Positions 1 to 64,000 of a DNA stretch of 64,000 bases are shown in pieces. The notes below the pieces were generated by a model. It ran no database searches. It saw nothing but the letters and a program-made list of their open reading frames with translations, and was not told the DNA's origin. The stretch comes from Thermococcus sp. 4557. GTDB lineage: Archaea; Methanobacteriota_B; Thermococci; Thermococcales; Thermococcaceae. Position numbers and translations under genes: made by a program. Numbering within the stretch: position 1 is the first letter of the stretch; each line of letters begins with the position of its first letter. The stretch spans positions 620,001 through 684,000 of the forward strand of contig NC_015865.1 in NCBI RefSeq assembly GCF_000221185.1, written 5' to 3'.

Positions 1-2
1 CC

Positions 3-809
3 CTCGAGGTCGGCGACTACATAAGCGCCGAGACCCACATCGTCTGCGGAAAGTGCTACGCCTGCAGGCACAACCGCTACCACGTCTGCCAGAACACCAA
101 GATATTCGGCGTTGACATGGACGGTGTTTTCGCCGAGTACGCGATAGTTCCCGCCCAGAACGCCTGGAAGAACCCGAAGGACATGCCCCCTGAGTACGCG
201 GCGCTCCAGGAGCCGCTCGGCAACGCCGTCGATACTGTTCTGGCGGGACCGATAGCCGGAAGGAGCACCCTCATAACCGGTGCCGGCCCGCTCGGACTCC
301 TTGGAATTGCCGTCGCAAAGGCATCCGGAGCGTACCCGGTTATCGTGAGCGAGCCGAGCGAGTTCAGGCGCGAGCTGGCCAAGAAGGTCGGTGCCGACTA
401 CGTCATCAACCCCTTCGAGGAGGATCCTGTCAAAGCTGTCATGGACATAACCGACGGCGCCGGTGTTGAGGTCTTCCTTGAGTTCAGCGGAGCGCCGAAG
501 GCTCTGGAGCAGGGCCTGGCTGCCACCACCCCGGGGGGAAGGGTTTCCCTACTCGGCCTCTTCCCGAGGGACGTTACGGTGGACTTCAACAACTTGATCA
601 TCTTCAAGGCCCTCGAGATACACGGCATCACCGGAAGGCACCTCTGGGAGACCTGGTACACGGTCTCAAGCCTCATCCAGAGCGGCAGGCTCAACCTCGA
701 CCCGGTCATCACCCACAAGTACAAGGGCTTCGAGAAGTTCGAGGAAGCCTTTGAGCTGATGAGGGCAGGCAAGACCGGTAAGGTCGTGTTCTTCCCGCAC
801 AAGGGTTGA
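3..809 (+). CDS. tdh: L-threonine 3-dehydrogenase, 3' part (5' end outside window)
   Basis: Zinc- and NAD-dependent oxidation of L-threonine to 2-amino-3-ketobutyrate, cytosolic. The reading frame is open from the window edge, so about 80 N-terminal residues including the catalytic zinc ligands are missing; 268 residues are visible. The structural zinc cysteines of medium-chain dehydrogenases are present (CGKCYAC followed by CQNTK), then the Rossmann loop GAGPLGLLG. The text matches the strongly conserved Thermococcus/Pyrococcus enzyme ([11 protein letters not shown]). A pyrimidine-rich stretch follows the stop and probably ends transcription before pheS. The assignment is secure; only the start is unseen. 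Confidence 0.96.
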
Positions 810-880
810 ACTACTTCCCCTTTTCTTTCACCGCAATTCTTAAGTAACTCCTCTCAAACTCACCCCAAGGAGGTGGCACT

Positions 881-2386
881 ATGGAGCTAAGCTACCAGGA
901 GAAACTCACGCTCATAAAGCTCAGCGAAGTTGAAAAGATTAAATTCGAAGAGCTCGTCAAGAGAACCGGCCTTGATCAGGTTGCTGTTATGCGAGCGGTT
1001 CTCGGCCTTCAGAGCAAGGGGCTGGCGAAGCTCCACGAGAAAAGTGAGAGGGTTGTCAAGCTCACCGAGACCGGAAGAAAGTACGCGGAGATAGGCCTCC
1101 CTGAGTGGAGGGCGCTGGCGGTTTTGAAGGAAAAGAAAAAGGTAACCCTGGATGACCTGCGGGACGTTCTCAGCGAGGATGAGCTGAAACCAATAGTCGG
1201 CCTTCTGAGGAAGGAGGGCTGGGCGAGCGTTAGGAAGGAGGACGGGAAGTTAGTCCTCGAAATCACCGAGAAGGGGCTCGGCGCGGAAGAGAGGCCCATC
1301 GATGCCGCCCTCAAGCTCCTCACGGAGAAGGAGACCGTACCTCTAGGCGAGATTGAGAGACTCATTCCCGTTAAAGAGCTTAAGAGGAGGAAGATCGCGG
1401 AGGAAGATTCCGTTACCGAGAGGCTCGTCGAGATATCCCCCGAGGGAGCGGAGCTCGTGAAGGGGGGCATCGAGCTGAAGGAAGAGGTCTCCAACCTGAC
1501 CCCCGAGCTGATAAAGTCCGGAAAATGGCGCGAGGTCGAGTTCAAGCGCTTCAACATCTCGGCCCCGGTTCGGAGGATTTACCCGGGCAAGAAGCAGCCG
1601 TACAGGGCCTTCCTCGACAAGATAAGGAGGAGACTTATCGAGATGGGATTCATCGAGATGGTCTCCGACAGCCTCATCGAGACCCAGTTCTGGAACTTTG
1701 ACGCGCTCTTCCAGCCCCAGAACCACCCCGCCAGGGACTGGACCGATACCTACCAGCTCAAATACCCGAAGAGCGGCCACCTGCCCATGGAGGAACTCGT
1801 CGCCAGCGTCAAGGCCGCCCACGAGCACGGCGGCGATACGGGTTCCCGCGGCTGGGGCTACGTCTGGTCCCCGGAGAGGGCCATGCTCCTCATGCCGAGG
1901 GCACACGGTACCGCCCTGAGCGGCAGACAGCTCGCCAGGGGCGTTGAGATACCAGGCAAGTACTTCACGATACAGCGCGTCTTCCGCCCGGACGTCCTCG
2001 ACAGGACCCACCTCATAGAGTTCAACCAGGTCGACGGCTTCGTCGTCGGCGAGGATTTGAACTTCAGGAACCTCCTCGGGATACTCAAGCGCTTCGCGGT
2101 GGAGATAGCCGGGGCAAAGAAGGTCAAGTTCCTGCCGGATTACTACCCGTTCACCGAGCCGAGCGTCCAGATGAGCGCCTACCACCCCGAGCTCGGCTGG
2201 GTTGAGTTCGGCGGTGCCGGAATCTTCCGTGAGGAGATGACGAAGGCCCTCGGAGTTGATGTCCCGGTCATAGCCTGGGGAATAGGAATCGACAGACTTG
2301 CTATGTTCAAACTCGGAATAGACGACATCCGCTACCTCTTCAGCTACGACCTGCGCTGGCTGAGGGAGGCGAGGCTGGTCTGGTGA
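881..2386 (+). CDS. pheS: Phenylalanyl-tRNA synthetase alpha subunit
   Basis: Catalytic subunit of the alpha2-beta2 class II synthetase that charges tRNA-Phe. It has 501 residues. The N-terminal ~190 residues are the helical/winged-helix tRNA-contacting region of archaeal and eukaryotic PheRS; the class II core follows, with motif 2 around [16 protein letters not shown] and motif 3 at [10 protein letters not shown] near the C-terminus. The start is supported by AAGGAGGTGG five bases upstream and by a TATA-like TTCTTAAGTA about 40 bases upstream. The beta subunit gene follows directly, so the two form an operon. Confidence 0.97.
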
Positions 2387-2396
2387 GGTGATGCTC

Positions 2397-4103
2397 ATGC
2401 CGAAGTTCGACGTTTCCAAGGCTGACCTTGAGAGGCTGGTCGGAAAGGAATTCAGCGTTGAGGAGTGGGAAGACCTCTTCCTCTACGCGAAGTGCGAGCT
2501 GGACGACGTCTGGGAGGATGACGGTGGAATCTACTTCAAGGCGGACTCGAAGGACACCAACAGGCCCGACCTCTGGAGCGCTGAGGGAATAGCGAGGCAG
2601 ATCCGCTGGGCGCTCGGCTTCCAGAAGGGCCTTCCGGAGTACAAAGTGGAAGACAGCGGCGTAACGGTTTACGTTGATGAGAAGCTGAAGGACATCCGCC
2701 CCTACGGTCTCTACGCCATCGTTGAGGGGCTGAGCCTCGACGAGGAGGCACTCAAGCAGATGATTAACCTCCAGGAAAAGGTCGCCCTAACGTTCGGAAG
2801 GAGGAGGAGAGAGGTAGCGATAGGCGTCTTCGACTTCGACAAGATAAAGCCGCCGATATACTACCGCGCCGCCGAGAAGACGGAGCGGTTCGTTCCGCTG
2901 GGCTTCGAGGAGGAGATGACGCTCGAGGAGATACTCGAGAAGCACGAAAAGGGCAGGGAACACGGCCACCTGATCAGGGACAAACCCTATTATCCGCTCC
3001 TCGCTGACAGCGAGGGCAAGGTTCTCTCGATGCCCCCGATTATAAACTCCGAGATAACCGGCAGGGTGACCCCGGAAACGAGAAACGTCTTCATCGACGT
3101 GACCGGATGGGACCTGAACAAAGTCATGCTCGCCCTCAACGTCGTCGTAACGGCTTTAGCCGAACGCGGCGGGAAGATAAAGAGCGTTAAGGTCGTCTAT
3201 CCGGACTTCGAGATCAGGACCCCCGACCTCACCCCGAAGGAGTTCGAGGTCGAGCTTGACTACATCAAGAGGCTCACCGGCCTCGAGCTGAGTGACGGGG
3301 AGATCAAAGACCTCCTTGAGAGGATGATGTACAGCGTCGAACTCGTCGACGGCAGAGCAAGACTCCGCTACCCGGCCTTCCGCGACGACATAATGCACGC
3401 CCGCGACGTCCTGGAGGACGTGCTCATAGCCTACGGGTACAACGAAATGGAGCCGGAGGAGCCGGAGCTGGCCGTCCAGGGAAGGGGCGACAAGTTCATC
3501 GAGTTCGAGGACGCCGTCAGGGAGCTCATGGTCGGCTACGGCCTCCAGGAGGTCATGACCTTCAACCTGACGAACAGGGAATCCCAGTACGGAAAGATGC
3601 TGCTCGAACCCGGTGAGGACCGCTTCAGCCACCCGCCCGCGGAGCTCGTTGAGATAGAGAACCCCATAAGCCCCAAGTGGTCCGCCCTGAGGGTCTGGCT
3701 CATCCCGAGCCTCCTCGATTTCCTGAGCCAGAACACCCACGAGGAGTACCCGCAGAGAATCTTTGAGGTCGGGAAGGCCACGCTCATAGACGAGAGCAGG
3801 GAGACCAAAACTGTCAGTGAGAGCAAGGTCGCCGTCGCCCTCGCCCACCCGCGCGTTACCTTCACCGAGGCCAAGGAAATACTCGAGAGCGTGATGCACC
3901 ACCTAGGCTTCACATACGAGCTCGAGGGCGTTGATCACCCGAGCTTCATCCCGGGAAGGGCAGGAAAAATAGTCGTCGAAGGAAAACCGATCGGCATCAT
4001 CGGGGAAATCCACCCGGCAGTCCTGGAAAACTGGGGAATAGAAATGCCCGTGGCGGCGTTTGAAATGTTCCTGAGGCCGCTCTATCGGGCGCCGTACCTC
4101 TAA
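2397..4103 (+). CDS. pheT: Phenylalanyl-tRNA synthetase beta subunit
   Basis: Non-catalytic/editing subunit of PheRS, 568 residues in the form starting MPKFDVSKADLERL. Upstream in-frame GTG (2388) and ATG (2391) codons exist, but the AGGTGAT ribosome site overlapping the pheS stop is spaced correctly for the ATG at 2397, and the archaeal family begins MPKFDVSK. The middle of the protein carries the B3/4 editing and B5 domains and the C-terminal part is the degenerate synthetase fold. Translation is probably coupled to pheS. The 3' end overlaps a small opposite-strand reading frame by four bases. Confidence 0.96.
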   Translation: MPKFDVSKADLERLVGKEFSVEEWEDLFLYAKCELDDVWEDDGGIYFKADSKDTNRPDLWSAEGIARQIRWALGFQKGLPEYKVEDSGVTVYVDEKLKDIRPYGLYAIVEGLSLDEEALKQMINLQEKVALTFGRRRREVAIGVFDFDKIKPPIYYRAAEKTERFVPLGFEEEMTLEEILEKHEKGREHGHLIRDKPYYPLLADSEGKVLSMPPIINSEITGRVTPETRNVFIDVTGWDLNKVMLALNVVVTALAERGGKIKSVKVVYPDFEIRTPDLTPKEFEVELDYIKRLTGLELSDGEIKDLLERMMYSVELVDGRARLRYPAFRDDIMHARDVLEDVLIAYGYNEMEPEEPELAVQGRGDKFIEFEDAVRELMVGYGLQEVMTFNLTNRESQYGKMLLEPGEDRFSHPPAELVEIENPISPKWSALRVWLIPSLLDFLSQNTHEEYPQRIFEVGKATLIDESRETKTVSESKVAVALAHPRVTFTEAKEILESVMHHLGFTYELEGVDHPSFIPGRAGKIVVEGKPIGIIGEIHPAVLENWGIEMPVAAFEMFLRPLYRAPYL

Positions 4104-4195
4104 TCCCCCATTTTTATCCTCTTTTCCAGAAGGGCGCACATTATCTCGAAGTTCGTCACGTTCTCAAGCACCTCAATCCCTATTATCGCATCCAT
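4100..4195 (-). CDS. Putative 31-residue protein
   Basis: A small reading frame, MDAIIGIEVLENVTNFEIM..., on the strand opposite pheT and convergent with it. It is supported by a textbook GGAGGTG ribosome site five bases before the ATG, by standing otherwise alone in the pheT-truA gap, and by an amphipathic composition (hydrophobic start, Lys/Arg-rich end, one Cys). Its stop overlaps the last bases of pheT. I do not recognise a family, and no clear TATA box stands out upstream. It could be a real small protein or chance; the quality of the ribosome site is the main argument. Confidence 0.5.
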   Translation of the reverse strand: MDAIIGIEVLENVTNFEIMCALLEKRIKMGD

Positions 4196-4329
4196 TCTCC
4201 CACCTCCGGGTACACTTAGGAAACGTGGTTTATCAATTTTTCTTGCTCCCGCTTGAACAGCATCCAAAATTATGGTTTACATTCGTAAAATAATCCGTCG
4301 CAGTATCAACCGGCACCCGGGAAAAGACA

Positions 4330-4338
4330 TTTATACCC
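4330..4338 (+). promoter_or_regulatory. TATA box for truA
   Basis: ATTTATACC lies about 24 bases upstream of the truA ATG, so the transcript would be leaderless or nearly so. No Shine-Dalgarno sequence is seen before that ATG, which agrees with a leaderless message. Confidence 0.6.
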
Positions 4339-4357
4339 GCCGGCCCATCCCACAACC

Positions 4358-5161
4358 ATGAGGTTTGCACTTAGAATAGCGTACGATGGCACAGCGTTCT
4401 ACGGCTTTCAGAGGCAGCCCGATGTCAGAACCGTTGAAGGGGAGCTGATAAGGGCCCTATCGAAGCTCGGAATAATAAGGGACGCCGAGAGCTCGAACTT
4501 TAAGGGGGCCTCGAGGACGGATAGGGGAGTTTCCGCCATCTTCAACGTCGTGGCCTTTGACGTCGCCTCAAGGCCTGACCTCGTTCGCGCTGAGGTTCTC
4601 AACCACCACCTCAGGGACCTCTGGGTTCTCGGGGTTGCCGAGGTTCCGGACGACTTCCACCCCCGGTTCCAGGCAAGGTCAAAGACCTACCGCTACTACC
4701 TGGTTGACGAGGGCTTCAATGAGCGCGATATGAGGGAGTGCGCGGCGCTCTTCGTTGGCGAACATGACTTTTCTGCATTCTCCCGGCTCGAACCCGGCAG
4801 GGACCCGATCAGAGAGCTCCTCCGGGTTGATGTCATCAGGCGCCAAGGCTACTACATCATCGAAATCGAGGGCAAAAGCTTCCTGTGGGAGATGGCTAGG
4901 AGGATAGTCAACGCAGTCCGTCTCTGCGGCCTCGGGCTGATGGAAAGCCGCGAGGTTGAGGGAATGCTCGAGGGGGAGTACAACAAAAAGGTCCCGCCCG
5001 CGCCCCCCGAGGGGCTCATACTCTGGCATATGGAATACCCGGACGTGAAGTTCCAGGCGGATGAAAGGGGAATCAAAAAAGCAAAACGCGACCTATTCGA
5101 GCGCTACTCAAGAGCGCTTACGAGGGCGGCCCTTTTTGGTGACGCTCTCCTCGAGCTTTGA
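4358..5161 (+). CDS. truA: tRNA pseudouridine(38-40) synthase TruA
   Basis: Isomerises uridines 38-40 in the anticodon arm of many tRNAs. The protein has 267 residues and begins MRFALRIAYDGTAFYGFQRQ, the typical TruA start. The catalytic aspartate is Asp55 in ASRTDRGVSA, and the family motif FLWEMARRIVNAV is present at about residues 172-184. It stands alone behind its own TATA box. Its last 54 bases overlap the 3' end of the convergent helicase gene in another frame, so the tail regions of both proteins are constrained by each other. Confidence 0.95.
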   Translation: MRFALRIAYDGTAFYGFQRQPDVRTVEGELIRALSKLGIIRDAESSNFKGASRTDRGVSAIFNVVAFDVASRPDLVRAEVLNHHLRDLWVLGVAEVPDDFHPRFQARSKTYRYYLVDEGFNERDMRECAALFVGEHDFSAFSRLEPGRDPIRELLRVDVIRRQGYYIIEIEGKSFLWEMARRIVNAVRLCGLGLMESREVEGMLEGEYNKKVPPAPPEGLILWHMEYPDVKFQADERGIKKAKRDLFERYSRALTRAALFGDALLEL

Positions 5162-6508
5162 GTCCATCTCCCTGTCGTAGTATTTACCGTAGTACTGCTT
5201 GAGCGCCTTCTGCCGCTCGATGAAGTGGGTGAAGAGCAGGGGGTCGTCGTCCTGAATGTCAACTATAACGGCCTTCATTCCCTTCTTTGGCCTCAGGGCG
5301 CGGCCTATGGTCTGAATCGTCATGATATCGCTCTTGCCGCCTCCCGCGAGTATTATCGCCGAAATCTCCGGTATGTCCACGCCCTCCTTGAGGAGTGTCG
5401 AGATAAGAACCGGAATCTCGCCGTTCTTGAACGCCTCAAGTATCTCCCAGCGGTTGGGGCTCTTTGAGCTCAGGAACTCAGCCTTCACGCCCATCTCACC
5501 GAGCATCTTCCTGAGTATCCTGCCGTGCTCTATCCTTCTGACGTCGATGAGGACGCGGTGCCCCTTCCGGGCGAGCTCGACGGCCTTTTCCGCCACGGCC
5601 CGGTTTCTCTCGTCGTTGTTCATTATCATATCCTCGTACAGCTCCTTGTAGCGCTCGCTGAAGGATGGCATGCTCGACTCGTAGGTGATTATTTCAAAGC
5701 GCGGCTTCGCAAGGAACTTTTCCTTTATGAGGTCCTCCGCACGAACCTCGAAGATGGTGGGCCCAACGACGGCCTCTATCTTAATCTCCTCACCGCGTAT
5801 GCGCCTCCAGGGCGTCGCGGAGAGGCCAAAGCGGTATACCTGGGGCAGCGAAAGGCCGAGCTGGTAGAACTTCTCGGCGGCGGAGGTTCTGTGGCACTCG
5901 TCGAACATGACTATCGCGTATTCGTTCTGGAGCTTGTCGGCACCCCTGGACAGGAGGGTCTGTATCATGGCTATGGTGACGTCTTTCTCGTCCCACTTGT
6001 TGTCCCCGACGATGCCGGGTTCGACTCCCAGGACCTCACGAACCTTGTCCGCCCACTGGTAGAGGAGTTCCTTCGTGTGGACGACTATCAACGCAGACAG
6101 GTCGAGCTCGTGGATTATCCTCAGCCCAACGATGGTCTTGCCGCTTCCAACCGGAAGGGCCAGAACCCCCATTTTCTCCCGGAGGGCCTTTTTAACCGCC
6201 CTTTCCTGATACCTGCGCATGCTGTAGTTCCCGTTCCACGTGGAGTTCAGCTTGGCACCCCTGACCTGCCGCTCGTCCTTCACGCGGACGCGGTATCCCT
6301 TGCAGTTGAGAAACTTCTTGACCCTCGGGAGAACTCCAACGGGAAACGTCTTCTCGTAGGGGTCGTAGAGGCTCTCCGGCTTTTCCCATTTGCCAAAGTC
6401 CCTCTTGTAGCTCAGCAGCTCGTAGATTTTGAAATACACCTGTGGATCTGCCTTCTCAATCCAAACCAGTGCGGAGCCATCGGGAATGCGGAGGGTTACC
6501 GTAGGCAT
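5108..6508 (-). CDS. SF2 DNA helicase, XPB/Rad25-like
   Basis: ATP-dependent DNA helicase/translocase of superfamily 2, 466 residues. Motifs in order: Walker A LPVGSGKT, DECH box MFDECHRTS, motif III SATPWR, motif VI QTIGRALRPKKG. The ~100 residues before the first RecA fold look like the damage-recognition-type N-terminal domain of archaeal XPB. The tail is very basic (KKGRPRKRS). The Bax1 nuclease that partners XPB in some archaea is not in the window. The ATG at 6508 is preferred over a TTG at 6514; no Shine-Dalgarno is seen and the TATA box is ~33 bases away, so the message may be nearly leaderless. Specific role (repair or transcription) is inference. Confidence 0.85.
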   Translation of the reverse strand: MPTVTLRIPDGSALVWIEKADPQVYFKIYELLSYKRDFGKWEKPESLYDPYEKTFPVGVLPRVKKFLNCKGYRVRVKDERQVRGAKLNSTWNGNYSMRRYQERAVKKALREKMGVLALPVGSGKTIVGLRIIHELDLSALIVVHTKELLYQWADKVREVLGVEPGIVGDNKWDEKDVTIAMIQTLLSRGADKLQNEYAIVMFDECHRTSAAEKFYQLGLSLPQVYRFGLSATPWRRIRGEEIKIEAVVGPTIFEVRAEDLIKEKFLAKPRFEIITYESSMPSFSERYKELYEDMIMNNDERNRAVAEKAVELARKGHRVLIDVRRIEHGRILRKMLGEMGVKAEFLSSKSPNRWEILEAFKNGEIPVLISTLLKEGVDIPEISAIILAGGGKSDIMTIQTIGRALRPKKGMKAVIVDIQDDDPLLFTHFIERQKALKQYYGKYYDREMDSKLEESVTKKGRPRKRS

Positions 6509-6530
6509 GACCAATCGTCGGGAGTTTGGA

Positions 6531-6551
6531 AAAAGGCTTTATAGGCCTTTT
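6531..6551. promoter_or_regulatory. Palindromic bidirectional TATA region
   Basis: A TATA-like core (TTTATAG, 6538-6544) is flanked by inverted arms AAAAGGC and GCCTTTT. Read on either strand it gives a TATA box 33-35 bases from a start codon: the helicase ATG at 6508 on the minus strand and the ubiD ATG at 6576 on the plus strand. One TBP site may therefore drive both genes. Confidence 0.6.
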
Positions 6552-6575
6552 GGAACACCAAACTAAGGTGATAGA

Positions 6576-7841
6576 ATGCTGAGGAAAATCATCGAACGGT
6601 TTGATGATGCCGTCGTTGTTAAGGAGCCGGTAAGCAAAGAGCTCGAGGTAACGCGTTATCTTCTGAAGTACCGCGACAGACCCGTCCTCTTCAAAGACGT
6701 GGATGGATGGGAAGTCGCTGGCAACATCTGGAGCACCAGGGAAAGGATTGCATCGTACCTTGGTATCGAGAGGGAGCAGATACTTCACACGCTGACAAAG
6801 GCCATGGAGAATCCCGAACCATACCGGGAGGTCGATGGAGCACCCTTCATGGCAAACTCAACCGGAGACTTCTCCCTAACCGAGCTTCCAATTCCAAAGT
6901 ACTACCCCCAGGACGGCGGCCAGTACTTCACCTCCGCCATGGTCATAGCCCGGGACGAAAACGGCTTCGTCAACACATCCTTCCACAGGATGATGGTCAT
7001 CGACGAGAAAAGGGCCGCCATAAGGCTCGTCCCGAGGCACCTCTACGCCATGTGGAAGGAGAAGGCCGAAGCCGGGGAGGAGCTGGACGTCAGGATAATC
7101 GTCGGGAACCCGATCCACGTCCTCCTCGCAGGAGCCACGAGCGTTGCGTACGGCGTGAGCGAGCTTGAGATAGCCTCTGCGATGAGCAGGAGGGCCTTTG
7201 GAAAGCCCCTCGAGGTCTTCAACCTCAGGGGAATACCCGTTCCGGTTGAGACAGAGTTCGTCTTTGAGGCGAAGATACTTCCCGAACTGACGGACGAAGG
7301 ACCCTTCGTGGATATAACCGGAACCTACGACTACGTGAGGAAGCAGCCGGTGGTGGTCTTCGAGCGCATGCACCACGTCGATGAACCGGTTTTCCACGCC
7401 CTTCTCCCCGGCGGCTACGAGCACTACATGCTGATGGGACTTCCCAAGGAGCCGCAGATTTACGCCAGCGTTAAGAGGGTCGTTCCAAAGGTTCACGGCG
7501 TAAGGCTGACCGAGGGCGGTGCGATGTGGCTCCACGCGGTGGTGAGCATAACCAAACAGCACGACGGTGACGGCAAGAACGCTATCCTGGCGGCATTCGC
7601 CGGGCATCCCAGTCTGAAGCACGTGGTAGTTGTCGATGAAGACGTGGACATATACGACGACAGGGACGTCGAGTGGGCGATAGCGACGCGCTTCCAGGCG
7701 GACAGGGACTTGGTGGTCATACCCAACGCCCGCGGCAGTTCCCTGGACCCCTCGGCGGAGAAGAGCTTAACCGCGAAGTGGGGAATCGACGCAACGAAGC
7801 CGCTGGAGAGAAAAGAAGAATTCGAGAGGGCTAAGCTCTAG
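6576..7841 (+). CDS. UbiD-family decarboxylase
   Basis: Prenylated-FMN-dependent decarboxylase fold, 421 residues. The family landmarks are visible: the [20 protein letters not shown] stretch near residue 95, [10 protein letters not shown], and [13 protein letters not shown] around residue 242 in the position of the usual EGPFGEYTG motif. AAGGTGATAG precedes the ATG. In archaea with the modified mevalonate route a UbiD homologue decarboxylates trans-anhydromevalonate 5-phosphate, feeding isoprenoid synthesis, and this is my leading guess. No UbiX flavin prenyltransferase or AcnX dehydratase gene is nearby, so the substrate is inferred only from the lineage. Confidence 0.85.
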
Positions 7842-7844
7842 CCC

Positions 7845-8762
7845 TCACTCCACCATTTCAAGGAATATCTCCTCGAGGCTCGGCTCTTTGACCTGCATCG
7901 TGAGTATCTTGGCGCCGCGTGAAGCAACGAAATCGTGAACCTCCTCCCTGATGTCGTCCGGCGCAACTATGCGGTACTTCTTCTCGCCCAGCGGCGTGAC
8001 TGTCCATGCAACCCCCGCGAAGTCCACGGGAACGTTGGTCTCCAGCACGATGGTGTAGCCGGCTTTCCTCAGGAACTCCCTCTTGATGTTGTCGAGGTTG
8101 TCCTCAACGCGGAGCCTGCCCTTGACTATTACGCCCACTGTGTCGCATATCTCCTCAACATGCGCCAGAATGTGGCTCGAGAAGAAGACCGTCTTTCCCG
8201 CCTTCTTCTGCTCCCTGATGATGTCCTTGAACTCCGCTATTCCCGTGGGGTCGAGGCCCGTCATCGGCTCGTCGAGGATGAGCAGTTCGGGGTCGTTGAT
8301 AAGCGCCTGGGCGAGCAGGAGGCGCTGCCTCATTCCCTTCGAGAACTTGCCGACCTTTCTGTCCCTATCTTCCCACAGATTGACCAGTTCAAGGAGCTCC
8401 CTGACCCGCTTCTCCCGCTCGGCCTTCGGGATTCCGAAGGCGTCGGCGATTATCTCAAGGGTCTGGACGGGGGTCATGAAGTCCCACAGGGTGGCGTGCT
8501 CCGGCATGTAGCCTATGCGTTTTTTGGCCTCGACGAGCTGGTTCTCGTTGAATTTTCCATCGGCGAATACCTCAAGGTCGAAGAGCTGAATCCTGCCCTC
8601 CTGCGGGAATATCAGGCCCAGGGTGCTGAGGATGGTGGTGCTCTTTCCGGCGCCGTTGGGACCGAGAAAGCCGTATATCTGGCCGGGCCTGACCTCAAGG
8701 TTCAGGCCATCGAGGGCGCGAACGTCCTTGTAAACCTTAACGAGATTCTCGATTCGTATCAT
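7845..8762 (-). CDS. ABC transporter ATP-binding protein
   Basis: ATPase subunit of an ABC-2-type export or resistance transporter, 305 residues. Walker A is GPNGAGKST, the ABC signature is SKGMRQRLLLAQ and Walker B is LLILDEPMTGLDP. The C-terminal ~80 residues form the extra domain usual in DrrA/CcmA-type ATPases. The start at 8762 (MIRIENLVKVYKD) is favoured because GAGGTGA lies at proper distance; upstream in-frame GTG 8771 and ATG 8768 are less likely. It overlaps the membrane-subunit gene just upstream, so the two are translated together. Substrate unknown. Confidence 0.92.
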   Translation of the reverse strand: MIRIENLVKVYKDVRALDGLNLEVRPGQIYGFLGPNGAGKSTTILSTLGLIFPQEGRIQLFDLEVFADGKFNENQLVEAKKRIGYMPEHATLWDFMTPVQTLEIIADAFGIPKAEREKRVRELLELVNLWEDRDRKVGKFSKGMRQRLLLAQALINDPELLILDEPMTGLDPTGIAEFKDIIREQKKAGKTVFFSSHILAHVEEICDTVGVIVKGRLRVEDNLDNIKREFLRKAGYTIVLETNVPVDFAGVAWTVTPLGEKKYRIVAPDDIREEVHDFVASRGAKILTMQVKEPSLEEIFLEMVE

Positions 8763-8767
8763 AGTCA

Positions 8768-9637
8768 TCACCTCAGATCCATGCGGAGGAAGCGGTAGAA
8801 GGCCAGGGCGAGGTAGACGAAGGTGAGTCCCAGGAGTATGCCCAGGTTAACAGGGTTCTTCCGTATGGCACCCCCTATTCCCACGTATTCTACCTGCGGG
8901 TTCTCTATGTCCCCAGTAACCTTTGTGGCATCGCTGACTATGACGTCTATCTGGGTCGTTGGAACGTAGAAGAGATATCTGGTCTTGTACTCCTTGCTTT
9001 TCTCCTGGTACGCCTCCCAGTCGGGGTGGTCGCTTAGTAGGGTATCCTTGGCGGCCATGAACTGAACTATGGCGGGCATTATCATGAAGACCACGAACAT
9101 AATAATCAGGGCAACACCGAGTGCTGTACTGGAAGACTTCACGGTGGTGGAGATTATGTAGCCCAGCGCTATCAGCTGTACCATCGCCAGGAGCAGCAGA
9201 CCGTTAAGCAGGAGGGAATCGGTGACGAGCTGGCTTCCCATCGGGGCGCCCAGCCACGCCAGGCCGACTATTCCCACGAGGGTCGTTAGAAGGAGCGCCA
9301 TCAGCACAACCACCGTGTGGGCAAGGAACTTGCCGCCGATGTAGCCCAGCCGCTTTATAGGCTTGCTCATGGCAACGCGCAGCGTTCCCTTCTCTATCTC
9401 GCTGTTTATCGCGGTGGCCCCCATCAGGAGGGCGAGTATGGCGATGAAAAACCCACCCAGCCCGTTGACGTTGCTTATAAGAACCGAAACAGCCTGCTGA
9501 ACGGTTTCTATCTCCTCTCCAGACGCTTTTTGGAGGTAGAACCCCGGTAGGTACAGAAGCATCATGACACCCAGGATAACCCACAACTTCTTAGTTCGAA
9601 GGCTCTGCTTGAACTCGAGCTGAAATCCCCAAAACAT
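8768..9637 (-). CDS. ABC-2 type transporter permease
   Basis: Membrane subunit paired with the ATPase that follows. In the form beginning MFWGFQLEFKQSLRTKK it has 289 residues: a short cytosolic amphipathic start, then about six hydrophobic segments, with a larger outward loop (roughly residues 205-250) before the last one. The INSEIEKGTLRVAMSKPI stretch before the second membrane segment is typical of ABC-2 permeases. The start at 9637 follows GGGGGTG; the in-frame GTG at 9646 is less likely. A TATA-like TTTTTATACT on the minus strand at about 9702-9711 fits as the operon promoter. Confidence 0.9.
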   Translation of the reverse strand: MFWGFQLEFKQSLRTKKLWVILGVMMLLYLPGFYLQKASGEEIETVQQAVSVLISNVNGLGGFFIAILALLMGATAINSEIEKGTLRVAMSKPIKRLGYIGGKFLAHTVVVLMALLLTTLVGIVGLAWLGAPMGSQLVTDSLLLNGLLLLAMVQLIALGYIISTTVKSSSTALGVALIIMFVVFMIMPAIVQFMAAKDTLLSDHPDWEAYQEKSKEYKTRYLFYVPTTQIDVIVSDATKVTGDIENPQVEYVGIGGAIRKNPVNLGILLGLTFVYLALAFYRFLRMDLR

Positions 9638-9646
9638 AACACACAC

Positions 9647-9879
9647 CCCCTTATTTCGGCACCGGAGTGAAACTGCCCACTCGACTACAACTAATCAAAG
9701 GAGTATAAAAATTTTGTCTATCGGGTTGAAGTGACGGCGCCCCCATGCGGTTGCTGGTCAAAGCCCCACCGACAGTTATAACGACCCCGGACATACCTTT
9801 CACTCCGATGCCTCGAACTTCGAGGTATTATTGACAGCGAAATATTTAAACCTTTGCATCTGGGTTAGCCAGGCAAAAT
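9647..9879. other. Intergenic region between AGOG and the ABC operon
   Basis: This 233-base stretch holds the minus-strand TATA box of the ABC operon (about 9702-9711), a second minus-strand TATA-like GGTTTAAATATTT (about 9839-9851) and a short palindrome CCTCGAACTTCGAGG. A 47-codon minus-strand frame (9651-9794) runs through the ABC promoter and is not accepted as a gene. A small RNA from the second TATA box is possible but unsupported otherwise. Confidence 0.4.
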
Positions 9880-10680
9880 TCAAAGGGAAGCCAGCCGCAG
9901 GACGTCCTCCCACTTCGTGCAGTACTCCTTCAGCCGCCGGAGAACCTCGTCATTTCCCCCCAGAACCGGCCAGAGTATTGAATCTATGTGGAGCGGCGGA
10001 ATTCCAGTTTCCTCCGCAATTCTGCCCCAGAAGCTCACCGGCGGCTCGTTCGTAAACCTCTTCGTGTAGGCGTTTATCCTCACGTCGCCGGGTATCTCGA
10101 CTGCCATTGGATACGGGACAAACTCCCCAAAGGCTATCCTGCCCGCGTAGCCGAACATCTTGACGGCGAAGACTATCGTCTTGGCGCTTCTCTTCGAGCC
10201 CAGGGTTTTTGCAAGCTCGTCGCGCAGGCGCTCCATGCCGTTGAAGTAGTAGTCCCTCAGATGGTCAAGTGACAGTGAATCGAGGAACGGCTCCGCTCTG
10301 TCCAGTCTTTTGACCTTTCCCGCAACGAGCCGCCTGTTGGTTCGAGAGTCCGGCAGGAATCGGGAGTATGCCTCCGATATACTCTCTCCCGGCAGGTTTT
10401 CCGAAAAATACCTGGAGAACTCCCACCACCACCGCTCGCCCTTCGCCGTCAGCTGATAGCTTACGAGGGAGTTGGCTATGACCAGCTTGATGAAGAGTTC
10501 GTCGTCTCTCAGATTGTCGTGGAGATTTTTGAGGGCGTCGAACTGAAGGTCAACCCTCTCCTCGATGGTTCTGGCGCAGTCGATGCCAAGTTCACTTAGA
10601 ATCTCCCTGAGAACTTCCACCTTCTCCTCGTTGACCCTGTATTTTACCCTGATGAACCCGTCCAGCGTCAATCTAACCAC
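9880..10680 (-). CDS. N-glycosylase/DNA lyase, archaeal 8-oxoguanine glycosylase (AGOG)
   Basis: Base-excision repair enzyme that removes 8-oxoguanine. The 266-residue protein carries the AGOG pattern: IANSLVSYQLTAKGERWWWEF near residue 70-90, then the helix-hairpin-helix region around SKRSAKTIVFAVKMFGYAGR, which should contain the catalytic lysine, and PGDVRINAYTKR after it. No iron-sulfur cysteine cluster is present, as expected for this family. The GTG start at 10680 overlaps the stop of the upstream beta-RFAP synthase gene by eight bases, so the genes are cotranscribed although their functions are unrelated. Confidence 0.85.
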   Translation of the reverse strand: MVRLTLDGFIRVKYRVNEEKVEVLREILSELGIDCARTIEERVDLQFDALKNLHDNLRDDELFIKLVIANSLVSYQLTAKGERWWWEFSRYFSENLPGESISEAYSRFLPDSRTNRRLVAGKVKRLDRAEPFLDSLSLDHLRDYYFNGMERLRDELAKTLGSKRSAKTIVFAVKMFGYAGRIAFGEFVPYPMAVEIPGDVRINAYTKRFTNEPPVSFWGRIAEETGIPPLHIDSILWPVLGGNDEVLRRLKEYCTKWEDVLRLASL

Positions 10681-11641
10681 CCACGGATTTTATCAGCCTC
10701 TCAAGGAAGGCGCTCTCTCCAATTACCTCCGCCCCGGTGTTGTTCGGAATGCCAAGCTCGACCTTCGCCCTTATCCCGTGCTCCCGAAGGTAGTCGTGGG
10801 CTTCCCCGCTGAGCCTCTGGAATTCACTCCTGAGTATCAGCCCGTAAACGGTCGGTCCCCAGGAGCTTTGACCGCAGCCGTAAGTTTTCTCCGCCAGAAA
10901 GTCGAGTATCAGCTTGACGTCCTCCCTGAACTCCCCTCCCTGGTACGGCTCGAAGTGCTTTCCAACGAGCCTCTGTATCGCGGAGAGATGCCCACCGAAG
11001 GCCCTCACGTCCCGCTCCTTGAGGGCCGGCAGGAGGCCGAGCAGAATTCTGTGGCTTATCTCCATGGCAACGTCTGTCCTTCCCACAACCCCAGTCATCA
11101 CGGGCTTTTCCTCCTCCTCGTCGAGGCCGGGCTTGAGCTCAGGAATAACCAGGAGAAAAGCCCAGTCTTCCGGGAAGTCCTCGCGGAATATCAGGGGTGG
11201 AATGCCGTTCCCAACACCGCCGTCTATGACGAATCCACCGTGGGCGAAGGAGTAGATTCCGGCGCCGCTGTTCCTTCCCCTTCCAAGAACCCTCGCCAGC
11301 TCCTCAACCGAGACGTTCAGGTTGTTAAGCCGGGCTATCCCCATCGCGACCGCCAGACTGAGCTGGGTGGTGGAGCCTAGACCAACGTGTCGGGGGATGG
11401 CTTTCTTGACCTCGACGATGTAATTGACCCCGGTTTCGTAGGCGGAGTTCATCCTCTTTATGGCGAACTCGATGGTTTCCCTGTCTTCCCCATCTGCAAT
11501 CACTTCCATGGCCTCGCCCTCGACGATTCTGACCTCGTAGCCACCTTCAAGGGCAACCCCTAGGCTTCCAAAGCGCCTTCCAAAGGCGGCTGAGGGATCG
11601 ATGAGACCCAGATGAAGCCTCCTCGGAGTACGGATTAGCAT
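10673..11641 (-). CDS. Beta-ribofuranosylaminobenzene 5'-phosphate synthase family protein
   Basis: GHMP-kinase-fold enzyme that in methanogens condenses 4-hydroxybenzoate (or pABA) with PRPP to start the arylamine part of methanopterin. In the form starting MLIRTPRRLHLGL it has 322 residues. The GHMP-like glycine loop is IPRHVGLGSTTQLSLAVA near residue 95, and GRGRNSGAGIYSF and GQSSWGPTVYGL are family motifs. Thermococcales make modified folate-type pterins, so a matching role is plausible. GGTGACG precedes the ATG at 11641. It is divergent from the small membrane protein and DHPS genes, which fits a pterin cofactor locus. Confidence 0.88.
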   Translation of the reverse strand: MLIRTPRRLHLGLIDPSAAFGRRFGSLGVALEGGYEVRIVEGEAMEVIADGEDRETIEFAIKRMNSAYETGVNYIVEVKKAIPRHVGLGSTTQLSLAVAMGIARLNNLNVSVEELARVLGRGRNSGAGIYSFAHGGFVIDGGVGNGIPPLIFREDFPEDWAFLLVIPELKPGLDEEEEKPVMTGVVGRTDVAMEISHRILLGLLPALKERDVRAFGGHLSAIQRLVGKHFEPYQGGEFREDVKLILDFLAEKTYGCGQSSWGPTVYGLILRSEFQRLSGEAHDYLREHGIRAKVELGIPNNTGAEVIGESAFLERLIKSVGG

Positions 11642-11730
11642 GAACGTCACCGGGGAAAGTTGGGGTTATCGATTTTTAACGGTTGGCAAAACTTTTAAGT
11701 ATCTCCAATATTACACCCAACGGTGATAAT

Positions 11731-12048
11731 ATGGGGGAAGGCGATGACGCAATTGGGATTGCCCTGTACATCCTCACGATATTCACCGGACTGATCGGGA
11801 TAATAACCATAGCGCCCCTCGTGACCGAGCTGTATCTTTTCCACGTCCTCGACAGGCTCAAGGCAAAGGTAACCGACGAGGCGGTCTTGGCCGGCTTCAG
11901 CGCGGTCAACGGCCTCCTCGCGGTCGCCGTGCATTCCAACGACCCGAAGATCGACCCGTTTCTGCCCACCCTCATAGCCACGCTAACCTTTTTATTCATG
12001 GCCATTAAGCTCGAACTGGGTATGAACCATGAAGTTCGCGGGGATTGA
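11731..12048 (+). CDS. Small membrane protein of unknown function
   Basis: A 105-residue protein starting MGEGDDAIGIALYIL, chosen because GGTGATA lies four bases upstream and a TATA-like TTTTAAGTA lies about 40 bases upstream. Two to three hydrophobic segments are visible: residues ~8-30, ~55-72 and ~82-95. I recognise no family. The 3' end overlaps the start of the dihydropteroate synthase gene by 20 bases, so translation is coupled. The context suggests co-regulation with pterin synthesis, but nothing in the sequence shows a direct role. Confidence 0.8.
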   Translation: MGEGDDAIGIALYILTIFTGLIGIITIAPLVTELYLFHVLDRLKAKVTDEAVLAGFSAVNGLLAVAVHSNDPKIDPFLPTLIATLTFLFMAIKLELGMNHEVRGD

Positions 12049-12847
12049 CCTGAGTGAGCCCAGGATAATGGGCGTCATCAACGTTTCGCCTGAGAGCTTC
12101 TACAAGGGGAGCGTCAGGGACGACGGGGAGGGGCTCATCGAGACCGCGGTGAAGATGGTTGAGGACGGCGCTACCTTCATCGACATCGGTGCCAAATCCA
12201 CAGCCCCCTACCTCGAGACCCAGATTCCAGTTGAGGAGGAGGTAAGGCGGGCGGTATGGGCGGTTAAGGCCATTCGCGACCACGTGGACGTGCCGATAAG
12301 CATAGACACAACGAGTGCCAGGGTCGCGGAGGAGGCCCTGAAGGCGGGCGCGGATGTGATAAACGACGTCACCGGCCTGAAGGGAGACGCGAAGATGGCG
12401 GAGGTCGCGACTGAATATACCGCCCCGGTGATAGTCTGCGCCCACGGGGAGGTGAGGAACCTCAGCGACCCGATTCATACCGTGGTGGACCTCCTGCAGG
12501 GAAGCATAGTCATAGCCGAGAAGCATGGTATCGAGGAGGTAGCCATAGACCCGGCCATAGGCTTCCTCCGCCCGGAGTGGCCCCCCTGGTACGAGTGGGA
12601 CTCAAAGGTTCTGGCGAACCTTAACATGCTCAAAATCTTCGGACGGCCCATCCTCATAGGGGTCTCCAGGAAGTCGTTCATCGGGGCGATAACTGACAGA
12701 AAAGACCCCTTGGAGAGGCTCCCGGGGAGCCTTGCCGCCACGGCGGTGGCCATCTTCAACGGGGCGAACATAATCAGGACACACGACGTCAGGGAAACAC
12801 TCGATGCCGTTAAGATGGCAACGTTCATGAGGAAGTTCCGGATGTAG
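12029..12847 (+). CDS. Dihydropteroate synthase family protein
   Basis: TIM-barrel pterin-binding enzyme joining a hydroxymethyl-dihydropterin diphosphate to an arylamine. The 272-residue protein shows the DHPS signatures: IMGVINVSPESFY near the start, ATFIDIGAKSTAP, ISIDTTSA, DVINDVTGL and the GVSRKSFIGAI lysine/arginine motif near residue 212. It lies divergently from a beta-RFAP synthase gene, so the acceptor may be a ribofuranosyl-arylamine rather than plain pABA; that is inference. The 3' end overlaps the convergent membrane protein gene by 23 bases. Confidence 0.93.
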   Translation: MKFAGIDLSEPRIMGVINVSPESFYKGSVRDDGEGLIETAVKMVEDGATFIDIGAKSTAPYLETQIPVEEEVRRAVWAVKAIRDHVDVPISIDTTSARVAEEALKAGADVINDVTGLKGDAKMAEVATEYTAPVIVCAHGEVRNLSDPIHTVVDLLQGSIVIAEKHGIEEVAIDPAIGFLRPEWPPWYEWDSKVLANLNMLKIFGRPILIGVSRKSFIGAITDRKDPLERLPGSLAATAVAIFNGANIIRTHDVRETLDAVKMATFMRKFRM

Positions 12848-13835
12848 CGGTCGCTTCTTTCGTCTTCTTCCATTCATCGACCAGGGTCCCGAGGAGGGAC
12901 AGAGCGACGGGGCCGATTATTATTCCGACGAAACCAAAGGCTATGTAACCCCCGAAGATTCCAACGAGGCTTATCAGCGCGTTTACCCCGGTTTTCCTCT
13001 CGCCCAGGTGGGACCGGAGGAGGTAGTCCGGCATCGGGGAGACGAAAACCGCACCGTAGAGGGCAGAGACGACCGCCGCGGCGGTGTTTCCGGTGCTGAA
13101 TAGATAAACCGCCCCTGCCAGCCAGACTATCCACCCCCCGAGAACGGGGAGGAGCTCGAAGATTATCGTGAAGATGCCGGCAGCTATCGCACCGCCGGCG
13201 TCGGCTATGGCGAAGAGATAGAAACCTATCGCTATGGCCGCACCTTTGAGTATGCTCAGGGCGAGCCATCCGCGGAGAAGGCTGTGGAGGGTTCTTCCAG
13301 CACTGTTCAGGAGTTTAATGGCCAGCTCCCTGTTGTCCTGCGGAAGGAGGGCATGAACTTCCTCCCGTATTGTCTCGGTGTTCACGAGGATTCCATAGAA
13401 CGCGAAAACCATCACGATGGCCTGAAGGGAGAGCTTGGGAAGGGAGTAGGTGTAGCCGAGAACGTACTCCTCAAAGCGCTTGGGAATATCCTCCGCGAGG
13501 CGCTGGATGAGTTCGTAGATTGCGGGGGGAAGGTGGAAGCCAAGCAGCCACCGGAAAAAGGCATCGATGTAGTACGCCAGGGACTGCTTGACGTCGTTTA
13601 TCCAGAGGGCAAAGCCGATCATGAAGAGAAACGTCAGGATCGTAAGGATGCCCGTCATTGTGAAGGCCGAAACACGCTTTCCGGTTTTCCGGGAGAGTCG
13701 CTCGTGGAAAGGATAGAGGATGTAAGCCAGGGTTATCGCGAGTATGAGGGGAGAAAGGATAGGGCTAACCGTCTCCCAGACGAGGTAGAGAACTACGAGT
13801 GATATCGCGATCCAGACTGCGGCTTCAAGCTCCAT
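12825..13835 (-). CDS. AI-2E family (PerM/DUF20) membrane protein
   Basis: A 336-residue polytopic membrane protein with about seven to eight hydrophobic segments in the pattern of the AI-2 exporter-like family: a helical pair at residues 5-40, a pair around 60-80, a long extracytoplasmic/amphipathic stretch (~90-150), then clustered helices including GGAIAAGIFTIIFELLPVLG and GFVGIIIGPVALSL. Some archaeal and bacterial members are Na+/H+ antiporters, others move small molecules; substrate is unknown here. Its start overlaps the stop of the upstream Ph1570-like gene by 11 bases. Confidence 0.88.
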   Translation of the reverse strand: MELEAAVWIAISLVVLYLVWETVSPILSPLILAITLAYILYPFHERLSRKTGKRVSAFTMTGILTILTFLFMIGFALWINDVKQSLAYYIDAFFRWLLGFHLPPAIYELIQRLAEDIPKRFEEYVLGYTYSLPKLSLQAIVMVFAFYGILVNTETIREEVHALLPQDNRELAIKLLNSAGRTLHSLLRGWLALSILKGAAIAIGFYLFAIADAGGAIAAGIFTIIFELLPVLGGWIVWLAGAVYLFSTGNTAAAVVSALYGAVFVSPMPDYLLRSHLGERKTGVNALISLVGIFGGYIAFGFVGIIIGPVALSLLGTLVDEWKKTKEATATSGTSS

Positions 13836-14304
13836 CCAGCATCCCCAGATATTTCAGTATGAGCTCCCTCGCAGCGGGTTTGTTGAAGACGATGAGGTAC
13901 GCCCCCTCGCCGAGTATAAAGTTCTTCCCCAGGGCTAATAAACCTTTCTTGAGCTTGTGGACCTCGGCCTTTTCAAAGTCTATGGCCTCCTTAACCTCCC
14001 GGGGCGCATCGGTCTCCTCGAGGGCCTTTTCGAGGCGATTGAGAACGCTGCGGTTGAGGAACTTGATGGGGCTCGGCCGGAACTCCTCCGTGACTATCTC
14101 TGAGGGGTCCAGGTGGATGCCCCAGAACTCCTTGGCGCACTCAAAGGGGTAGACGTAGTCCTCCCCATAATCGGGGAGGTAAAGCTCCCGTATCACTGCA
14201 AGGAGAAGCTTTCTGGCGTCCTTTCCATAGAACTCCACCTCGAGGTTGAACTTCTCATCCCGGAATCCGTTTTCAAATACCTCGAGCTTCTCCTCACAGA
14301 GCAT
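13825..14304 (-). CDS. Conserved Thermococcales protein, possibly Ph1570 family
   Basis: A 159-residue soluble protein starting MLCEEKLEVFENGF, with GAGGTGG upstream of the ATG at 14304. It is acidic and mixed alpha/beta, with no signal or membrane segment. Its middle (YPFECAKEFWGIHLDPSEI) and C-terminus (LALGKNFILGEGAYLIVFN) recall the structurally known but functionally uncharacterised Pyrococcus Ph1570 protein; this is from memory and should be treated as tentative. It sits between sppA and the AI-2E-type gene on the same strand with ten-base gaps or overlaps, suggesting one transcript. Confidence 0.8.
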   Translation of the reverse strand: MLCEEKLEVFENGFRDEKFNLEVEFYGKDARKLLLAVIRELYLPDYGEDYVYPFECAKEFWGIHLDPSEIVTEEFRPSPIKFLNRSVLNRLEKALEETDAPREVKEAIDFEKAEVHKLKKGLLALGKNFILGEGAYLIVFNKPAARELILKYLGMLDGA

Positions 14305-14314
14305 TCCAACCACC

Positions 14315-15319
14315 TCAGCCGGTCTTCAGGTAAGCGCTCACGTAGCGTGGATCAAGCAGGAGGGCCGTGCTTCCGAAGATACCAAAATCCGAAGGAGAGT
14401 CCCCACTGTATATAACGACGCGCGGGTTGGTGACGTTGAGCTCCTCCGAAAGGACCCTCAGGGCACGGTCGATGTCGCCGGTTTCGTCCACGAGGGAGCC
14501 CGTTACGTTCATGGCGAACCAGGTCTGGCCGGTTGCATACTTCCTGGTCTCGTTGAGCGGCATGTTTCTCCCGCTGCTCACCGCATGGAGGAATGCCTGG
14601 AAATATGTGTCAATGCTCTCCGCTATCATCTCGCGCTCCTCCTCGCTCAGGTCGCGCCACTCCGCACCGGTGTCCTTGTAGGGGCCGGTCTTGAAGACAT
14701 CGACCTTGATGCCGTTCATCTCGTAGTTCTTCTGGAGGTTGTAGTGGACGTAGATGACGCCGATACTGCCCACCTCCGCGAGGGGGTCCGCTATTATCTT
14801 CTCGGCGCCTGCGGCGATGTAGTATCCACCCGATGCCGCCATGCCGCCGGTGTAGGCGACCACTGGTTTAATGAGGTTGAGCTTCCGAACCGTGGCGTAG
14901 ATATCCCTCACCGGCCCCACGTATCCGCCAGGACTCTCTATCCAGAGAACAACGCCGCCGATTGAGTCGTTCCGGGCAATGTCCCTCAGAAGGGGTACGA
15001 TTCTTAGGGCAGTGTACTCGTCAATCAGGCCGAATATCGGGACGACGGCTATCGTCGTGTTGTCTTCGGGCATGTTCCTCTCCCTGAGCTGAGCCCGCAT
15101 GAAGTCCAGCTGCCTCTGGAGCTCCTCTATCTGAAGCCTATACGCAGTTTCGTTGCACGTCGCGTTCAGTGAGGTCTCCACAACTACAGGGGAGACGTTC
15201 GAAGGGGTGTAAGATTTCAGCTCAGAGTTCTGCATGTAGAGCAGCACCACCGCCACGCTTGAGGCGGCGAGCATGAGTATGAGAACCGCGGATATGTACT
15301 TCCAGATGTCTTCCCTCAT
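14315..15319 (-). CDS. sppA: Signal peptide peptidase SppA
   Basis: Membrane-anchored serine protease that degrades cleaved signal peptides. The 334-residue protein has one N-terminal membrane segment (residues ~8-28) followed by an extracytoplasmic domain. The Ser-Lys dyad is visible as Ser163 in GGMAASGGYYIAAG and Lys215 in TGPYKDTGAEW, matching the Ser162/Lys214 pair established for the Thermococcus kodakarensis enzyme. It is the short archaeal form with a single protease domain. It heads the run with the Ph1570-like and AI-2E-type genes. Confidence 0.95.
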   Translation of the reverse strand: MREDIWKYISAVLILMLAASSVAVVLLYMQNSELKSYTPSNVSPVVVETSLNATCNETAYRLQIEELQRQLDFMRAQLRERNMPEDNTTIAVVPIFGLIDEYTALRIVPLLRDIARNDSIGGVVLWIESPGGYVGPVRDIYATVRKLNLIKPVVAYTGGMAASGGYYIAAGAEKIIADPLAEVGSIGVIYVHYNLQKNYEMNGIKVDVFKTGPYKDTGAEWRDLSEEEREMIAESIDTYFQAFLHAVSSGRNMPLNETRKYATGQTWFAMNVTGSLVDETGDIDRALRVLSEELNVTNPRVVIYSGDSPSDFGIFGSTALLLDPRYVSAYLKTG

Positions 15320-15412
15320 CCACTCACCCGGAAGATGTTCCGCCCGGAACTTTTAAACCCTGTCCTCGGTAAGCTTTTATATCCAGCGGCACACTCTCTT
15401 GTAGGTGGTAGC

Positions 15413-16219
15413 ATGGAGATAGGAATTACGGTCTATCCGCATTTCGTCACGAAGGACAAGACCCTCGCGTCGGTGCTCGCGGACGTCAAGATAAAGAACT
15501 ACGACTTCGTCTCGATATTCCCACACACACTCGGCCTCATAAAGAACGGCGTCGTTGTTGAGAAAAAGCTCAAAAACATCGAGACGACCCTGAGGGGCGT
15601 CGGAATCGACTACATCGTCAGGATGCCCACCTCAGTCAACCTCCGCGATCACATCTACTACACCCGTCACTTCCGCGTTGCAAGGGCAGTCGCAGACGTC
15701 GCGATAAAGCTGGGCGCCAAGGTCATCGTCATGCAGAGCGGAAGGACCGGGAGGCTCGACCTCGAAATAGAGGCCCTCCAGCAGCTTGCGGACATGGTGG
15801 GCCCGTTCGGGATAAAGATAGCCCTCGAGAACACGTTCAGCGTCAAGGACACGCTCTACGTCGTCGAGAACGTGGACAGGAAAAACGTCGGCTTCGCCCT
15901 CGACGTCGCCCATGCCTTCCTCAGCGCCCAGGGTGACGCGGACAAGCTGCTCGAGGACGTAAAGCTGGGAACAGACAAAACCGTAATCCTCATGATACAC
16001 GACAACTTCGGAAAGCTCTTCCCCCAGGTGGAGCCCGAGGATGCCCTCGCCTACGGTGTCGGCGACCTTCACCTGCTCCCCGGCGAGGGAAGCATACCAT
16101 TCGGAAAGGTTCTCAGGCTCTTCGGGGACGTTCCCCTGCTCCTGAAGGTGAAGGACCCCGAGAAGTTCTCCAAAGTCCCGACGAAGCAGGGATTGATAGA
16201 GCTTCTGACGAGCTTATAA
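15413..16219 (+). CDS. Sugar phosphate isomerase/epimerase (xylose isomerase-like TIM barrel)
   Basis: A 268-residue AP-endonuclease-2/xylose-isomerase-type barrel beginning [20 protein letters not shown]. The ATG at 15413 is chosen because AGGTGGTAG precedes it and a strong TATA (CTTTTATATCC) lies about 38 bases upstream; the longer frame from 15335 would start inside the promoter. Metal-binding candidates are the Glu of IALENTF, the Asp and His of LDVAHA and the His of MIHDN. The substrate is unknown. It is convergent with the RNase III-like gene, overlapping by six bases. Confidence 0.85.
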
Positions 16220-16600
16220 CCCCAACCTCTCCCCTATTACCTTGAAAACCTCCGCGAAGGCCCTCCCTATCGCTTCCTTTCTTCTTGAGAAGTGTGTAAC
16301 GTCCTCGGTGAAGTTTTCCCTCAGAATCTCGACGGCTTCCTCCACAGTTATCTTGCCCTCGAGCCACGCGTAGGCGAAGATTGCTTCAGCTATGTCGCCC
16401 TTACCGTGCTTGTCGGTCCTCGGTGGAATAACGTGCCTCAGCCCGGCCAGCTCAAGGGCTATAGTGAGCGACGCGTTGGGAACCCTCTCACCGGTGGGTC
16501 TGTCCAGATACTCGCTCAAGGCGAGAGAGAAGACGAAGTTGACCAGTGAATCTCCGAACTTTGAAAGCCCCTTGTCCGTGAAGTTTCTCTCGTACCTCAA
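16214..16600 (-). CDS. RNase III-like domain protein
   Basis: A single RNase III-type fold without a double-stranded-RNA-binding domain, 128 residues from a TTG start. [17 protein letters not shown] (residues 14-30) corresponds to the RNase III signature and [15 protein letters not shown] (67-81) to its second acidic motif. The second-motif acids (Asp69, Glu72) and the first-motif Asp17 are present, but the signature glutamates before the Gly-Asp are replaced by Lys and Ser. The TTG at 16600 follows GGGTGAG and overlaps the stop of the upstream glycosyltransferase as TTGA. A TTG at 16612 is an alternative. RNase III folds are uncommon in archaea; activity is unproven. Confidence 0.75.
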
Positions 16601-17913
16601 GCTCTCACCCAAACCCTCTCCGAGAACCAGGCTTTAAGGTTTTTGAGGTACGGCAGGGTGCTTCCCAGCAGGAGGGCATACAGCAGGATACTCAGAACCA
16701 GGGAATAGACGACGTAGGGAACATCACCCCATACCCCAATCGTGAAGTGGCCCACAAACCTGACAACGGTCCAGCTGGGGTTCCGCAGGTGGACGTGAAA
16801 CCAGAACTCACTCGGCTGGAGGATAGGCCATATTCCGATGTAAAAAGCGGTGAAGAGTGAGATCAGCCTTATCTTCCCCCGGGTGTTGAAGGCGACGAGG
16901 ACCAAAAACGCGACCAGGGGAAGGAGGTACTGGGGATTAACGCGCCAGTAGGAAGCGGTAAAGGCGGCGTAGGCAAGCGAGGCGGAAACTACCAGGTTTC
17001 TTTCAAAGGAATGTCTCACAAGGGTGAGGAAGAGAAGGAGAACGGCCGGGACGTACCAGTGCTCGATAAAAATCAGCGTCTCAACCCCGTGAGCCTCGTG
17101 AAAGTACGTGAGCAGGCTGACGAATCCGTTCATGCTGTATGATAACGGAAGGGGATACCCGATTTCAATTCCCCGCATCAGCTTGGGAAGTGTGCGCAGG
17201 CTCGACGGACAGAGGAGCAGCATGGGGAGAAACGGCACGACGGCCCCAGCAAAGAGAAGTGCGGCTTTTTTTAGGCCCCTAACTCCCTCCAGGAGGTATT
17301 CCCACAGGGAAACGACGGCGGGGAACAGGAGGGTGTGTTTGATCGCCAGGGAAAGGCCCTGGAAAGCGGGCGAGATGTGTTCCCTGTTTCGCAGATGAAG
17401 TCCGAGGAGGAAAACGGCCAGGGGGACGGCATCGAACATGCCGTAAACAGCGGAGACGTGGATCACCATGGGGTTTAGATAGTAGAGGGCGCTTCCAACG
17501 ACGCCCTCCCATGTTCCCCTCTCCCTGAGGAGGGCGTAGATGAGAAGAGCGACCGCCGTATCGGCGGCTATGAACACCAGCTTAACGGAGAATGCCCAGG
17601 TGGGGTCCACGTAGACGTGGTAAACGCCGCCGCTCCAGAATGACTCGACCGAACCGCCCACCAGCAACCTGATAACCGCAAGAAGATACGCCAGGACGGG
17701 CCCGTAAACGTAGGGCCATGGGTACGGCCAGCCCTTGCCGGAGTAGCCGATCCAATCGGCGTATGCGTAGAAACAGGCCTTCTTTTCGAGCATAGTCCCG
17801 GCAAAGCCGTAGAACTGGGCAAGGTCGCTTCCCGCCGAATAGGGCGCAAGGACAAGCCGGACTGTGAGACCGGCCAGTAGGATGAGGGCAAGGGCTCGCT
17901 CAGGGTGTCTCAA
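16597..17913 (-). CDS. Polytopic membrane glycosyltransferase-like protein (GT-C type)
   Basis: A 438-residue protein with about ten hydrophobic segments. The first extracytoplasmic loop holds an acidic motif ([15 protein letters not shown]), as in dolichol-phosphate-sugar-dependent GT-C enzymes such as the GT39/GT87 types, followed by a large aromatic loop around residues 55-70. Translation should begin at a TTG (17913) after GGGGTGGA, and a TATA-like CCCTTAAATTTGG lies about 55 bases upstream. The donor and acceptor are unknown. It is translationally coupled to the RNase III-like gene. Confidence 0.7.
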
Positions 17914-18019
17914 GATTCCACCCCTCGAAATGTATCCATTTCAACTGGAAGTTAGAAGAGTTCCAAATTTAAGGGTTTCGGAATAGCCGCGTGGAAGGTA
18001 TCAAAGGAGAAAAGGAAGG

Positions 18020-18307
18020 TCACTCGCCTATAGCGGCCTTCCAGGCATCCAGAACCGACCTGGCCCTGTCGAACACCTTCTGTGCGGCCTCCTCAAGGGC
18101 CTTCTCGGGGGTAACCTTGCCGTCGGTAACGACGCGGAACTTCGGCTTTCTCGCCATGAGGACCGGGTGCTCGATGGTGTAGCCCGCGAAGGTCACGTGC
18201 TTGTTCTCGTGGAGCACCTCGTTGAGCAGGTTGGCGAAGGTGTGATCCTCCCCCTCAAGGTAGAACTCAAGGACGTTTTCCTCACGCTTGATGACCTCAA
18301 TCTTCAT
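18020..18307 (-). CDS. rpoL: DNA-directed RNA polymerase subunit L (Rpo11)
   Basis: Small assembly subunit of archaeal RNA polymerase that pairs with subunit D, homologous to eukaryotic RPB11. The 95-residue protein contains the family motif [20 protein letters not shown] (residues 18-37) followed by [13 protein letters not shown]. The ATG at 18307 has GGGTGAGG upstream and overlaps the DUF2067 gene stop by 11 bases. It is the last gene of the csl4-DUF2067-rpoL operon. Confidence 0.97.
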
Positions 18308-18929
18308 TTTCCTCACCCTTCAAGTGGTTAATCAGCATCTCCAGCGCCTGCTCCTTGTTCTTCACCAGTTCGTATTTAAACTTATCCTCCTTCCACTCGG
18401 CGAGACCGAGCTCCACCAGGAGGTCGATGACGTCCTCAGGTTCGAGGTCGTAGGCAACGGCGGCGGGCAGGACGACCTCCCTTATCTGCCGCGTTGTCTG
18501 GAGGGAGATGTCGGACAGGTATCCGCCAAGGGTTCCGGTCAGGGAGACCAGCTCCTCCCAGGGCATGGACGTTACCAGCTCCCCCTCCCGCACTTCAACG
18601 GTTTCGCCCAGGAGATGGAGGGTCTTTACGAGGATGGGGGTTGAGACACTGGCTCCTGCCTCCCTGAAGATGTCGTCTATGGTGTACCTGTAGAGACCGC
18701 GTTTGTCGGGGTAGAGCTTGGCCCTGACGCGGTTGTGTATCTCCCTTATCCTGCGGATGGCCTCGCGGATGTCCTCCTTCGTCCCCTGGACGTTTATCTT
18801 GAGGTCGTTCAGCTTACCGTGGACGTATATGAACGCAGGCAGGCGGAGGCGCTGAAGCTCCCGCATGAACTCCTCCTTCTCCCTATCGTCGCGGACGTGG
18901 ATGGTTATTACCTTCTTGGCCCTCGCCAT
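18297..18929 (-). CDS. DUF2067 family protein
   Basis: A 210-residue archaeal protein of unknown function, starting [20 protein letters not shown]. The first half is alpha/beta with a KH-like or ferredoxin-like look ([28 protein letters not shown]) and the second half is helical. The start at 18929 follows GAGGGTGT and lies one base past the csl4 stop. The position between an exosome subunit and an RNA polymerase subunit, with overlaps on both sides, suggests a role in RNA metabolism; that is inference from context. Confidence 0.85.
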
Positions 18930-18931
18930 GT

Positions 18932-19522
18932 TCACACCCTCATCTTCCTGTAAAGGGTGGAGAGCTTCCTCGTCTCGACGCTTCCGCAGCGCGGGCAGAT
19001 GAGTTTGTCGCCGCGCCTCACCAGGGGGGTCCTGCAGCGGGAGCAGAGGGCATAGACCACACCGAGGTCCGGTCCTTTGGTGGAGAGCTGTATTGGGCTC
19101 TTCTCCGTGGCCACGACCCTGGCCCTCACTATGTCGCCGACCTTGAACTCTGTGGACATGCCCTCAACGTAGCCGTCCCGGACCTGAGATATATGGATCC
19201 CGGCGAGCTTCGAGGTGGCTATCTCCCTGTCATCCTCCCTTCCCTCGATTTTAATGAGCTGGACTATCGCCGCCTGCGGCTTGACCTCTATGACGTTCGC
19301 TATGACCACGTCACCCACCTGCGGCAGGGGCGGGGTGTCGGTGACGGGTTCAACGCTGATTTCCATCCTGTCCTGGTCGATTACAACCTTCCCCGCTCTC
19401 ACGGCGTAGAGCTCGCCGTTCTCTTCCTTAACGCCTTCTCCTGGGAAGTACTCCTCGATGACGCCGAGGTAGTCACCGGGAAGAACGATATCACCGTTTT
19501 TTGCGCCATTCTTCTCGTCCAT
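18932..19522 (-). CDS. csl4: Exosome complex RNA-binding protein Csl4
   Basis: Cap subunit of the archaeal exosome, recruiting RNA to the Rrp41/Rrp42 core. The 196-residue protein has an N-terminal Csl4 domain (VLPGDYLGVIEEYFPG), a central S1 domain (residues ~68-150, from VGDVVIANVIEVKPQAAIV), and a C-terminal zinc ribbon with paired cysteines CSRC and CPRCG. GGAGGTGG precedes the ATG. It leads the operon with DUF2067 and rpoL. Confidence 0.96.
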   Translation of the reverse strand: MDEKNGAKNGDIVLPGDYLGVIEEYFPGEGVKEENGELYAVRAGKVVIDQDRMEISVEPVTDTPPLPQVGDVVIANVIEVKPQAAIVQLIKIEGREDDREIATSKLAGIHISQVRDGYVEGMSTEFKVGDIVRARVVATEKSPIQLSTKGPDLGVVYALCSRCRTPLVRRGDKLICPRCGSVETRKLSTLYRKMRV

Positions 19523-19627
19523 TCTTCCACCTCCATGAAAGTTGAAGTCCGGATTTTTTAAGCCTTTGCCATGTTACCAAAAATATTTTAAGGTTGCTAC
19601 ATCGTACTAATGTCTAGGTGAATGGCA

Positions 19628-20035
19628 ATGCCTCAGATAGAGGGTATTTTGGAAGTAAAAATTGATGGACATACCCTACTAAAGGTGCCAAGAAACTCTT
19701 ACAACGAATATGCTGTCCTAGAATATGCAGTAGACTTGGAGAGGAGAGCTTGCAGGATTGTCGTGAAGTACTTCAAGAAAAAGGGAATTTCCGGTGCAGT
19801 ACTAGGTAAGTTTTCATTGATCGGCTATATTGGAACCGTAATCCCAAACATGTTCAATGCGTACAATGTCTCCTTAATGGGCAATCAGGTTGAGATTGAA
19901 GGGGGCGGGACCATAGTAATCGTAGATGAGGAGAAAGGTTACCGGAAGGAAATCCCAGCCAGCACAATTACAATAAAGAGACATAGATCTTCTAAGGATT
20001 TCACTCAATTCTACAACGTACTGCAAAGGTGCTAA
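19628..20035 (+). CDS. AT-rich orphan protein of unknown function
   Basis: A 135-residue soluble protein starting MPQIEGILEVKIDGHTLLKV. AGGTGA lies six bases before the ATG at 19628; the ATG at 19622 would leave no spacing. The gene has its own TATA-like AAATATTTTAAGG and its own terminator hairpin. Its sequence is clearly more AT-rich and uses more A/T-ending codons than its neighbours, which suggests recent acquisition. The predicted fold is mostly beta strands (repeated short strands with GGGTIVIVDEE), possibly PH-domain-like, but I recognise no family. Confidence 0.75.
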   Translation: MPQIEGILEVKIDGHTLLKVPRNSYNEYAVLEYAVDLERRACRIVVKYFKKKGISGAVLGKFSLIGYIGTVIPNMFNAYNVSLMGNQVEIEGGGTIVIVDEEKGYRKEIPASTITIKRHRSSKDFTQFYNVLQRC

Positions 20036-20057
20036 CAACAAGGCTGTAGCCTTGTTG
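20036..20057 (+). terminator. Hairpin terminator after the AT-rich orphan gene
   Basis: A perfect ten-base inverted repeat, CAACAAGGCT and AGCCTTGTTG around GT, begins directly at the stop codon and is followed by a pyrimidine-rich tract and a run of five T at about 20069-20073. It reads as a self-contained terminator for the orphan gene before the thrS promoter. Confidence 0.6.
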
Positions 20058-20130
20058 CCCTTTCAAATGTTTTTCAACATGAAGAAAACCTTAATAACGC
20101 CAAGCCATACCCTCTTAGTGGTGGTTAAAG

Positions 20131-22011
20131 ATGAGAATGCTTCTGATACACTCGGACTACCTTGAGTACGAGGTCAAGGACAAGGCCCTTAAGAACCCGG
20201 AGCCGATAAGCGACGAGCAGAGGAAGGGAAGGCTCGACGAGGTTCTGGCGGTTTTCATGAGCGTTGAGAAGGCCGACGAGACCAACCCCGACGAGGTCGT
20301 CGAGAAGGCCGTTATTGAGATTAAGGACGTTGCTTCACAGGTAAAGGCTGACAGGATATTCGTTTACCCCTTCGCCCACCTGAGCAGCGAGCTGGCGAAA
20401 CCGGATGTCGCACTCAAGGTTCTCCAGAAGATAGAAGAGAAGCTGAAAAAGGAGGGCTTCGAGGTCAAGCGCGCTCCATTCGGCTACTACAAGGCGTTCA
20501 AGCTCTCCTGTAAGGGCCACCCGCTGGCGGAGCTCAGCAGAACCGTGGTTCCAAGCGGAGAGGCGGTTTCGAAGGAGGAGCGCAACATAGCCCTCGAGAA
20601 GGAGGAGGAGCTGAAGAGCTACTGGTACGTGCTCACGCCTGAGGGTGAGCTTATCGAGGTCGAGAAGTTCGACTTCACCGGCCACGAGAACCTCAGGAAG
20701 TTCGCCAACTACGAGATAAGCAAGAACAGGATCGCCGACAGGGAGCCTCCGCACGTCAAACTAATGCTCGAGCACGAGCTGGTTGACTACGAACCGGGAA
20801 GCGACGGAGGCAACCTCAGGTACTACCCGAAGGGAAGGCTCATCAAGGGTCTCCTCGAGCAGTACGTCACCGAGAAGGTCATAGAGTACGGGGCCATGGA
20901 GGTCGAGACCCCGATTATGTACGACTTCGAGCACCCTGCGCTCGAGAAGTACCTCAACCGCTTCCCGGCGAGGCAGTACGTCGTCAAGAGCGGCGACAAG
21001 AAGTTCTTCCTCCGCTTCGCGGCCTGCTTCGGCCAGTTCCTCATAAAGAAGGACGCCACGATAAGCTACCGCAACCTGCCGCTCAGGATGTACGAGCTCA
21101 CCCGCTACTCCTTCAGGCGCGAGAAGAGCGGCGAGCTTTCGGGCCTCAGGAGGCTCAGGGCCTTCACGATGCCCGATATGCACACCGTCGCTCGCGACCT
21201 CAAGCAGGCCATGGACGAGTTCAAGAAGCAGTACAAGCTCAGCATGGAGGTTCTCAGGGGAGTTGGCCTCACGCCGGACGACTATGAGGTCGCCATAAGG
21301 TTCACCGAGGACTTCTGGAAGGAGAACAGGGACTTCGTCATTGAGCTGGCGAAGATAATCGGCAAGCCGGTCCTCATCGAGATGTGGAAGCAGAGGTTCT
21401 TCTACTTCATACTCAAGTTCGAGTTCAACTTTGTGGACAACCTCGACAAGGCTGCAGCTCTGAGCACCGTCCAGATCGACGTCGAGAACGCCGAGCGCTT
21501 CGGCATAACCTACTACAACGAGGAAGGCAAGGAGGAGCACCCGCTCATACTCCACTGCTCGCCCAGCGGTGCCATTGAGCGCGTTATGTACGCCATCCTT
21601 GAGAAGCAGGCGAAGCTCCAGGCGAGGGGCACCAAGCCGGCCTTCCCGCTCTGGCTCAGCCCGATACAGGTCAGGGTTATTCCGGTCAGCGAGGAGGTCA
21701 TGGACTACGCACTCTACGTGGCCGGAAAGCTTGAGGGTGCGAAGATTCGCGTTGATGTCGATGACACCGGCGACAGGCTCAACAAGAAGATAAGGAAGGC
21801 CGAGAAGGAGTGGATTCCCTACGTGGTCGTTGTCGGCAGGAACGAGAAGGAGCAGGGCACCGTAACCGTCAGGAGAAGGAGCGACGGAAGGCAGGTCGAG
21901 ATGCAGCTCGAGGACCTCATCAAGGAGATAAAAAGCCAGATCGAGGGCTTCCCGTACAGGCCGAGGCCTCTGCCCCTGCTACTCAGCAGAAGGCCCAAGT
22001 TCAGGGGCTGA
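20131..22011 (+). CDS. thrS: Threonyl-tRNA synthetase, archaeal type
   Basis: Charges tRNA-Thr. The 626-residue enzyme has the archaeal N-terminal editing domain (residues ~1-140, [20 protein letters not shown]) related to D-aminoacyl-tRNA deacylase, which removes mischarged serine. The class II core has the zinc ligands Cys (FAACFGQF), His (PDMHTVARD) and His (LILHCSPSG), and the HGTP anticodon-binding domain fills the last ~110 residues. GGTGG precedes the ATG. Its last 11 bases overlap the convergent gene. Confidence 0.97.
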
Positions 22012-22735
22012 TCTTCTTTACCTTTAGCTTTTCTGTTCCTTTTCCACCGGTAACCCTGAAGAGGTAAGCAGTTGGTTCAAACTCCTCGCAGGGGGAGGAT
22101 ATGACATACAGATACTCCTTGATGCCGTCCGGCTCGAAACTGGAGCGGGCAAGGAGGACGTAATCACTAACACCTGCCACCCAGGCAACGAACTTCTCCG
22201 AGACCACATCGCGGTTTATGGGAAGAACAAGGGTCGAGTTGGGGAGCTGAGCGGCCCTTGAGGCGAGGGTCTGGTTGAGAAGCTTGAGCGTGCTTTCCTC
22301 ACCTAGCATAAGGGCCGCGCCCTCGAGGGTGTATATCAGCCGGAATGCCGTTCTCTCCGAGAGCACCTTCCCCAGCTCCGTCTCGTATATGTAGCCGATT
22401 TTGGGGTTGATCGTCTCGGGTTCGACCTTGTCGAGGTAAAAGACGTTTGGCATGGCCGCCCGAGAATTGTAGCGGGTCCCAAACAGGTCGATTATCGCGA
22501 GGTCTCCCCGTTCAAGGGCGGTTCTTACATCCAGACCGACGGTGCCCGCTCGTTTTGTGAAATTGGTCAGCGGGCCGGTGTAGTTGGATACTATCCCAAA
22601 ATAACCCCTCTCAATGGCCCTGCGGAGAAGAAGAAGCGGGATCCTCCACGCAGAGGAGTACGCGTCGTATATCACCGTAACAACGGCACCAGAGAGGCGG
22701 TCCTCGTTAAAAATTTCGAGAACGTTCATTTCCAT
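22001..22735 (-). CDS. Degenerate RecA/KaiC-like protein
   Basis: A 244-residue soluble protein starting [19 protein letters not shown], with GGGGTGGGA upstream. Strand-helix order resembles the RecA/KaiC fold: a first strand [20 protein letters not shown] occupies the Walker A position but lacks the GxxxxGKT loop, a helix [15 protein letters not shown] follows, and [11 protein letters not shown] sits where Walker B would be. If so it is an inactivated ATPase with a signalling or scaffolding role. The fold assignment is by eye and moderate; no membrane segment is seen. It is convergent with thrS. Confidence 0.6.
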
Positions 22736-22765
22736 GACTCCCACCCCAAAAATGGGAGGGAGAGA

Positions 22766-23446
22766 CTACTCCCCAGTGATCCTGCTGCCAGCGAGGATTT
22801 CGTCCAGAAAGTCCCTGGCCTCCCCGCTGAACTCCTTCATAGGAACCTCTTTGCCGTACTTATCGTAGACCTTGCCGTCCCTGAAGTTTATCTCAAAGAC
22901 CTCGTAGCGCTCCTCGCTCTTCTCGTGGTGCTTGATTCCGTGTCCCTTCAGGTGCCTCTCGAGGCTCTCGACATCGACGTACTTCCCGCACTCCTCGCAC
23001 TTGTAAAACTGCCAGAATATGTAGTCCTGGCCGGCGAGCATGTTGTTCTTGATGTGGTTGATGAGGACGCCTCCGAGGTACTCGTAGAGGTCCTCCTGGA
23101 TTAAGCTGCCATTGTCCTCGACGACCTTGAATCCGCTCCATACGATGTGGTCGTTGATGTCGGCGAGGGTCGCCTTTATGTAGCGGTAGGTAAGGATAAA
23201 CGCCCCGTTGTGGATGTAGAACACGCTCTTGTCGGGAACCGCTATTATCCGTATTCCAACCCCATCCCCTTCGGCCAGCTTCTCCGCGTGCTCCTTGTTG
23301 TCCGCGACGTCTATTGTAACCCTGACGTTGCTCTTCTTGTGGATCCCCACTATCTTGTCGCCGGATATTTCCCAGTGATAATCATCCAGGTATCTCACCT
23401 GAGCGTAGACCCTCTTTATCCTTGGGCTCAGTTCACCGTACTGCAT
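22766..23446 (-). CDS. TBP-interacting protein, TIP26 type
   Basis: A 226-residue protein closely resembling what I recall of Thermococcus kodakarensis TIP26, which binds TATA-binding protein and blocks TBP-TATA contact. The N-terminal domain (residues ~1-130) ends in [19 protein letters not shown], and the C-terminal domain has a C2H2-like metal site, [20 protein letters not shown], followed by more histidines. GGTGGTGATTA precedes the ATG. It stands alone between the degenerate RecA-like gene and uppS. The identity rests on memory of the family, the zinc-binding site is directly visible. Confidence 0.75.
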
Positions 23447-23546
23447 TAATCACCACCGTGGAGAACTCGAAGCCAACGTTAATAAGCTTTAGCGGAAAAT
23501 TTTAAAAAGGGTCGTTCAGGGAGGAAATGGTTCCGAGGGAGAAAAG

Positions 23547-24341
23547 CTACCTCCCAAAGCGCCTCTGGCGCTTTTGATATTCGCGTATTATTCTGAGGAA
23601 ATCAATCTTCCTGAACTCTGGGAAATACACATCGACGAAGAACAGTTCGCTGTAGGCGATCTGGTACAGGAGGAAGTTGCTTATCCTCTCCTCCCCTCCG
23701 GTTCTTATGACGATATCGGGGTCGGGCATGTTCGGGTAATAGAGGTACTCCTTTATGAGCTCCTCGTCAACGTCCTCCGGTTTTATCCTTCCCGCCAGGG
23801 CGTCCTTCACGATGTCCTTAACCGCATCTGCTATCTCGCTCCTTCCCCCGTAGGCGAGGGCTATGTTCAGCGTGTAGTTGGAGTACTTCCTGGTGGCCCT
23901 CTCCGCCTCCTCCGCGGCTTTTCTGACGTTCTCAGGTAGGAGTTCCTTCCTGCCGAGGACGTTGACCCGGATGCCGTACTTGTGCACCCTCTCATCGGTG
24001 AGGAGCTCCTTGAACTTCTCCTCGAAGAGCCCCATGAGGGCGTTCACTTCCTCGGGCGTTCTCTTGAAGTTCTCTGTCGAGAAGGCGTAAACAGTGAGCG
24101 TCCTTATACCCAGCTCACGGCACCACTCGAGTATCTCCTCGAGCTTCTGGGAGCCGAAGAGGTGGCCGTACCAAGGCGGCTTCTCGAGCTTCCTGGCCCA
24201 GCGCCTGTTTCCGTCCATTATTATGGCCACGTGGGTGGGTATGCGGCCTCCCTTAACCCGCTCGAGGAGGTAGTCCTCGTACATGTCGTAGGCGGGCTTG
24301 AACAAAATGTGGGGAACATGGGAAAGAAGACGGGAAAGCAT
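23547..24341 (-). CDS. uppS: Cis-prenyltransferase (polyprenyl diphosphate synthase)
   Basis: Condenses isopentenyl diphosphate in cis to build the long polyprenyl (dolichol-type) carrier for glycan assembly. The 264-residue protein has the catalytic region HVAIIMDGNRRWARK (residues ~37-51), TVYAFSTENFKR, and the C-terminal motifs DIVIRTGGEERISNFLLYQ and YFPEFRKIDF. The start ATG lies six bases after the carbonic anhydrase stop, so the genes are cotranscribed. Confidence 0.95.
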   Translation of the reverse strand: MLSRLLSHVPHILFKPAYDMYEDYLLERVKGGRIPTHVAIIMDGNRRWARKLEKPPWYGHLFGSQKLEEILEWCRELGIRTLTVYAFSTENFKRTPEEVNALMGLFEEKFKELLTDERVHKYGIRVNVLGRKELLPENVRKAAEEAERATRKYSNYTLNIALAYGGRSEIADAVKDIVKDALAGRIKPEDVDEELIKEYLYYPNMPDPDIVIRTGGEERISNFLLYQIAYSELFFVDVYFPEFRKIDFLRIIREYQKRQRRFGR

Positions 24342-24347
24342 CCGGCA

Positions 24348-24872
24348 TCACTCGATCTTCTTCCTTGACCTGAGGTGCTTCTCAGCCAGCTCCATGTATA
24401 TCTCGGCGTTCTTCTTCGTCCATTCTATTTCCTCTTCGCTGAGCTGCCTGACGACCTTTCCTGGAACTCCGACGACGAGGCTGTAGTCGGGTATCTCCTT
24501 TCCGGGCGGGACGAGGGCGCCGGCACCTATGACGACGTGCTTGCCTATCTTGGCACCGTCGAGAACTATCGCTCCCATACCTATGATGGTGTAGTCACCT
24601 ATCTCGGCACCGTGCACGACTGCGTTGTGGCCGATGGTGACGTACTTACCTATTATCGTGGGCTGGCCGTGGGAGGTGTGTATGCTGACGTTGTCCTGGA
24701 CGTTGGAGCAGGGGCCGACGTAAATCTGCTCTATGTCCCCCCTCAGAACCGCGCTCGGCCAGACGCTGCTCTTCTCCTCAAGGACGACATCCCCTATGAT
24801 TGAGGCACTCTCATCGACGAATGCGGTCTCGTGAATTTTAGGCCTCTTTCCATCGAGTTCGTAAATCGCCAT
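24348..24872 (-). CDS. Gamma-carbonic anhydrase family protein
   Basis: Left-handed beta-helix protein made of hexapeptide repeats, 174 residues from the ATG at 24872 (after GGTGATG). Metal-ligand histidines are visible in NVSIHTSHG and TIGHNAVVHGAEIG, as in Cam/CamH-type enzymes that interconvert CO2 and bicarbonate as trimers. Catalytic activity is plausible but many relatives are unproven, and some act as acyltransferase-like proteins. Cotranscribed with uppS, it shares a TATA region with the divergent hjc gene. Confidence 0.9.
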   Translation of the reverse strand: MAIYELDGKRPKIHETAFVDESASIIGDVVLEEKSSVWPSAVLRGDIEQIYVGPCSNVQDNVSIHTSHGQPTIIGKYVTIGHNAVVHGAEIGDYTIIGMGAIVLDGAKIGKHVVIGAGALVPPGKEIPDYSLVVGVPGKVVRQLSEEEIEWTKKNAEIYMELAEKHLRSRKKIE

Positions 24873-24903
24873 AAACATCACCGGCTTTACTCCTCGACAT
24901 AAC

Positions 24904-24914
24904 TTATAAACCTA
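24904..24914. promoter_or_regulatory. Shared TATA box between carbonic anhydrase and hjc
   Basis: ACTTATAAACC reads as GGTTTATAAGT on the other strand and lies about 34 bases from the hjc ATG (24943) and about 37 bases from the carbonic anhydrase ATG (24872). A single near-palindromic TBP site probably serves both divergent transcripts. Confidence 0.55.
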
Positions 24915-24942
24915 ACCGGGCAAGATGGTTCGAGGGAGTGCA

Positions 24943-25344
24943 ATGAGGTACAGAAGGGGAGCGAGCGCCGAGAGGGAGCTCATAAAGATGCTCGAAAAAG
25001 CCGGCTTCGCTGTCGTCCGCTCCGCCGGAAGCAAGAAGGTTGATATAATAGCCGGAAACGGGAAGCTCTACCTCTGCATAGAGGTCAAAAGCACCCGCGA
25101 TGAGAAGCTATACTTCAGCGAGGAGGACTACAGAAAGCTGACGTCCTTTGCCGAGAGGTTCGGGGGAAGGCCCGTGGTGGCGGTTAAGTTCATCAACAAC
25201 GGCTGGAGGTTCTTCCACCCGATGGACATGGAGAAAGGGGGCAAGAACTATAAGGTGAGCCTTCAAACAAAGAATTACCTCACCTTCGATGAAGTCATAG
25301 GGAGACAGAGGTCCCTCGAAGGGGTGATAGAACGTGAAACTTAG
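24943..25344 (+). CDS. hjc: Holliday junction resolvase Hjc
   Basis: Structure-specific endonuclease that cuts four-way DNA junctions during recombination. The 133-residue protein begins MRYRRGASAERELIKMLEKAG and shows the nuclease core: Glu in SAERELI, KKVDII with the catalytic Asp and IEVKST with the Glu-x-Lys pair. The ATG at 24943 follows GAGGGAG; the in-frame ATG at 24925 would add six residues ahead of the conserved start. Its end overlaps the GTG of the secreted protein gene by 11 bases. Confidence 0.95.
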   Translation: MRYRRGASAERELIKMLEKAGFAVVRSAGSKKVDIIAGNGKLYLCIEVKSTRDEKLYFSEEDYRKLTSFAERFGGRPVVAVKFINNGWRFFHPMDMEKGGKNYKVSLQTKNYLTFDEVIGRQRSLEGVIERET

Positions 25345-26881
25345 GGGAGCCCTGATTATAATCCTGCTCACCGCGGTGCTTCCGTTTCTGCCCATCACAA
25401 GCGCCCAGTCGCCTCTCGTAATCGTGCCGCTGAACAACGACTTCTCAGGGGTTCCCGGGGACACCATCATAGTCCCATTCAAGCTGGAGAACCTCGGAAA
25501 CCAGACCCTAGAAAACGTCAGCGTTTACATCACGGGGCCTGCCGAAGGATTCCTTTACCAGAGCAAGGTCATCAGAGAGCCCATAGGACCGAACCAAACA
25601 TACCAGGATACGCTTTCAATAAAGATACTGAACATCGCCCCCGGGAAGTACAACCTCACCATCGTGGCCAGGGCGGGATCGGTTTACTCCGAGGCCCCCC
25701 TGACCGTGACCGTGAAGACTTTCGTGGACTACGACCTGAAGATCGATGTGGGAAGGGAATACCCATACGGAAGCAACGTGAGCGTCATTCTCAGAATGGG
25801 CTCAAAGGCCAATGGAGTGATAATCGGCAGGATAGGCTACACAATCACCAGAGACGGGGAAACCGTTGAGAACTTCGTCACCACAATATACCTGAACCCC
25901 GGGGAGAAGTGGGTCAGGAACGTTACCCTCAGCCTGCCCCCTGTGGGGGATTACACCGTGAGGCTGTGGGCGTATTTTGGGGGGAAATCAAAGAGCACCA
26001 CCGCAACCTTCAGGGTGTTCCAGAGAAACCTCGGTTACAAAGCCTACTTCGAGAACGGGGCAATACACGTATTCGTCCACGACGAGGGCGACAGGGGTGT
26101 TTCCGACATCTCCGTTAAAATAAACGGGATACCGTTCAAGACGGACGAGTCGGGGACCGTTTCGTACCTCGTCAGTGAGCCCGGCACATACGGAATCGTC
26201 CTGAACCTCGACGGAAGAATAGTCACAACCTTTGTTGAGGTCAAGAAGCTCTTCATAAGCTACGAGCAGAGGAACGAGACCCTCCTAGTGAGGGTTGTTG
26301 ATTCCACGGGAAAACCGGTGCCCAACATAACCGTAACAGCCTCCGGGCCCATCGGCAAGGACTACAGCACCACCAACGCCTCTGGATTGGCCGCGGTGGA
26401 CCTCAGGAGGACGGGATACGGTACAATAATCCTCAAGGCGGAGAGCAGTGCGTACATGGAGGCATCTGCAAGCGCCAAAACGGTCGAACCGCCGAGGCCC
26501 ACGCCGACCACGACGTCCAGCCCTAGCCCAACGACCACTACCGCCCAACCAACCACAACCACCACTCCATCAAAACCGCCGAGGGACTACGGCCCCCTCG
26601 CGCTTATACTGATCGTCTCGGGCGTCCTGCTCGCGGGAACGTCATACCTTGCGTTTTTCCAGCATACGGTTCAGGAGGAGACCCTTGACAGGTACTACTT
26701 CGTCAAGGTGAAGGCACCGAGACTGAGGGGCATCGACAACTTCAGGTTCGAGAAGGGGGTCAATGCAATCGAAGCAAGGGCAACCCGGGGGAAGGTGGAA
26801 ATCAAGGATGGAAGCGTAATATGGGAGATCGACCACCTGGAACCCGGCGAGGAGGCCTACCTGCAGGTCATCCTCGGCTGA
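25334..26881 (+). CDS. Secreted/anchored protein with Ig-like repeats and C-terminal membrane segment
   Basis: A 515-residue exported protein of unknown function, GTG start. A signal peptide (MKLRGALIIILLTAVLPFLP to SAQS) is followed by CARDB- or Ig-like beta domains (APGKYNLTIV and GDYTVRLWAY end typical folds), then a Thr/Pro-rich spacer at ~405-430, one membrane segment (LALILIVSGVLLAGTSYLAF) and a ~75-residue final domain. N-glycosylation sequons are frequent. Its start lies inside the end of hjc, so it is cotranscribed with a recombination gene without an obvious reason. Confidence 0.85.
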   Translation: MKLRGALIIILLTAVLPFLPITSAQSPLVIVPLNNDFSGVPGDTIIVPFKLENLGNQTLENVSVYITGPAEGFLYQSKVIREPIGPNQTYQDTLSIKILNIAPGKYNLTIVARAGSVYSEAPLTVTVKTFVDYDLKIDVGREYPYGSNVSVILRMGSKANGVIIGRIGYTITRDGETVENFVTTIYLNPGEKWVRNVTLSLPPVGDYTVRLWAYFGGKSKSTTATFRVFQRNLGYKAYFENGAIHVFVHDEGDRGVSDISVKINGIPFKTDESGTVSYLVSEPGTYGIVLNLDGRIVTTFVEVKKLFISYEQRNETLLVRVVDSTGKPVPNITVTASGPIGKDYSTTNASGLAAVDLRRTGYGTIILKAESSAYMEASASAKTVEPPRPTPTTTSSPSPTTTTAQPTTTTTPSKPPRDYGPLALILIVSGVLLAGTSYLAFFQHTVQEETLDRYYFVKVKAPRLRGIDNFRFEKGVNAIEARATRGKVEIKDGSVIWEIDHLEPGEEAYLQVILG

Positions 26882-26954
26882 ATCCCTTTTCTTTCGTAAA
26901 CCTTATTAAGCCGGCCGAATACATTCAGATGGAAATCTAAAGGAGGCGAAAGCC

Positions 26955-27992
26955 ATGGTGGACATTGAACTGCTCAGGAAAATTGTGGAGGCGCCGGGCG
27001 TTTCCGGCTACGAGTTCCTTGGAATAAGGGACGTCGTTTTTGAGGCCCTGAAGGACCACGTGGACGAGATATACGTTGACAAGCTCGGCAACGTTATCGC
27101 CCACAAGAAGGGGAACGGGCCGAGAATAATGATCGCGGCCCACATGGACAAGATAGGCGTCATGGTCAACCACATAGACAAGGAGGGCTACCTCCACATA
27201 GTCCCCGTTGGAGGCGTTGACCCCAGAACCCTCGTCGCCCAGAGGATAAGGTTCTTCACCGAGAAGGGCGAGCGCTACGGCGTCGTCGGCCACATACCAC
27301 CGCACCTCCAGAAGCCCGAGGACAGGAAGAAGGCCGCGGACTGGGACACCATCGTTGTGGACGTCGGCGCTGACAGCAGGGAAGAAGCCGAGGAGATGGG
27401 CTTCCGCGTCGGAACCGTCGGTGAGTTCGCTCCAGCGTTCGTCCAGCTCAACGAGAACAGGATTGCGACGCCATACCTCGACGACCGCGTTTGCCTCTAC
27501 GCCATGATAGAGGCCGCCAGAAGGGTTGAGAACCACGAGGCGGACATCTACTTCGTTGCCTCCGTGCAGGAGGAGGTCGGCCTCCGCGGTGCTAGGGTCG
27601 CGAGCTACGCGATTGATCCGGAGATAGGCATAGCCATGGACGTCACCTTTGCCAAGCAGGTCGGCGACAAGGGTAAAATCGTGCCCAAGCTCGGCGGCGG
27701 CCCGGTCATGGACGTAGGTCCGAACATCAACCCCAAGGTTCGCGCCTTTGCCGATGAGGTTGCGGAGAAGTACGAGATACCGCTCCAGGTCGAGGCCAGC
27801 CCGAGGCCGACCGGAACCGACGCCAACATAATGCAGATCAACCGCGAGGGCGTTGCGACGGCCGTTCTCAGCATACCGATACGCTACATGCACAGCCAGG
27901 TCGAGACCGCCGACCTGAGGGACATAGACAAGACCATCGAGTTCGCCAGGCGCTTCCTCGAGGAGCTTCGCGAGATGGATCTCACTCCGTGA
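26955..27992 (+). CDS. M42 family aminopeptidase (TET-type)
   Basis: Cobalt/zinc peptidase of the self-compartmentalising tetrahedral (TET) family, 345 residues, cytosolic. Metal ligands and catalytic residues are visible in order: AAHMDKIGV (His/Asp), [11 protein letters not shown] (Asp), [11 protein letters not shown] (catalytic Glu pair), IAMDVTFAK (Asp) and [10 protein letters not shown] (His). Related enzymes remove N-terminal residues from peptides; which residue preference applies here cannot be read. AAAGGAGGCG precedes the ATG, and a TATA-like CTTATTAAGCC lies further up. Confidence 0.93.
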
Positions 27993-28096
27993 GCATCAGG
28001 TATAACCGAGTTTTACCCTCTTTTTTCCATTATAAAGCCCGATTCCCCGGGAAAAGTTTATACTCCAAACCACCATAATATATACCGGTGGGGAGC

Positions 28097-28483
28097 GTGG
28101 AATATGAGGAGGTTCTGAAAAGCGTGAGGCTCATCATGGAAGGGATGCCCGCCTCCGTCGAGGAGTTCAAATCCATGGGACTCGCGCGGGATGGGGTGTA
28201 CAAAAGGCTCGAGTTCGCTATCGGGGTGGTTCTGGATGGGCTCTCAGAACTCGCGAGGGAGCACGACATTATCGCCCTGTCGTACAAGGAGATAGTTGAA
28301 GGCCTCTCGGAGAAAGGAGTAATTCCCGAAAGCGTCGCGGATAAGGCGATTTTCCTGGCCCAGCTCAGGGAGGTTCTCATCTACGACTATGATTTGGTAA
28401 ACGATGAAATGGCATTCAGAGACATGGATGAGTATCTCGAATTCATCGAGACTGTCCTGGACTTCCTGGAGGGGTCCCGGTGA
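28097..28483 (+). CDS. HepT-like (DUF86) protein with altered motif
   Basis: A 128-residue all-helical protein from a GTG start (GGTGGGG upstream; GTG at 28088 is an alternative). It resembles HepT/DUF86, the toxin that works with a MntA-type nucleotidyltransferase. The usual RX4HXY motif appears as REVLIYDYD, with the histidine replaced by tyrosine, so RNase-type activity is unlikely if the assignment is right. No nucleotidyltransferase gene is adjacent. Its stop overlaps the archaemetzincin GTG by four bases, placing it first in a four-gene operon. Confidence 0.65.
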   Translation: MEYEEVLKSVRLIMEGMPASVEEFKSMGLARDGVYKRLEFAIGVVLDGLSELAREHDIIALSYKEIVEGLSEKGVIPESVADKAIFLAQLREVLIYDYDLVNDEMAFRDMDEYLEFIETVLDFLEGSR

Positions 28484-29034
28484 TACTCGTTGTGCCCGTG
28501 GGTGGTGTGGACACCGGAACCGTAGAGGCGGTTTCAAGGTTCGTTGACAGCTACTATTCCCGTTTGAGCCTCCCGGTCAGGGTGTCCGATACTATACCCG
28601 CAGAATGGTTCTCGGACGCGTACAATCCCTCCAGGGACCAGTTCCTCGGCAGGGTGTTTCTAGAGGCCCTTGGGGAGATAAGAGCAAAAACCGGGGCGAG
28701 GGCGGTTCTTGGAATCACATCCCTCGACCTCTACGAGAAGGGTCTCAACTTTATATTCGGGCTCGCCCACCCCGGGATGGGCGCCGCGGTCATTTCAACC
28801 TTCCGCCTTCGGCCCGAGTTCTACGGGGAGAGGTCCAACGCGAATCTGCTGGTTGAAAGGGCGGTTAAAGAGGCCATGCACGAGCTCGGCCACGTCTTCG
28901 GCCTGGGACACTGTCCGAACAGACTGTGCGTAATGCACTTCTCCAATTCCATACTCGACACGGACGTGAAGGGGCCGTACTACTGCACGTCCTGTGAGCT
29001 CAAACTGAAGAAAAACCTGGGGGTGATTTCATGA
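28480..29034 (+). CDS. amzA: Archaemetzincin metalloprotease
   Basis: Zinc metalloprotease of the archaemetzincin family, 184 residues. The zinc site HELGHVFGLGHC (residues ~129-140) is followed by the family cysteines and methionine (CPNRLCVMHFS) and a second CxxC (YCTSC) that binds a structural zinc. The GTG start overlaps the preceding stop as GTGA and its own stop overlaps the next ATG. Physiological substrates are unknown for the family. Confidence 0.95.
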   Translation: MILVVPVGGVDTGTVEAVSRFVDSYYSRLSLPVRVSDTIPAEWFSDAYNPSRDQFLGRVFLEALGEIRAKTGARAVLGITSLDLYEKGLNFIFGLAHPGMGAAVISTFRLRPEFYGERSNANLLVERAVKEAMHELGHVFGLGHCPNRLCVMHFSNSILDTDVKGPYYCTSCELKLKKNLGVIS

Positions 29035-29564
29035 TTGAGATAGAGATCAAAGGGTACGCGGATGATAAAATCTTCAGCAGGGTCAGGGAGAACTTCGAGA
29101 TGATACGGAAGGAGTATCACGAGGACACGTACTTTCAGCACCCCTGCAGGGACTTCGCCGAGACTGACGAGGCGCTCAGGATAAGGGTGAGGCGCTTCAA
29201 CGGGCACTTCGAGGCGTTTCTGACGTACAAAGGACCGAAGATAGACTCGAACTCAAAGACACGGAAGGAAATCGAAGTCCCGCTCAGCGATCCGGACAAG
29301 CACGCCGAGATACTGGCTCGCCTGGGCTTCAGGGAGGTCATGACCGTTGAAAAGGTCAGGGAGAAGTACTACGTGGACAAGGGAATTGTCATAGCACTGG
29401 ACGAGATCGACAGGCTCGGGAAGTTCATAGAGATAGAGGCCCTGGCCGAGAGCGAGGAGGCCGTGGAAGAGACCGTGAGGCGGCTGAGGAAGATACTTGA
29501 AGAACTGGGGGTAAAACGCTTTGAGAGACGTTCGTACCTCGAGCTCCTGCTTGAAAGGAGATGA
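29031..29564 (+). CDS. CYTH domain protein (class IV adenylate cyclase/CyaB-like)
   Basis: Triphosphate tunnel metalloenzyme of 177 residues. The hallmark ExExK motif is at residues 3-7 (EIEIK), and the tunnel's basic/acidic strands follow (EALRIRVRR, FLTYKGPK, SKTRKEIEV, VIALDEIDRLGKFIEIE). Family members make cAMP or hydrolyse triphosphates or thiamine triphosphate; the sequence alone does not decide. The ATG overlaps the archaemetzincin stop (ATGA), so it is translated together with that protease. Confidence 0.9.
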   Translation: MIEIEIKGYADDKIFSRVRENFEMIRKEYHEDTYFQHPCRDFAETDEALRIRVRRFNGHFEAFLTYKGPKIDSNSKTRKEIEVPLSDPDKHAEILARLGFREVMTVEKVREKYYVDKGIVIALDEIDRLGKFIEIEALAESEEAVEETVRRLRKILEELGVKRFERRSYLELLLERR

Positions 29565-29567
29565 GCT

Positions 29568-30395
29568 ATGGGGAAGCTTGATGAGTTCTTTAAATCCCTG
29601 GGAGGGGAGAAGAAGCGCTCCGAACTGGAGGTTCTGGAGGAGATCGAGGCGTACCTCCATGAGGGCGGGATAGACGAAGCCATCGCAAAGCTCCCTGAAC
29701 TCAAAAGGGAGCACAACCTCTTCCTCGCCCTCAGGATGATAGTGCGCGCCATAGTCGAAACGCTCGACGAGGCTGAGAGGCAGGGCACCCTCACAGACGA
29801 TGAAATAGGGATGATAAAGGAGAAGGTTCGGAGCCTGATTCCCGCCGTGAACGGCCTGTTAACCAAGCGCTATCGTGCCATTCTCCTCTCAGACCTGGCG
29901 GTTCTGTTTTACCGGCTAGACGACGAGCTCAATGGGGACCTCGCACTGAAGACCGCAATAAACCTCGCGGGGGACGATGCCGATATAGTGAGGGACATCA
30001 TTATGGAGCTCGTGAAGAGGGGGCTTTTGGCGAAGGCGGGCTACGCCATCAAGATGGCAAAGAATCAGGAAACCATTGACGTCGTGCTGGTCAATCTTGC
30101 GGAGAGCTTCTACCTCGCGGGCGACGAAAAGAGGGCGGCGTTGATATTGAAGCACATATCCCATCCGTTCCAGAGGGCCATGGCGCTCTACTACATGGCG
30201 TCCGTAGAGGGAGAGCGGGACCGGAAAAAGGCCCTCCGTCTTCTTGAAGCGGCCTTTGAGGAGGCAGAGAAGGTTGAATCTCCCGACGCGAGGTTCGAGC
30301 TCATGCTGAAGCTTTACGACCTCAAACACAGTCTTTTGGGGGAGAGCTTCAACGTGAGGGACGTCCTATCCTGGAGAGGAGCTCCTCAGGAGTGA
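29568..30395 (+). CDS. Helical-repeat protein of unknown function
   Basis: A 275-residue soluble protein, nearly all alpha-helical, with helix pairs resembling TPR or HEAT repeats between residues ~85 and ~250 (for example AILLSDLAVLFYRLDDELNGDL and ETIDVVLVNLAESFYLAGDE, partly quoted in spirit of paired helices). It begins MGKLDEFFKSLGG three bases after the CYTH stop and closes the operon. Such repeats usually hold protein partners, so a scaffold for its operon mates is plausible but unproven. The last 47 bases overlap the convergent ECF ATPase gene. Confidence 0.75.
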   Translation: MGKLDEFFKSLGGEKKRSELEVLEEIEAYLHEGGIDEAIAKLPELKREHNLFLALRMIVRAIVETLDEAERQGTLTDDEIGMIKEKVRSLIPAVNGLLTKRYRAILLSDLAVLFYRLDDELNGDLALKTAINLAGDDADIVRDIIMELVKRGLLAKAGYAIKMAKNQETIDVVLVNLAESFYLAGDEKRAALILKHISHPFQRAMALYYMASVEGERDRKKALRLLEAAFEEAEKVESPDARFELMLKLYDLKHSLLGESFNVRDVLSWRGAPQE

Positions 30396-31209
30396 GAACC
30401 GTCTCACCGAGCACGCCCCTTTTCTTCAGCTCATGGGAAACCTCAAGGGCCGGCGGCAGCTTCACCCCGAGCCTTCTTAGGGTGTCCGCCTCCTCCGCGA
30501 CCTCCTCAGGGGTCCCCTGGAGGACTATCTCCCCGCGGTCCATGACCATAACCCTGTCGGCGTAGCGGAGAATGTAGTCGGTATGGTGCTCCACGAGGAC
30601 GACGGTTATACCATGCTCCCTGTTGAGGAGCGACACAAGGCCCAGAACCTCCCTCCTTCCCACGGGGTCAAGCTGGCTCGTCGGCTCGTCGAGGACTATT
30701 ATTGACGGCTCCATCGCAAGAACAGCCGCGATAGCGAGCCTCTGCTGCTGACCGCCGCTCAGGTTCGGCGGGAACTCCTTCTCAAGACCCCTCAGGCCGG
30801 TGACCTCAAGGGCCCACCGGAGCCTTCTGAGTATCTCATTCCGCTCAAGCCCCAGGTTTTCCAGACCGAAGGCTATCTCCTCCTCCACCGTCATGTTGAA
30901 AAGCTGGCTCTCGGGGTTCTGAAGGACGAGGCCGACGACCGTGGAAAGCGTTGGGACGGGGGTTTCCTTCGTGTTGTACTCCTCCCCCGTCCTTGGGTCT
31001 TTAACAATCACGTCGCCCTCAAACTCCCCCTTTATCGAGTTCGGGATTATCCCGTTGAGGGTGAGGCAGAGGGTGGACTTTCCGCTCCCGCTCGGGCCGA
31101 TTATCCCGAGGAGCTCGCCCCTCTTTACCGTGAAGCTGACGTCCTTCAGGGAATAGCTCTCCGCCCGACGGTATTTGAAGCGGAGGTCCTCAACACGGAT
31201 TACGTTCAT
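30349..31209 (-). CDS. Energy-coupling factor type ABC ATPase
   Basis: ATP-binding subunit of the CbiO/EcfA type, 286 residues. Walker A GPSGSGKST, Q-loop LQNPESQLF (the Q-loop form typical of ECF ATPases), signature LSGGQQQRLAIAA, Walker B IIVLDEPTSQLDP and switch VEHH are all present. A longer frame upstream runs antisense to nothing coding and is discarded because the ATG at 31209 begins the conserved MNVIRVEDLRFKYRR and overlaps the trkH stop as ATGA. No S or T component lies nearby, so the partner membrane subunits are encoded elsewhere. Confidence 0.9.
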   Translation of the reverse strand: MNVIRVEDLRFKYRRAESYSLKDVSFTVKRGELLGIIGPSGSGKSTLCLTLNGIIPNSIKGEFEGDVIVKDPRTGEEYNTKETPVPTLSTVVGLVLQNPESQLFNMTVEEEIAFGLENLGLERNEILRRLRWALEVTGLRGLEKEFPPNLSGGQQQRLAIAAVLAMEPSIIVLDEPTSQLDPVGRREVLGLVSLLNREHGITVVLVEHHTDYILRYADRVMVMDRGEIVLQGTPEEVAEEADTLRRLGVKLPPALEVSHELKKRGVLGETVLTPEELLSRIGRPSR

Positions 31210-32687
31210 CTGCCCCTCACCACCCTCGGGACGAGGAAGAACGTGCTTATAATGAAGACTAGGGTGGAGAATATCTCGAGCCTCCCTATCCACATGTGGA
31301 GGATGAGGAGAATCTTCATATCCACGGGCATGTGGGTCGAGGTTATCCCCACGCTCAGCCCGACGTTGCCCTGTGCGGAGGCCACCTCGAAGAAGGAATC
31401 CACGAGGCTGGTTCCCATGCGGAGCATCGTGTAAACGGTTCCGATGAGGAGCAGGGCGATGTAGGTTATTGTGAAGCTCATAACCTCCTGAATATCCTCC
31501 TCGGTGAACAGATAGTTGCCGACCTTGCGCTTTATGACGGCTCCCCTGGGCAGTATGGCCTGCTGAATCGTCCATTTGAGGCTCTCGTACATCAGCGTGA
31601 CGCGGATGAGCTTTATACCTCCCGCAGTACTTCCAGCGCCACCGCCTATGACCATGAGGATTCCGATTATGAACTTGCCGAGCTCGGGGTACCTGCTGAG
31701 ATCGGCTATGCCGAAGCCCGTACACGTTATTGCAGAGACGGAGTGGAAAACCGACTGACGGAGGGATTCACCCACGGTGTCGCCCACCTGGATGAGACTG
31801 TAGGCAGTTATCGCAACCGCTGGGACGAGGAACACGAACATATACCCTACCTGGATGTCCTCAAAGAAGGGCTTCAGGTGCCTGCTGACGAACATCCTGT
31901 AGTGAACCGTGAAGTTGACGGCACCCATTATCATCAGGAATATCGTGACCGCCTCGATGGACGTGCTGTTGAAGTAGCCGATGCTGAGGTCGTGGGTGCT
32001 CATACCGCCCGTTCCCAGGCCGGTCATCGCGTGGGTGACGGCATCGAAGAGGGGCATGCCGTTGATGTAGTACAGGTAAATGCCGACAACGGTCAGGACG
32101 GAATATATCTGGAAGATGACCTTGGACGTGTTAACCAGGTTTGGGAGGATTCTCTCGCTCCTGGCCTCGGCCCGGTAAAGCCTCGCTGCAGCCACACCGG
32201 GGCGTATGAGAACGGTGAGGGCGACGAGAACTATACCGATTCCGCCGAGCCACTGCATCCAGGCACGCCAGAACAGGAGGATGTGGGGATAGCTCTCCAG
32301 ATTGGTCATCATGGTGAGGCCCGTGCCCGTCCACGCGCTCATGCTCTCGAAGTAGGAGTCTATGAACGACATCTTGGCTATGGCCATGAAGGGCACGACA
32401 CTTATGGCGGAGGCAAAGAGCCAGGTGAACGCGGCCGAAACCATGGCCTGCCTGAGGTTGACGTCCTCGATTTTACCCATGTGCCTTGCCAGCCAGGCAC
32501 CGAAGAGCACGGAGAATGTGCCTGGGAGGGCAAAGTAGATGACGTAGTTAATCTCCTCCGGATAAAACCAGGCCAGCAATACAGGGATGAGGTAGGCGAT
32601 GCCCACGCCCTGAAGGATTGAGCCGATGAGGTTCTTCACCACGAACAGATCGTCCGAGATGTTGATGTGCTTGCCGAGTTCCAGCAT
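31206..32687 (-). CDS. trkH: TrkH family potassium uptake protein
   Basis: Membrane subunit of a Trk/Ktr-type K+ (or Na+) transporter, 493 residues from the ATG at 32687, which follows GGTGGG. About ten to twelve hydrophobic segments are visible, with pore-loop glycine filters such as TGTGLTMM, TGLGTGGM, TCTGFGI and QGNVGLSVG, one in each repeat. A TATA-like CCTTTTATTTGG lies upstream. No TrkA regulatory subunit is adjacent; instead an ECF ATPase gene overlaps its stop by four bases. Confidence 0.92.
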   Translation of the reverse strand: MLELGKHINISDDLFVVKNLIGSILQGVGIAYLIPVLLAWFYPEEINYVIYFALPGTFSVLFGAWLARHMGKIEDVNLRQAMVSAAFTWLFASAISVVPFMAIAKMSFIDSYFESMSAWTGTGLTMMTNLESYPHILLFWRAWMQWLGGIGIVLVALTVLIRPGVAAARLYRAEARSERILPNLVNTSKVIFQIYSVLTVVGIYLYYINGMPLFDAVTHAMTGLGTGGMSTHDLSIGYFNSTSIEAVTIFLMIMGAVNFTVHYRMFVSRHLKPFFEDIQVGYMFVFLVPAVAITAYSLIQVGDTVGESLRQSVFHSVSAITCTGFGIADLSRYPELGKFIIGILMVIGGGAGSTAGGIKLIRVTLMYESLKWTIQQAILPRGAVIKRKVGNYLFTEEDIQEVMSFTITYIALLLIGTVYTMLRMGTSLVDSFFEVASAQGNVGLSVGITSTHMPVDMKILLILHMWIGRLEIFSTLVFIISTFFLVPRVVRGR

Positions 32688-32779
32688 AGGCCCACCGTAG
32701 GGGTAGGGTTCGCACCAAATAAAAGGTTTTCCCGTGGAAAGGTTTAAGGGGCACGTGCTCACCCCAGTTATGGTGATAA

Positions 32780-33670
<891 letters not shown>

Positions 33671-33897
33671 CGTTTTTCATTCAATTTTGCGGCAGGGTTT
33701 ATCCCCTTCTCCCATTCTTGGAAAGACATCGAAAACAGCCGAGTCAGCATCTCATTTTCTGTTTATTCGGGTCTGACTGCGGTTGAGTGAGCCGGTTCCA
33801 CAGGGATGTCCGCGTTCACAGTACCAGTGGGACGTTGTGGAGTGAGCAAGACGGGAGAAGAGGGGAATCAAGACCCCCATCGGGCTCGGCAGTTGGT
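33671..33897 (+). other. Intergenic stretch between map and tRNA-Ser
   Basis: 227 bases with no credible gene. A plus-strand TATA-like GGGTTTATCCCC at about 33697-33708 could start a transcript. Beyond it the sequence is mixed in composition, with a possible stem TCCACA (33803-33808) / TGTGGA (33835-33840) and an inner GTCC/GGAC pair. No C/D or H/ACA box pattern is convincing. A structured non-coding RNA is possible but unproven. Confidence 0.3.
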
Positions 33898-33900
33898 TGG

Positions 33901-33983
33901 CGCCGGGGCAGGGATTTGAACCCTGGTGGGCAGAGCCCACTGGATCTCGAGTCCAGCGCCTTCCCAGGCTAGGCTACCCCGGC
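33901..33983 (-). tRNA. tRNA-Ser (CGA)
   Basis: Read on the minus strand, the acceptor arms GCCGGGG and CCCCGGC pair fully, with discriminator G. The anticodon arm CTGGA-CTCGAGA-TCCAG gives anticodon CGA, the long variable arm TGGGCTCTGCCCA marks a class II tRNA, and the T arm is CAGGG-TTCAAAT-CCCTG. The 3' CCA is encoded (33898-33900). A minus-strand TATA (GATTTATAAAAC, about 34005-34016) lies ~28 bases before the 5' end. Confidence 0.96.
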
Positions 33984-34004
33984 GCGGTTGAGAGTTCATG
34001 GTGG

Positions 34005-34016
34005 AGTTTTATAAAT
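34005..34016 (-). promoter_or_regulatory. TATA box for tRNA-Ser
   Basis: GATTTATAAAAC on the minus strand lies about 22-33 bases upstream of the tRNA-Ser 5' end, the expected distance for transcription starting at or just before the mature tRNA. Confidence 0.6.
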
Positions 34017-34113
34017 CTTTCCGCGAAAAATTTATTAAAGAAATGTTATTAAAATCCTGTTGAAAAGGTTTAAATTGACCGGCGCCCTAGTATAATATGA
34101 AGGAGGTGACAGC

Positions 34114-35289
34114 ATGGTCGGTATTCTTGTGCAGGAAGTTATGACCGACAGGTTCCAGAAAATCGACATCGCCGCCCCGCTTTCTGAGGCGATTGGAATT
34201 TTCGAGAAGGAAGACCCCGACCTTATTCTGGTCTTCGACGGAAACCTGTACAAGGGAGTCCTGACACAGGACCTTATTATACGCTCCCACCTCAAGTGGG
34301 ACCCAACCAAGGCCAAGGTTAAGGATGTGTACAAAACCGCCCCGGTTATCAAGCCGGATGAAGACCTTAGCAAGGCCGCCAAGCTCATGATGGAGGTTGA
34401 TCTCCGCTCCCTCCCCGTTGGAGAGAGCAAGGCTGAAATCATTGGAGTTATAAGCGACATAGAGCTCCTCAAAAGGGTCGCCGAGGGAGAGTTCGGAAAG
34501 AAGAAAACGGAGGAGTTCATGACCAAGGACGTCATAACACTGAAGCCGGACGATACCGTTGCCAAGGCCCTTGCAACGATGCGCGACCACGCGATATCGA
34601 GGATTCCGATAGTAAACGAGACCGGAAAGCTCGAGGGGCTCGTAACCCTCCACGACCTCATCATAAGGTTCATCAAGCCCCGCTTCAAGTCCCAGTACGG
34701 TGAGGTGGCCGGTGAGAAGATTCCCCCGTTCAGCATGCAGCTCCGCGATGTCATGATAAGGGGCGTCATAACCGCCAGGCCGGAGGCCAGCGTCAGGGAG
34801 GCCGTGGCGACGATGATGGAGAACGACATCGACGGCCTCGTCCTCGTCGATGAGGGCAACAGGGTCGTGGGCATCCTGACCGTGAAGGACCTGCTCCTGC
34901 CCATATCCAGGATGGTCGAGAAGGAGGCCCGCTTCTACCTCCAGCTGGGAGGTGACGCTGAGATACTCAGCGACTTCACGAGGGAGCGCATCATAGACGA
35001 CGTCAAACGCTTCGTCGACGGCTACGAGGACCTCCTGGGCCAGGAGGGCATAATCTACCTCTACATAAGGCGCTTCAACGAGAAGTTCCGCGGCGTGCAC
35101 CTGTACCAGGCCAGGATGCGCGTTGTTACCGACAGGGGAGTGTTCATAGCCACCGGTGAAACCTGGGGTGCAATACAGGCAGTTCACGACGCCCTGAGGG
35201 CCATCGAGAGGCAGCTGCTCCAGAAGGCCGAGCTGGAGCACGACACCCGCTACTACAAGAGGTTCATAGAAAAATTGGGACTGGAGTGA
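34114..35289 (+). CDS. Four-CBS protein with C-terminal HPF/S30AE-like domain
   Basis: A 391-residue cytosolic fusion. Four CBS repeats occupy residues ~8-60, ~70-122, ~132-190 and ~213-268 (examples VQEVMTDRFQKIDI, TKDVITLKPDDTVAKALATM, VMIRGVITARPEASV). The last ~115 residues look like the ribosome hibernation factor fold: an initial helix (RERIIDDVKRFVDGYEDLL), strands YLYIRRFNE, VHLYQARMRVV and GVFIATGE, and a closing helix AIQAVHDALRAIERQLLQKA, echoing HPF/YfiA endings. CBS pairs usually bind adenine nucleotides, so I infer energy-sensed ribosome inactivation. CBS proteins acting as archaeal ribosome inhibitors have been reported; identity with them is not established here. TATA-like signal and AGGAGGTGA precede the ATG. 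Confidence 0.8.
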   Translation: MVGILVQEVMTDRFQKIDIAAPLSEAIGIFEKEDPDLILVFDGNLYKGVLTQDLIIRSHLKWDPTKAKVKDVYKTAPVIKPDEDLSKAAKLMMEVDLRSLPVGESKAEIIGVISDIELLKRVAEGEFGKKKTEEFMTKDVITLKPDDTVAKALATMRDHAISRIPIVNETGKLEGLVTLHDLIIRFIKPRFKSQYGEVAGEKIPPFSMQLRDVMIRGVITARPEASVREAVATMMENDIDGLVLVDEGNRVVGILTVKDLLLPISRMVEKEARFYLQLGGDAEILSDFTRERIIDDVKRFVDGYEDLLGQEGIIYLYIRRFNEKFRGVHLYQARMRVVTDRGVFIATGETWGAIQAVHDALRAIERQLLQKAELEHDTRYYKRFIEKLGLE

Positions 35290-35291
35290 TT

Positions 35292-36392
35292 TCACTCCAT
35301 TTTAAATTCTCTTTCGAGGATTTTCAGCTGCTGCTTCTCCAGTGATGCGGGATCAACGATAAGCGCCATGGTGCCTCCCTGGAGCAGCACCCTGTCTTTT
35401 ATGTTCAGAAGGAACTTAAACGCACTCTCAAACCCGTTCTCAACAATTAGATACTCCACCGCTTCCACGACAACCACCGTGTAGCCCCTGGCCAGGGCCC
35501 CGGCCATGAGATCCGTCAGGATGTCTATTTTGGTCGGGCTTATGGCGTACACCCTGGGTGAGTCCGAAAGCTCTCCCTCGGATACCCTCGTCATCCAGAA
35601 CACAACGGCATTCGGATGCAGCACGTCTTCAAGCGAATTGACGTCTCTCCGGGTTATCAGAATCATATTGGGTATCCTCTCAAACTCCCCCAGAGCCCTC
35701 CTCGCCGCGGCCCTGCTGGGATACATGAAAGCCCCACGGGGCACTTCGTGACCGTCGTCCGGGGCGGGGAAAACAAACGGCCAGAGAACGAAGCTCAGTG
35801 CGCCGATGGCCATCATAATCCTGAAGAGGGTGCCCAGCCAGAAACCGTAGGGGATGAACCACGGCCACGCGGCGGTTACTGGATACGTGGCGTTCAGAAA
35901 ACCCAGGAGAACCATCCCAGTGGGGAGGAGCATCTGACCCCATCTCCTGGAGATTACATGCCTGTAGAGCAGAAGACCCATGTAAATGTAGCCAGCAACG
36001 TAAACCATCATGGGGCCGAAGCTCTTCAGGAAGAAGCTTACCTCCACCGTGCTCACGTTGGTGATAACTATCCAGAGGTACGCCAGCACGCCCACCCCCA
36101 GGGCGAGGACGGAGTTCCTGAGGGAGGGGGTTGAAGGGTTCAGGTGTTCCGCGGCCAGTATCAGGAGAACCCCCTGGAACGCGGTGTTTATCATATCAAG
36201 CACGAAGGACACCGAAGATACAAGGGAAAGGCCCAGGGGTTCAAGGAGGAGCCTCTCCGGGTCGATGGCGGCCAGGAGGAAAGCAAACATCATCAGCATC
36301 CAGCCTCCGCTCTCCTCCCTCCGTGTTTTGTACGCCGCCACCCCAAACAGGACCCATCTCGAGATAAGGTTGAGGAAGTATGCCCAGCTCAA
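35292..36392 (-). CDS. Seven-helix membrane protein with C-terminal DUF835 domain
   Basis: A 366-residue protein: about seven hydrophobic segments in residues 1-215, then a soluble domain (~235-366) with the DUF835 pattern (MILITRRDVNSLEDV, AVVFWMTRVSEGE, TVVVVEAVEYLIVENGFESAFKFLL, GTMALIVDPASLE). DUF835 resembles the catalytically dead RecA-like domains used in archaeal signalling, and the 7-helix part may be sensory; both are inference. It lies between two convergent/tandem genes, ending two bases after the CBS-HPF gene and starting just inside the next gene's end. Confidence 0.8.
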   Translation of the reverse strand: MSWAYFLNLISRWVLFGVAAYKTRREESGGWMLMMFAFLLAAIDPERLLLEPLGLSLVSSVSFVLDMINTAFQGVLLILAAEHLNPSTPSLRNSVLALGVGVLAYLWIVITNVSTVEVSFFLKSFGPMMVYVAGYIYMGLLLYRHVISRRWGQMLLPTGMVLLGFLNATYPVTAAWPWFIPYGFWLGTLFRIMMAIGALSFVLWPFVFPAPDDGHEVPRGAFMYPSRAAARRALGEFERIPNMILITRRDVNSLEDVLHPNAVVFWMTRVSEGELSDSPRVYAISPTKIDILTDLMAGALARGYTVVVVEAVEYLIVENGFESAFKFLLNIKDRVLLQGGTMALIVDPASLEKQQLKILEREFKME

Positions 36393-37648
36393 AGCTTCCG
36401 TACCTCCTTCTCCTGCCTGACGATCAGCAGGCTGCCGGGAGGAACGTTTCTATCAACTATGGCACCGGGACCTATGAAAGAGTTGCTCCCTATCTTTCTG
36501 CCGGGATAAATGCTGACGTTTATGCCCACCTTGACGTCGTGGCCGATTATCGCGCCGAGCTTGTGCCTGCCGCTGTCCTCGAGCTTACCCTTAACCTCGA
36601 CCTTCACGTTGCCCCTGTCGTGTCTGAGGTTCGCGGTTATCGTCCCCGCGCCCAGGTTGGTGTTCTCCCCGATTATTGAGTCACCGACGTAGTTGAGGTG
36701 GGGCGCATTGCTGCCGTCCATTATTATGGAGTTCTTGACCTCCACCGCGTTGCCCACGTGACAGCCGTCCCCTATACTGGTGGCGGGCCGTATGAAGCAG
36801 TTGGGGCCAATTTTGGAGTTCCTTCCTATCTTAACCGGACCCACGATGTACGCCCCGCTCCGGACGACTGTGCCCTCTCCAATCTCAACCGGCGGGACTA
36901 TGGTGGCCCCCTCCTCCACTATACCCCGTATTTCGTGCCTCAGCTTGTTCTTCAGGAGGTACTCGTTGAGCTCAAGGAGGTTCCAGGGCCTGCCTATGTC
37001 GTTCCAGTAGCCGGAGTAAACCGCGTATGTCACCCTTCTGCCCGCCCGTATCATGAGGTTGAGGGTGTCCGTTATCTCGTACTCTCCGCGCTTGCTCACC
37101 GGGGTCTTCTCGATGAACTCAAAAACCTCGGGCCTGAATATGTAAACGCCGAGGTTGGCGTAGCCGGGAACCTTCCCGGGTTTCTCCTTCACCCCGGAAA
37201 CAAGGCTCCCCTCGACCTCTATCTTGCCAAAGTGGCTGAGGTCGTCGAACTCTTTAACAAGAAGGGCAGCGTCGGCCTTTTCCCTCCTGAAGGCCCCTAT
37301 CAGATCCTTTACACCCTCGATCTCAAAGTAAATGTCGCCGTTGGCCACTATGAACTCCTCTTCCCCGATGTTCTTCCGGGCGGACTCTATCGCCTTGGCA
37401 GTCCCTTCACCGGGCAACTGGTCAACGTAGGTTATCGGTTTGCCGTTGAACTCATCGCCCAGGGTCTTGATCAGCTTCTCCTTCTCGTATCGAACAACGA
37501 TGATGAACTCATCCACGAAAGGGTCTAGGTTCTCAAGAACGTAACCGATTATAGGCCTGTTGGCCACTTTGAGTATAACCTTTGGCCTGTCATCCGTCAG
37601 CGGCCGGAGCCTTTCACCCTTTCCAGCGGCAAGAACAACAGCCTTCAC
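36389..37648 (-). CDS. Bifunctional sugar-1-phosphate nucleotidylyltransferase/acetyltransferase (GlmU-like)
   Basis: A 419-residue two-domain enzyme for nucleotide-sugar synthesis, probably UDP-GlcNAc. The N-terminal nucleotidyltransferase begins VLAAGKGERLRPLTDDRPK, with the acid FIVANGDIYF; the C-terminal half (from ~250) is a hexapeptide beta-helix with GRHKLGAIIGHDVKVG, as in archaeal dual-function ST0452-type proteins. The GTG at 37648 is the start because the conserved KAVVLAAG follows at once and the codon overlaps the upstream gene stop (ATGTGA). It is cotranscribed with the UppP-like gene. Confidence 0.93.
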   Translation of the reverse strand: MKAVVLAAGKGERLRPLTDDRPKVILKVANRPIIGYVLENLDPFVDEFIIVVRYEKEKLIKTLGDEFNGKPITYVDQLPGEGTAKAIESARKNIGEEEFIVANGDIYFEIEGVKDLIGAFRREKADAALLVKEFDDLSHFGKIEVEGSLVSGVKEKPGKVPGYANLGVYIFRPEVFEFIEKTPVSKRGEYEITDTLNLMIRAGRRVTYAVYSGYWNDIGRPWNLLELNEYLLKNKLRHEIRGIVEEGATIVPPVEIGEGTVVRSGAYIVGPVKIGRNSKIGPNCFIRPATSIGDGCHVGNAVEVKNSIIMDGSNAPHLNYVGDSIIGENTNLGAGTITANLRHDRGNVKVEVKGKLEDSGRHKLGAIIGHDVKVGINVSIYPGRKIGSNSFIGPGAIVDRNVPPGSLLIVRQEKEVRKL

Positions 37649-38460
37649 ATAACCACCCCCATCAGGTAGACCGCGATTGCGATTAAACCGAAGGATACGA
37701 GGAAAGTCCGCCTGCTCACCGCGCCGGCAAGCTTGAGTAGGAGCTTCATCGTCACAAGGCTCACCACGAACGCCGCCAGGAACGCGGTGAAGAGCAGCGC
37801 GACGGGAAGCTTCGGGTCCCATCCCCCCATGAAAGCGAGCTTCAGGACCAGGTACACGGGTGCCACCAGGAAGCTCAGCTCAAGGGCCCGCTTTACGTCC
37901 ATGCCCGTGCTCGCAAGGCCGAGGAGTACAAAGCCGCTCCTCGAGAGTCCCCCTATTAGGGCGACACCCTGGGCCAGCCCGGAGACCACAGCATCCACCA
38001 GGGTGGCCTCGTCCTTTTTCTCCCGGATGCTGCGTTCGATCCCTTCAAGGGGTGCCTGAACGCGCGTACCGGCCAGGAGACCCACCAGAACCAGCCCAAA
38101 GCCGGCAATCGCGTTTATCAGGTCCGAGGTGCCGGGATCCACTGCATCGGAAACCGTCTTCAGGATGGGATATCCCACCAGCAGGGTGAACACGGAGGCG
38201 TAGATGAAGTACATCGTGTCCGAATCGAGATGTTTCTTAATCGCATTTTGGGAGCCGAGCGCTATCAGCTCCCTGAAGTAGAAGAGGGTAGCAAACATCA
38301 CACCCAGATAGGAGGGGACGAGATAATCCCCATACGAGGGTGCCACAGCCCCTAGAAGGGCGGTGAAGGAGTGGCCCTCCGGACCGACCGGGAGCCAGGA
38401 ACCGAGCGCGATTATCATTCCGGAAATCAGCGGTGCAACGTAGTCCACGGGCGATATCAT
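37645..38460 (-). CDS. Undecaprenyl-diphosphatase-like (UppP/BacA) membrane protein
   Basis: A 271-residue polytopic protein with about eight hydrophobic segments. The two BacA motifs are recognisable: IIALGSWLPVGPEGHS (like the EFLPISSSGH motif) and GVALIGGLSRSGFVLLGL (like the PGTSRSG motif). The first motif lacks the usual glutamate, so substrate or activity may differ. It may recycle the polyprenyl phosphate used for glycan assembly, in line with the GlmU-like neighbour. The ATG at 38460 is the best start, although the ribosome site is weak. Confidence 0.8.
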   Translation of the reverse strand: MISPVDYVAPLISGMIIALGSWLPVGPEGHSFTALLGAVAPSYGDYLVPSYLGVMFATLFYFRELIALGSQNAIKKHLDSDTMYFIYASVFTLLVGYPILKTVSDAVDPGTSDLINAIAGFGLVLVGLLAGTRVQAPLEGIERSIREKKDEATLVDAVVSGLAQGVALIGGLSRSGFVLLGLASTGMDVKRALELSFLVAPVYLVLKLAFMGGWDPKLPVALLFTAFLAAFVVSLVTMKLLLKLAGAVSRRTFLVSFGLIAIAVYLMGVVM

Positions 38461-38515
38461 GGCAACCACAGAAGAATTTAAACGGCCTAAAACATAAACT
38501 TTTCGAGGGATTCGG

Positions 38516-39322
38516 ATGAGGCTGACCGTGATCTACGAGAACCATGCCGGGTTCGTGAAGGGCCTCCTAGGCGGGCACGGATTCTCCGCCCTCCTGGAGC
38601 ACAGGGGCAGAAGGGTGCTCATCGACACAGGAACCGACGGGGAGGTGCTTCTCGGCAACATGACCGAGCTTGGAATCGATCCTGGGGAAATAGACTCCGT
38701 CTTCATAACCCACGGGCACTACGACCATACGGGCGGACTGAAGGCGTTTTTAAATGCGCGGGAGGAGCCGGTGAGGGTCATCGCCCACCCAGAAATCTTC
38801 CGGCGCAGGGTGGCACTGAAACCCCACAGGAGGGATATAGGGATCCCCTTTGACAGGAGGGAGCTTGAGGGGCTTGGAGCTGAGTTCATCCTGAAAGAAG
38901 GGCCCTTCGAGTTTGCGCCGGGACTCTGGAGTTCCGGGGAAGTACCGCGGCGCACGTGGGACAGGGCCGTGGGCTACGTTGAGGAGAACGGCCGCCTCAT
39001 CAGAGACCCGGTCCCCGACGATATCGCCCTGATCGTCGACATGGGGGACTCGGTAGCCGCGGTCACCGGCTGCGGCCATTCAGGAGTTCTGAACATAGCA
39101 TGGCACGCGGAGGACGTTCTTGGAAAGCCGGTCAGGGCGTTGATAGGGGGACTCCATCTGAGGGGCGCCAAAAAAGAGCTTCTAAATGGGGTCGTTGAGA
39201 GAATCGACGCCGAAATGCTCTACGCCGGCCACTGCACGGGGCTGGACGAGTACGCGTTCCTGAAGGCGGGGCTGGGCGAGAGGATTGAACCCCTCTACGT
39301 CGGCAGGGTCATCGAGCTTTAG
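38516..39322 (+). CDS. MBL-fold protein, MJ0301/COG1237 type
   Basis: Metallo-beta-lactamase-fold protein of 268 residues. The metal motif THGHYDHTGG (HxHxDH) is at about residues 65-74, and TGCGHSGVLNIA and AGHCTG supply later histidines. The closest described relative is Methanocaldococcus MJ0301, reported as a 7,8-dihydropterin-methyl-RFAP synthase, though the family also contains hydrolases. Together with the beta-RFAP synthase and DHPS genes 26 kb away it points to pterin cofactor synthesis. It begins MRLTVIYENHAG on a transcript divergent from the UppP-like gene. Confidence 0.85.
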   Translation: MRLTVIYENHAGFVKGLLGGHGFSALLEHRGRRVLIDTGTDGEVLLGNMTELGIDPGEIDSVFITHGHYDHTGGLKAFLNAREEPVRVIAHPEIFRRRVALKPHRRDIGIPFDRRELEGLGAEFILKEGPFEFAPGLWSSGEVPRRTWDRAVGYVEENGRLIRDPVPDDIALIVDMGDSVAAVTGCGHSGVLNIAWHAEDVLGKPVRALIGGLHLRGAKKELLNGVVERIDAEMLYAGHCTGLDEYAFLKAGLGERIEPLYVGRVIEL

Positions 39323-39391
39323 CGAACCTTTAAATACCCGGCCGAAAAGCTAAGCACCGCGAGAGAAAAGAGAAAATGAGAGGTGAGAGAG

Positions 39392-40471
39392 ATGAAGAAC
39401 CCCTTTGAAAAGATGCCGACGGTGCTTACCGCTGACGAGATTATCGATAAGGCCTTCAGGAGAGCGGAGAAGGCGGCCTCGGCCCTCACCCCCAAGGGCG
39501 GCCCCAGGGCCAAGGCCAGGCAGAGGGAAGAGCTGAGAATCAGAACGATCTCCAACGTCATCCGCGACAACCTGAAGAAACTGCTGGACAGGACGCCCGG
39601 AGTCTCGGAACTTCCCCCGTTCTACAGGGAGCTGGTTGATACGCTCGTTGACCGCGACCAGTTCCACCGCTCCCTGGCCCACGTCAACTGGGCAGTAAAG
39701 ACGATACGGAACCTTGAGCAGCGCTACGCCGAGAAGATACGATACTCGCGCGACCCGGACGAGATGTCAAGGCTCCGCAGGCAGTTCTACGGCCGCGTTG
39801 CCGACGTCATCAGGGACATCGCCGACGACCTTGAGTACCTCAACCAGGCGAGGAACGTCCTCAAAGACCTCCCTGTCGTCGATCTCAACCTTCCGACGGT
39901 GGTTATAGCGGGTCATCCCAACGTGGGCAAGAGCACGCTCCTCAGGGTGCTGACGAACGCCAGACCAGAGGTCGCCAGCTACCCCTTCACCACCAAGGGC
40001 ATAAACGTCGGCCAGTTCGAGGAGCACTACCTGAAATACCAGGTCATAGACACGCCCGGCCTTCTCGACAGGCCGCTCAGCGAGAGGAACGAGGTGGAGA
40101 GACAGGCCATCCTGGCGCTCAAGCACCTCGGAAAGGTCATAGTCTACATCTTCGACCCCAGCGAGTACTGCGGCTATCCGATTGAAGAGCAGACCCACCT
40201 GTTCGAGGAAATTTACAAAGAGTTCGGGGAGTTCCCCTTCATCGTAGTCCTCAACAAGGTGGACATAGCGGACGAGGAGAAGATTAGAAAGGTAGAGGAG
40301 TTCGTCAGAGGCAAGGGCCTTGAACCCCTCAGAATCTCGGCGCTCAACGGCGAAGGGCTCGATGAACTCAAGAAGCGCGTCATCGAGCTGGTCAAACCGA
40401 TGGTCGAGGAGCAGGCGAAGAGGATAATGGAGAAGGAATTGCGGAAGTACAGGGAAGAGCTTGAGCTCTGA
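39392..40471 (+). CDS. Nog1-type ribosome-assembly GTPase
   Basis: A 359-residue Obg-HflX-family GTPase like eukaryotic Nog1. A helical N-terminal domain (residues ~1-165) is followed by the G domain: G1 AGHPNVGKST, G3 DTPGLLD, G4 NKVDIAD, and SALNGEGLDELK in the G5 position. The role in large-subunit maturation is known for eukaryotic Nog1 and inferred here. GAGGTGAG precedes the ATG at 39392; an in-frame ATG at 39383 is less likely. Confidence 0.93.
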   Translation: MKNPFEKMPTVLTADEIIDKAFRRAEKAASALTPKGGPRAKARQREELRIRTISNVIRDNLKKLLDRTPGVSELPPFYRELVDTLVDRDQFHRSLAHVNWAVKTIRNLEQRYAEKIRYSRDPDEMSRLRRQFYGRVADVIRDIADDLEYLNQARNVLKDLPVVDLNLPTVVIAGHPNVGKSTLLRVLTNARPEVASYPFTTKGINVGQFEEHYLKYQVIDTPGLLDRPLSERNEVERQAILALKHLGKVIVYIFDPSEYCGYPIEEQTHLFEEIYKEFGEFPFIVVLNKVDIADEEKIRKVEEFVRGKGLEPLRISALNGEGLDELKKRVIELVKPMVEEQAKRIMEKELRKYREELEL

Positions 40472-40487
40472 CCCTCGCTTCTTTTAT

Positions 40488-40560
40488 ATCGTTAACCACC
40501 GTAAAGCCAGAGAAGTTAACGGTAGCGTAAAGTTTTTAGGGTTAACGGTACTTAACGGTA
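40488..40560 (+). repeat. 73-bp direct repeat, copy 1 (upstream of AlbA_2 gene)
   Basis: It matches copy 2 (41852-41924) at 69 of 73 positions in the same orientation. It contains three TTAACGGTA units (40516-40524, 40542-40550, 40552-40560) and one inverted relative, GTTAACCACCGTAAA (40491-40505). It starts at the TATA-like TTTTATATC and ends three bases before the ATG of the AlbA_2 gene, so bound protein would cover the transcription start. It reads as an operator array. Confidence 0.9.
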
Positions 40561-40563
40561 ATC

Positions 40564-41859
40564 ATGGATGTGAATGAACTTCTGGCACTCATTCGCCAAG
40601 GGGAGAACGAGAGGATAGAGTTCAAACGCAGGGCAACGCCTGAAATCGCCAGAGAGATATGCGCCATGGCCAACGCCGACGGTGGCTACATTCTGATAGG
40701 TGTAAGCGACGAGGGCAATGTTTTGGGATGTGACATCAAAAAGGCCAGGGAAACGATATCCTCCGCACTTCAGAACGTCACCCCTCCCCTGCAGGTAAAA
40801 ACCCACGTGCTTGAGATTGGTGGCAGAAACGTTCTTGTCGTAGAGGTCCCAAAGTCCCGGAACCTCTGCTCCATCGGTGGAGTCGCCTACATCAGGATAG
40901 GCTCTGGGATAAGGCCCCTTTCAATCCAGGAGATTCTCATGCTCTCCTCCGAGCTGGGGGCGGTTACCTGGGACGAGTTTCCAGCGGCCGAACTCCCGAA
41001 GATGAAGGAAGAATACGTTGAGTGGTTTTTCTCGGCGGTGGAGAAGGCAAGGGGCAGGCGTATCCCGAGGGAAGACTGGAGCCGTTACCTGAGGAGTGGA
41101 AAGGCGATTAAAGGGGACAAGCTGACGAACGCGGGGGTCCTGTTTTTCACCGATGTCGAGGAGTTCATACCGCACGCGGGGGGCAGAATCGTCAAAATGG
41201 ATGGGGAGAGACCCGTGTGGAGCAGGGAGTTCCAGGGGCCGGTATGGAAGGTTATAGATGAGATGTACGCGGAGCTTCTTTCCCAGTTCAGCACGATAGA
41301 AGTGGTGGTGGGAACAAAGAGAACCAAACTGTCCGAGTATCCCACAAGGGCCGTCAGGGAGGCCATAATAAACGCCTTCGCCCACAGGAACTACGCAATC
41401 CCCGCGGACGTCAGGATTTTCGTCCATCCGGATAGGCTTGTAATAAGAAATCCAGGGGGCCTGATGCCGGGAGTGGACCTCGAAGACCCCGAACACGTGC
41501 CGAGGAACCCCAACCTGTGCGGACTCATGTACGATGCGGGCTACATCGAAAAGTACGGCTACGGCCTAAGACTGATCCGCGAGGAATGCAGGAAGCACGG
41601 CCTTGTGGAAGTGGAGTTCAGAAGCAGCGCAAACCGCTTTGAAGTGGTCTTTAAGAAGAAAACTGACGAGCTTCTGGATGATACCGACAGAAAAATCCTC
41701 GAGTTCCTGACCGTTCCGAGGAGGAGCGGGGAGATAGCAAAGTACGTTGGCCTCTCGAAGCCTGCCGTGTTAAAAAGGCTTGAAAAGCTCGAAGCCCTGG
41801 GCCTTGTAAGAGCCATAGGCAGAGGTGCCCAGAGAAGGTACGAGATGGTTCATCGTTAA
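40564..41859 (+). CDS. Schlafen/AlbA_2-domain transcriptional regulator
   Basis: A 431-residue protein. The N-terminal AlbA_2 (Schlafen-like) domain holds ENERIEFKR and ICAMANADGGYILIGVSDEG (residues ~14-55); the central part ends in the HATPase_c_4-like region with AVREAIINAFAHRNYA, NPGGLMPG and EKYGYGLRLI; the last ~60 residues form a winged helix (SGEIAKYVGLSKPAVLKRLEKL). Such proteins occur as DNA-binding regulators and in defence or mobile contexts. The gene is framed by two 73-bp direct repeats, the second overlapping its stop codon. Autoregulation through the upstream copy is likely; mobility of the unit is a hypothesis. Confidence 0.88.
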   Translation: MDVNELLALIRQGENERIEFKRRATPEIAREICAMANADGGYILIGVSDEGNVLGCDIKKARETISSALQNVTPPLQVKTHVLEIGGRNVLVVEVPKSRNLCSIGGVAYIRIGSGIRPLSIQEILMLSSELGAVTWDEFPAAELPKMKEEYVEWFFSAVEKARGRRIPREDWSRYLRSGKAIKGDKLTNAGVLFFTDVEEFIPHAGGRIVKMDGERPVWSREFQGPVWKVIDEMYAELLSQFSTIEVVVGTKRTKLSEYPTRAVREAIINAFAHRNYAIPADVRIFVHPDRLVIRNPGGLMPGVDLEDPEHVPRNPNLCGLMYDAGYIEKYGYGLRLIREECRKHGLVEVEFRSSANRFEVVFKKKTDELLDDTDRKILEFLTVPRRSGEIAKYVGLSKPAVLKRLEKLEALGLVRAIGRGAQRRYEMVHR

Positions 41860-41924
41860 CCACCGTAAAACCAAAGAAGTTAACGGTAGCGTAAAGTTTT
41901 CAGGGTTAACGGTACTTAACGATA
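41852..41924 (+). repeat. 73-bp direct repeat, copy 2 (at the 3' end of the AlbA_2 gene)
   Basis: Same orientation as copy 1 with four substitutions. It begins inside the last codons of the AlbA_2 gene (the stop lies in its CGTTAAC) and runs toward the 3' end of the convergent rps8e gene. TTAACGGTA units are at 41880-41888 and 41906-41914; the third is changed to TTAACGATA (41916-41924). As it lies between two gene ends, a promoter role is unlikely here. Confidence 0.9.
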
Positions 41925-41946
41925 GCACTTAAAAGGAGAAAAGAGT

Positions 41947-42339
41947 TCAGGCGCTCTCCTCCTTGATGAGAACGGCGTTGACGACGCCGTCCTGGCCGGG
42001 CCTGCTGGTGACTATGGCCCTGCCGGCCTCGGTCTCGACGATGGCGCCCTTGGTGATTATGTTTCTCCTGACGTACTGCCTGTTGGCCGGGTTCTCAACG
42101 ACGTTGAGTATCTTGACCTTCTTGCCCTTTCCGCCGTCGAAGACGTTGGCGTAGAGGGCCTCGATGAGCCTGACCTTCCTGTTTCCGCCGTAGGTCCTGA
42201 TTATCTTCTTCTTCTCCCTGTCCTCGCCGACCTTGGTGAAAGCGGGCTCCCTTCCAAGCTCCCTCTTCCTCTTCTTCCTAGCGAGGATAATCCTTCCGCC
42301 CGAAGGCTTCTTGAGTGATCTTCCCTGCCAGATAGCCAT
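41947..42339 (-). CDS. rps8e: 30S ribosomal protein S8e
   Basis: Small-subunit ribosomal protein of 130 residues, starting [18 protein letters not shown], with a very basic N-terminal part ([15 protein letters not shown]) and the family pattern [12 protein letters not shown] and [26 protein letters not shown] precedes the ATG at 42339, and a TATA (GCTTATAAACG on the minus strand) lies near 42410. It is monocistronic. Confidence 0.97.
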
Positions 42340-42475
42340 TCTTCTCACCTCATGAGATTGATATTCACCGTTTACAACCTATCGCCACTTTCGGGGGTTC
42401 GTTTATAAGCTTTTCTGGCTCGCCGGCTCAAAAAATTTAAAAGGCCCCGCCCCCATTACTCCAGCGGGTGGTGGA

Positions 42476-45048
<2,573 letters not shown>

Positions 45049-45076
45049 TCACCCACACACCACTTGCTGATGTAAC

Positions 45077-45982
45077 ATGGGGACTCCCAGTATAGAATTC
45101 GACAAGACGCTCAGAAGTAAGAAGTTCATGAGTCTGCTCATCGCAGCCCTGCTCGTGACCTACGCCCTCCCGTTCCCCCTGGTGAGCGGGTTCATGGAGA
45201 GCTACGGGATGGTAAAGGAGATACTGAGGCTGATGGAGAAGGAGAACGACGCCATAAACTGCCACGCGGTTTTCAACTTCGATCCCGACTTCTTCGGCGG
45301 GCATGGAATGAAATGTGACGAGACCTACTACCGTCCCAACGAGACAACCGTGAGCTGCTGCGGAATGCAGGTTTACCGGGACACCTACTGGGAGTACCTC
45401 CGTGCATCGAGCGAGATGAGGGAAAAACTTCCCCTGATGGTTGTCTTCGCGGTGTGGGTGTTCCTGACAAATCTGACCTTTAGCTACGCCCTCGTGGACG
45501 CTGCGGTAGGGCTGACAGGAGACGGAGAAAAGAGGATCATAGAATCCATCAAAGCAGGATTGAAAGCTTTGCCGGCCCTGGTTGCCGCGGAGATTCTGAC
45601 GTTCGTAGTCGTTCTAATTGCACTGGTTCTCCTGGCGATTCCCATAGCGATCTTCGGCCCATTCGGCTCCTTTATAGCCGGGATACTGACCACACCCGCC
45701 TTCGCGCTCGTCGTCCCGGCGTATTACTTCACGGGGGACGTTGGGGTCGTGGGGGAGATATGGCGCGTCGCCAGGACCAACCCCGGCGGCTACTTCACCA
45801 TGGGGCTGGGACTCTCAATCGTGGATGTCTTTCTGGTTCTCCAGTACGAATACTACATGGGGGCGCTGACGCTGCTCCTCCTGCTCTTCCTCGGGGCGGT
45901 GAGGTACGTGATAAACAGCCCGGGCGCACTGTGGGTGTACGTGGAGACGATTCCAGAAGAGGAAATTGAGGGAGAAATCTGA
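45077..45982 (+). CDS. Polytopic membrane protein of unknown function
   Basis: A 301-residue protein with a first membrane segment at ~16-38, a long extracytoplasmic loop with several cysteines (INCHAVFNF, MKCDETYY, VSCCGMQ), then about five further segments (TFVVVLIALVLLAIPIAIFG is the clearest). The architecture parallels the membrane protein at 42476-43363 on the other side of pyrG, but the sequences are clearly diverged. The loop cysteines could form disulfides outside the cell. A TATA-like GGCTTAAATAGG lies about 33 bases before the ATG. Confidence 0.75.
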   Translation: MGTPSIEFDKTLRSKKFMSLLIAALLVTYALPFPLVSGFMESYGMVKEILRLMEKENDAINCHAVFNFDPDFFGGHGMKCDETYYRPNETTVSCCGMQVYRDTYWEYLRASSEMREKLPLMVVFAVWVFLTNLTFSYALVDAAVGLTGDGEKRIIESIKAGLKALPALVAAEILTFVVVLIALVLLAIPIAIFGPFGSFIAGILTTPAFALVVPAYYFTGDVGVVGEIWRVARTNPGGYFTMGLGLSIVDVFLVLQYEYYMGALTLLLLLFLGAVRYVINSPGALWVYVETIPEEEIEGEI

Positions 45983-46363
45983 TCACTCCCCAAGCTCCAC
46001 GCCGTCCCCCTCATCCTCCTCGGTCAGCTCCCTTATCTCATAGACCTTGAGGGGAACCTTCTTGAGGGCCTTGCCGATGACGGCCTTGGCTATCCTCTCG
46101 GCGTGCTCGATGGTCTGGGCGTTGTAGACCTTTATGGTCAGGTACATCCCCACCAGACCCACCGAGCCAATGACGAAGGCGCTCTCGAAGTGGGCCCCGC
46201 AGACGGGGCACTGGGAGTAGCCTATTTCAACCCTCACGAAGTCGAGCTTCTCCTTGTTGAGCGCCTTGGCGACCTTGGAAACGGCGACGTTTATCGCGTC
46301 CTCGCTCGTCTCAACGTCCCTCACTATTATGGGTGCCTCCAAAACGACGACGTAGTCTCCCAT
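45983..46363 (-). CDS. DUF555 (UPF0212) family protein
   Basis: A 126-residue archaeal protein of unknown function, starting MGDYVVVLEAPIIVRDVETS. A possible metal site, CPVCG, sits in the middle (QCPVCGAHFESAFV); the rest is alpha/beta with a highly acidic C-terminus. The ATG at 46363 follows GAGGTGAGG; longer frames upstream are not needed. It starts ten bases after the DUF357 gene stop and the two are presumably one transcript. Confidence 0.88.
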   Translation of the reverse strand: MGDYVVVLEAPIIVRDVETSEDAINVAVSKVAKALNKEKLDFVRVEIGYSQCPVCGAHFESAFVIGSVGLVGMYLTIKVYNAQTIEHAERIAKAVIGKALKKVPLKVYEIRELTEEDEGDGVELGE

Positions 46364-46373
46364 AGTCCTCACC

Positions 46374-46661
46374 TCAGCCGAAGGCAAAGAGCCTGTCATC
46401 CTCTCCCCTGAAAACTCCGAGCCTTACGCCTGCATCGATAAAGCCGTGGGCGTAGTTCAGCGCCGCGAACGCCGTGACGTAATCGCCCTTCTCGTAGTAG
46501 TATTTGGCGTCCTCAAAATAGCTCCTCGCCATCGTCAGAAAATCCTCCGCGACGCCCCTAAGAAGGCTCTTCTCATGGACGGCTATTTCAAGGGTCTTTA
46601 AAGCCTCTTCGGTGATTCTAAAGTACTTCTGGAGCTTTTCCTCGGTTATCTCCCGCCCCAC
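46374..46661 (-). CDS. DUF357 family protein
   Basis: A 95-residue helical protein (GTG start) with the DUF357 pattern of three helices, ending [21 protein letters not shown]. Tyr/Phe-rich [18 protein letters not shown] resembles HEPN-like or TPR-like helical hairpins. Function unknown. A minus-strand TATA (GGTTTATAAGAC, about 46691-46702) lies ~35 bases upstream. It precedes the DUF555 gene in an operon. Confidence 0.85.
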
Positions 46662-46702
46662 CGGTCTCGCCTCACGTTGGGTTGGGACGTTGTCTTATAA
46701 AC

Positions 46703-47092
46703 CTTATCGTCCCCAGTCCACGCCCGAGCAAGGCTTGACCAAGAAACTCTACCTTTGCAAAGTTTCATCAAACTTCGCAAAGCAAGCTTTAAGAAAGCTT
46801 GACCAAAAGTTTGTAGCTCTCTGCGTTGTCGCGTTTGGAAAAGTTTGGTTTTCTTTCTCTTGAGAATCTGTTTTTAATGGAGAACAACGAACAAAATGCC
46901 AAGCTTATCAAGGGGTTTACTTTCCTCTGACGCCCTTTGGGCGTCTTTTTAGGGTTAAACCCCTTTGCAATGAGCCTCTAAAGGAGTTCTCACTCAAAAC
47001 ACTTGATTTTAAGTAGAAAACCTCCCAAGAACTTGCACTTCAAGAAGGAGTTACGAACTTTGATGAAACTTTTGCTTGGCAAAAGTTTCTTA
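46703..47092. repeat. AT-rich hairpin island between DUF357 and tRNA-Val
   Basis: 390 bases without a credible gene but full of inverted repeats. Hairpins: 46753-46782 (13-base arms, one mismatch, loop CATC), 46783-46801 (CAAGCTTT/AAAGCTTG), a nested structure at 46910-46965 and 47065-47089 (11-base perfect arms GAAACTTTTGC/GCAAAAGTTTC). The first hairpin's GCAAAGTTTCATCAAACTTCG recurs inverted near 47053-47075. The last hairpin sits just past the 3' end of tRNA-Val and could end that transcript. Composition is far more AT-rich than the flanking genes. Confidence 0.75.
46910..46965 (+). terminator. Nested stem-loop with T run
   Basis: The inner stem GACGCCC/GGGCGTC with a TTT loop (46929-46945) is followed directly by five T, the form of an intrinsic terminator on the plus strand. 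It is enclosed by a second perfect ten-base stem AAGGGGTTTA (46910-46919) / TAAACCCCTT (46956-46965). No plus-strand gene ends close upstream, so what it would terminate, or whether it belongs to a small RNA, is open. Confidence 0.5.
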
Positions 47093-47095
47093 TGG

Positions 47096-47170
47096 TGGGC
47101 CCGCGGGGATTCGAACCCCGGACCTTCACCGTGTCAGGGTGACGTCATAACCAGTCTAGACCACGGGCCC
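47096..47170 (-). tRNA. tRNA-Val (GAC)
   Basis: Minus strand. The acceptor GGGCCCG pairs with CGGGCCC, discriminator A; the anticodon arm TCACC-CTGACAC-GGTGA gives anticodon GAC; the T arm is CCGGGG-TTCGAAT-CCCCG-like and the 3' CCA is encoded (47093-47095). It lies 11 bases after the encoded CCA of tRNA-Ala, so both come from one precursor. Confidence 0.96.
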
Positions 47171-47184
47171 AACCCAAGGAATGG

Positions 47185-47259
<75 letters not shown>

Positions 47260-47382
47260 ACTTCCATCGACGCCGTAATCACCTATCTGGGGGGGTTTAT
47301 AAATTTTACGGTCGGTGCCCTCTTTCAGATGCCCATCGAAAAGCTAATATCCTCCCAGGCAGAATGTCCCATGGTGAAGACT

Positions 47383-48534
47383 ATGGGCTTTGACCCGGTT
47401 TTGGAGGCAAAGAGGATTGAGAAAGAGATAATATCCTGGAGACGGGACTTCCACATGCACCCGGAGCTTAAGTACGAGGAGGAGAGAACCTCGGGGATAG
47501 TTGAGGAGCACCTCCACGAATGGGGGTACAGGATAAAGCGCGTAGGAACCGGGATAATAGCAGACATCGGGGAGGGCGAGAAGACGATAGCCCTCAGGGC
47601 GGACATGGACGCCCTGCCCGTTCAGGAGGAGAACGACGTCCCCTACAAGTCCCGCGTTCCCGGAAAAATGCACGCCTGCGGACACGACGCACACACTGCC
47701 ATGCTCCTCGGAACTGCAAAGATAATCTCGGAGCACACCGATGAGTTCAACGGCCGGGTGAGGCTAATCTTTCAGCCGGCAGAGGAGGGCGGCAACGGAG
47801 CGGTGAAGATGATCGAAGGGGGAGCCCTGGAGGGGGTGGATGCTGTATTCGGCCTCCATGTCTGGCACGACCTCCCGAGCGGAATCATCGGAATAAAGGA
47901 AGGCCCGTTCATGGCCGGTGCGGGCATATTCAATGCACGGATAATCGGGAAGGGCGGCCACGGGGCATCGCCGCACCAGACCGTTGATCCCATCCCGATA
48001 GCGGCAGAAACAATACTGGCACTCCAGACCATAGCAAGCAGAAACATCCCTCCGATTGAGACTGGAGTCGTCAGCGTCACTGCCGTACAGGCGGGAACGG
48101 CCTTCAACGTGATTCCAGAGGAAGTTGAGATGAAGGGGACGATACGGTTCTTCAAGCACGAGATAGGCGAGCTGATTCAGAGGCGCATGGGGGAGATACT
48201 CGAAGGCATAACGAAGGCGCACGGGGCTTCCTACGAGCTGTCGATAGAGGAGCTCGTCCCGCCGACCGTTAACGATAAGAACATGGCGGCTTTTGCCAGA
48301 AAGGTGGCCGAAAAGTACGGCCTGAGGCATGGCGATGTTGAGCCGACAATGGGCGCCGAGGACTTCGCCTACTACCTCCAGAAGGTCCCTGGGGCGTTCC
48401 TGACGCTCGGAATCTACAACGAGGAAAAGGGGATAATCTACCCGCACCACCATCCCAGGTTCGACGTTGACGAGGAGGTTCTCCACCTCGGAACGGCGAT
48501 GGAAGTTGCCCTGGCCATGGAGTTCCTCAGGTGA
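47383..48534 (+). CDS. M20 family amidohydrolase/carboxypeptidase
   Basis: Metal-dependent carboxypeptidase or N-acyl-amino-acid amidohydrolase (CpsA/IAA-hydrolase-like), 383 residues. Motifs: ALRADMDALPVQEEND, MHACGHDAHTAMLLGTA (metal Cys/His), FQPAEEGGNGA (catalytic Glu), GLHVWHDLPSG and a C-terminal PHHHPRFDVDE. The ATG at 47383 follows GGTGAAG at good spacing and gives the start MGFDPVLEAKRI seen in relatives; the frame is open back into the tRNA-Ala region, but that is not coding. Cytosolic; natural substrate unknown. Confidence 0.92.
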   Translation: MGFDPVLEAKRIEKEIISWRRDFHMHPELKYEEERTSGIVEEHLHEWGYRIKRVGTGIIADIGEGEKTIALRADMDALPVQEENDVPYKSRVPGKMHACGHDAHTAMLLGTAKIISEHTDEFNGRVRLIFQPAEEGGNGAVKMIEGGALEGVDAVFGLHVWHDLPSGIIGIKEGPFMAGAGIFNARIIGKGGHGASPHQTVDPIPIAAETILALQTIASRNIPPIETGVVSVTAVQAGTAFNVIPEEVEMKGTIRFFKHEIGELIQRRMGEILEGITKAHGASYELSIEELVPPTVNDKNMAAFARKVAEKYGLRHGDVEPTMGAEDFAYYLQKVPGAFLTLGIYNEEKGIIYPHHHPRFDVDEEVLHLGTAMEVALAMEFLR

Positions 48535-49360
48535 GGGGCTTTCCTATTATCTCCACCTCCCTCACTTTCTGAACCCCGAAGCTCTCGACCTCGCTGGGAA
48601 GAACCGTCAGAACCCTCTCACAGCCGAGAACCCTGGCCCTCCCAAGGACCTGCTTCACGTCCTCGAGCCTTCCCCACAGGAGCAGTGCCAGGCCGTCCCT
48701 GCCGGGAAGGTTTCGAAGAGCGTAGTACGAGCCCCCGCTCCGCCCGCTCTCAACCGTGTGATGAATTCCAGCGATATTGTCCCTGAACGCTGAAAAGAAC
48801 ATGCTGTAAGAACTCTGAAAACGGCCGGCAACCAGTTCGAGGTCCTTAACGTCCTCCCAGCCGAATTCAGTGGTTTCTGTCTCCCCCTCCCCTCCGGTGG
48901 GAACCCACACAATCGTCCCCGAAAACACCGCAACGCCGAAGCCGAGCTTCTCGTAGAACCTCCTAGCGGCATCATCGGGCTGAACCGTGAGAAGCCTGGC
49001 CCCTCTTTCCCTGGATATCTCCTCGACGAACTCGATGAGCGCCCTTCCAATGCCCCTGCCCCTGTAATCCGGGTGAACCTCGATGACGTCAATGTGGGCG
49101 ATTCGCATAAGCTTCCCGTTAATCGGCTCCTCCGAGAAGAGAACCTCTATCTCGCCCACGATTTCTCCGTCCAACTCCGCAACGGCGACCGGCTGGTTAT
49201 CCAGCAGGAGGTTGTTGATGTGGACCGCGAGCGTCTCGACGCTCATCCAGGGGCCGCCCACTGAGTAGCGCCGGTAGAGGTCGCCCGCAGGTTCCTCTCC
49301 GGCCGTGTGGAGCTTCATTATTCCGGCAACGTCGTCAAGGGTCGCCAAACGGATCCTCAC
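48527..49360 (-). CDS. GNAT family N-acetyltransferase
   Basis: A 277-residue protein. The acetyl-CoA-binding motif A is [20 protein letters not shown] (residues ~98-117), followed by the motif B pattern [16 protein letters not shown]. The C-terminal ~120 residues form a second, less clear domain, perhaps a degenerate second GNAT fold. The GTG at 49360 follows GGGTGAGG; GTG at 49369 is an alternative. Its start lies inside the 3' end of the phosphatase gene, so translation is coupled. Substrate unknown. Confidence 0.85.
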
Positions 49361-50066
49361 CGCCCTCACCCAGGTAGCCGAACTCTTTAAGGATGTGGAC
49401 TATACCCTCAGCTCCCCCATCACCGTAGGTTCTTTTCGTCACGTAGTCGGCTTCCCTTTTCAGGCTCTCCGGAGCCTGGCCGACGGCAACGCGGTAGCCG
49501 ACGACGCGGAAGGCATCCAGGTCGTTCTCCCCATCCCCGACGTGGGCAACTTCACCGGGACTTATCCCGAGTATCTCACAGGCCTTTTCAATCCCCGTAC
49601 CCTTGTTGATCCAGGGCTTCTTGACGTGTATCGCGAAGCCGGAATCCACGGCAATGAGGTTGAGCCCGAGCTCCGCTATTATATCCTTCACGGCCTCGAC
49701 GGGGATGGTCCTCAGAATCACGAGGCCGGCCTTCCGCTCCGGCATCGAGAAGCTCATGACAGCCTCAGGGTATCGTCTCTTTATCTCGCTCCAGAGAATC
49801 CACTCCTCGTCCATCTTCGTCAGGTAAACCCTCCTCCTAAGCCGCCCGTCCTTTATGGACAGCGCGCCCCCATCCTCCGCGACAACCGGCCCGCTGGTGC
49901 CTATCATTATCGCCATGGCCTCCGCGAAGGGAACGGAGTTGCCGGTGACGAGCATGACCGGAAGGCCCAGACTCTCGGCGAGCCGTATTGCCCTTAAAGC
50001 GTTCTCACTGAGCCGCCTGTCGGGATAGGTTATAGTGCCGTCGATATCAAGCGATATTGCCCTCAC
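49335..50066 (-). CDS. Phosphoglycolate phosphatase, archaeal HAD type
   Basis: HAD-superfamily phosphatase (Cof-like cap), 243 residues. The nucleophile motif [11 protein letters not shown] is at residues ~4-14, motif II is MLVTGNS, the lysine is in KPWINKGTG and the acidic motif IV is [12 protein letters not shown]. The family matches the Thermoplasma/Pyrococcus phosphoglycolate phosphatases (PH1421-type). The GTG at 50066 ([11 protein letters not shown]) agrees with relatives; the GTG at 50072 adds two residues. Confidence 0.9.
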
Positions 50067-50122
50067 CCTCACTCACACCACCGGAAGAAGTTGAGAAAAC
50101 CCGATAAAAGGGTTGCTGGACA

Positions 50123-51373
50123 TCAGTGGTCCTTCATTATCTCCCTGAGCACGCTGGTTGCGTAAACCCCCTTCGGTAGGAAGAAGCGGAAGCACATTCC
50201 GGTTCCAGGGATGTGACCGTAGGTGAGGCTAAGGGGCCGTATCAGAAGCTCCCTCCTGCCGCCCGGTTCGGCCATCGGTTTCGGGAGCCTTCTGAAGGTC
50301 TCAAGCGTTATGCCCTCTTTCTCAAGAATCTCCCCCTCAAGCTTCCCCGGAAGCCCCAGGGCTTTTCTCATCGCAAAGCCGAAGAGCGGGCCACTAAGGG
50401 CGGCCTCGCCGCGCCGTATCTTTTCGTTCACAAAATCGATGTTCGTCTCGGTGACGCGGTACGTTCTATCGCGGTAGGGAATACCTCCCTTGACCTGAAC
50501 GACGATATCGCCGACGAGAGCCTCGTTCAGGGGAATGCCCATCTCAATCCTCCTGGAGATGTAGAGGTTGAAGAGGTAGCTCTGGTAGGCGTGGATGAAG
50601 ATGCGCATTATCGGGAGGGGCAGCGAGAGGAAGGCCCTTCTCCAGCTCCCAGTTTCCTTGTAGCGGTAGAGGAGCGTTCTCTCATAGCGCAGGAAGTTCG
50701 GGAACTCCTCCAATGCCCTGTCAACGTCGCCCGTCTCCCAGAAATGCTTCCTGGCTTCGTCGCCCTCCATACCGCCCTCGTGCGCTCCGAGGAACAGCCT
50801 CGCGGCACCCTCGAAGTCCCCCTGGAGGAGGAGCTTTCCGATGAGATGGTTAGTGACGCGCCGCTCTCCAAAGCGCTGGTAGCCGAAGTAGTTGGGAAAG
50901 CCACCTCTGCTGCGCAGCTCCCGGATGATCTCCCGGCTCCGCTCGAAGGCCTTTTCATCAACCTCTCTAACTATTATCCGGAACCGGTTCCCAAGGAGGT
51001 GACCTAGCTTGATAAACCTGCCGTAGGAAACGAAGCGGAGCTCAACGTCCCTGATCTGAACGTTTTCAACCTTCTCCTTCGCGTCTTGGGGCACGCTTAT
51101 GTACTGATAAGTCACCGCGTGCCTGTCCTTCGTTCCGGCAAAGCCGATGTCCCTGTAGTTAATCCCGGCGCGCTTCGCTATCTCCTTCACCGCGCTCATC
51201 GTGTCCCAGTTCCTCTTTTTGAGAAGGAAGATCGCGTGCTTCCTACCCTCAAAAATCGAGGGGAGAGGCTCTTCAATAACCACGAAGTCCTCGGGATGGA
51301 CCTTTATCCTGCCCCCGATGCCGGGTTCTTTGCTCAGATACCTGAACTGGGAAAAGAACTCGCGGTGATCCAT
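50123..51373 (-). CDS. truD: tRNA pseudouridine(13) synthase TruD
   Basis: Makes pseudouridine 13 in tRNAs (and sometimes other sites in archaea). The 416-residue protein has the catalytic aspartate in [17 protein letters not shown] (near residue 82), the motif [11 protein letters not shown], and the TRUD insertion domain with [19 protein letters not shown]. It starts [14 protein letters not shown] three bases after the pth2 stop, so the genes form a translation-related operon. Confidence 0.96.
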
Positions 51374-51376
51374 CTC

Positions 51377-51733
51377 TCACACCAGCTTTAGATGACCGGT
51401 AACCTTGTCCACGATCTCCTCCGGGGCCGGACCGATCGCAAGGACGGTTATCGTGCCAGGAGGTATCTCCGTCAGGCCGGCGTCCCTGATGAGCGCAGTT
51501 GGGATTCCCAGTTTCTCCGCGTGGGCCTTCAGTTCGAAGAGCTCCCTCTCGTTTTCAGCCTTAACGACGACCTTCTTCTGCCCCTCATGGAACCACGCTT
51601 TGAACCATTCGGGTTTTTCCTTCTGAGCCTTCAGTGCAGCGGTAACCGCTCCGTGGGCAACCTGGACGGCGAACTTGCCCTTGCTGAGCTTCAGATCCCT
51701 CCGGGAGACTATGACCTGCTTGTACCTGAACAT
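51377..51733 (-). CDS. pth2: Peptidyl-tRNA hydrolase, Pth2 type
   Basis: Recycles peptidyl-tRNAs released from ribosomes. The 118-residue protein has the Pth2 pattern KGKFAVQVAHGAVTAAL near the start, TALIRDAGLTEIPPGTITVLAIGPAP and a C-terminal VDKVTGHLKLV. The archaeal/eukaryotic family is distinct from bacterial Pth. It is followed by truD with a short gap. Confidence 0.97.
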   Translation of the reverse strand: MFRYKQVIVSRRDLKLSKGKFAVQVAHGAVTAALKAQKEKPEWFKAWFHEGQKKVVVKAENERELFELKAHAEKLGIPTALIRDAGLTEIPPGTITVLAIGPAPEEIVDKVTGHLKLV

Positions 51734-51796
51734 GTCCCATCCCGAAGAAACTGCGAGAACCGATTTATAAATTTAAGGAGAGAAAAGACGAGAAGT

Positions 51797-53848
51797 TCAG
51801 AGCTCAGCAATCTCGGAGCTCTCCCCCTCTTCCTCGCCCTCCTTCTTCGGCAGTCCTCCAGGGCGCCTCTGTTTCTTCCGCTCAAGCTTCTCCTTGAGCT
51901 TCTCTGCCTCGTCCCAGTACCTGTAGGCCACTCCCGCGAGTATGACCGTCACCAGGATGAACACTATCGCCGCGGGCTTCCACGGGTTGCTCTCCGGCGG
52001 GAGGTATTCCGCGGAGATGCCGGCAAGCTCCTCCGCCAGCGGCTTGGGATCGTCCATCTTGGCGAGGGTCTGGTTGATGTAGGAGGGAAGCTCCTCCGCC
52101 GTCGGCCATACTTTGACCTCTTCCGTTATTATCCTCGGGGGGATGCTGTTGATCGTGACGAGGCTGCCGAGGGCGAGCCTGTGCTCCCCGCCGAGCGGAT
52201 CGAGGTACACAAGGGTGGCCTCGATGTTGGTGAGGTTCTCCTTGAGCACCGTGAGGTCGAGCTGGAGGGTCTTGGTCTCGCCGGCCCTTATGGTGCCGAT
52301 GTCAACCAAGGACTGCCCGTCAACGCTCGATGGGAGGTCGAGGAGCAGGGTGGCGTTCTTGACGAACTCGTAGTCGGGGTTGCCGTCGGAGGCGCGGAGG
52401 GTGAACTTGAGGCTGACCTTGTCCCCGACCTTGGCGGTCACGTAGTCGCCCCAGGTGCCGTTGTATGCCTGGGCGCTAACGTCTATGGAGGGGATGTTGT
52501 AAACCTTAATACCGGTGAGCGATGCGGAGTAGATTACCCTCTTCTTGCCCGTCTCGAGGCTCTTGTCGTCGTAGAATGTGACTGTGGCCTTTCCAATGTC
52601 GAACTCACCGACCTTAGTGGGCTTGAGAACGTAGATGAGGGCCGGCATGTTCGTGAAGGCCGGGAAGGTCTTGAGGTTCCACGTCTTGGTCATGCTTACG
52701 AGCTCGAAGTCGTTCGGTATCGGCGCGGCGACGCTCACGTCGTAGGCGTCTCCCCTGCCGAGGTTCTGGACGTTGATGGTAACCACGAGGCTGTCGGTCA
52801 GCATCATCTCCTTGGGAATCGCGTCTATGTTAGCAACCAGGTTGGCCTGCCTGAGTATCGGGGTAACCTCGGCACCCATGGGCGCGTACACCCTCAGGGT
52901 AGCGCGCTTGTAGTCGGGTTCGACCCCCTGGACGGACAGCCTGAGGGGTGTCTTTGGAACATCCTTCGGAACGTCTCCAACCTCGAGGAGCATTGTTCCA
53001 AGGCTCTGGCCGCCCTTCAGGACCTCCACCTTTGCCACGTCGGGAATGACGGATACAAGCTTAACGTAGTAAGTGGTGTTCTCGACCTTCACGGGCAGTT
53101 TCTCGTTGACATATATGAGCCCGTTGTAAACGAGCACGGTCTCCTGCGGGTTCTGATCGGGAGGATTCGTATCCTGGCCCTCCTTAACGATCTTGAAGCT
53201 GGTGGAGGCTATCTTGGGTATGTAAACGTTGATCGTGGCCCCGTTGTTAACGGTGTTGGTGACCTCTATCGTGAGGTAGTTTGAGTATGAGTGCGTGTCG
53301 TCCAGCTTGTATCTAACGGTTCCAGCGGAGCCCTTGTCCACGGTGAGGGTGTATGTGTCCCCGTACGGCATGGTGACCTTGAAGGACGCGGTATCGCCGG
53401 AGACCGATGTCAGCTTTATCTTTATCTGGGGGAACCCTTCTGGAAGTGTGAGGGTGTTTCCAACCACCATGTTCCTGTCGGACAGTATCTTCTGAAGGGG
53501 AGATTTTATCTCCAGCAGGACCGATTTGGTATCATACCTAATCCACACGAGGCTCACGTTGAGGTAAACGTTCGCACTCGATGGGTATAGGAGGTATCCA
53601 TCCTGGCTAACGACGTACCTGAGCGGTCCCTGCGGGCCGTCAACCTGGAGGTATATCTTGCTCCAGTTGGGGTTCACGTCGACAAACTGAACCTCAAACG
53701 GGCCGAGAACCGCCTTGTCCTTCAGACCCAGTGAAACGCCGGTTATGCTGGCGCTCTTGGGCACGGTGGCGGATTTCGCTAAATGCATCACAGGTGTTAG
53801 GGAGAAAACCATCAGTCCCAGCAGGATTAGAGCAACGGCCTTTTTCAT
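51797..53848 (-). CDS. Large secreted protein with CARDB/Ig-like domains and C-terminal anchor
   Basis: A 683-residue exported protein. Signal peptide MKKAVALILLGLMVFSLTPV; then several beta-sandwich domains, including a CARDB-like segment with MMLTDSLVVTINVQNLGRGD. One C-terminal membrane segment (AAIVFILVTVILAGVAYRYW) is followed by a charged cytosolic tail. The layout resembles COG1361-type envelope proteins of Thermococcales. GGAGG precedes the ATG at 53848. Function unknown; its place between pth2 and aspS gives no hint, so it is probably transcribed on its own. Confidence 0.85.
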   Translation of the reverse strand: MKKAVALILLGLMVFSLTPVMHLAKSATVPKSASITGVSLGLKDKAVLGPFEVQFVDVNPNWSKIYLQVDGPQGPLRYVVSQDGYLLYPSSANVYLNVSLVWIRYDTKSVLLEIKSPLQKILSDRNMVVGNTLTLPEGFPQIKIKLTSVSGDTASFKVTMPYGDTYTLTVDKGSAGTVRYKLDDTHSYSNYLTIEVTNTVNNGATINVYIPKIASTSFKIVKEGQDTNPPDQNPQETVLVYNGLIYVNEKLPVKVENTTYYVKLVSVIPDVAKVEVLKGGQSLGTMLLEVGDVPKDVPKTPLRLSVQGVEPDYKRATLRVYAPMGAEVTPILRQANLVANIDAIPKEMMLTDSLVVTINVQNLGRGDAYDVSVAAPIPNDFELVSMTKTWNLKTFPAFTNMPALIYVLKPTKVGEFDIGKATVTFYDDKSLETGKKRVIYSASLTGIKVYNIPSIDVSAQAYNGTWGDYVTAKVGDKVSLKFTLRASDGNPDYEFVKNATLLLDLPSSVDGQSLVDIGTIRAGETKTLQLDLTVLKENLTNIEATLVYLDPLGGEHRLALGSLVTINSIPPRIITEEVKVWPTAEELPSYINQTLAKMDDPKPLAEELAGISAEYLPPESNPWKPAAIVFILVTVILAGVAYRYWDEAEKLKEKLERKKQRRPGGLPKKEGEEEGESSEIAEL

Positions 53849-53907
53849 GCCTCCAGCCTCCAAAGAGTATTAACTAATCACCAAAAGGAAAAGGTGGTAT
53901 AAAGGCG

Positions 53908-55224
53908 TTACGGTGTAAGCCTTCTTCTGTCCCGGGGGAACAGTATAACCTCACGGATGTTACCGAGGTCGAGCATCTGTTTTATCAGGCGCTCGGCCCC
54001 GAGCCCGAACCCACCGTGGGGCGGCATTCCGTAGCGGAACGCCTTGAGGTAGAACTCAAAGCTCTCCGGGTTGAGACCTTTCTCCTTTATCTGCTCGACG
54101 AGGACGTCGTAGCGGTGCTCCCTCTGACCGCCGGAGGTTATCTCAACACCCCTGTACTCGAGGTCGAAGGCCCTGCAGACTTCCGGCTTATCATCATATT
54201 TCATTATGTAGAAGGGCTTCGCCTCGCTGGGGTACTTGTACAGGAAGTACAGCGGTGTCTCCTCGTTCTCCATCATGTACTTTCCAAGGAGCCTCTCGCC
54301 CTCGGTGTCTATGTCCTCGCCCCAAGGGATCTCCTTGCCCAAATCGGCGAGTATCTCAAGGGCCTCATCGTAGGTAACGCGCAGGAACGGCAGTTTCGGT
54401 TCCTCGAGCTCGAAGTTGAGAACCTCAAGCTCCCTGGCGTTGTGCTCGCGGACGTAGTTGATCGTGTGGGCGACGAGCCTCTCAAGGAGCTCCATGACCT
54501 CCTCCTCGTTCTCTATGAAGGCCATCTCACTGTCGATGCTCCACGCCTCGTTGAGGTGTCTGGTCGTGTTGTGCTCCTCAGCGCGGAATATGGGGGCGAT
54601 TTCGTAAACCCTGTCGAGGCCGCTCGCCATCATTATCTGCTTGTAGAGCTGGGGACTCTGGGCGAGGAAAGCATCTTTCTCGAAGTACTTCATGGGGAAG
54701 AGCTCGGTTCCACCTTCAGTGGCGGTGGCGATTATCTTGGGGGTGTGAACCTCGATGAAACCGTTCTCATGGTAGAAGTCCCTGACGGCCTTGAAAACGC
54801 TGGACCTGATTTTGAATATCGCCATTACCTCGGGGTTTCTGAGGTCCATGAAGCGGTTGTCCAGCCTGGTGTCCAGCTCGGCCTTCACCTTTCCGGTCGG
54901 GTCGAGCGGAAGCGGACTCGCGGCCCTGCTCAGTATTTCAAGCTTCTCCGGGAGGATTTCGAAGCCGAGCTTGGCCTTGGGCGTGAAGTTCACCGTTCCC
55001 TCAACCGCAACAACGTCCTCGGCGTTGAGCTTCGGGATAAGCTTGAACAGCTCCGGGTCAACCTTCTTCTTGGGGGCGGTTACCTGAACTATGCCCTCCC
55101 TGTCCCTTATCCAGAGGAACTTTATGCCTCCGAGGTCCTTGACCTCCCAGACCCAGCCGGCCACCCTGATGCGCTGGCCGTTGAGTTCCTCCGTAATCTG
55201 GCTCGAGTAGTGCGTCCGGTACAT
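53908..55224 (-). CDS. aspS: Aspartyl-tRNA synthetase
   Basis: Class II synthetase, 438 residues. The N-terminal OB fold (residues 1-~100) begins [20 protein letters not shown]; the catalytic domain has motif 2 with [14 protein letters not shown] and motif 3 [19 protein letters not shown]. Trp26 and Lys85, the residues shown in the Thermococcus kodakarensis enzyme to enforce tRNA-Asp specificity, are both present, so it is most likely discriminating rather than charging tRNA-Asn. GGAGGTAAATAGG precedes the ATG. Confidence 0.97.
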
Positions 55225-55269
55225 CCTATTTACCTCCAGTTCGTAAACCTGTAGGGAAGAAAAGGAAGT

Positions 55270-55782
55270 TCAAATAAAGTTTATCTTTACCTCGGCCCCT
55301 GTTATCTGGGAGAGGATGCTCTCCAGGACGTCGGCCTTTTCGGGGAGCTTCTTCCTGTCCCTTCCCATGACGAGGACCTTGTAGTAGGTTCCACCGCCGG
55401 GCTTGTAGACGATGTTGACTCCGAAGACGCCCGCGGGGTAGAGGAGGTCGGTGGCAAGCTTCTTGACGTCGTCGGTTCCGGTGACCTCAACGGCCTCTAT
55501 GACGCGTATCCTCTTTCCGAGCTCCCTCATGAGAGCCTTGATGTTCTTGCCGCCCTTGCCTATGGTTACCGGAACGTCTCCCTCTCCAACCACGATGACT
55601 ATTATGTCGCCGGCCTCAACGGCCCTCTTAAACTCCATGTCAGCGTCCCCGATGAGCTTGTAAAGGAGTCTCGCAACCTTAACATCAAGCTCCGAGATGA
55701 CCCCGTCCTGGAGCTTTTTCTCGTCAGCCGGGCACAGAATGTCGTCGGTCTTCAAACACACCTCACAGATTGGCGCCTTCAT
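55270..55782 (-). CDS. NusA-like KH-domain protein
   Basis: A 170-residue RNA-binding protein of the archaeal NusA-like type. Two KH-type modules: VPVTIGKGGKNIKALMREL carries the GxxG loop, and AGVFGVNIVYKPGGGTYYKV is the second. The N-terminus has three cysteines in CEVCLKTDDILC, a possible zinc site. A role in transcription elongation is inferred from bacterial NusA; archaeal function is little studied. AGGTGAGG precedes the ATG, and a TATA-like GGTTTTTAAAGG lies about 60 bases up. Confidence 0.85.
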   Translation of the reverse strand: MKAPICEVCLKTDDILCPADEKKLQDGVISELDVKVARLLYKLIGDADMEFKRAVEAGDIIVIVVGEGDVPVTIGKGGKNIKALMRELGKRIRVIEAVEVTGTDDVKKLATDLLYPAGVFGVNIVYKPGGGTYYKVLVMGRDRKKLPEKADVLESILSQITGAEVKINFI

Positions 55783-55882
55783 TTCCTCACCTCCTCACCT
55801 AAGAATGACCTTAAACGGGCTAACCCTTAATTCTGGAAGTCCTTTAAAAACCTTATTATGGAAGAAAAAGCCGAAAGGAGGT

Positions 55883-56503
55883 TCAGATTTCGCCCTCTAT
55901 CTCGCGCCTTATGCGCTCGATGAATTCCTCGGTGAAGCGATGCCTCTCCTCGGCCATCCTCCTCGCGGTTTCGGTGTACATCAAATCCTTCAGCTTCAGT
56001 ATCTTCTCCTCGAAGTGCTCTAAGGAATCCTCGATGCTCCTTCCGTGCTCGCCCGAGTACATGAAAACCCTTGCCACGCCTATCGCACCGATCGCATCGA
56101 GCTTGTCGGCGTCGCTGAGTATCTTGGCTTCAAGCGTCTCCGGCTCCGGGCCGCGGGAGAAGCGGTGGGCCTCTATGGCGTGGGCAACCGCCTCAACCTT
56201 CTCCTCCGGGTACCCGAGGCTTCTGAGGTAGTGCCTCGCTATCCTGGCCCCTTCAGCGGCGTGGTCTTCAACCCTTCCAGCGCTCTCGAGCGGCCTCGCC
56301 ACGTCGTGGAGGAGGGCCGCAAGGGCCAGGGTCTCCAGGTCGGCCCCCTCCTCCCTCCCGATGTGGAGGCAGAGGTTGAGCACGCGCTCCACGTGGCTGA
56401 AGCCATGGGTTCCCTCCCGTTCAAAGAAGTGCCTGGCGTAATCGCGGGTCCGTTCTATGAGTCTGATTGAATTTCCATCATCGATGAACTCCTCGAGCCT
56501 CAT
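55883..56503 (-). CDS. HD-domain metal-dependent phosphohydrolase
   Basis: A 206-residue enzyme of the HD superfamily. Metal ligands: GFSHVERVLNLCLHI (first His), ALLHDVARPLES (HD pair), AHAIEAHRF and LSDADKLDAIGAIG (last Asp). Relatives hydrolyse nucleotides or act as phosphatases; substrate unknown. The ATG is four bases after the stop of the DUF4392 gene, making it the last member of a five-gene operon headed by an FtsZ-like gene. Confidence 0.88.
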   Translation of the reverse strand: MRLEEFIDDGNSIRLIERTRDYARHFFEREGTHGFSHVERVLNLCLHIGREEGADLETLALAALLHDVARPLESAGRVEDHAAEGARIARHYLRSLGYPEEKVEAVAHAIEAHRFSRGPEPETLEAKILSDADKLDAIGAIGVARVFMYSGEHGRSIEDSLEHFEEKILKLKDLMYTETARRMAEERHRFTEEFIERIRREIEGEI

Positions 56504-56507
56504 CTCA

Positions 56508-57317
56508 TCACCTTAGGGCCTCGTTTACAACGGCGTTTAAAAGCTCAACGATTTTCTCGTGAACGTCGAGGCTTATCCCATCAACCGTCGGCGTCTGGGT
56601 TTTGGAGACCCCGTCTATCAGACCGAGCTTTGAGATTATTGTAACTATCGTCTTCTCATCCCATCCCGGGAGGAGCTTCCGCCCGAGCTCTATCGACGCC
56701 TGGGCCACGAGCCCGTAGGCCCCCCAGTTTGAGACGGCGGAGAGAATGAGCTCATCGGTCTCAACGGTGCTCGATATCCTCTCACCGTGTGGTACGTATC
56801 GCGAGACGAGGCCCCTTATGTTCCCCATGCCCGCCTCGTTGCCCCCGTCGCCTATTCCAATCGTGGGAACTCCGATGTCCCTCGCCCTGAGAACCGCCCA
56901 GTCAAAAGTCCCCCTCGTGATCTCCATGGCGCTCATTGAGTAGTACCTTCCATCCGCGGCCCTGCCAGGGGTTTCGACCGCTATCACGAGGGAGTAGTCC
57001 CCTATCTCCGGCTCGTCCGTGAACCTGATGCCGAAGGGCTCCAGGGCGGTCTTTACCTCCGGATAAGTAAGCACCTCAGCGGTGCCCCCCAGGGTCTCAA
57101 CCGCCTTCGCCAAGGCCAGTGCTCCCGGCGGGCCGTCGGTTTCTGCCCTCATCTCCGGCGGTATGGGAAATCCAGTAACGATGAGAACGCGTTCATAATT
57201 ATCCAAAAACAGTTTTGCAGAATTATGTAAAAAATTGGGGTTCTCCCGGCGGTAGTCGAGGTATACCCTCAGAACCCCCCGGTTCCCAACGTCCGTGTTT
57301 ATCAGATGTGCTATCAT
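56508..57317 (-). CDS. DUF4392 protein (D-glutamate cyclase-like)
   Basis: A 269-residue protein with the fold seen in the C-terminal part of vertebrate D-glutamate cyclase (DUF4392). Landmarks are GFPIPPEMRAETDGPPGALALA (nearly), VIAVETPGRAADG, IGIGDGGNEAGMGNI and TDELILSAVSNWGAYGL. The vertebrate enzyme converts D-glutamate to 5-oxoproline; whether this holds in archaea is untested. The start ATG lies three bases after the 59-residue protein's stop, so it belongs to the FtsZ-like operon. Confidence 0.75.
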   Translation of the reverse strand: MIAHLINTDVGNRGVLRVYLDYRRENPNFLHNSAKLFLDNYERVLIVTGFPIPPEMRAETDGPPGALALAKAVETLGGTAEVLTYPEVKTALEPFGIRFTDEPEIGDYSLVIAVETPGRAADGRYYSMSAMEITRGTFDWAVLRARDIGVPTIGIGDGGNEAGMGNIRGLVSRYVPHGERISSTVETDELILSAVSNWGAYGLVAQASIELGRKLLPGWDEKTIVTIISKLGLIDGVSKTQTPTVDGISLDVHEKIVELLNAVVNEALR

Positions 57318-57320
57318 GCC

Positions 57321-57500
57321 TCATTCCTCGAGTTCGTAAACGACTATCCTGACCTTTCTGCCCTTCACAGCCTCTTTAAGCTTCCACCAGAGCTCCGTCG
57401 GCTCCTCACTCCGGTGGGTCAGTTCGTGGCCGTTCTCAAGCTTCACTCTCTTCTCCCGGTACCGGACAAAAACTCCCTCGGCGTTGAATACCTCCCTCAT
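57321..57500 (-). CDS. Small conserved-looking protein (59 residues)
   Basis: A 59-residue protein beginning MREVFNAEGVFVRYREKRVK, ending RKVRIVVYELEE. Its ATG overlaps the stop of the HAD gene (ATGA) and its own stop lies three bases before the next start, which makes a real coding gene very likely despite the size. It is highly charged (Glu/Lys/Arg) with a Trp pair (ELWWKLKEAV) and predicted beta-beta-alpha-beta form. I recognise no named family with confidence. Confidence 0.8.
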   Translation of the reverse strand: MREVFNAEGVFVRYREKRVKLENGHELTHRSEEPTELWWKLKEAVKGRKVRIVVYELEE

Positions 57501-58141
57501 TCCAATCCCCCCAGCACTTTTCTCAGCTCGTGAAGCGTTCTAATCTCGTAGTCCGCCATGTTGTAATCCTCGTCGCCGTTCCGATTTATCCAGACCGCCA
57601 CCATGCCCACGTTCTTGGCACCGTAAACGTCCTGGCTCAGGGAGTCCCCCACCATGACAGCTTCTTCCGGCTCGACACCCAGCTTCTCCAGGGCGTACAG
57701 GAATATTTTGGGCTCGGGCTTTATTGCCTTGACGTCCTCCCGAGTGACAACAGCGTCGAAGTAGTCCATCAGCCCGGTGAGCCTCAGCTTGAGCCTCTGG
57801 TACTCGGGTCCGCTGGTAACGGCCCCAAGCTTGTAGCCGCTCTCCCTCAGCCACTCAAGCACGGGAATCGTATCCGGATAGACGTGGAGCTTGTGAGGGT
57901 ACCTCTCCATGAGTTCCTCGTACTGGAGGTCGAGGTCAAAGAGCCTGAAGAAGAAGTTCCAGTCGTGCCAGTCGTAGGTGTCCCTCCTCTCGAATATCTC
58001 GCCCAGGAACCGTTCCCTGGCCTCATCCTTGCTGATTCCAAACCGTTTCGAGAGCGTGTCGTAAACCTGCGGGAGAAACAGCTGAATCAGCGGCATCTCT
58101 GTCAGCAGAGTCCCATCGATGTCGAAGAGAACCGCCCTCAT
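57497..58141 (-). CDS. HAD superfamily hydrolase
   Basis: A 214-residue phosphatase-type HAD protein (subfamily I cap). The motifs are MRAVLFDIDGTLL (nucleophile), AVTSGPEYQRLK (motif II), KPEPKIFLYAL (lysine) and MVGDSLSQDVYGAK (acidic). The ATG at 58141 follows AGGTGGTAAA; the longer frame adds MVGGK. Small-molecule phosphatase activity is expected, substrate unknown. It is the second gene of the FtsZ-like operon, eight bases after the first. Confidence 0.9.
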   Translation of the reverse strand: MRAVLFDIDGTLLTEMPLIQLFLPQVYDTLSKRFGISKDEARERFLGEIFERRDTYDWHDWNFFFRLFDLDLQYEELMERYPHKLHVYPDTIPVLEWLRESGYKLGAVTSGPEYQRLKLRLTGLMDYFDAVVTREDVKAIKPEPKIFLYALEKLGVEPEEAVMVGDSLSQDVYGAKNVGMVAVWINRNGDEDYNMADYEIRTLHELRKVLGGLE

Positions 58142-58149
58142 TTTACCAC

Positions 58150-58905
58150 CTACCACTTTTTGACGAGCAGGGAGAGTATCTCGACCCTGCCGTTGAGGTT
58201 CTCGTCCGTTATCACGCCCCAGATCACATCCTTCTCGGAGAGTATCTCCTGGAAACTGTGCAGTATGCTGTGGGCCCCCTTGAGAGGGAAGTCGTTCCCC
58301 ACGAGGATACCTATGAGCCCGCGCTCCCAGATGCCCCAGTGCCAGGTGAAGTCCACCTCACGGAGGAGGCGCAGGATTCCGACGTTGCCGCCGCGGATCA
58401 TGTTGAACAGGTCGGCGTAGTCGATGTTCACCAGCATCTGGCTCTCCAGATAGTAGTAGAGCCGCGAGAACATCTCCGCTATGCCCGCGGAGGCCCCCTG
58501 GAACGCATCCTGGAGGGAAACGCTCTCATCGGTGAAGAAGTCCCAGAGGGAGTCGTAAAAAACCGTCTCAAAATCGCGTGCCCAGGGGGGTTTTTTCTCA
58601 TTCACGAGCTCCTTTCTAGGGGTGAGAACGTAAGCGAGCCTTATTGTGTCCCGGGGCGCGCTGTCTATTATAATCTCCCTCAGTTCGTGATTCACGTCCT
58701 TATCCTCAAACACCAGCCAGAGGAACGTGTCCTTCGGGAGCCTGGAAAAGAAGTTCCGGAGCCTCTCCTCGTACCTCTCCGAGTTCGAGAGAAGGTAGTA
58801 AGCGGGGTTAACTGTCACCTTAACTATCCCATCGGCGGTTATGCTGTTGACTATCCGCGCGCCCGTGCCGCCTATTCCAACGAAAAGATGGGTAAAGGAC
58901 TGCAT
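58150..58905 (-). CDS. Degenerate FtsZ/tubulin-family protein
   Basis: A 251-residue protein matching FtsZ in order but not in its GTP-binding loop. The N-terminal THLFVGIGGTGARIVNSI fits the FtsZ T1 glycine loop; SLWDFFTDESVSLQDAFQGA resembles the central helix; VNIDYADLFNMIRGGN matches the T7 synergy loop (N-x-D-F/Y-A-D); and SEKDVIWGVITDENLNGRVE echoes the FtsZ C-terminal domain. The GGGTGTG tubulin signature is missing. It is shorter than FtsZ (about 370). It may be a non-polymerising or nucleotide-free partner of true FtsZ; that is inference. First gene of a five-gene operon. Confidence 0.7.
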   Translation of the reverse strand: MQSFTHLFVGIGGTGARIVNSITADGIVKVTVNPAYYLLSNSERYEERLRNFFSRLPKDTFLWLVFEDKDVNHELREIIIDSAPRDTIRLAYVLTPRKELVNEKKPPWARDFETVFYDSLWDFFTDESVSLQDAFQGASAGIAEMFSRLYYYLESQMLVNIDYADLFNMIRGGNVGILRLLREVDFTWHWGIWERGLIGILVGNDFPLKGAHSILHSFQEILSEKDVIWGVITDENLNGRVEILSLLVKKW

Positions 58906-58960
58906 GACGACCCCTAAAAAGGGAATAGGAAAGGCCGTTCATATCCTTTTCGGTCAGCCC

Positions 58961-60181
58961 TCACTCAAGGGTCGCGTGCTTCTTCTTCATGTCCTTCTCC
59001 GTTTTCTGGAAGGTTGCCATGAGGAGGGCTATGACCCCGTCGAGGAATATCATGGTCGAGTCCTCGAAGAGGGTTCCCATCGGGGCTATCCACTTGTACT
59101 TGGTGAGCATCTGGCGCGCTATGTAGTCCGTCGGGATGTCGGTCTTGGCCCTTCCGGGTATCTCAACAACCACGTCGGCGAGCTTCCCAAGGGTCGAGTT
59201 GGCGTAGGAGGTTATCGCGACCACTTTGCCTCCCTGCTTCTTGGCTATCTCCGCCGCATCGACGATGCTGTTGGTCTCACCGGAACCGCTGATGGCTATG
59301 AGCAGGTCCCCCTGGCCGAAGGCCGGGGTTATGGTCTCGCCGACGACGTAGACGTTGAAGTCGAGGTGCATGAGTCTCATCGCGAAGGCCTTGCCGACGA
59401 GGCCGCTCCTCCCGGCGCCGTAGATGAATATCTTGTTCGCCCCGATCATGGCATCGACGAAGCCGCGAACCTGCTCCAGCTTGAGGCTCTCCGAGACGTT
59501 GTGGATGTGGTCGATTATGTCGTCCATCGCCTTCCTTATGGTCATCATGTACTCGCCCCAGAAGAGGTCGATTATCTTCCTCGTAACATCATCCGGCTTC
59601 TCGGCCTTGGTTATCGCGCCCCCGACGATTATTATCGTGGCCCCCAGCTCGATGACCTTCGGTATGGTCTGGAGGTTCAGTCCGCCGGCGACGGCAACGG
59701 GGACGCTGACGGCTTTGACGACTTTCTCCAGGTCCTCCAGCGGGCTCTTGCCCTGAACCTGCTCGTCTATGCCCGTGTGGACGAGTATGTAGTGAACGCC
59801 CATCTTCTCGAGTTCCTTGGCGCGCTTGACCTTGTCCTTAACGCCTATGAGGTCAACCATGACCCTGATTCCATAGCGCCTTGCAACTTCAACCGCGTCC
59901 TTTATCGTCTTGTCATCGGCGACACCGAGGATAGAAACGACATCGGCACCGTGGCGCGCGGCCATCTCGACCTCCAGGGCGCCGGTGTCCATGGTCTTGA
60001 GGTCGGCGACGATCTTCCTGTCCGGGAAGCGCCTCTTGAGAAGCTCCACAGCGCGCATGCCTTCCTTCTTGATAAGAGGAGTTCCAACCTCGAGCCAGTG
60101 GGCACCGCCGCGGGCGGCCTTCTCCGCGATAGAAATGGCCTGCTCAATGTCAGTCAGATCAAGGGCAACCTGAAGTATCAT
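58961..60181 (-). CDS. Bifunctional 3-hexulose-6-phosphate synthase/6-phospho-3-hexuloisomerase
   Basis: Fusion of HPS and PHI, 406 residues. Residues ~1-210 form the HPS barrel with the orotidine-decarboxylase-like motif IVADLKTMDTGALE; residues ~220-406 form the SIS-type isomerase (IYGAGRSGLVGKAFAMRL, AISGSGETNSIVDAA). In Thermococcales the pair runs backwards, from fructose 6-phosphate to ribulose 5-phosphate and formaldehyde, replacing the oxidative pentose phosphate path. The ATG at 60181 follows GGAGGCGAGGAG. Confidence 0.95.
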   Translation of the reverse strand: MILQVALDLTDIEQAISIAEKAARGGAHWLEVGTPLIKKEGMRAVELLKRRFPDRKIVADLKTMDTGALEVEMAARHGADVVSILGVADDKTIKDAVEVARRYGIRVMVDLIGVKDKVKRAKELEKMGVHYILVHTGIDEQVQGKSPLEDLEKVVKAVSVPVAVAGGLNLQTIPKVIELGATIIIVGGAITKAEKPDDVTRKIIDLFWGEYMMTIRKAMDDIIDHIHNVSESLKLEQVRGFVDAMIGANKIFIYGAGRSGLVGKAFAMRLMHLDFNVYVVGETITPAFGQGDLLIAISGSGETNSIVDAAEIAKKQGGKVVAITSYANSTLGKLADVVVEIPGRAKTDIPTDYIARQMLTKYKWIAPMGTLFEDSTMIFLDGVIALLMATFQKTEKDMKKKHATLE

Positions 60182-60320
60182 CTCCTCGCCTCCGAAGAGT
60201 TTTCGATTTAACCTCAGAATGCTACTTTTTAAACTTTGGCGTCGCAAATTAACATTTAAATGTCCAAACACATCGCCAAGGTTTAAAAGCCCGAGCGCCA
60301 ACACGGGTCGGTGGAATCAA

Positions 60321-61046
60321 ATGGTGACGTTCATTCCCTTCGGCGAAAAGCCCAACCGCGACGGCGTTCTCTACGTTCTTCAGCTCCTCAAAAGGAACAA
60401 ACTCATCGAGGATTACATGATAGTTGAATCGAGCAGGGTCGAGCTTCTGCCGGAGAGGATTCCCCAGGACAGTGCGTACATAATAGGGGAGCACCTCGCC
60501 ACGTACGGAATAGTCGAAAAGCTCAGGCCCCAGTCGCTCATCAGCGTCGATGCCCACACTGACCTGATGCACGACTACCTCGACCACGGCTCGTGGCTGG
60601 CATATGCCCTTGAGGAGCGCCTCGTAAACCGTGCCGTCGTCCTCGCCCCGGTTCTCATGATACCAACCACCGAGCGGACGCAGCTCTGGACGCGGCGCGT
60701 CAAGATATTTCCCGCCCTGCTGAGGAGCAGAAAGGTGCGCGGAAAGTGGAGGGCCTACAAGAACCTCCAGACGAACGACCTGCTCGAGATACTCGACGAG
60801 ACGAAGAAGTACCTCGGGGAAGAGATATACCTCACCGTCGACCTCGACGTCCTCCGGCCAGAGTACAAGATAGCCCGCTTCCAGCACGGCGAGCTGACCC
60901 TTGATGAGCTCATGGAGTTGCTGGAAGAGGTGAAAAAGAATTTCAAGATAGCGGCTTTTGACATAGCCGAGGTCTCGGACAGGATAAGGCGTTCGAGACT
61001 CGGGAAGAAGGCCTTCGTCGAGATCTTCCAGCTCCTGACGGGGTGA
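60321..61046 (+). CDS. Arginase/agmatinase-fold protein
   Basis: A 241-residue member of the ureohydrolase superfamily. Metal motifs are LISVDAHTDLMHD (the DAHxD motif) and YLTVDLDVLRPE (the DxD motif); the N-terminal GGDHS-type motif is missing and appears as SAYIIGEHLATYG. It is shorter than agmatinases (~290), so its substrate may differ. GGTCGGTGGA precedes the ATG at 60321. It is followed four bases later by the zinc-ribbon gene, forming an operon. Confidence 0.82.
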   Translation: MVTFIPFGEKPNRDGVLYVLQLLKRNKLIEDYMIVESSRVELLPERIPQDSAYIIGEHLATYGIVEKLRPQSLISVDAHTDLMHDYLDHGSWLAYALEERLVNRAVVLAPVLMIPTTERTQLWTRRVKIFPALLRSRKVRGKWRAYKNLQTNDLLEILDETKKYLGEEIYLTVDLDVLRPEYKIARFQHGELTLDELMELLEEVKKNFKIAAFDIAEVSDRIRRSRLGKKAFVEIFQLLTG

Positions 61047-61050
61047 TTAA

Positions 61051-61380
61051 ATGAGCGCCAGGGGGCCCACGGAGGAGGAGATCCGGAATATAATAATGCC
61101 CCTCATGCTCTCGGGGGCCAAGATGCTCGACAAGCACTGCCCCAAGTGCGGCTCGCCCCTCTTCGAGAAGGATGGTAAGGTCTTCTGCCCCGTCTGCGAG
61201 CACAGGAAGAAGCAGCAGAAGGCAGAGATGAAGGGCGTCGAAGAGAGGCTGATGGAGAAGCTCAACGAGCTCGCCAACTCCCTCCCGGAGGACATCGGCG
61301 AACTGGAGAAACACTTAAGGGCAATGGAGAAGATAATAGAACTGTTGGAAAGATACCGGAAACTGGAGGGAGGAGAATGA
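61051..61380 (+). CDS. Sjogren's syndrome/scleroderma autoantigen 1 (p27) family protein
   Basis: A 109-residue protein with a zinc ribbon CPKCGSPLFEKDGKVFCPVC (residues ~30-49) and a helical C-terminal half likely to form a coiled coil (NELANSLPEDIGELEKHLRA). It is an archaeal relative of human p27/SSSCA1; the role is unknown. It begins four bases after the arginase-fold gene and its stop overlaps the next ATG (ATGA). Confidence 0.85.
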   Translation: MSARGPTEEEIRNIIMPLMLSGAKMLDKHCPKCGSPLFEKDGKVFCPVCEHRKKQQKAEMKGVEERLMEKLNELANSLPEDIGELEKHLRAMEKIIELLERYRKLEGGE

Positions 61381-61589
61381 AGAATGTAAAGGTTCTGGAG
61401 GCCCTCGGCGATGGCCCCAAGACCATCGAGGAGATAGCGGAAAAGACCGGCGTCCCCGCAATGGAGGTGCGCCGCTACCTGCTCCGCTTCGTCGAACAGG
61501 GCAAGGTCGAGAGCTACCAGAAGGATGGGAAGCTCTACTGGAAGCTGAAGGAAAAGGACGAGCTTGAGGAGGAGTTCAAATACGTCTGA
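61377..61589 (+). CDS. Small winged-helix DNA-binding protein
   Basis: A 70-residue protein almost entirely made of one winged helix-turn-helix: VLEALGDGPKTIEEIAEKTG is the positioning and first helices, VPAMEVRRYLLRFVEQGKVE the recognition helix, and YQKDGKLYWKL the wing. It overlaps the zinc-ribbon gene by four bases and closes the operon. Target unknown; it may regulate its own operon. Confidence 0.85.
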   Translation: MKNVKVLEALGDGPKTIEEIAEKTGVPAMEVRRYLLRFVEQGKVESYQKDGKLYWKLKEKDELEEEFKYV

Positions 61590-61733
61590 GACCTTTTCGA
61601 CTTTTGTATCCAATTGGAGACTGAGTAATCCGTTTTACCTTTTGTTTTTGACTCATTATGTTGCAGTTTTAGCAAGTAGAAATCCAAAAATGCTTTTATG
61701 TCTCCCAGGGATAATCCATAATGGTGATGTCCT
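61590..61733. other. AT-rich intergenic stretch before the right-end cluster
   Basis: 144 bases, clearly more AT-rich than upstream. A TATA-like GCTTTTATGTC at about 61691-61701 stands ~35 bases before the DUF4855 gene's ATG, and GGTGATG lies at 61722-61728. T runs near 61594 and 61644 could end the winged-helix transcript. No gene seen. Confidence 0.5.
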
Positions 61734-62771
61734 ATGGCGAAGTTCGCACTGTGGTGGGTTAAGTGGAATGGTCCTAACTACGAGTCAAGGATGACCGTTG
61801 GGGGCAAGAAAGCCACTGTCGAGGACTTCAGGGAGAGGGGCTTTGATAGGATTGTTGTGCTTGATGGAGAGGGAAGAGGTTCTCGCTATACCGGTCCGTA
61901 CTATGATTCCGGGCGAAATGATGGGAAAGAATTCGCGAGGTGGGTGGCAGATCACATCTCCGGAATCCCTCTATTATATCTAACAATACCCTTTTATCGC
62001 CCCGACGGTAGCCAAAGGGATCAGGCACTGATTTCATTTGGATACTCCGGCGTGAACTCGTACTATAAAGGCTGGATTGATGGTGTTCTGAGCGTTAACA
62101 ACGGCAATCTCAAAGGATTCTACTGGAGTTATGAGAGTTGCCTTCAAACCGGTAACTATGGTAAGAACGTTTCTAAGGAATTCATCCAATACATGTACGA
62201 CTACATCCACGACCACGGGCTGGAGTTGATTTGGATTCCGGCAACTAATGATAGAGGCGTGTCGTATTTGAGCGATGATGCGTTTGACGGGATTCTCAAA
62301 GTTGGCGGCTACTTTGATTACGTATTCGTTCAGCCAAACTATTATCAGAACAAAAACTGCATAGAGAACATTAACGGCACTGAACAAACGTTCCCGTACT
62401 CCTATAAGAAACTCGTTGAGAAAATCAGGTACATTCACGATGGGCTACAAAAACAGGTCAGGAAACAAAATCCAAACACGGTAGTCTCAATAGAGATGGA
62501 AGCAGACAGGACAGTCCTGGGCATTCCGTGCAGATATTCGGGCAGATGCCCCGAAAACATGGGATGCGACCACAACCTTAAAACCTGTTATGAAAACTGC
62601 AGGGAGCACGAGCATGGGAAAGCAATAAACTATGCCCTAGATTATATGAGAGCATTACACGATACAGGATGGGAACCATCGGACCGGGCCTACTACTTCA
62701 GCACTGACCTCAAAGTGATAGACGTGCTCCAAGAACGCTGCCGGAGGGAACTCAATGAACCGTACGTTTAG
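61734..62771 (+). CDS. DUF4855-like TIM-barrel protein with Cys-rich insert
   Basis: A 345-residue protein with no signal peptide, starting MAKFALWWVKWNGPNYES. The strand/helix order and aromatic-rich edges (GFYWSYESC, LELIWIPATND, YVFVQPNYYQNK) resemble glycoside-hydrolase-like barrels grouped as DUF4855; EMEADRTV may hold a catalytic acid. Near the C-terminus a Cys-rich insert (CRYSGRCPENMGCD, then CYENC) is unusual for a cytosolic protein. Codon use is more AT-rich than the window average, suggesting acquisition. It overlaps the next gene by 17 bases. Family naming is tentative. Confidence 0.65.
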   Translation: MAKFALWWVKWNGPNYESRMTVGGKKATVEDFRERGFDRIVVLDGEGRGSRYTGPYYDSGRNDGKEFARWVADHISGIPLLYLTIPFYRPDGSQRDQALISFGYSGVNSYYKGWIDGVLSVNNGNLKGFYWSYESCLQTGNYGKNVSKEFIQYMYDYIHDHGLELIWIPATNDRGVSYLSDDAFDGILKVGGYFDYVFVQPNYYQNKNCIENINGTEQTFPYSYKKLVEKIRYIHDGLQKQVRKQNPNTVVSIEMEADRTVLGIPCRYSGRCPENMGCDHNLKTCYENCREHEHGKAINYALDYMRALHDTGWEPSDRAYYFSTDLKVIDVLQERCRRELNEPYV

Positions 62772-63786
62772 AGCAGCCATCACCCTGTTTTTCGCTCTCA
62801 CACTCTTATCCAAGGCCGTGGTTTCAGCTGGATCGGGCGGTTCTGTCTACAACGTTCAGTACTCCGTCATATCCAACGGAAGCGAGGCTTTTATTCCCCT
62901 CCTAATCCTCACCTACGGGCCATACTGCCCCCCACTTTCGGGAATTGACTGCGCCAATGCGACCACCGGGGAGGTTATTGGGGGAGAAGAGCATCTGCTC
63001 TACTTCAATGGCTCTCAGCTATACCTTCTAAACCTCACGCCCGCATTCCGAGCCCTTTATCCGAACTACAGCACGCTCCTTGACAGGTTCGAGGCCCTCT
63101 ACCACTACACTCTCGGCCATTCTCTTAATGGTGCGCGCTTCATAAACGGAAGCTGGTACCTGGATCTCACGTTCCGCCCTCCGATGACTCATGTCCGCGG
63201 TGTCTACATTTTCGATTCAGAAAACCTGTGCATTGAACCCGTTAATGTTAGCTGGTCCAAGCTTCCAAGGGGAAAAATCAGCGACGAGATAAACGGCTGG
63301 AAAATAGTGCTTCAGTCCCCGAGCTTCACAAAATGGGACTACGCAAACATGAGCGACGTGTGGGTCACGATGAGCGAGAACGCGCTGAGGTGGTCTCCTG
63401 GCTCCCCTGAAATCGTCAATTCGAGCGTTTTTCCTATTTACTTCCTCCTCAAAAAGGAGGGTCACGTGAAGAACATCACCCTCGTTTACCTTAACATGAA
63501 CGTTACAAGGGACGACTTCGTCCCGCCGAGCGCCCCCGTTCCAGGCTACTGGTTCCCAGACAGTGTTAAGATAGCCAATGTGACCACCTGCGAGAAAGCG
63601 AACGTGACTACATCCCCCAGTACGGCCGCTGAGACTAGTACCGTCCCTAACAGAACAACAATCTCATCAAATACAATGAAAACACCAACCAACACAAAAG
63701 AAACCAAAGATGGCATCTGCGGACCAGGGTTCATTGTTCTCTTGGCAGTCATGAGCTTGCTCCCAAGAAAAACTCCAAAGAGGTGA
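62755..63786 (+). CDS. Secreted protein with CGP-CTERM sorting tail
   Basis: A 343-residue exported protein. Signal peptide MNRTFRAAITLFFALTLLSK; a ~260-residue extracellular domain rich in N-glycosylation sequons; a Thr/Ser-rich spacer at ~285-320; and a C-terminal CGP-CTERM tail (ICGPGFIVLLAVMSLLPRK), the Thermococcales-specific motif thought to be processed and lipid-anchored. Function unknown. Its ATG lies inside the end of the DUF4855 gene, and a paralogue follows directly. Confidence 0.85.
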   Translation: MNRTFRAAITLFFALTLLSKAVVSAGSGGSVYNVQYSVISNGSEAFIPLLILTYGPYCPPLSGIDCANATTGEVIGGEEHLLYFNGSQLYLLNLTPAFRALYPNYSTLLDRFEALYHYTLGHSLNGARFINGSWYLDLTFRPPMTHVRGVYIFDSENLCIEPVNVSWSKLPRGKISDEINGWKIVLQSPSFTKWDYANMSDVWVTMSENALRWSPGSPEIVNSSVFPIYFLLKKEGHVKNITLVYLNMNVTRDDFVPPSAPVPGYWFPDSVKIANVTTCEKANVTTSPSTAAETSTVPNRTTISSNTMKTPTNTKETKDGICGPGFIVLLAVMSLLPRKTPKR

Positions 63787-63791
63787 GTCAA

Positions 63792-64000
63792 ATGTCCCGA
63801 CTGGTGATTCCCCTCTTCATCGCCCTTCTTTTCGTCGCTGCCCCAGTTTCGGCAGTCTATTCCGTGCATTCAGGCGGTTTTCTATACGAAGTCCACAGCT
63901 CCGTCTTCTCAAACGGGACAGGGGCACTGATTCACGCCGAGGTTGACAACTACGGCATCACCTGCGGTATGGATTCCTGCTGGGCAGAGGTGTATGATGT
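63792..64000 (+). CDS. Secreted paralogue of the preceding gene, 5' part
   Basis: The reading frame runs off the window; 69 codons are visible. It begins MSRLVIPLFIALLFVAAPVS, a signal peptide, and continues HSGGFLYEVHSSVFSNGTGA, which aligns with GSGGSVYNVQYSVISNGSEA of the preceding protein, so the two are tandem paralogues. AGGTGAGTCAA precedes the ATG, five bases after the previous stop. Whether it also ends in a CGP-CTERM tail cannot be seen. Confidence 0.85.
   Translation, partial: MSRLVIPLFIALLFVAAPVSAVYSVHSGGFLYEVHSSVFSNGTGALIHAEVDNYGITCGMDSCWAEVYD

Follow-up and report, generated by a model that had tools for sequence, protein, structure and literature searches.

The DNA considered here, which I will call the window, is a 64-kb stretch of a 2.01-Mb Thermococcus genome of the genus labelled g1. 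Four genes lie in a row on its forward strand (Table 1), encoding a HepT-like protein, an archaemetzincin, a CYTH protein and a helical-repeat protein. An earlier note, made from the sequence alone, had described positions 28097-30395 as a four-gene row with tight junctions, and this description stands: the first two genes overlap in the bases GTGA (28480-28483), the second and third in ATGA (29031-29034), and a gap of three bases (29565-29567) separates the third from the fourth.

Table 1. The gene row, its upstream neighbour and the element preceding it. Positions are those of the window.
Feature	Position	Strand	Remarks
HepT-like (HEPN) protein, Rx4YxY type, 128 aa	28097..28483	+	GTG start; alternative GTG 28088
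Archaemetzincin (peptidase M54), 184 aa	28480..29034	+	GTG start; HELGHVFGLGHC...C.M...C..C intact
CYTH / triphosphate tunnel metalloenzyme, 177 aa	29031..29564	+	ATG start; EIEIK, ALRIR, FIEIE
Helical-repeat (TPR-like alpha-solenoid) protein, 275 aa	29568..30395	+	ATG start; AlphaFold2 model
M42-type aminopeptidase gene, upstream syntenic neighbour	26955..27992	+	tblastn
Probable BRE/TATA promoter element GAAAAGTTTATA, HepT-first transcript	28051..28062	+	

The upstream neighbour is a gene that I take, from its sequence, to encode an M42-type aminopeptidase. It stops 104 bp short of the HepT-like gene in the window, while nine genomes of genus g3 have a gap of 5-6 bp or an overlap of 1 bp at this place; in the window genome the M42 gene is probably on a separate transcript. 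The element that I read as a BRE/TATA promoter has a position that fits a transcript beginning at the HepT-like gene. Among the 19 genomes inspected, of the 30 that carry the HepT-like gene, all 13 from genus g1 have GAAA, one or two further bases and GTTTAT about 35-46 bases before the start, and the remaining six have other A/T-rich stretches there.

Tight junctions by themselves are nothing special in this genome: among the 43 codirectional gene neighbours that a script called in the window, 25 are at most 20 bp apart and 7 have a 4-bp overlap. The gene caller was trained on the window alone and is unreliable at some loci (e.g., G093), and the synteny counts that follow were taken from tblastn instead.

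Conservation of the gene row

Each of the four proteins was searched against 94 genomes of Thermococcaceae. The HepT-like protein found matches in 52 genomes (paralogues included), the helical protein in 62, and the archaemetzincin and the CYTH protein in 92 each (second copies included in both). The operon-type CYTH gene was found in 91 of the 94 genomes, and the three without a find (G081, G083 and G088) are assemblies of 75-79% completeness. One region around this gene was taken from each genome, giving 91 different loci (90 and the window), all picked by CYTH. By tblastn, the order of genes in these loci is M42 aminopeptidase, HepT-like protein where present, archaemetzincin where present, CYTH protein, and helical (TPR-like) protein where present. 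The earlier note had staked its reading on an order conserved across Thermococcales, and the order is indeed kept in six genera of Thermococcaceae.

The M42 gene lies upstream in 87 of 91 loci, the misses being three loci from genus g2 and one contig end. An intact archaemetzincin gene stands directly before CYTH in 70 of 90 scorable loci, spread over six genera, and is absent or broken in 20 (one more locus is unscorable); truncated or frameshifted copies are seen in G027, G054 and G077 (loci L039, L072 and L112). The HepT-like gene is present in 30 of 87 scorable loci and absent from 57, with four more unscorable, and the TPR-like gene is present, sometimes broken, in 60 of 86 and absent from 26, with five more unscorable. 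One HepT-like gene, that of G080, is frameshifted before the motif; it is counted among the 30 present copies and not among the 29 intact ones. A search of 60 gaps in loci lacking the HepT-like gene found no convincing remnant of it (best E 0.064).

Every one of the 70 intact protease genes ends within 20 bp of CYTH. When a few truncated protease genes are included, the spacing between the two is at most 20 bp in 72 of 74 genomes, with a 4-bp overlap in 53. The HepT-like and protease genes are equally close in 26 of 27 scorable genomes (a 4-bp overlap in 21), and CYTH and the TPR-like gene in 56 of 58. It is the conservation of tight spacing across genomes that is above chance, not the tightness itself. 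In three genomes of genus g2, the trio of HepT-like, protease and CYTH genes stays together though the M42 gene is absent.

The minimum number of gains and losses, on a quick tree of CYTH and M42 with many unresolved forks, is 9 for the HepT-like gene, 12 for the protease gene and 8 for the TPR-like gene. In the 87 loci scored for both, 44 have the protease without the HepT-like gene, and five (in G017, G027, G029, G040 and G077) keep the HepT-like gene without an intact protease. Since each is found without the other, they are not an obligate pair, and their presence is not significantly associated in a comparison whose independent pairs (5 and 6) are too few to tell. In these loci, which were themselves chosen by CYTH, the CYTH gene is the stable core and the other genes are modules.

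This linkage did not turn up outside the family. Neither an archaemetzincin nor a HepT gene lies near CYTH in 30 loci (of 31 matches, in 40 genomes, with flanks of about 1.5 kb); the sole other gene of the row found there is a piece of an M42 gene in L254. Likewise, none of 40 distinct archaemetzincin loci (41 in total, L128 being the same as L296) has a CYTH, HepT or MNT gene nearby. Eleven of the 41 come from other families of the class, with flanks of up to 5 kb, and 30 (of 31 matches) from those 40 genomes, which belong to other archaea, with flanks of about 1.5 kb, several being cut by contig ends; one M42 match, in L287, appeared among them. Both counts are to be read with the sample in mind: the 40 outgroup genomes were picked for holding a HepT relative and so were not sampled at random, and looser links would escape such short flanks. 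Within Thermococcaceae, the gene row is a real, old and family-specific operon.

As a separate matter, in 11 of the outgroup loci (L275, L277-L280, L283, L284, L287, L288, L291 and L301) the archaemetzincin gene lies near one recurring ORF, whose L277 copy has only sub-cutoff matches, to lid domains of replication factor C.

The HepT-like protein and its relatives

The first protein of the row scores 41.2 bits against PF01934 (cutoff 23.5), which is matched by all 26 members of the HepT-like set, and 42.1 bits against the HepT_toxin equivalog NF047751, under the cutoff of 60. The best PDB match by Foldseek to its AlphaFold2 model (pLDDT 93.3) is the HepT of the Shewanella HepT/MntA complex (6m6u_H, TM 0.86). 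With the Pfam cutoff passed and a HepT fold, the membership in the HepT family proposed by the earlier note is confirmed. The two peculiarities it had pointed out are also general. A tyrosine replaces the motif histidine in the window protein (R91-EVLI-Y96-D-Y98), and Rx4YxY is found in 29 of 29 intact operon copies. The nucleotidyltransferase (MNT) partner, marked by GSx10DxD, is missing as well: a purpose-built MNT profile finds none in the 91 operon loci. As a control, this profile recovers 9 of the 10 PF01909 loci of the window genome, all 10 of which are outside the 64-kb window.

Relatives were found by two peptide patterns in a collection with one genome for each of 84,980 species. Of 102 matching stretches the scan listed 80 loci, and complete genomes of Thermococcus close to that of the window are apparently not among them. 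Among the matches listed, the operon loci of Thermococcaceae (L146-L152) are alone in having LR[ED][VI][LF][IV]Y[DN]Y; the others, which come from methanogens, Asgard archaea, Thermoplasmata and Thermococcaceae, look like toxins in every case with a readable motif. A locus reading FRNxxVHRY is unable to match the first pattern and so was not picked for its motif. I examined 76 loci as relatives (L153-L225 and L140-L142), of which 75 have a HepT match; 11 low-scoring rows, mostly fragments, were left out, giving 64 aligned sequences (those of L202 and L205 are identical). An MNT gene is directly upstream in 66 of the 75 by a strict distance rule. The nine misses are five contig ends, two loci (L140 and L167) with an MNT-like ORF on a looser look, and two (L212 and L223) with none.

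The comparison of the two sets is sharp. The column of Y96 holds tyrosine in 29 of 29 operon copies and histidine, as Rx4HxY, in 64 of 64 aligned relatives; the relatives have N at the column of E92 (63/64), G at that of D99 (63/64) and an MNT gene directly upstream (57/64). Among the operon copies R91 and both tyrosines are invariant in the 26 aligned members, and Y96 and Y98 in all 29 intact copies. At position 92 the intact copies have E or D and at 97 D or N; leucine occupies position 90 in all 29, aspartate position 99 in 27, glutamine position 89 in 23 and a hydrophobic residue position 88 in 26. Columns 88-90, 92, 97 and 99 are switched, with little or no overlap between operon copies and relatives, and column 95 mostly so. 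Residues 86-102 carry a mean net charge of -1.6 in the operon copies as against +2.7 in the toxin-like relatives. By this alignment, the RNase site K-G-F-R-N-x-x-V-H-R-Y-G is replaced by an equally conserved x-Q-L-R-E/D-x-x-I-Y-D/N-Y-D. The tyrosine of Rx4HxY is the one that receives AMP in HepT/MntA (PMC7641770, in excerpt), and the operon copies retain the equivalent residue, Y98, despite having lost the MNT partner.

A quick tree with long branches, built from 127 columns after removal of those of the motif, joins the operon copies in a single clade (SH-aLRT 99.9). The clade adjoins the Rx4HxY form found in Thermococcaceae beside a GHMP kinase gene, with a joint support of 93.6 that is not decisive; I presume the kinase to be mevalonate kinase. 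Judged by their sequences, the HepT-like genes derive from the archaeal stock of HepT/MntA toxin-antitoxin genes, with loss of the MNT gene. With HepT/MntA (HEPN/MNT, type VII) they share this stock, the fold, PF01934, the invariant arginine and the second tyrosine; they differ in having His replaced by Tyr, Asn by Glu or Asp, an acidic site, no MNT, and a place in an operon of enzymes.

The ratio dN/dS of the HepT-like gene is 0.05-0.22 in 10 of 12 pairs of genomes; in the other two, whose dS is very low, it is 0.55 and 1.11. The ten low ratios indicate that the gene is mostly under purifying selection, which speaks for the replacement of one site by another conserved site and not for decay. 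The HepT-like protein is thus probably a conserved, non-RNase derivative of the HepT/MntA toxin. A seeming relaxation of selection in a pair lacking the protease (G029/G040, Fisher p 0.0012) was rejected as evidence: compared with G026/G038, non-synonymous changes are similar (14 vs 10), and it is the synonymous count (3 vs 11) that is low. It also concerns a single pair chosen post hoc. Also rejected was the reading of the operon as an anti-phage defence system, since none of the four proteins matched a PADLOC model at E <= 0.01.

Ordinary HepT/MNT pairs are found elsewhere in the family. They lie directly before the GHMP kinase gene in L141:4904-6423 (G023), where the kinase was matched to a profile, and in L140 and L142, and in G023 a second, different pair is right behind the first. 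The window genome has a further pair at L139:5152-5632 (G000:C1 about 1613.5-1614.1 kb), whose HepT is matched in two overlapping frames and is probably broken.

The protease, the CYTH protein and the helical protein

The archaemetzincin scores 196.1 bits against NF033823 (cutoff 145) and 102.4 against PF07998 (cutoff 24.4). Of 70 full-length orthologues, 68 have the full motif HExxHxxGxxHCx4CxM...CxxC, and those of G001 and G012 lack only its Gly; the zinc motif and the Cys4 site are those of the archaemetzincins 2x7m, 3zvs and AMZ-tk (TK0512; PMC4681839, in excerpt). The spacing from Met to Cys is 16 residues in the operon protein, vs 17 counted in papers. There is a second, longer archaemetzincin of 231 aa in the window genome (G000:C1 about 199.6-200.3 kb). 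AMZ-tk, a protein of 27.6 kDa with zinc ligands at His182-His192 (PMC4681839, in excerpt), would by its size correspond to this longer protein and not to that of the operon.

The CYTH protein scores 149.2 bits against TIGR00318 (cutoff 57.95) and 121.3 against PF01928. The name of the former, class IV adenylate cyclase, points to a cyclase and is no proof of one: the model also matches in Sulfolobus acidocaldarius, the source of SaTTM. According to the excerpted text of PMC8233210, the annotation of archaeal CYTH proteins as cyclases lacked experimental backing, cyclic nucleotides are not made by SaTTM, and the archaeal members, those of Pyrococcus included, cluster with SaTTM apart from the cyclases. 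The same text names three marks by which a class IV cyclase is known, namely HF ahead of ExExK, a missing central Arg, and Ala in place of the second Glu of ExE. HFxxxxExExK is found in none of 90 CYTH orthologues, and the window protein has only two residues before ExExK. The central Arg is kept, in ALR[IV]R, in 91 of 91 orthologues, as are both Glu of ExE (90 of 91 by pattern, the last, in G059, reading FVEME). The marks of triphosphatases (ExExK, a small residue followed by xRxR, and ExE) are present in all 91, one ExE being read by eye. The two best PDB matches, PH1819 (2een) and then SaTTM (Saci_0718; 7ns8), share ExExK, AxRxR and ExE with the protein, SaTTM being the distant one (phmmer 100 bits vs 248 for PH1819). 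With the cyclase marks all failing and those of triphosphatases kept, the protein is predicted to be a triphosphatase, and synthesis of cAMP is unlikely. Of the two activities that the earlier note had allowed, the cleavage of a triphosphate is thus retained, and cAMP synthesis is not expected.

A second CYTH gene of the window genome, at L138:4854-6383 (G000:C1 about 342.9-344.4 kb), is in a tight row of its own with a regulator of the Lrp/AsnC type and a gene of a flavoprotein family.

The helical protein consists of helices only in its AlphaFold2 model (pLDDT 89.8). Foldseek ranks TPR and further solenoid proteins highest, without any match at E <= 1e-3, and TPR profiles give the window protein 12.9-13.3 bits, below their cutoffs; TPR_19 is matched in 18 of 50 relatives (E <= 0.01). 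It is plausibly an adaptor.

Joint function and its meaning

The striking feature of the operon is its disarmed HepT relative; a joint function of the genes is something that I infer. The overall explanation that I favour, tentatively and with a probability of about 0.45, is that the HepT-like protein is a non-catalytic HEPN subunit or regulator of the protease and the triphosphatase. It would no longer be an RNase and would have become a dimeric, non-catalytic HEPN protein, and the CYTH protein would cleave inorganic or organic triphosphates, making no cAMP. Least certain are the remaining steps, in which the HepT-like protein would be made together with the protease by translational coupling and might serve as a regulator or scaffold of the protease and triphosphatase. 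MtlR, a HEPN regulator of the mannitol operon that in large part lacks the motif, has been proposed to regulate its own operon (PMC3710099, in excerpt), and like the HepT-like protein it is a HEPN protein without the RNase motif encoded together with enzymes. With this precedent of a motif-less HEPN protein, regulation of its own operon may serve as a model for the role of the HepT-like protein. The HepT-like protein belongs to another HEPN family, and its acidic site argues against a mode like that of MtlR in which RNA is bound. Against the favoured explanation is the fact that the HepT-like gene and the protease come and go separately. A fuller history, in which an RNase toxin was disarmed once in the ancestor of Thermococcaceae, its antitoxin dropped and its site rebuilt for binding, to end as a dedicated subunit of an archaemetzincin/triphosphatase complex, is doubtful when taken as a whole.

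The main rival, itself somewhat unlikely, is a row of genes without any joint function, in which the CYTH triphosphatase does a housekeeping task and the other three genes (protease, HepT-like and TPR-like) are passengers on its transcript, lost singly. It accords with the presence of CYTH in 91 of 94 genomes as against 70 of 90 scorable loci for the protease, 30 of 87 for the HepT-like gene and 60 of 86 for the TPR-like gene, with the unassociated presence of HepT-like gene and protease (the independent pairs being too few to tell), and with tight spacing being common in the window genome. It does not readily account for adjacency kept so long, with 4-bp overlaps, or for a trio that is intact where M42 is absent.

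It is improbable that toxin or RNase activity persists in the HepT-like protein, through Tyr96 or another residue, with the protease in place of the antitoxin. R91 and both tyrosines are invariant in the 26 aligned members, and motif-less HEPN proteins can be toxic (PMC3710099, in excerpt), but the site has changed at several positions simultaneously (N to E/D, R to D/N, G to D, and K mostly to a hydrophobic residue), five genomes keep the HepT-like gene without an intact protease, and 44 of 87 loci scored for both have the protease without the HepT-like gene. More improbable is that Tyr98 is modified in trans by other MNT enzymes of the genome, so switching the HEPN dimer: Tyr98 is invariant and there are 10 MNT-type matches elsewhere in the genome, but none belongs closely with the MNT proteins paired with the nearest HepT relatives, the best reaching 25 bits with the purpose-built profile. 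Least probable of all is the model of the earlier note, a nucleotide signal made or destroyed by the CYTH protein and controlling proteolysis by the archaemetzincin, which is not supported in spite of the tight and conserved linkage of the two genes, given that the three class IV cyclase marks are all absent, that the characterised archaeal SaTTM makes no cyclic nucleotide (PMC8233210, in excerpt), and that 20 of 90 scorable loci keep CYTH with the protease gene missing or damaged.

An association of archaemetzincin with CYTH in archaea was not found in the literature searched, which covered few subscription journals; HEPN and CYTH are named alongside archaea in a single paper there, on the classification of structures. 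PMC3710099, on inactive HEPN domains and MtlR, has no mention of zincins, metalloproteases, CyaB or Thermococcus and uses the word peptidase twice; PMC3427221, on archaemetzincins, has none of operon, gene neighbours, gene context, biological function, Pyrococcus or Thermococcus. Very little is known of the biological importance of archaemetzincins (PMC3427221, in excerpt), and the physiological role of CYTH proteins is still largely elusive (PMC8233210, in excerpt).

A conserved operon linking these two kinds of protein with a disarmed relative of HepT offers a concrete, testable set of partners, in organisms for which genetic methods are available. The HepT-like protein is also a clean example of the toxin of a toxin-antitoxin pair rebuilt, six positions of the active site having changed along with the catalytic histidine. 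If it is truly a dedicated subunit of an archaemetzincin/triphosphatase complex, the operon would provide a first handle on what archaemetzincins are for.

What the first reader, a model, noticed from the sequence alone, without database searches (positions are those of the whole stretch)
34114..35289. Four CBS domains fused to a ribosome-hibernation-like domain
The C-terminal ~115 residues carry the helix-strand-strand-strand-helix order and the AIDAL..ERQL-type end of HPF/YfiA hibernation factors, behind four CBS repeats that normally sense adenine nucleotides. This suggests a factor that shuts ribosomes down when energy falls. Archaeal CBS-containing ribosome inhibitors and a Pyrococcus 30S dimerisation factor have been described recently; I cannot tell whether this is their orthologue.
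Basis: partly seen in the sequence, partly recalled or inferred. Interest (0 to 1): 0.6.

Follow-up and report, generated by a model that had tools for sequence, protein, structure and literature searches.

The report
Archaeal ribosome hibernation factor HibA

Summary
[quoted passage not shown] An AlphaFold2 model of residues 266-391 (pLDDT 87.7) matches HPF/YfiA/RaiA/PSRP1 structures as its 32 best PDB hits. It is the orthologue of Pyrococcus abyssi HibA, described in Nature Communications in April 2026 (PMC13324472), with 84.4% identity over 390 residues and no gaps. All HibA landmarks tested by sequence are present: the peptidyl-transferase loop, both archaeal insertions, and CBS3/CBS4 nucleotide motifs. 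The gene is single-copy and present in essentially every well-sequenced relative in its family. It is not aRDF, the Pyrococcus 30S-dimer factor, nor Dri. HibA does silence and protect ribosomes and its CBS module binds AMP, but published reconstitutions saw no clear effect of AMP or ATP on ribosome binding. Known kind, known family; low novelty.

The parts
34114..35289 (+). hibA coding sequence, 391 aa plus stop
   Evidence: phmmer to PDB 9sr9_H 718 bits, E 1.6e-215; 84.4% identity over 390 aa
34114..34920 (+). CBS module, residues 1-269, four CBS domains (82.2% identical to P. abyssi HibA)
   Evidence: Pfam PF00571, four stretches; individual hits at window 34318-34482, 34513-34665, 34744-34896; identity
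34681..34734 (+). PTC loop, residues 190-207 (RFKSQYGEVAGEKIPPFS; 16 of 18 identical to P. abyssi)
   Evidence: most of it (190-203) predicted disordered, pLDDT < 50; published position and role
34636..34656 (+). CBS3 nucleotide motif GLVTLHD, residues 175-181
   Evidence: G175 and D181 invariant in A1
34870..34890 (+). CBS4 nucleotide motif GILTVKD, residues 253-259
   Evidence: G253, T256, K258, D259 invariant in A1
34921..35286 (+). HPF/RaiA-like domain, residues 270-391 (89.3% identical to P. abyssi HibA)
   Evidence: AF2 models, Foldseek PDB ranks 1-32 all HPF family, hhalign to E. coli RaiA/HPF, identity
34960..34968 (+). position of the first archaeal insertion, residues 283-285 (EIL here, SAL in P. 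abyssi)
   Evidence: insertion as defined in PMC13324472
35083..35103 (+). second archaeal insertion, residues 324-330, KFRGVHL, identical to P. abyssi
34102..34109 (+). Shine-Dalgarno GGAGGTGA
   Evidence: sequence; conserved upstream alignment
34065..34075 (+). conserved AAGGTTTAAAT element, probable BRE/TATA of the proximal promoter (inferred)
   Evidence: conserved in all Thermococcaceae sequences of the alignment, a few with one or two changes
34031..34054 (+). conserved imperfect inverted repeat TTTATTAA-N7-TTATTAAAA upstream of the promoter; possible regulator site or second TATA
   Evidence: 1 match in the window, 0 expected

Best explanation
The gene is the Thermococcus orthologue of HibA, an archaeal ribosome hibernation factor. 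[quoted passage not shown] The N-terminal four-CBS module reaches the 50S subunit and occupies vacant tRNA sites (peptidyl-transferase centre, P/E region near uL5, or L1 stalk), with a loop at residues 190-207 entering the peptidyl-transferase centre. This holds the 70S together, blocks mRNA and tRNA and protects idle ribosomes until growth resumes. Shown here: gene, domain order, fold, orthology, landmark residues. Shown by others for an 84%-identical protein and a T. barophilus mutant: ribosome binding, translation inhibition, ribosome preservation, AMP binding. Inferred: that this copy does the same, and that AMP/ATP levels tune it.
For: phmmer to the HibA chain in PDB 9sr9 and seven sister entries, 718 bits over residues 1-390 with no gap; 84.4% identity overall, 89.3% in the HPF domain, 16/18 in the PTC loop. 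Foldseek of the C-terminal model: ranks 1-32 all HPF/YfiA/RaiA/PSRP1, E from 2.9e-7. CBS module model matches ribosome-bound CBS proteins SriA/SriB, SriD and Dri as well as AMPK gamma. Universal single-copy in well-assembled Thermococcaceae genomes. Function and structures from PMC13324472.
Against: No experiment on this protein itself. Published pulldowns link orthologues to GINS23, the GAN nuclease and RadB (PMC3820547), so hibernation may not be its only role. PF02482 does not recognise the domain, and sequence-only comparison with bacterial HPF is weak.
Confidence: 0.97

Rival explanations
1. An energy-gated switch: AMP or ATP bound at the CBS3/CBS4 interface decides whether HibA enters or leaves the ribosome, so ribosomes are shut down when the cell's energy charge falls.
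For: Canonical G-x-x-T-x-x-D motifs in CBS3 and CBS4, invariant across relatives; published ITC with AMP preferred, AMP/ATP seen between CBS3 and CBS4.
Against: No nucleotide in native complexes; AMP did not change the states and ATP added only one weak extra state in reconstitution; authors report no clear effect on ribosome binding.
Confidence: 0.25
2. A replication/recombination regulator: the CBS protein mainly acts on GINS23, the GAN nuclease and RadB at the replication fork, with ribosome binding secondary.
For: Pulldowns in P. abyssi and T. kodakarensis of orthologues Pab0961/TK1186, and RadA/RadB contact of Haloferax HVO_2384 as personal communication (PMC3820547).
Against: HibA has iBAQ values like ribosomal proteins in the 70S fraction and occupies most hibernating-like 70S particles. 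The 2013 study did not recognise the C-terminal domain at all. In this genome the nearest GINS-family hit is about 298 kb from hibA.
Confidence: 0.05
3. An orthologue of aRDF (PF0560), the P. furiosus 30S-dimer factor, or of Dri.
For: All are archaeal ribosome inactivators; Dri also carries CBS modules.
Against: aRDF has 15 helices and 4 strands, no CBS, and is restricted to Pyrococcus. Dri is a 655-aa protein with two CBS modules and no HPF domain, matched here at only 34.5 bits.
Confidence: 0.01

Closest known systems
HibA of Pyrococcus abyssi (Pab0961, UniProt Q9UYR4; PDB 9SR9-9SRF, 9T7H)
   Same: Same length to one residue, same domain order, PTC loop, insertions and CBS3/CBS4 motifs; 84.4% identity.
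   Different: Ordinary sequence drift only; first insertion EIL instead of SAL.
HibA of Thermococcus barophilus (F0LKU5) and TK1186 of T. kodakarensis
   Same: Thermococcaceae orthologues; deletion in T. barophilus shows the physiological role.
   Different: No difference identified; sequences not compared by name here, though the family sample is 75-98% identical in the C-terminal domain.
CBS-HPF proteins outside Thermococcales (PDB 9l96 chain a; HVO_2384 of Haloferax volcanii)
   Same: Four CBS plus HPF-like C-terminal domain; 9l96 chain a scores 128 bits full length and 48 bits with the C-terminal profile.
   Different: Much more divergent.
Bacterial HPF/RaiA (YfiA) and chloroplast PSRP1
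   Same: Same fold, top 32 structural hits, weak but real profile match to E. coli RaiA/HPF.
   Different: No CBS module; lack the archaeal insertions; below Pfam detection.
Dri of Pyrobaculum calidifontis and SriA-SriD of Methanosarcina acetivorans
   Same: CBS modules that bind ribosomes.
   Different: No HPF domain; Dri has two CBS modules.
aRDF (PF0560) of Pyrococcus furiosus
   Same: Thermococcales ribosome inactivator.
   Different: Unrelated mostly helical protein causing 30S-30S dimers.

Membership tests
HibA | N-terminal module of four CBS domains | tested here: met
   Pfam CBS, four stretches, E 4.6e-44
[quoted passage not shown]
   Model pLDDT 87.7, pTM 0.78; PDB ranks 1-32 all HPF family
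HibA | PTC loop, residues 190-207, in the CBS module | tested here: met
   16 of 18 residues identical to P. abyssi, low pLDDT as expected of a free loop
HibA | Two archaeal insertions in the HPF domain (283-285 and 324-330) | tested here: met
   Same length at both places; KFRGVHL identical
HibA | Adenine-nucleotide site between CBS3 and CBS4 | tested here: inconclusive
   Sequence motifs present, key residues invariant; binding itself not testable here
HibA | Binds 30S and 70S, inhibits translation, preserves 70S in stationary phase | not testable with these tools
   Shown for the P. abyssi protein and a T. barophilus deletion
aRDF | Mostly helical fold (15 helices, 4 strands) | tested here: not met
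   Model is CBS plus HPF alpha/beta; aRDF description
Dri | Two CBS modules and no HPF domain | tested here: not met
   One CBS module plus HPF domain; 34.5 bits to Dri 9e6q
Bacterial HPF/RaiA (Pfam PF02482) | Match above the PF02482 cut-off | tested here: not met
   No match in this genome at E <= 10; 4 of 19 C-terminal relatives match weakly, best E 0.02. Shares the fold and works like it, but lies outside the Pfam model's reach

The most novel reading that the evidence does not exclude
HibA is shared between two jobs. In growing cells it is held by replication/recombination proteins (GINS23, GAN, RadB), and an AMP-dependent change in its CBS module releases it to silence ribosomes, coupling replication and translation to energy state. 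The authors of the HibA paper raise a sequestering partner as a possibility; nothing here excludes or shows it.
Probability: 0.08. Interest if true: 0.6.

Novelty: already known. Interest (0 to 1): 0.15.

Why it matters
It confirms that a reader of raw sequence can recognise an HPF domain that Pfam misses, and it places the gene in a family whose structure and role are now published. It also bears on two statements in the literature that rest on weak sequence similarity: that P. furiosus lacks an HPF homologue (PMC11724365), and that Pab0961 has only CBS domains (PMC3820547). The open question it touches is whether adenine nucleotides control hibernation through the CBS module.

Tried and rejected
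Pfam and NCBIfam scans gave only CBS and unrelated CBS-protein names, plus weak chance hits in the C-terminal part (Hrs_helical, DUF7075), rejected because the fold is unambiguous. PF02482 search of the genome: nothing. aRDF and Dri rejected on domain content. Phage collection: no relative. GINS gene near hibA, as reported for P. abyssi: not so in this genome, the nearest GINS-family hit is about 298 kb away. Phr heat-shock regulator site: the hsp20 promoter of this genome carries a perfect Phr-type site, the hibA promoter does not. It has a related-looking conserved repeat, but a relaxed palindrome pattern is no commoner in the genome than its reversed control (4 against 4), so Phr control was neither confirmed nor excluded. 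The opposite-strand ORF 34087-35295 (-) is treated as an antisense shadow of a conserved gene, not a gene.

Full report
What is there. The ORF at 34114-35289 (+) is a complete 391-codon gene with a strong Shine-Dalgarno 4 bases before its ATG. Pfam finds four CBS stretches and no recognised family in the last 120 residues. The gene lies between a divergent tRNA-Ser (33898-33983, -) and a convergent DUF835 gene (35292-36392, -), so it is most likely a single-gene transcription unit.

Is the C-terminal part HPF-like? Yes. I aligned 19 relatives from the same family and a sister family and predicted the structure. The full-length model gives strand 274-280, helix 287-303, strands 312-325, 328-339 and 342-351, and helix 353-376. 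The isolated domain model has pLDDT 87.7 and pTM 0.78. Foldseek against the PDB returns only HPF, YfiA, RaiA and chloroplast PSRP1 structures in ranks 1-32, E from 2.9e-7. Sequence evidence alone is weak: hhalign with E. coli RaiA plus HPF gives 61.7% probability over the last strands and helix, PF02482 finds nothing in the genome even at E 10, and only 4 of 19 relatives match PF02482, best E 0.02.

What is it? phmmer against solved structures returns one overwhelming match: PDB 9sr9 chain H and seven sister entries, labelled 'Dehydrogenase', 718 bits over residues 1-390 without a gap. These are the HibA structures of Pyrococcus abyssi, published in April 2026 (PMC13324472). Identity is 84.4% overall, 82.2% in the CBS module, 89.3% in the HPF domain, and 16 of 18 in the PTC loop. 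Both archaeal insertions lie at the same residue numbers, and the second (KFRGVHL) is identical. CBS3 and CBS4 carry canonical nucleotide motifs, GLVTLHD and GILTVKD, whose key residues are invariant among the relatives, in agreement with the published AMP/ATP position between CBS3 and CBS4.

Distribution. A full-length match is found once in nearly every well-assembled genome of the genus. The C-terminal domain is found in every other genus of the family that was searched and, at about 30% identity, in three genomes of one sister family. Six genus genomes and one other family genome without a C-terminal match are all incomplete assemblies (53-85% complete). No relative is found in phage records. 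It is a core, apparently vertically inherited gene of this family.

How it works. From the published work on the 84%-identical protein: the C-terminal domain sits in the 30S mRNA/tRNA channel, the CBS module occupies tRNA sites on the 50S in three poses, translation is inhibited in vitro, and deletion in T. barophilus doubles the lag after stationary phase and lowers 70S by about 60%. I infer the same for this copy. The energy-sensing part is open: the CBS module binds AMP best, but native complexes held no nucleotide and AMP or ATP had no clear effect on ribosome binding.

aRDF (PF0560) is a different, mostly helical protein found only in Pyrococcus. Dri has two CBS modules and no HPF domain, and matches here only through CBS. 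Stand-alone CBS ribosome factors of Methanosarcina (SriA-SriD) match the CBS module structurally. The protein of PDB 9l96 chain a has the same two-part architecture and matches over both parts, and Haloferax HVO_2384 is described the same way in PMC12607858.

Loose ends. Orthologues were pulled down with GINS23, the GAN nuclease and RadB (PMC3820547), which leaves room for a second role. The HibA paper says that Phr controls hibA, citing a 2003 paper. In this genome the hsp20 promoter has a perfect Phr-type site and hibA has only a related-looking, conserved inverted repeat, so that claim deserves a direct binding test.

Verdict. Observation confirmed, identity settled, mechanism published for a close orthologue, novelty low.

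Noticed in passing
window 34031-34054: Inverted repeat TTTATTAA-N7-TTATTAAAA upstream of hibA, with conserved arms and a variable 6-7 base spacer in most Thermococcaceae genera examined; its spacing matches the Phr boxes of the hsp20 promoter (TTTA, TGGTAA, AAAA), but its centre does not match well.
   Followed up: partly
window 34065-34075: AAGGTTTAAAT is conserved in the hibA upstream regions of the whole family; together with the upstream CGAAAAATTTATTAA this could mean two tandem promoters.
   Followed up: no
L042 and L071 (G048): One multi-contig assembly, G048, holds two hibA copies on separate contigs (about 91% and 87% identical to the window protein); either mixed species or a duplication.
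   Followed up: no
L098 / G000:C1:1867399-1867422: Perfect Phr-type palindrome TTTAGTTACTACTGGTAACCAAAA upstream of hsp20, the only place in the genome matching that pattern (up to 3 mismatches, either strand).
   Followed up: partly
PDB 9sr9 chain H: The deposited HibA chain still bears the name 'Dehydrogenase', probably inherited from the IMP dehydrogenase misannotation of CBS proteins.
   Followed up: no
window 31206-33670: The TrkH gene on the - strand (31206-32801) and the M24 peptidase gene on the + strand (32783-33670) overlap by 19 bases at their listed starts; the true start codon of at least one is probably further inside.
   Followed up: no
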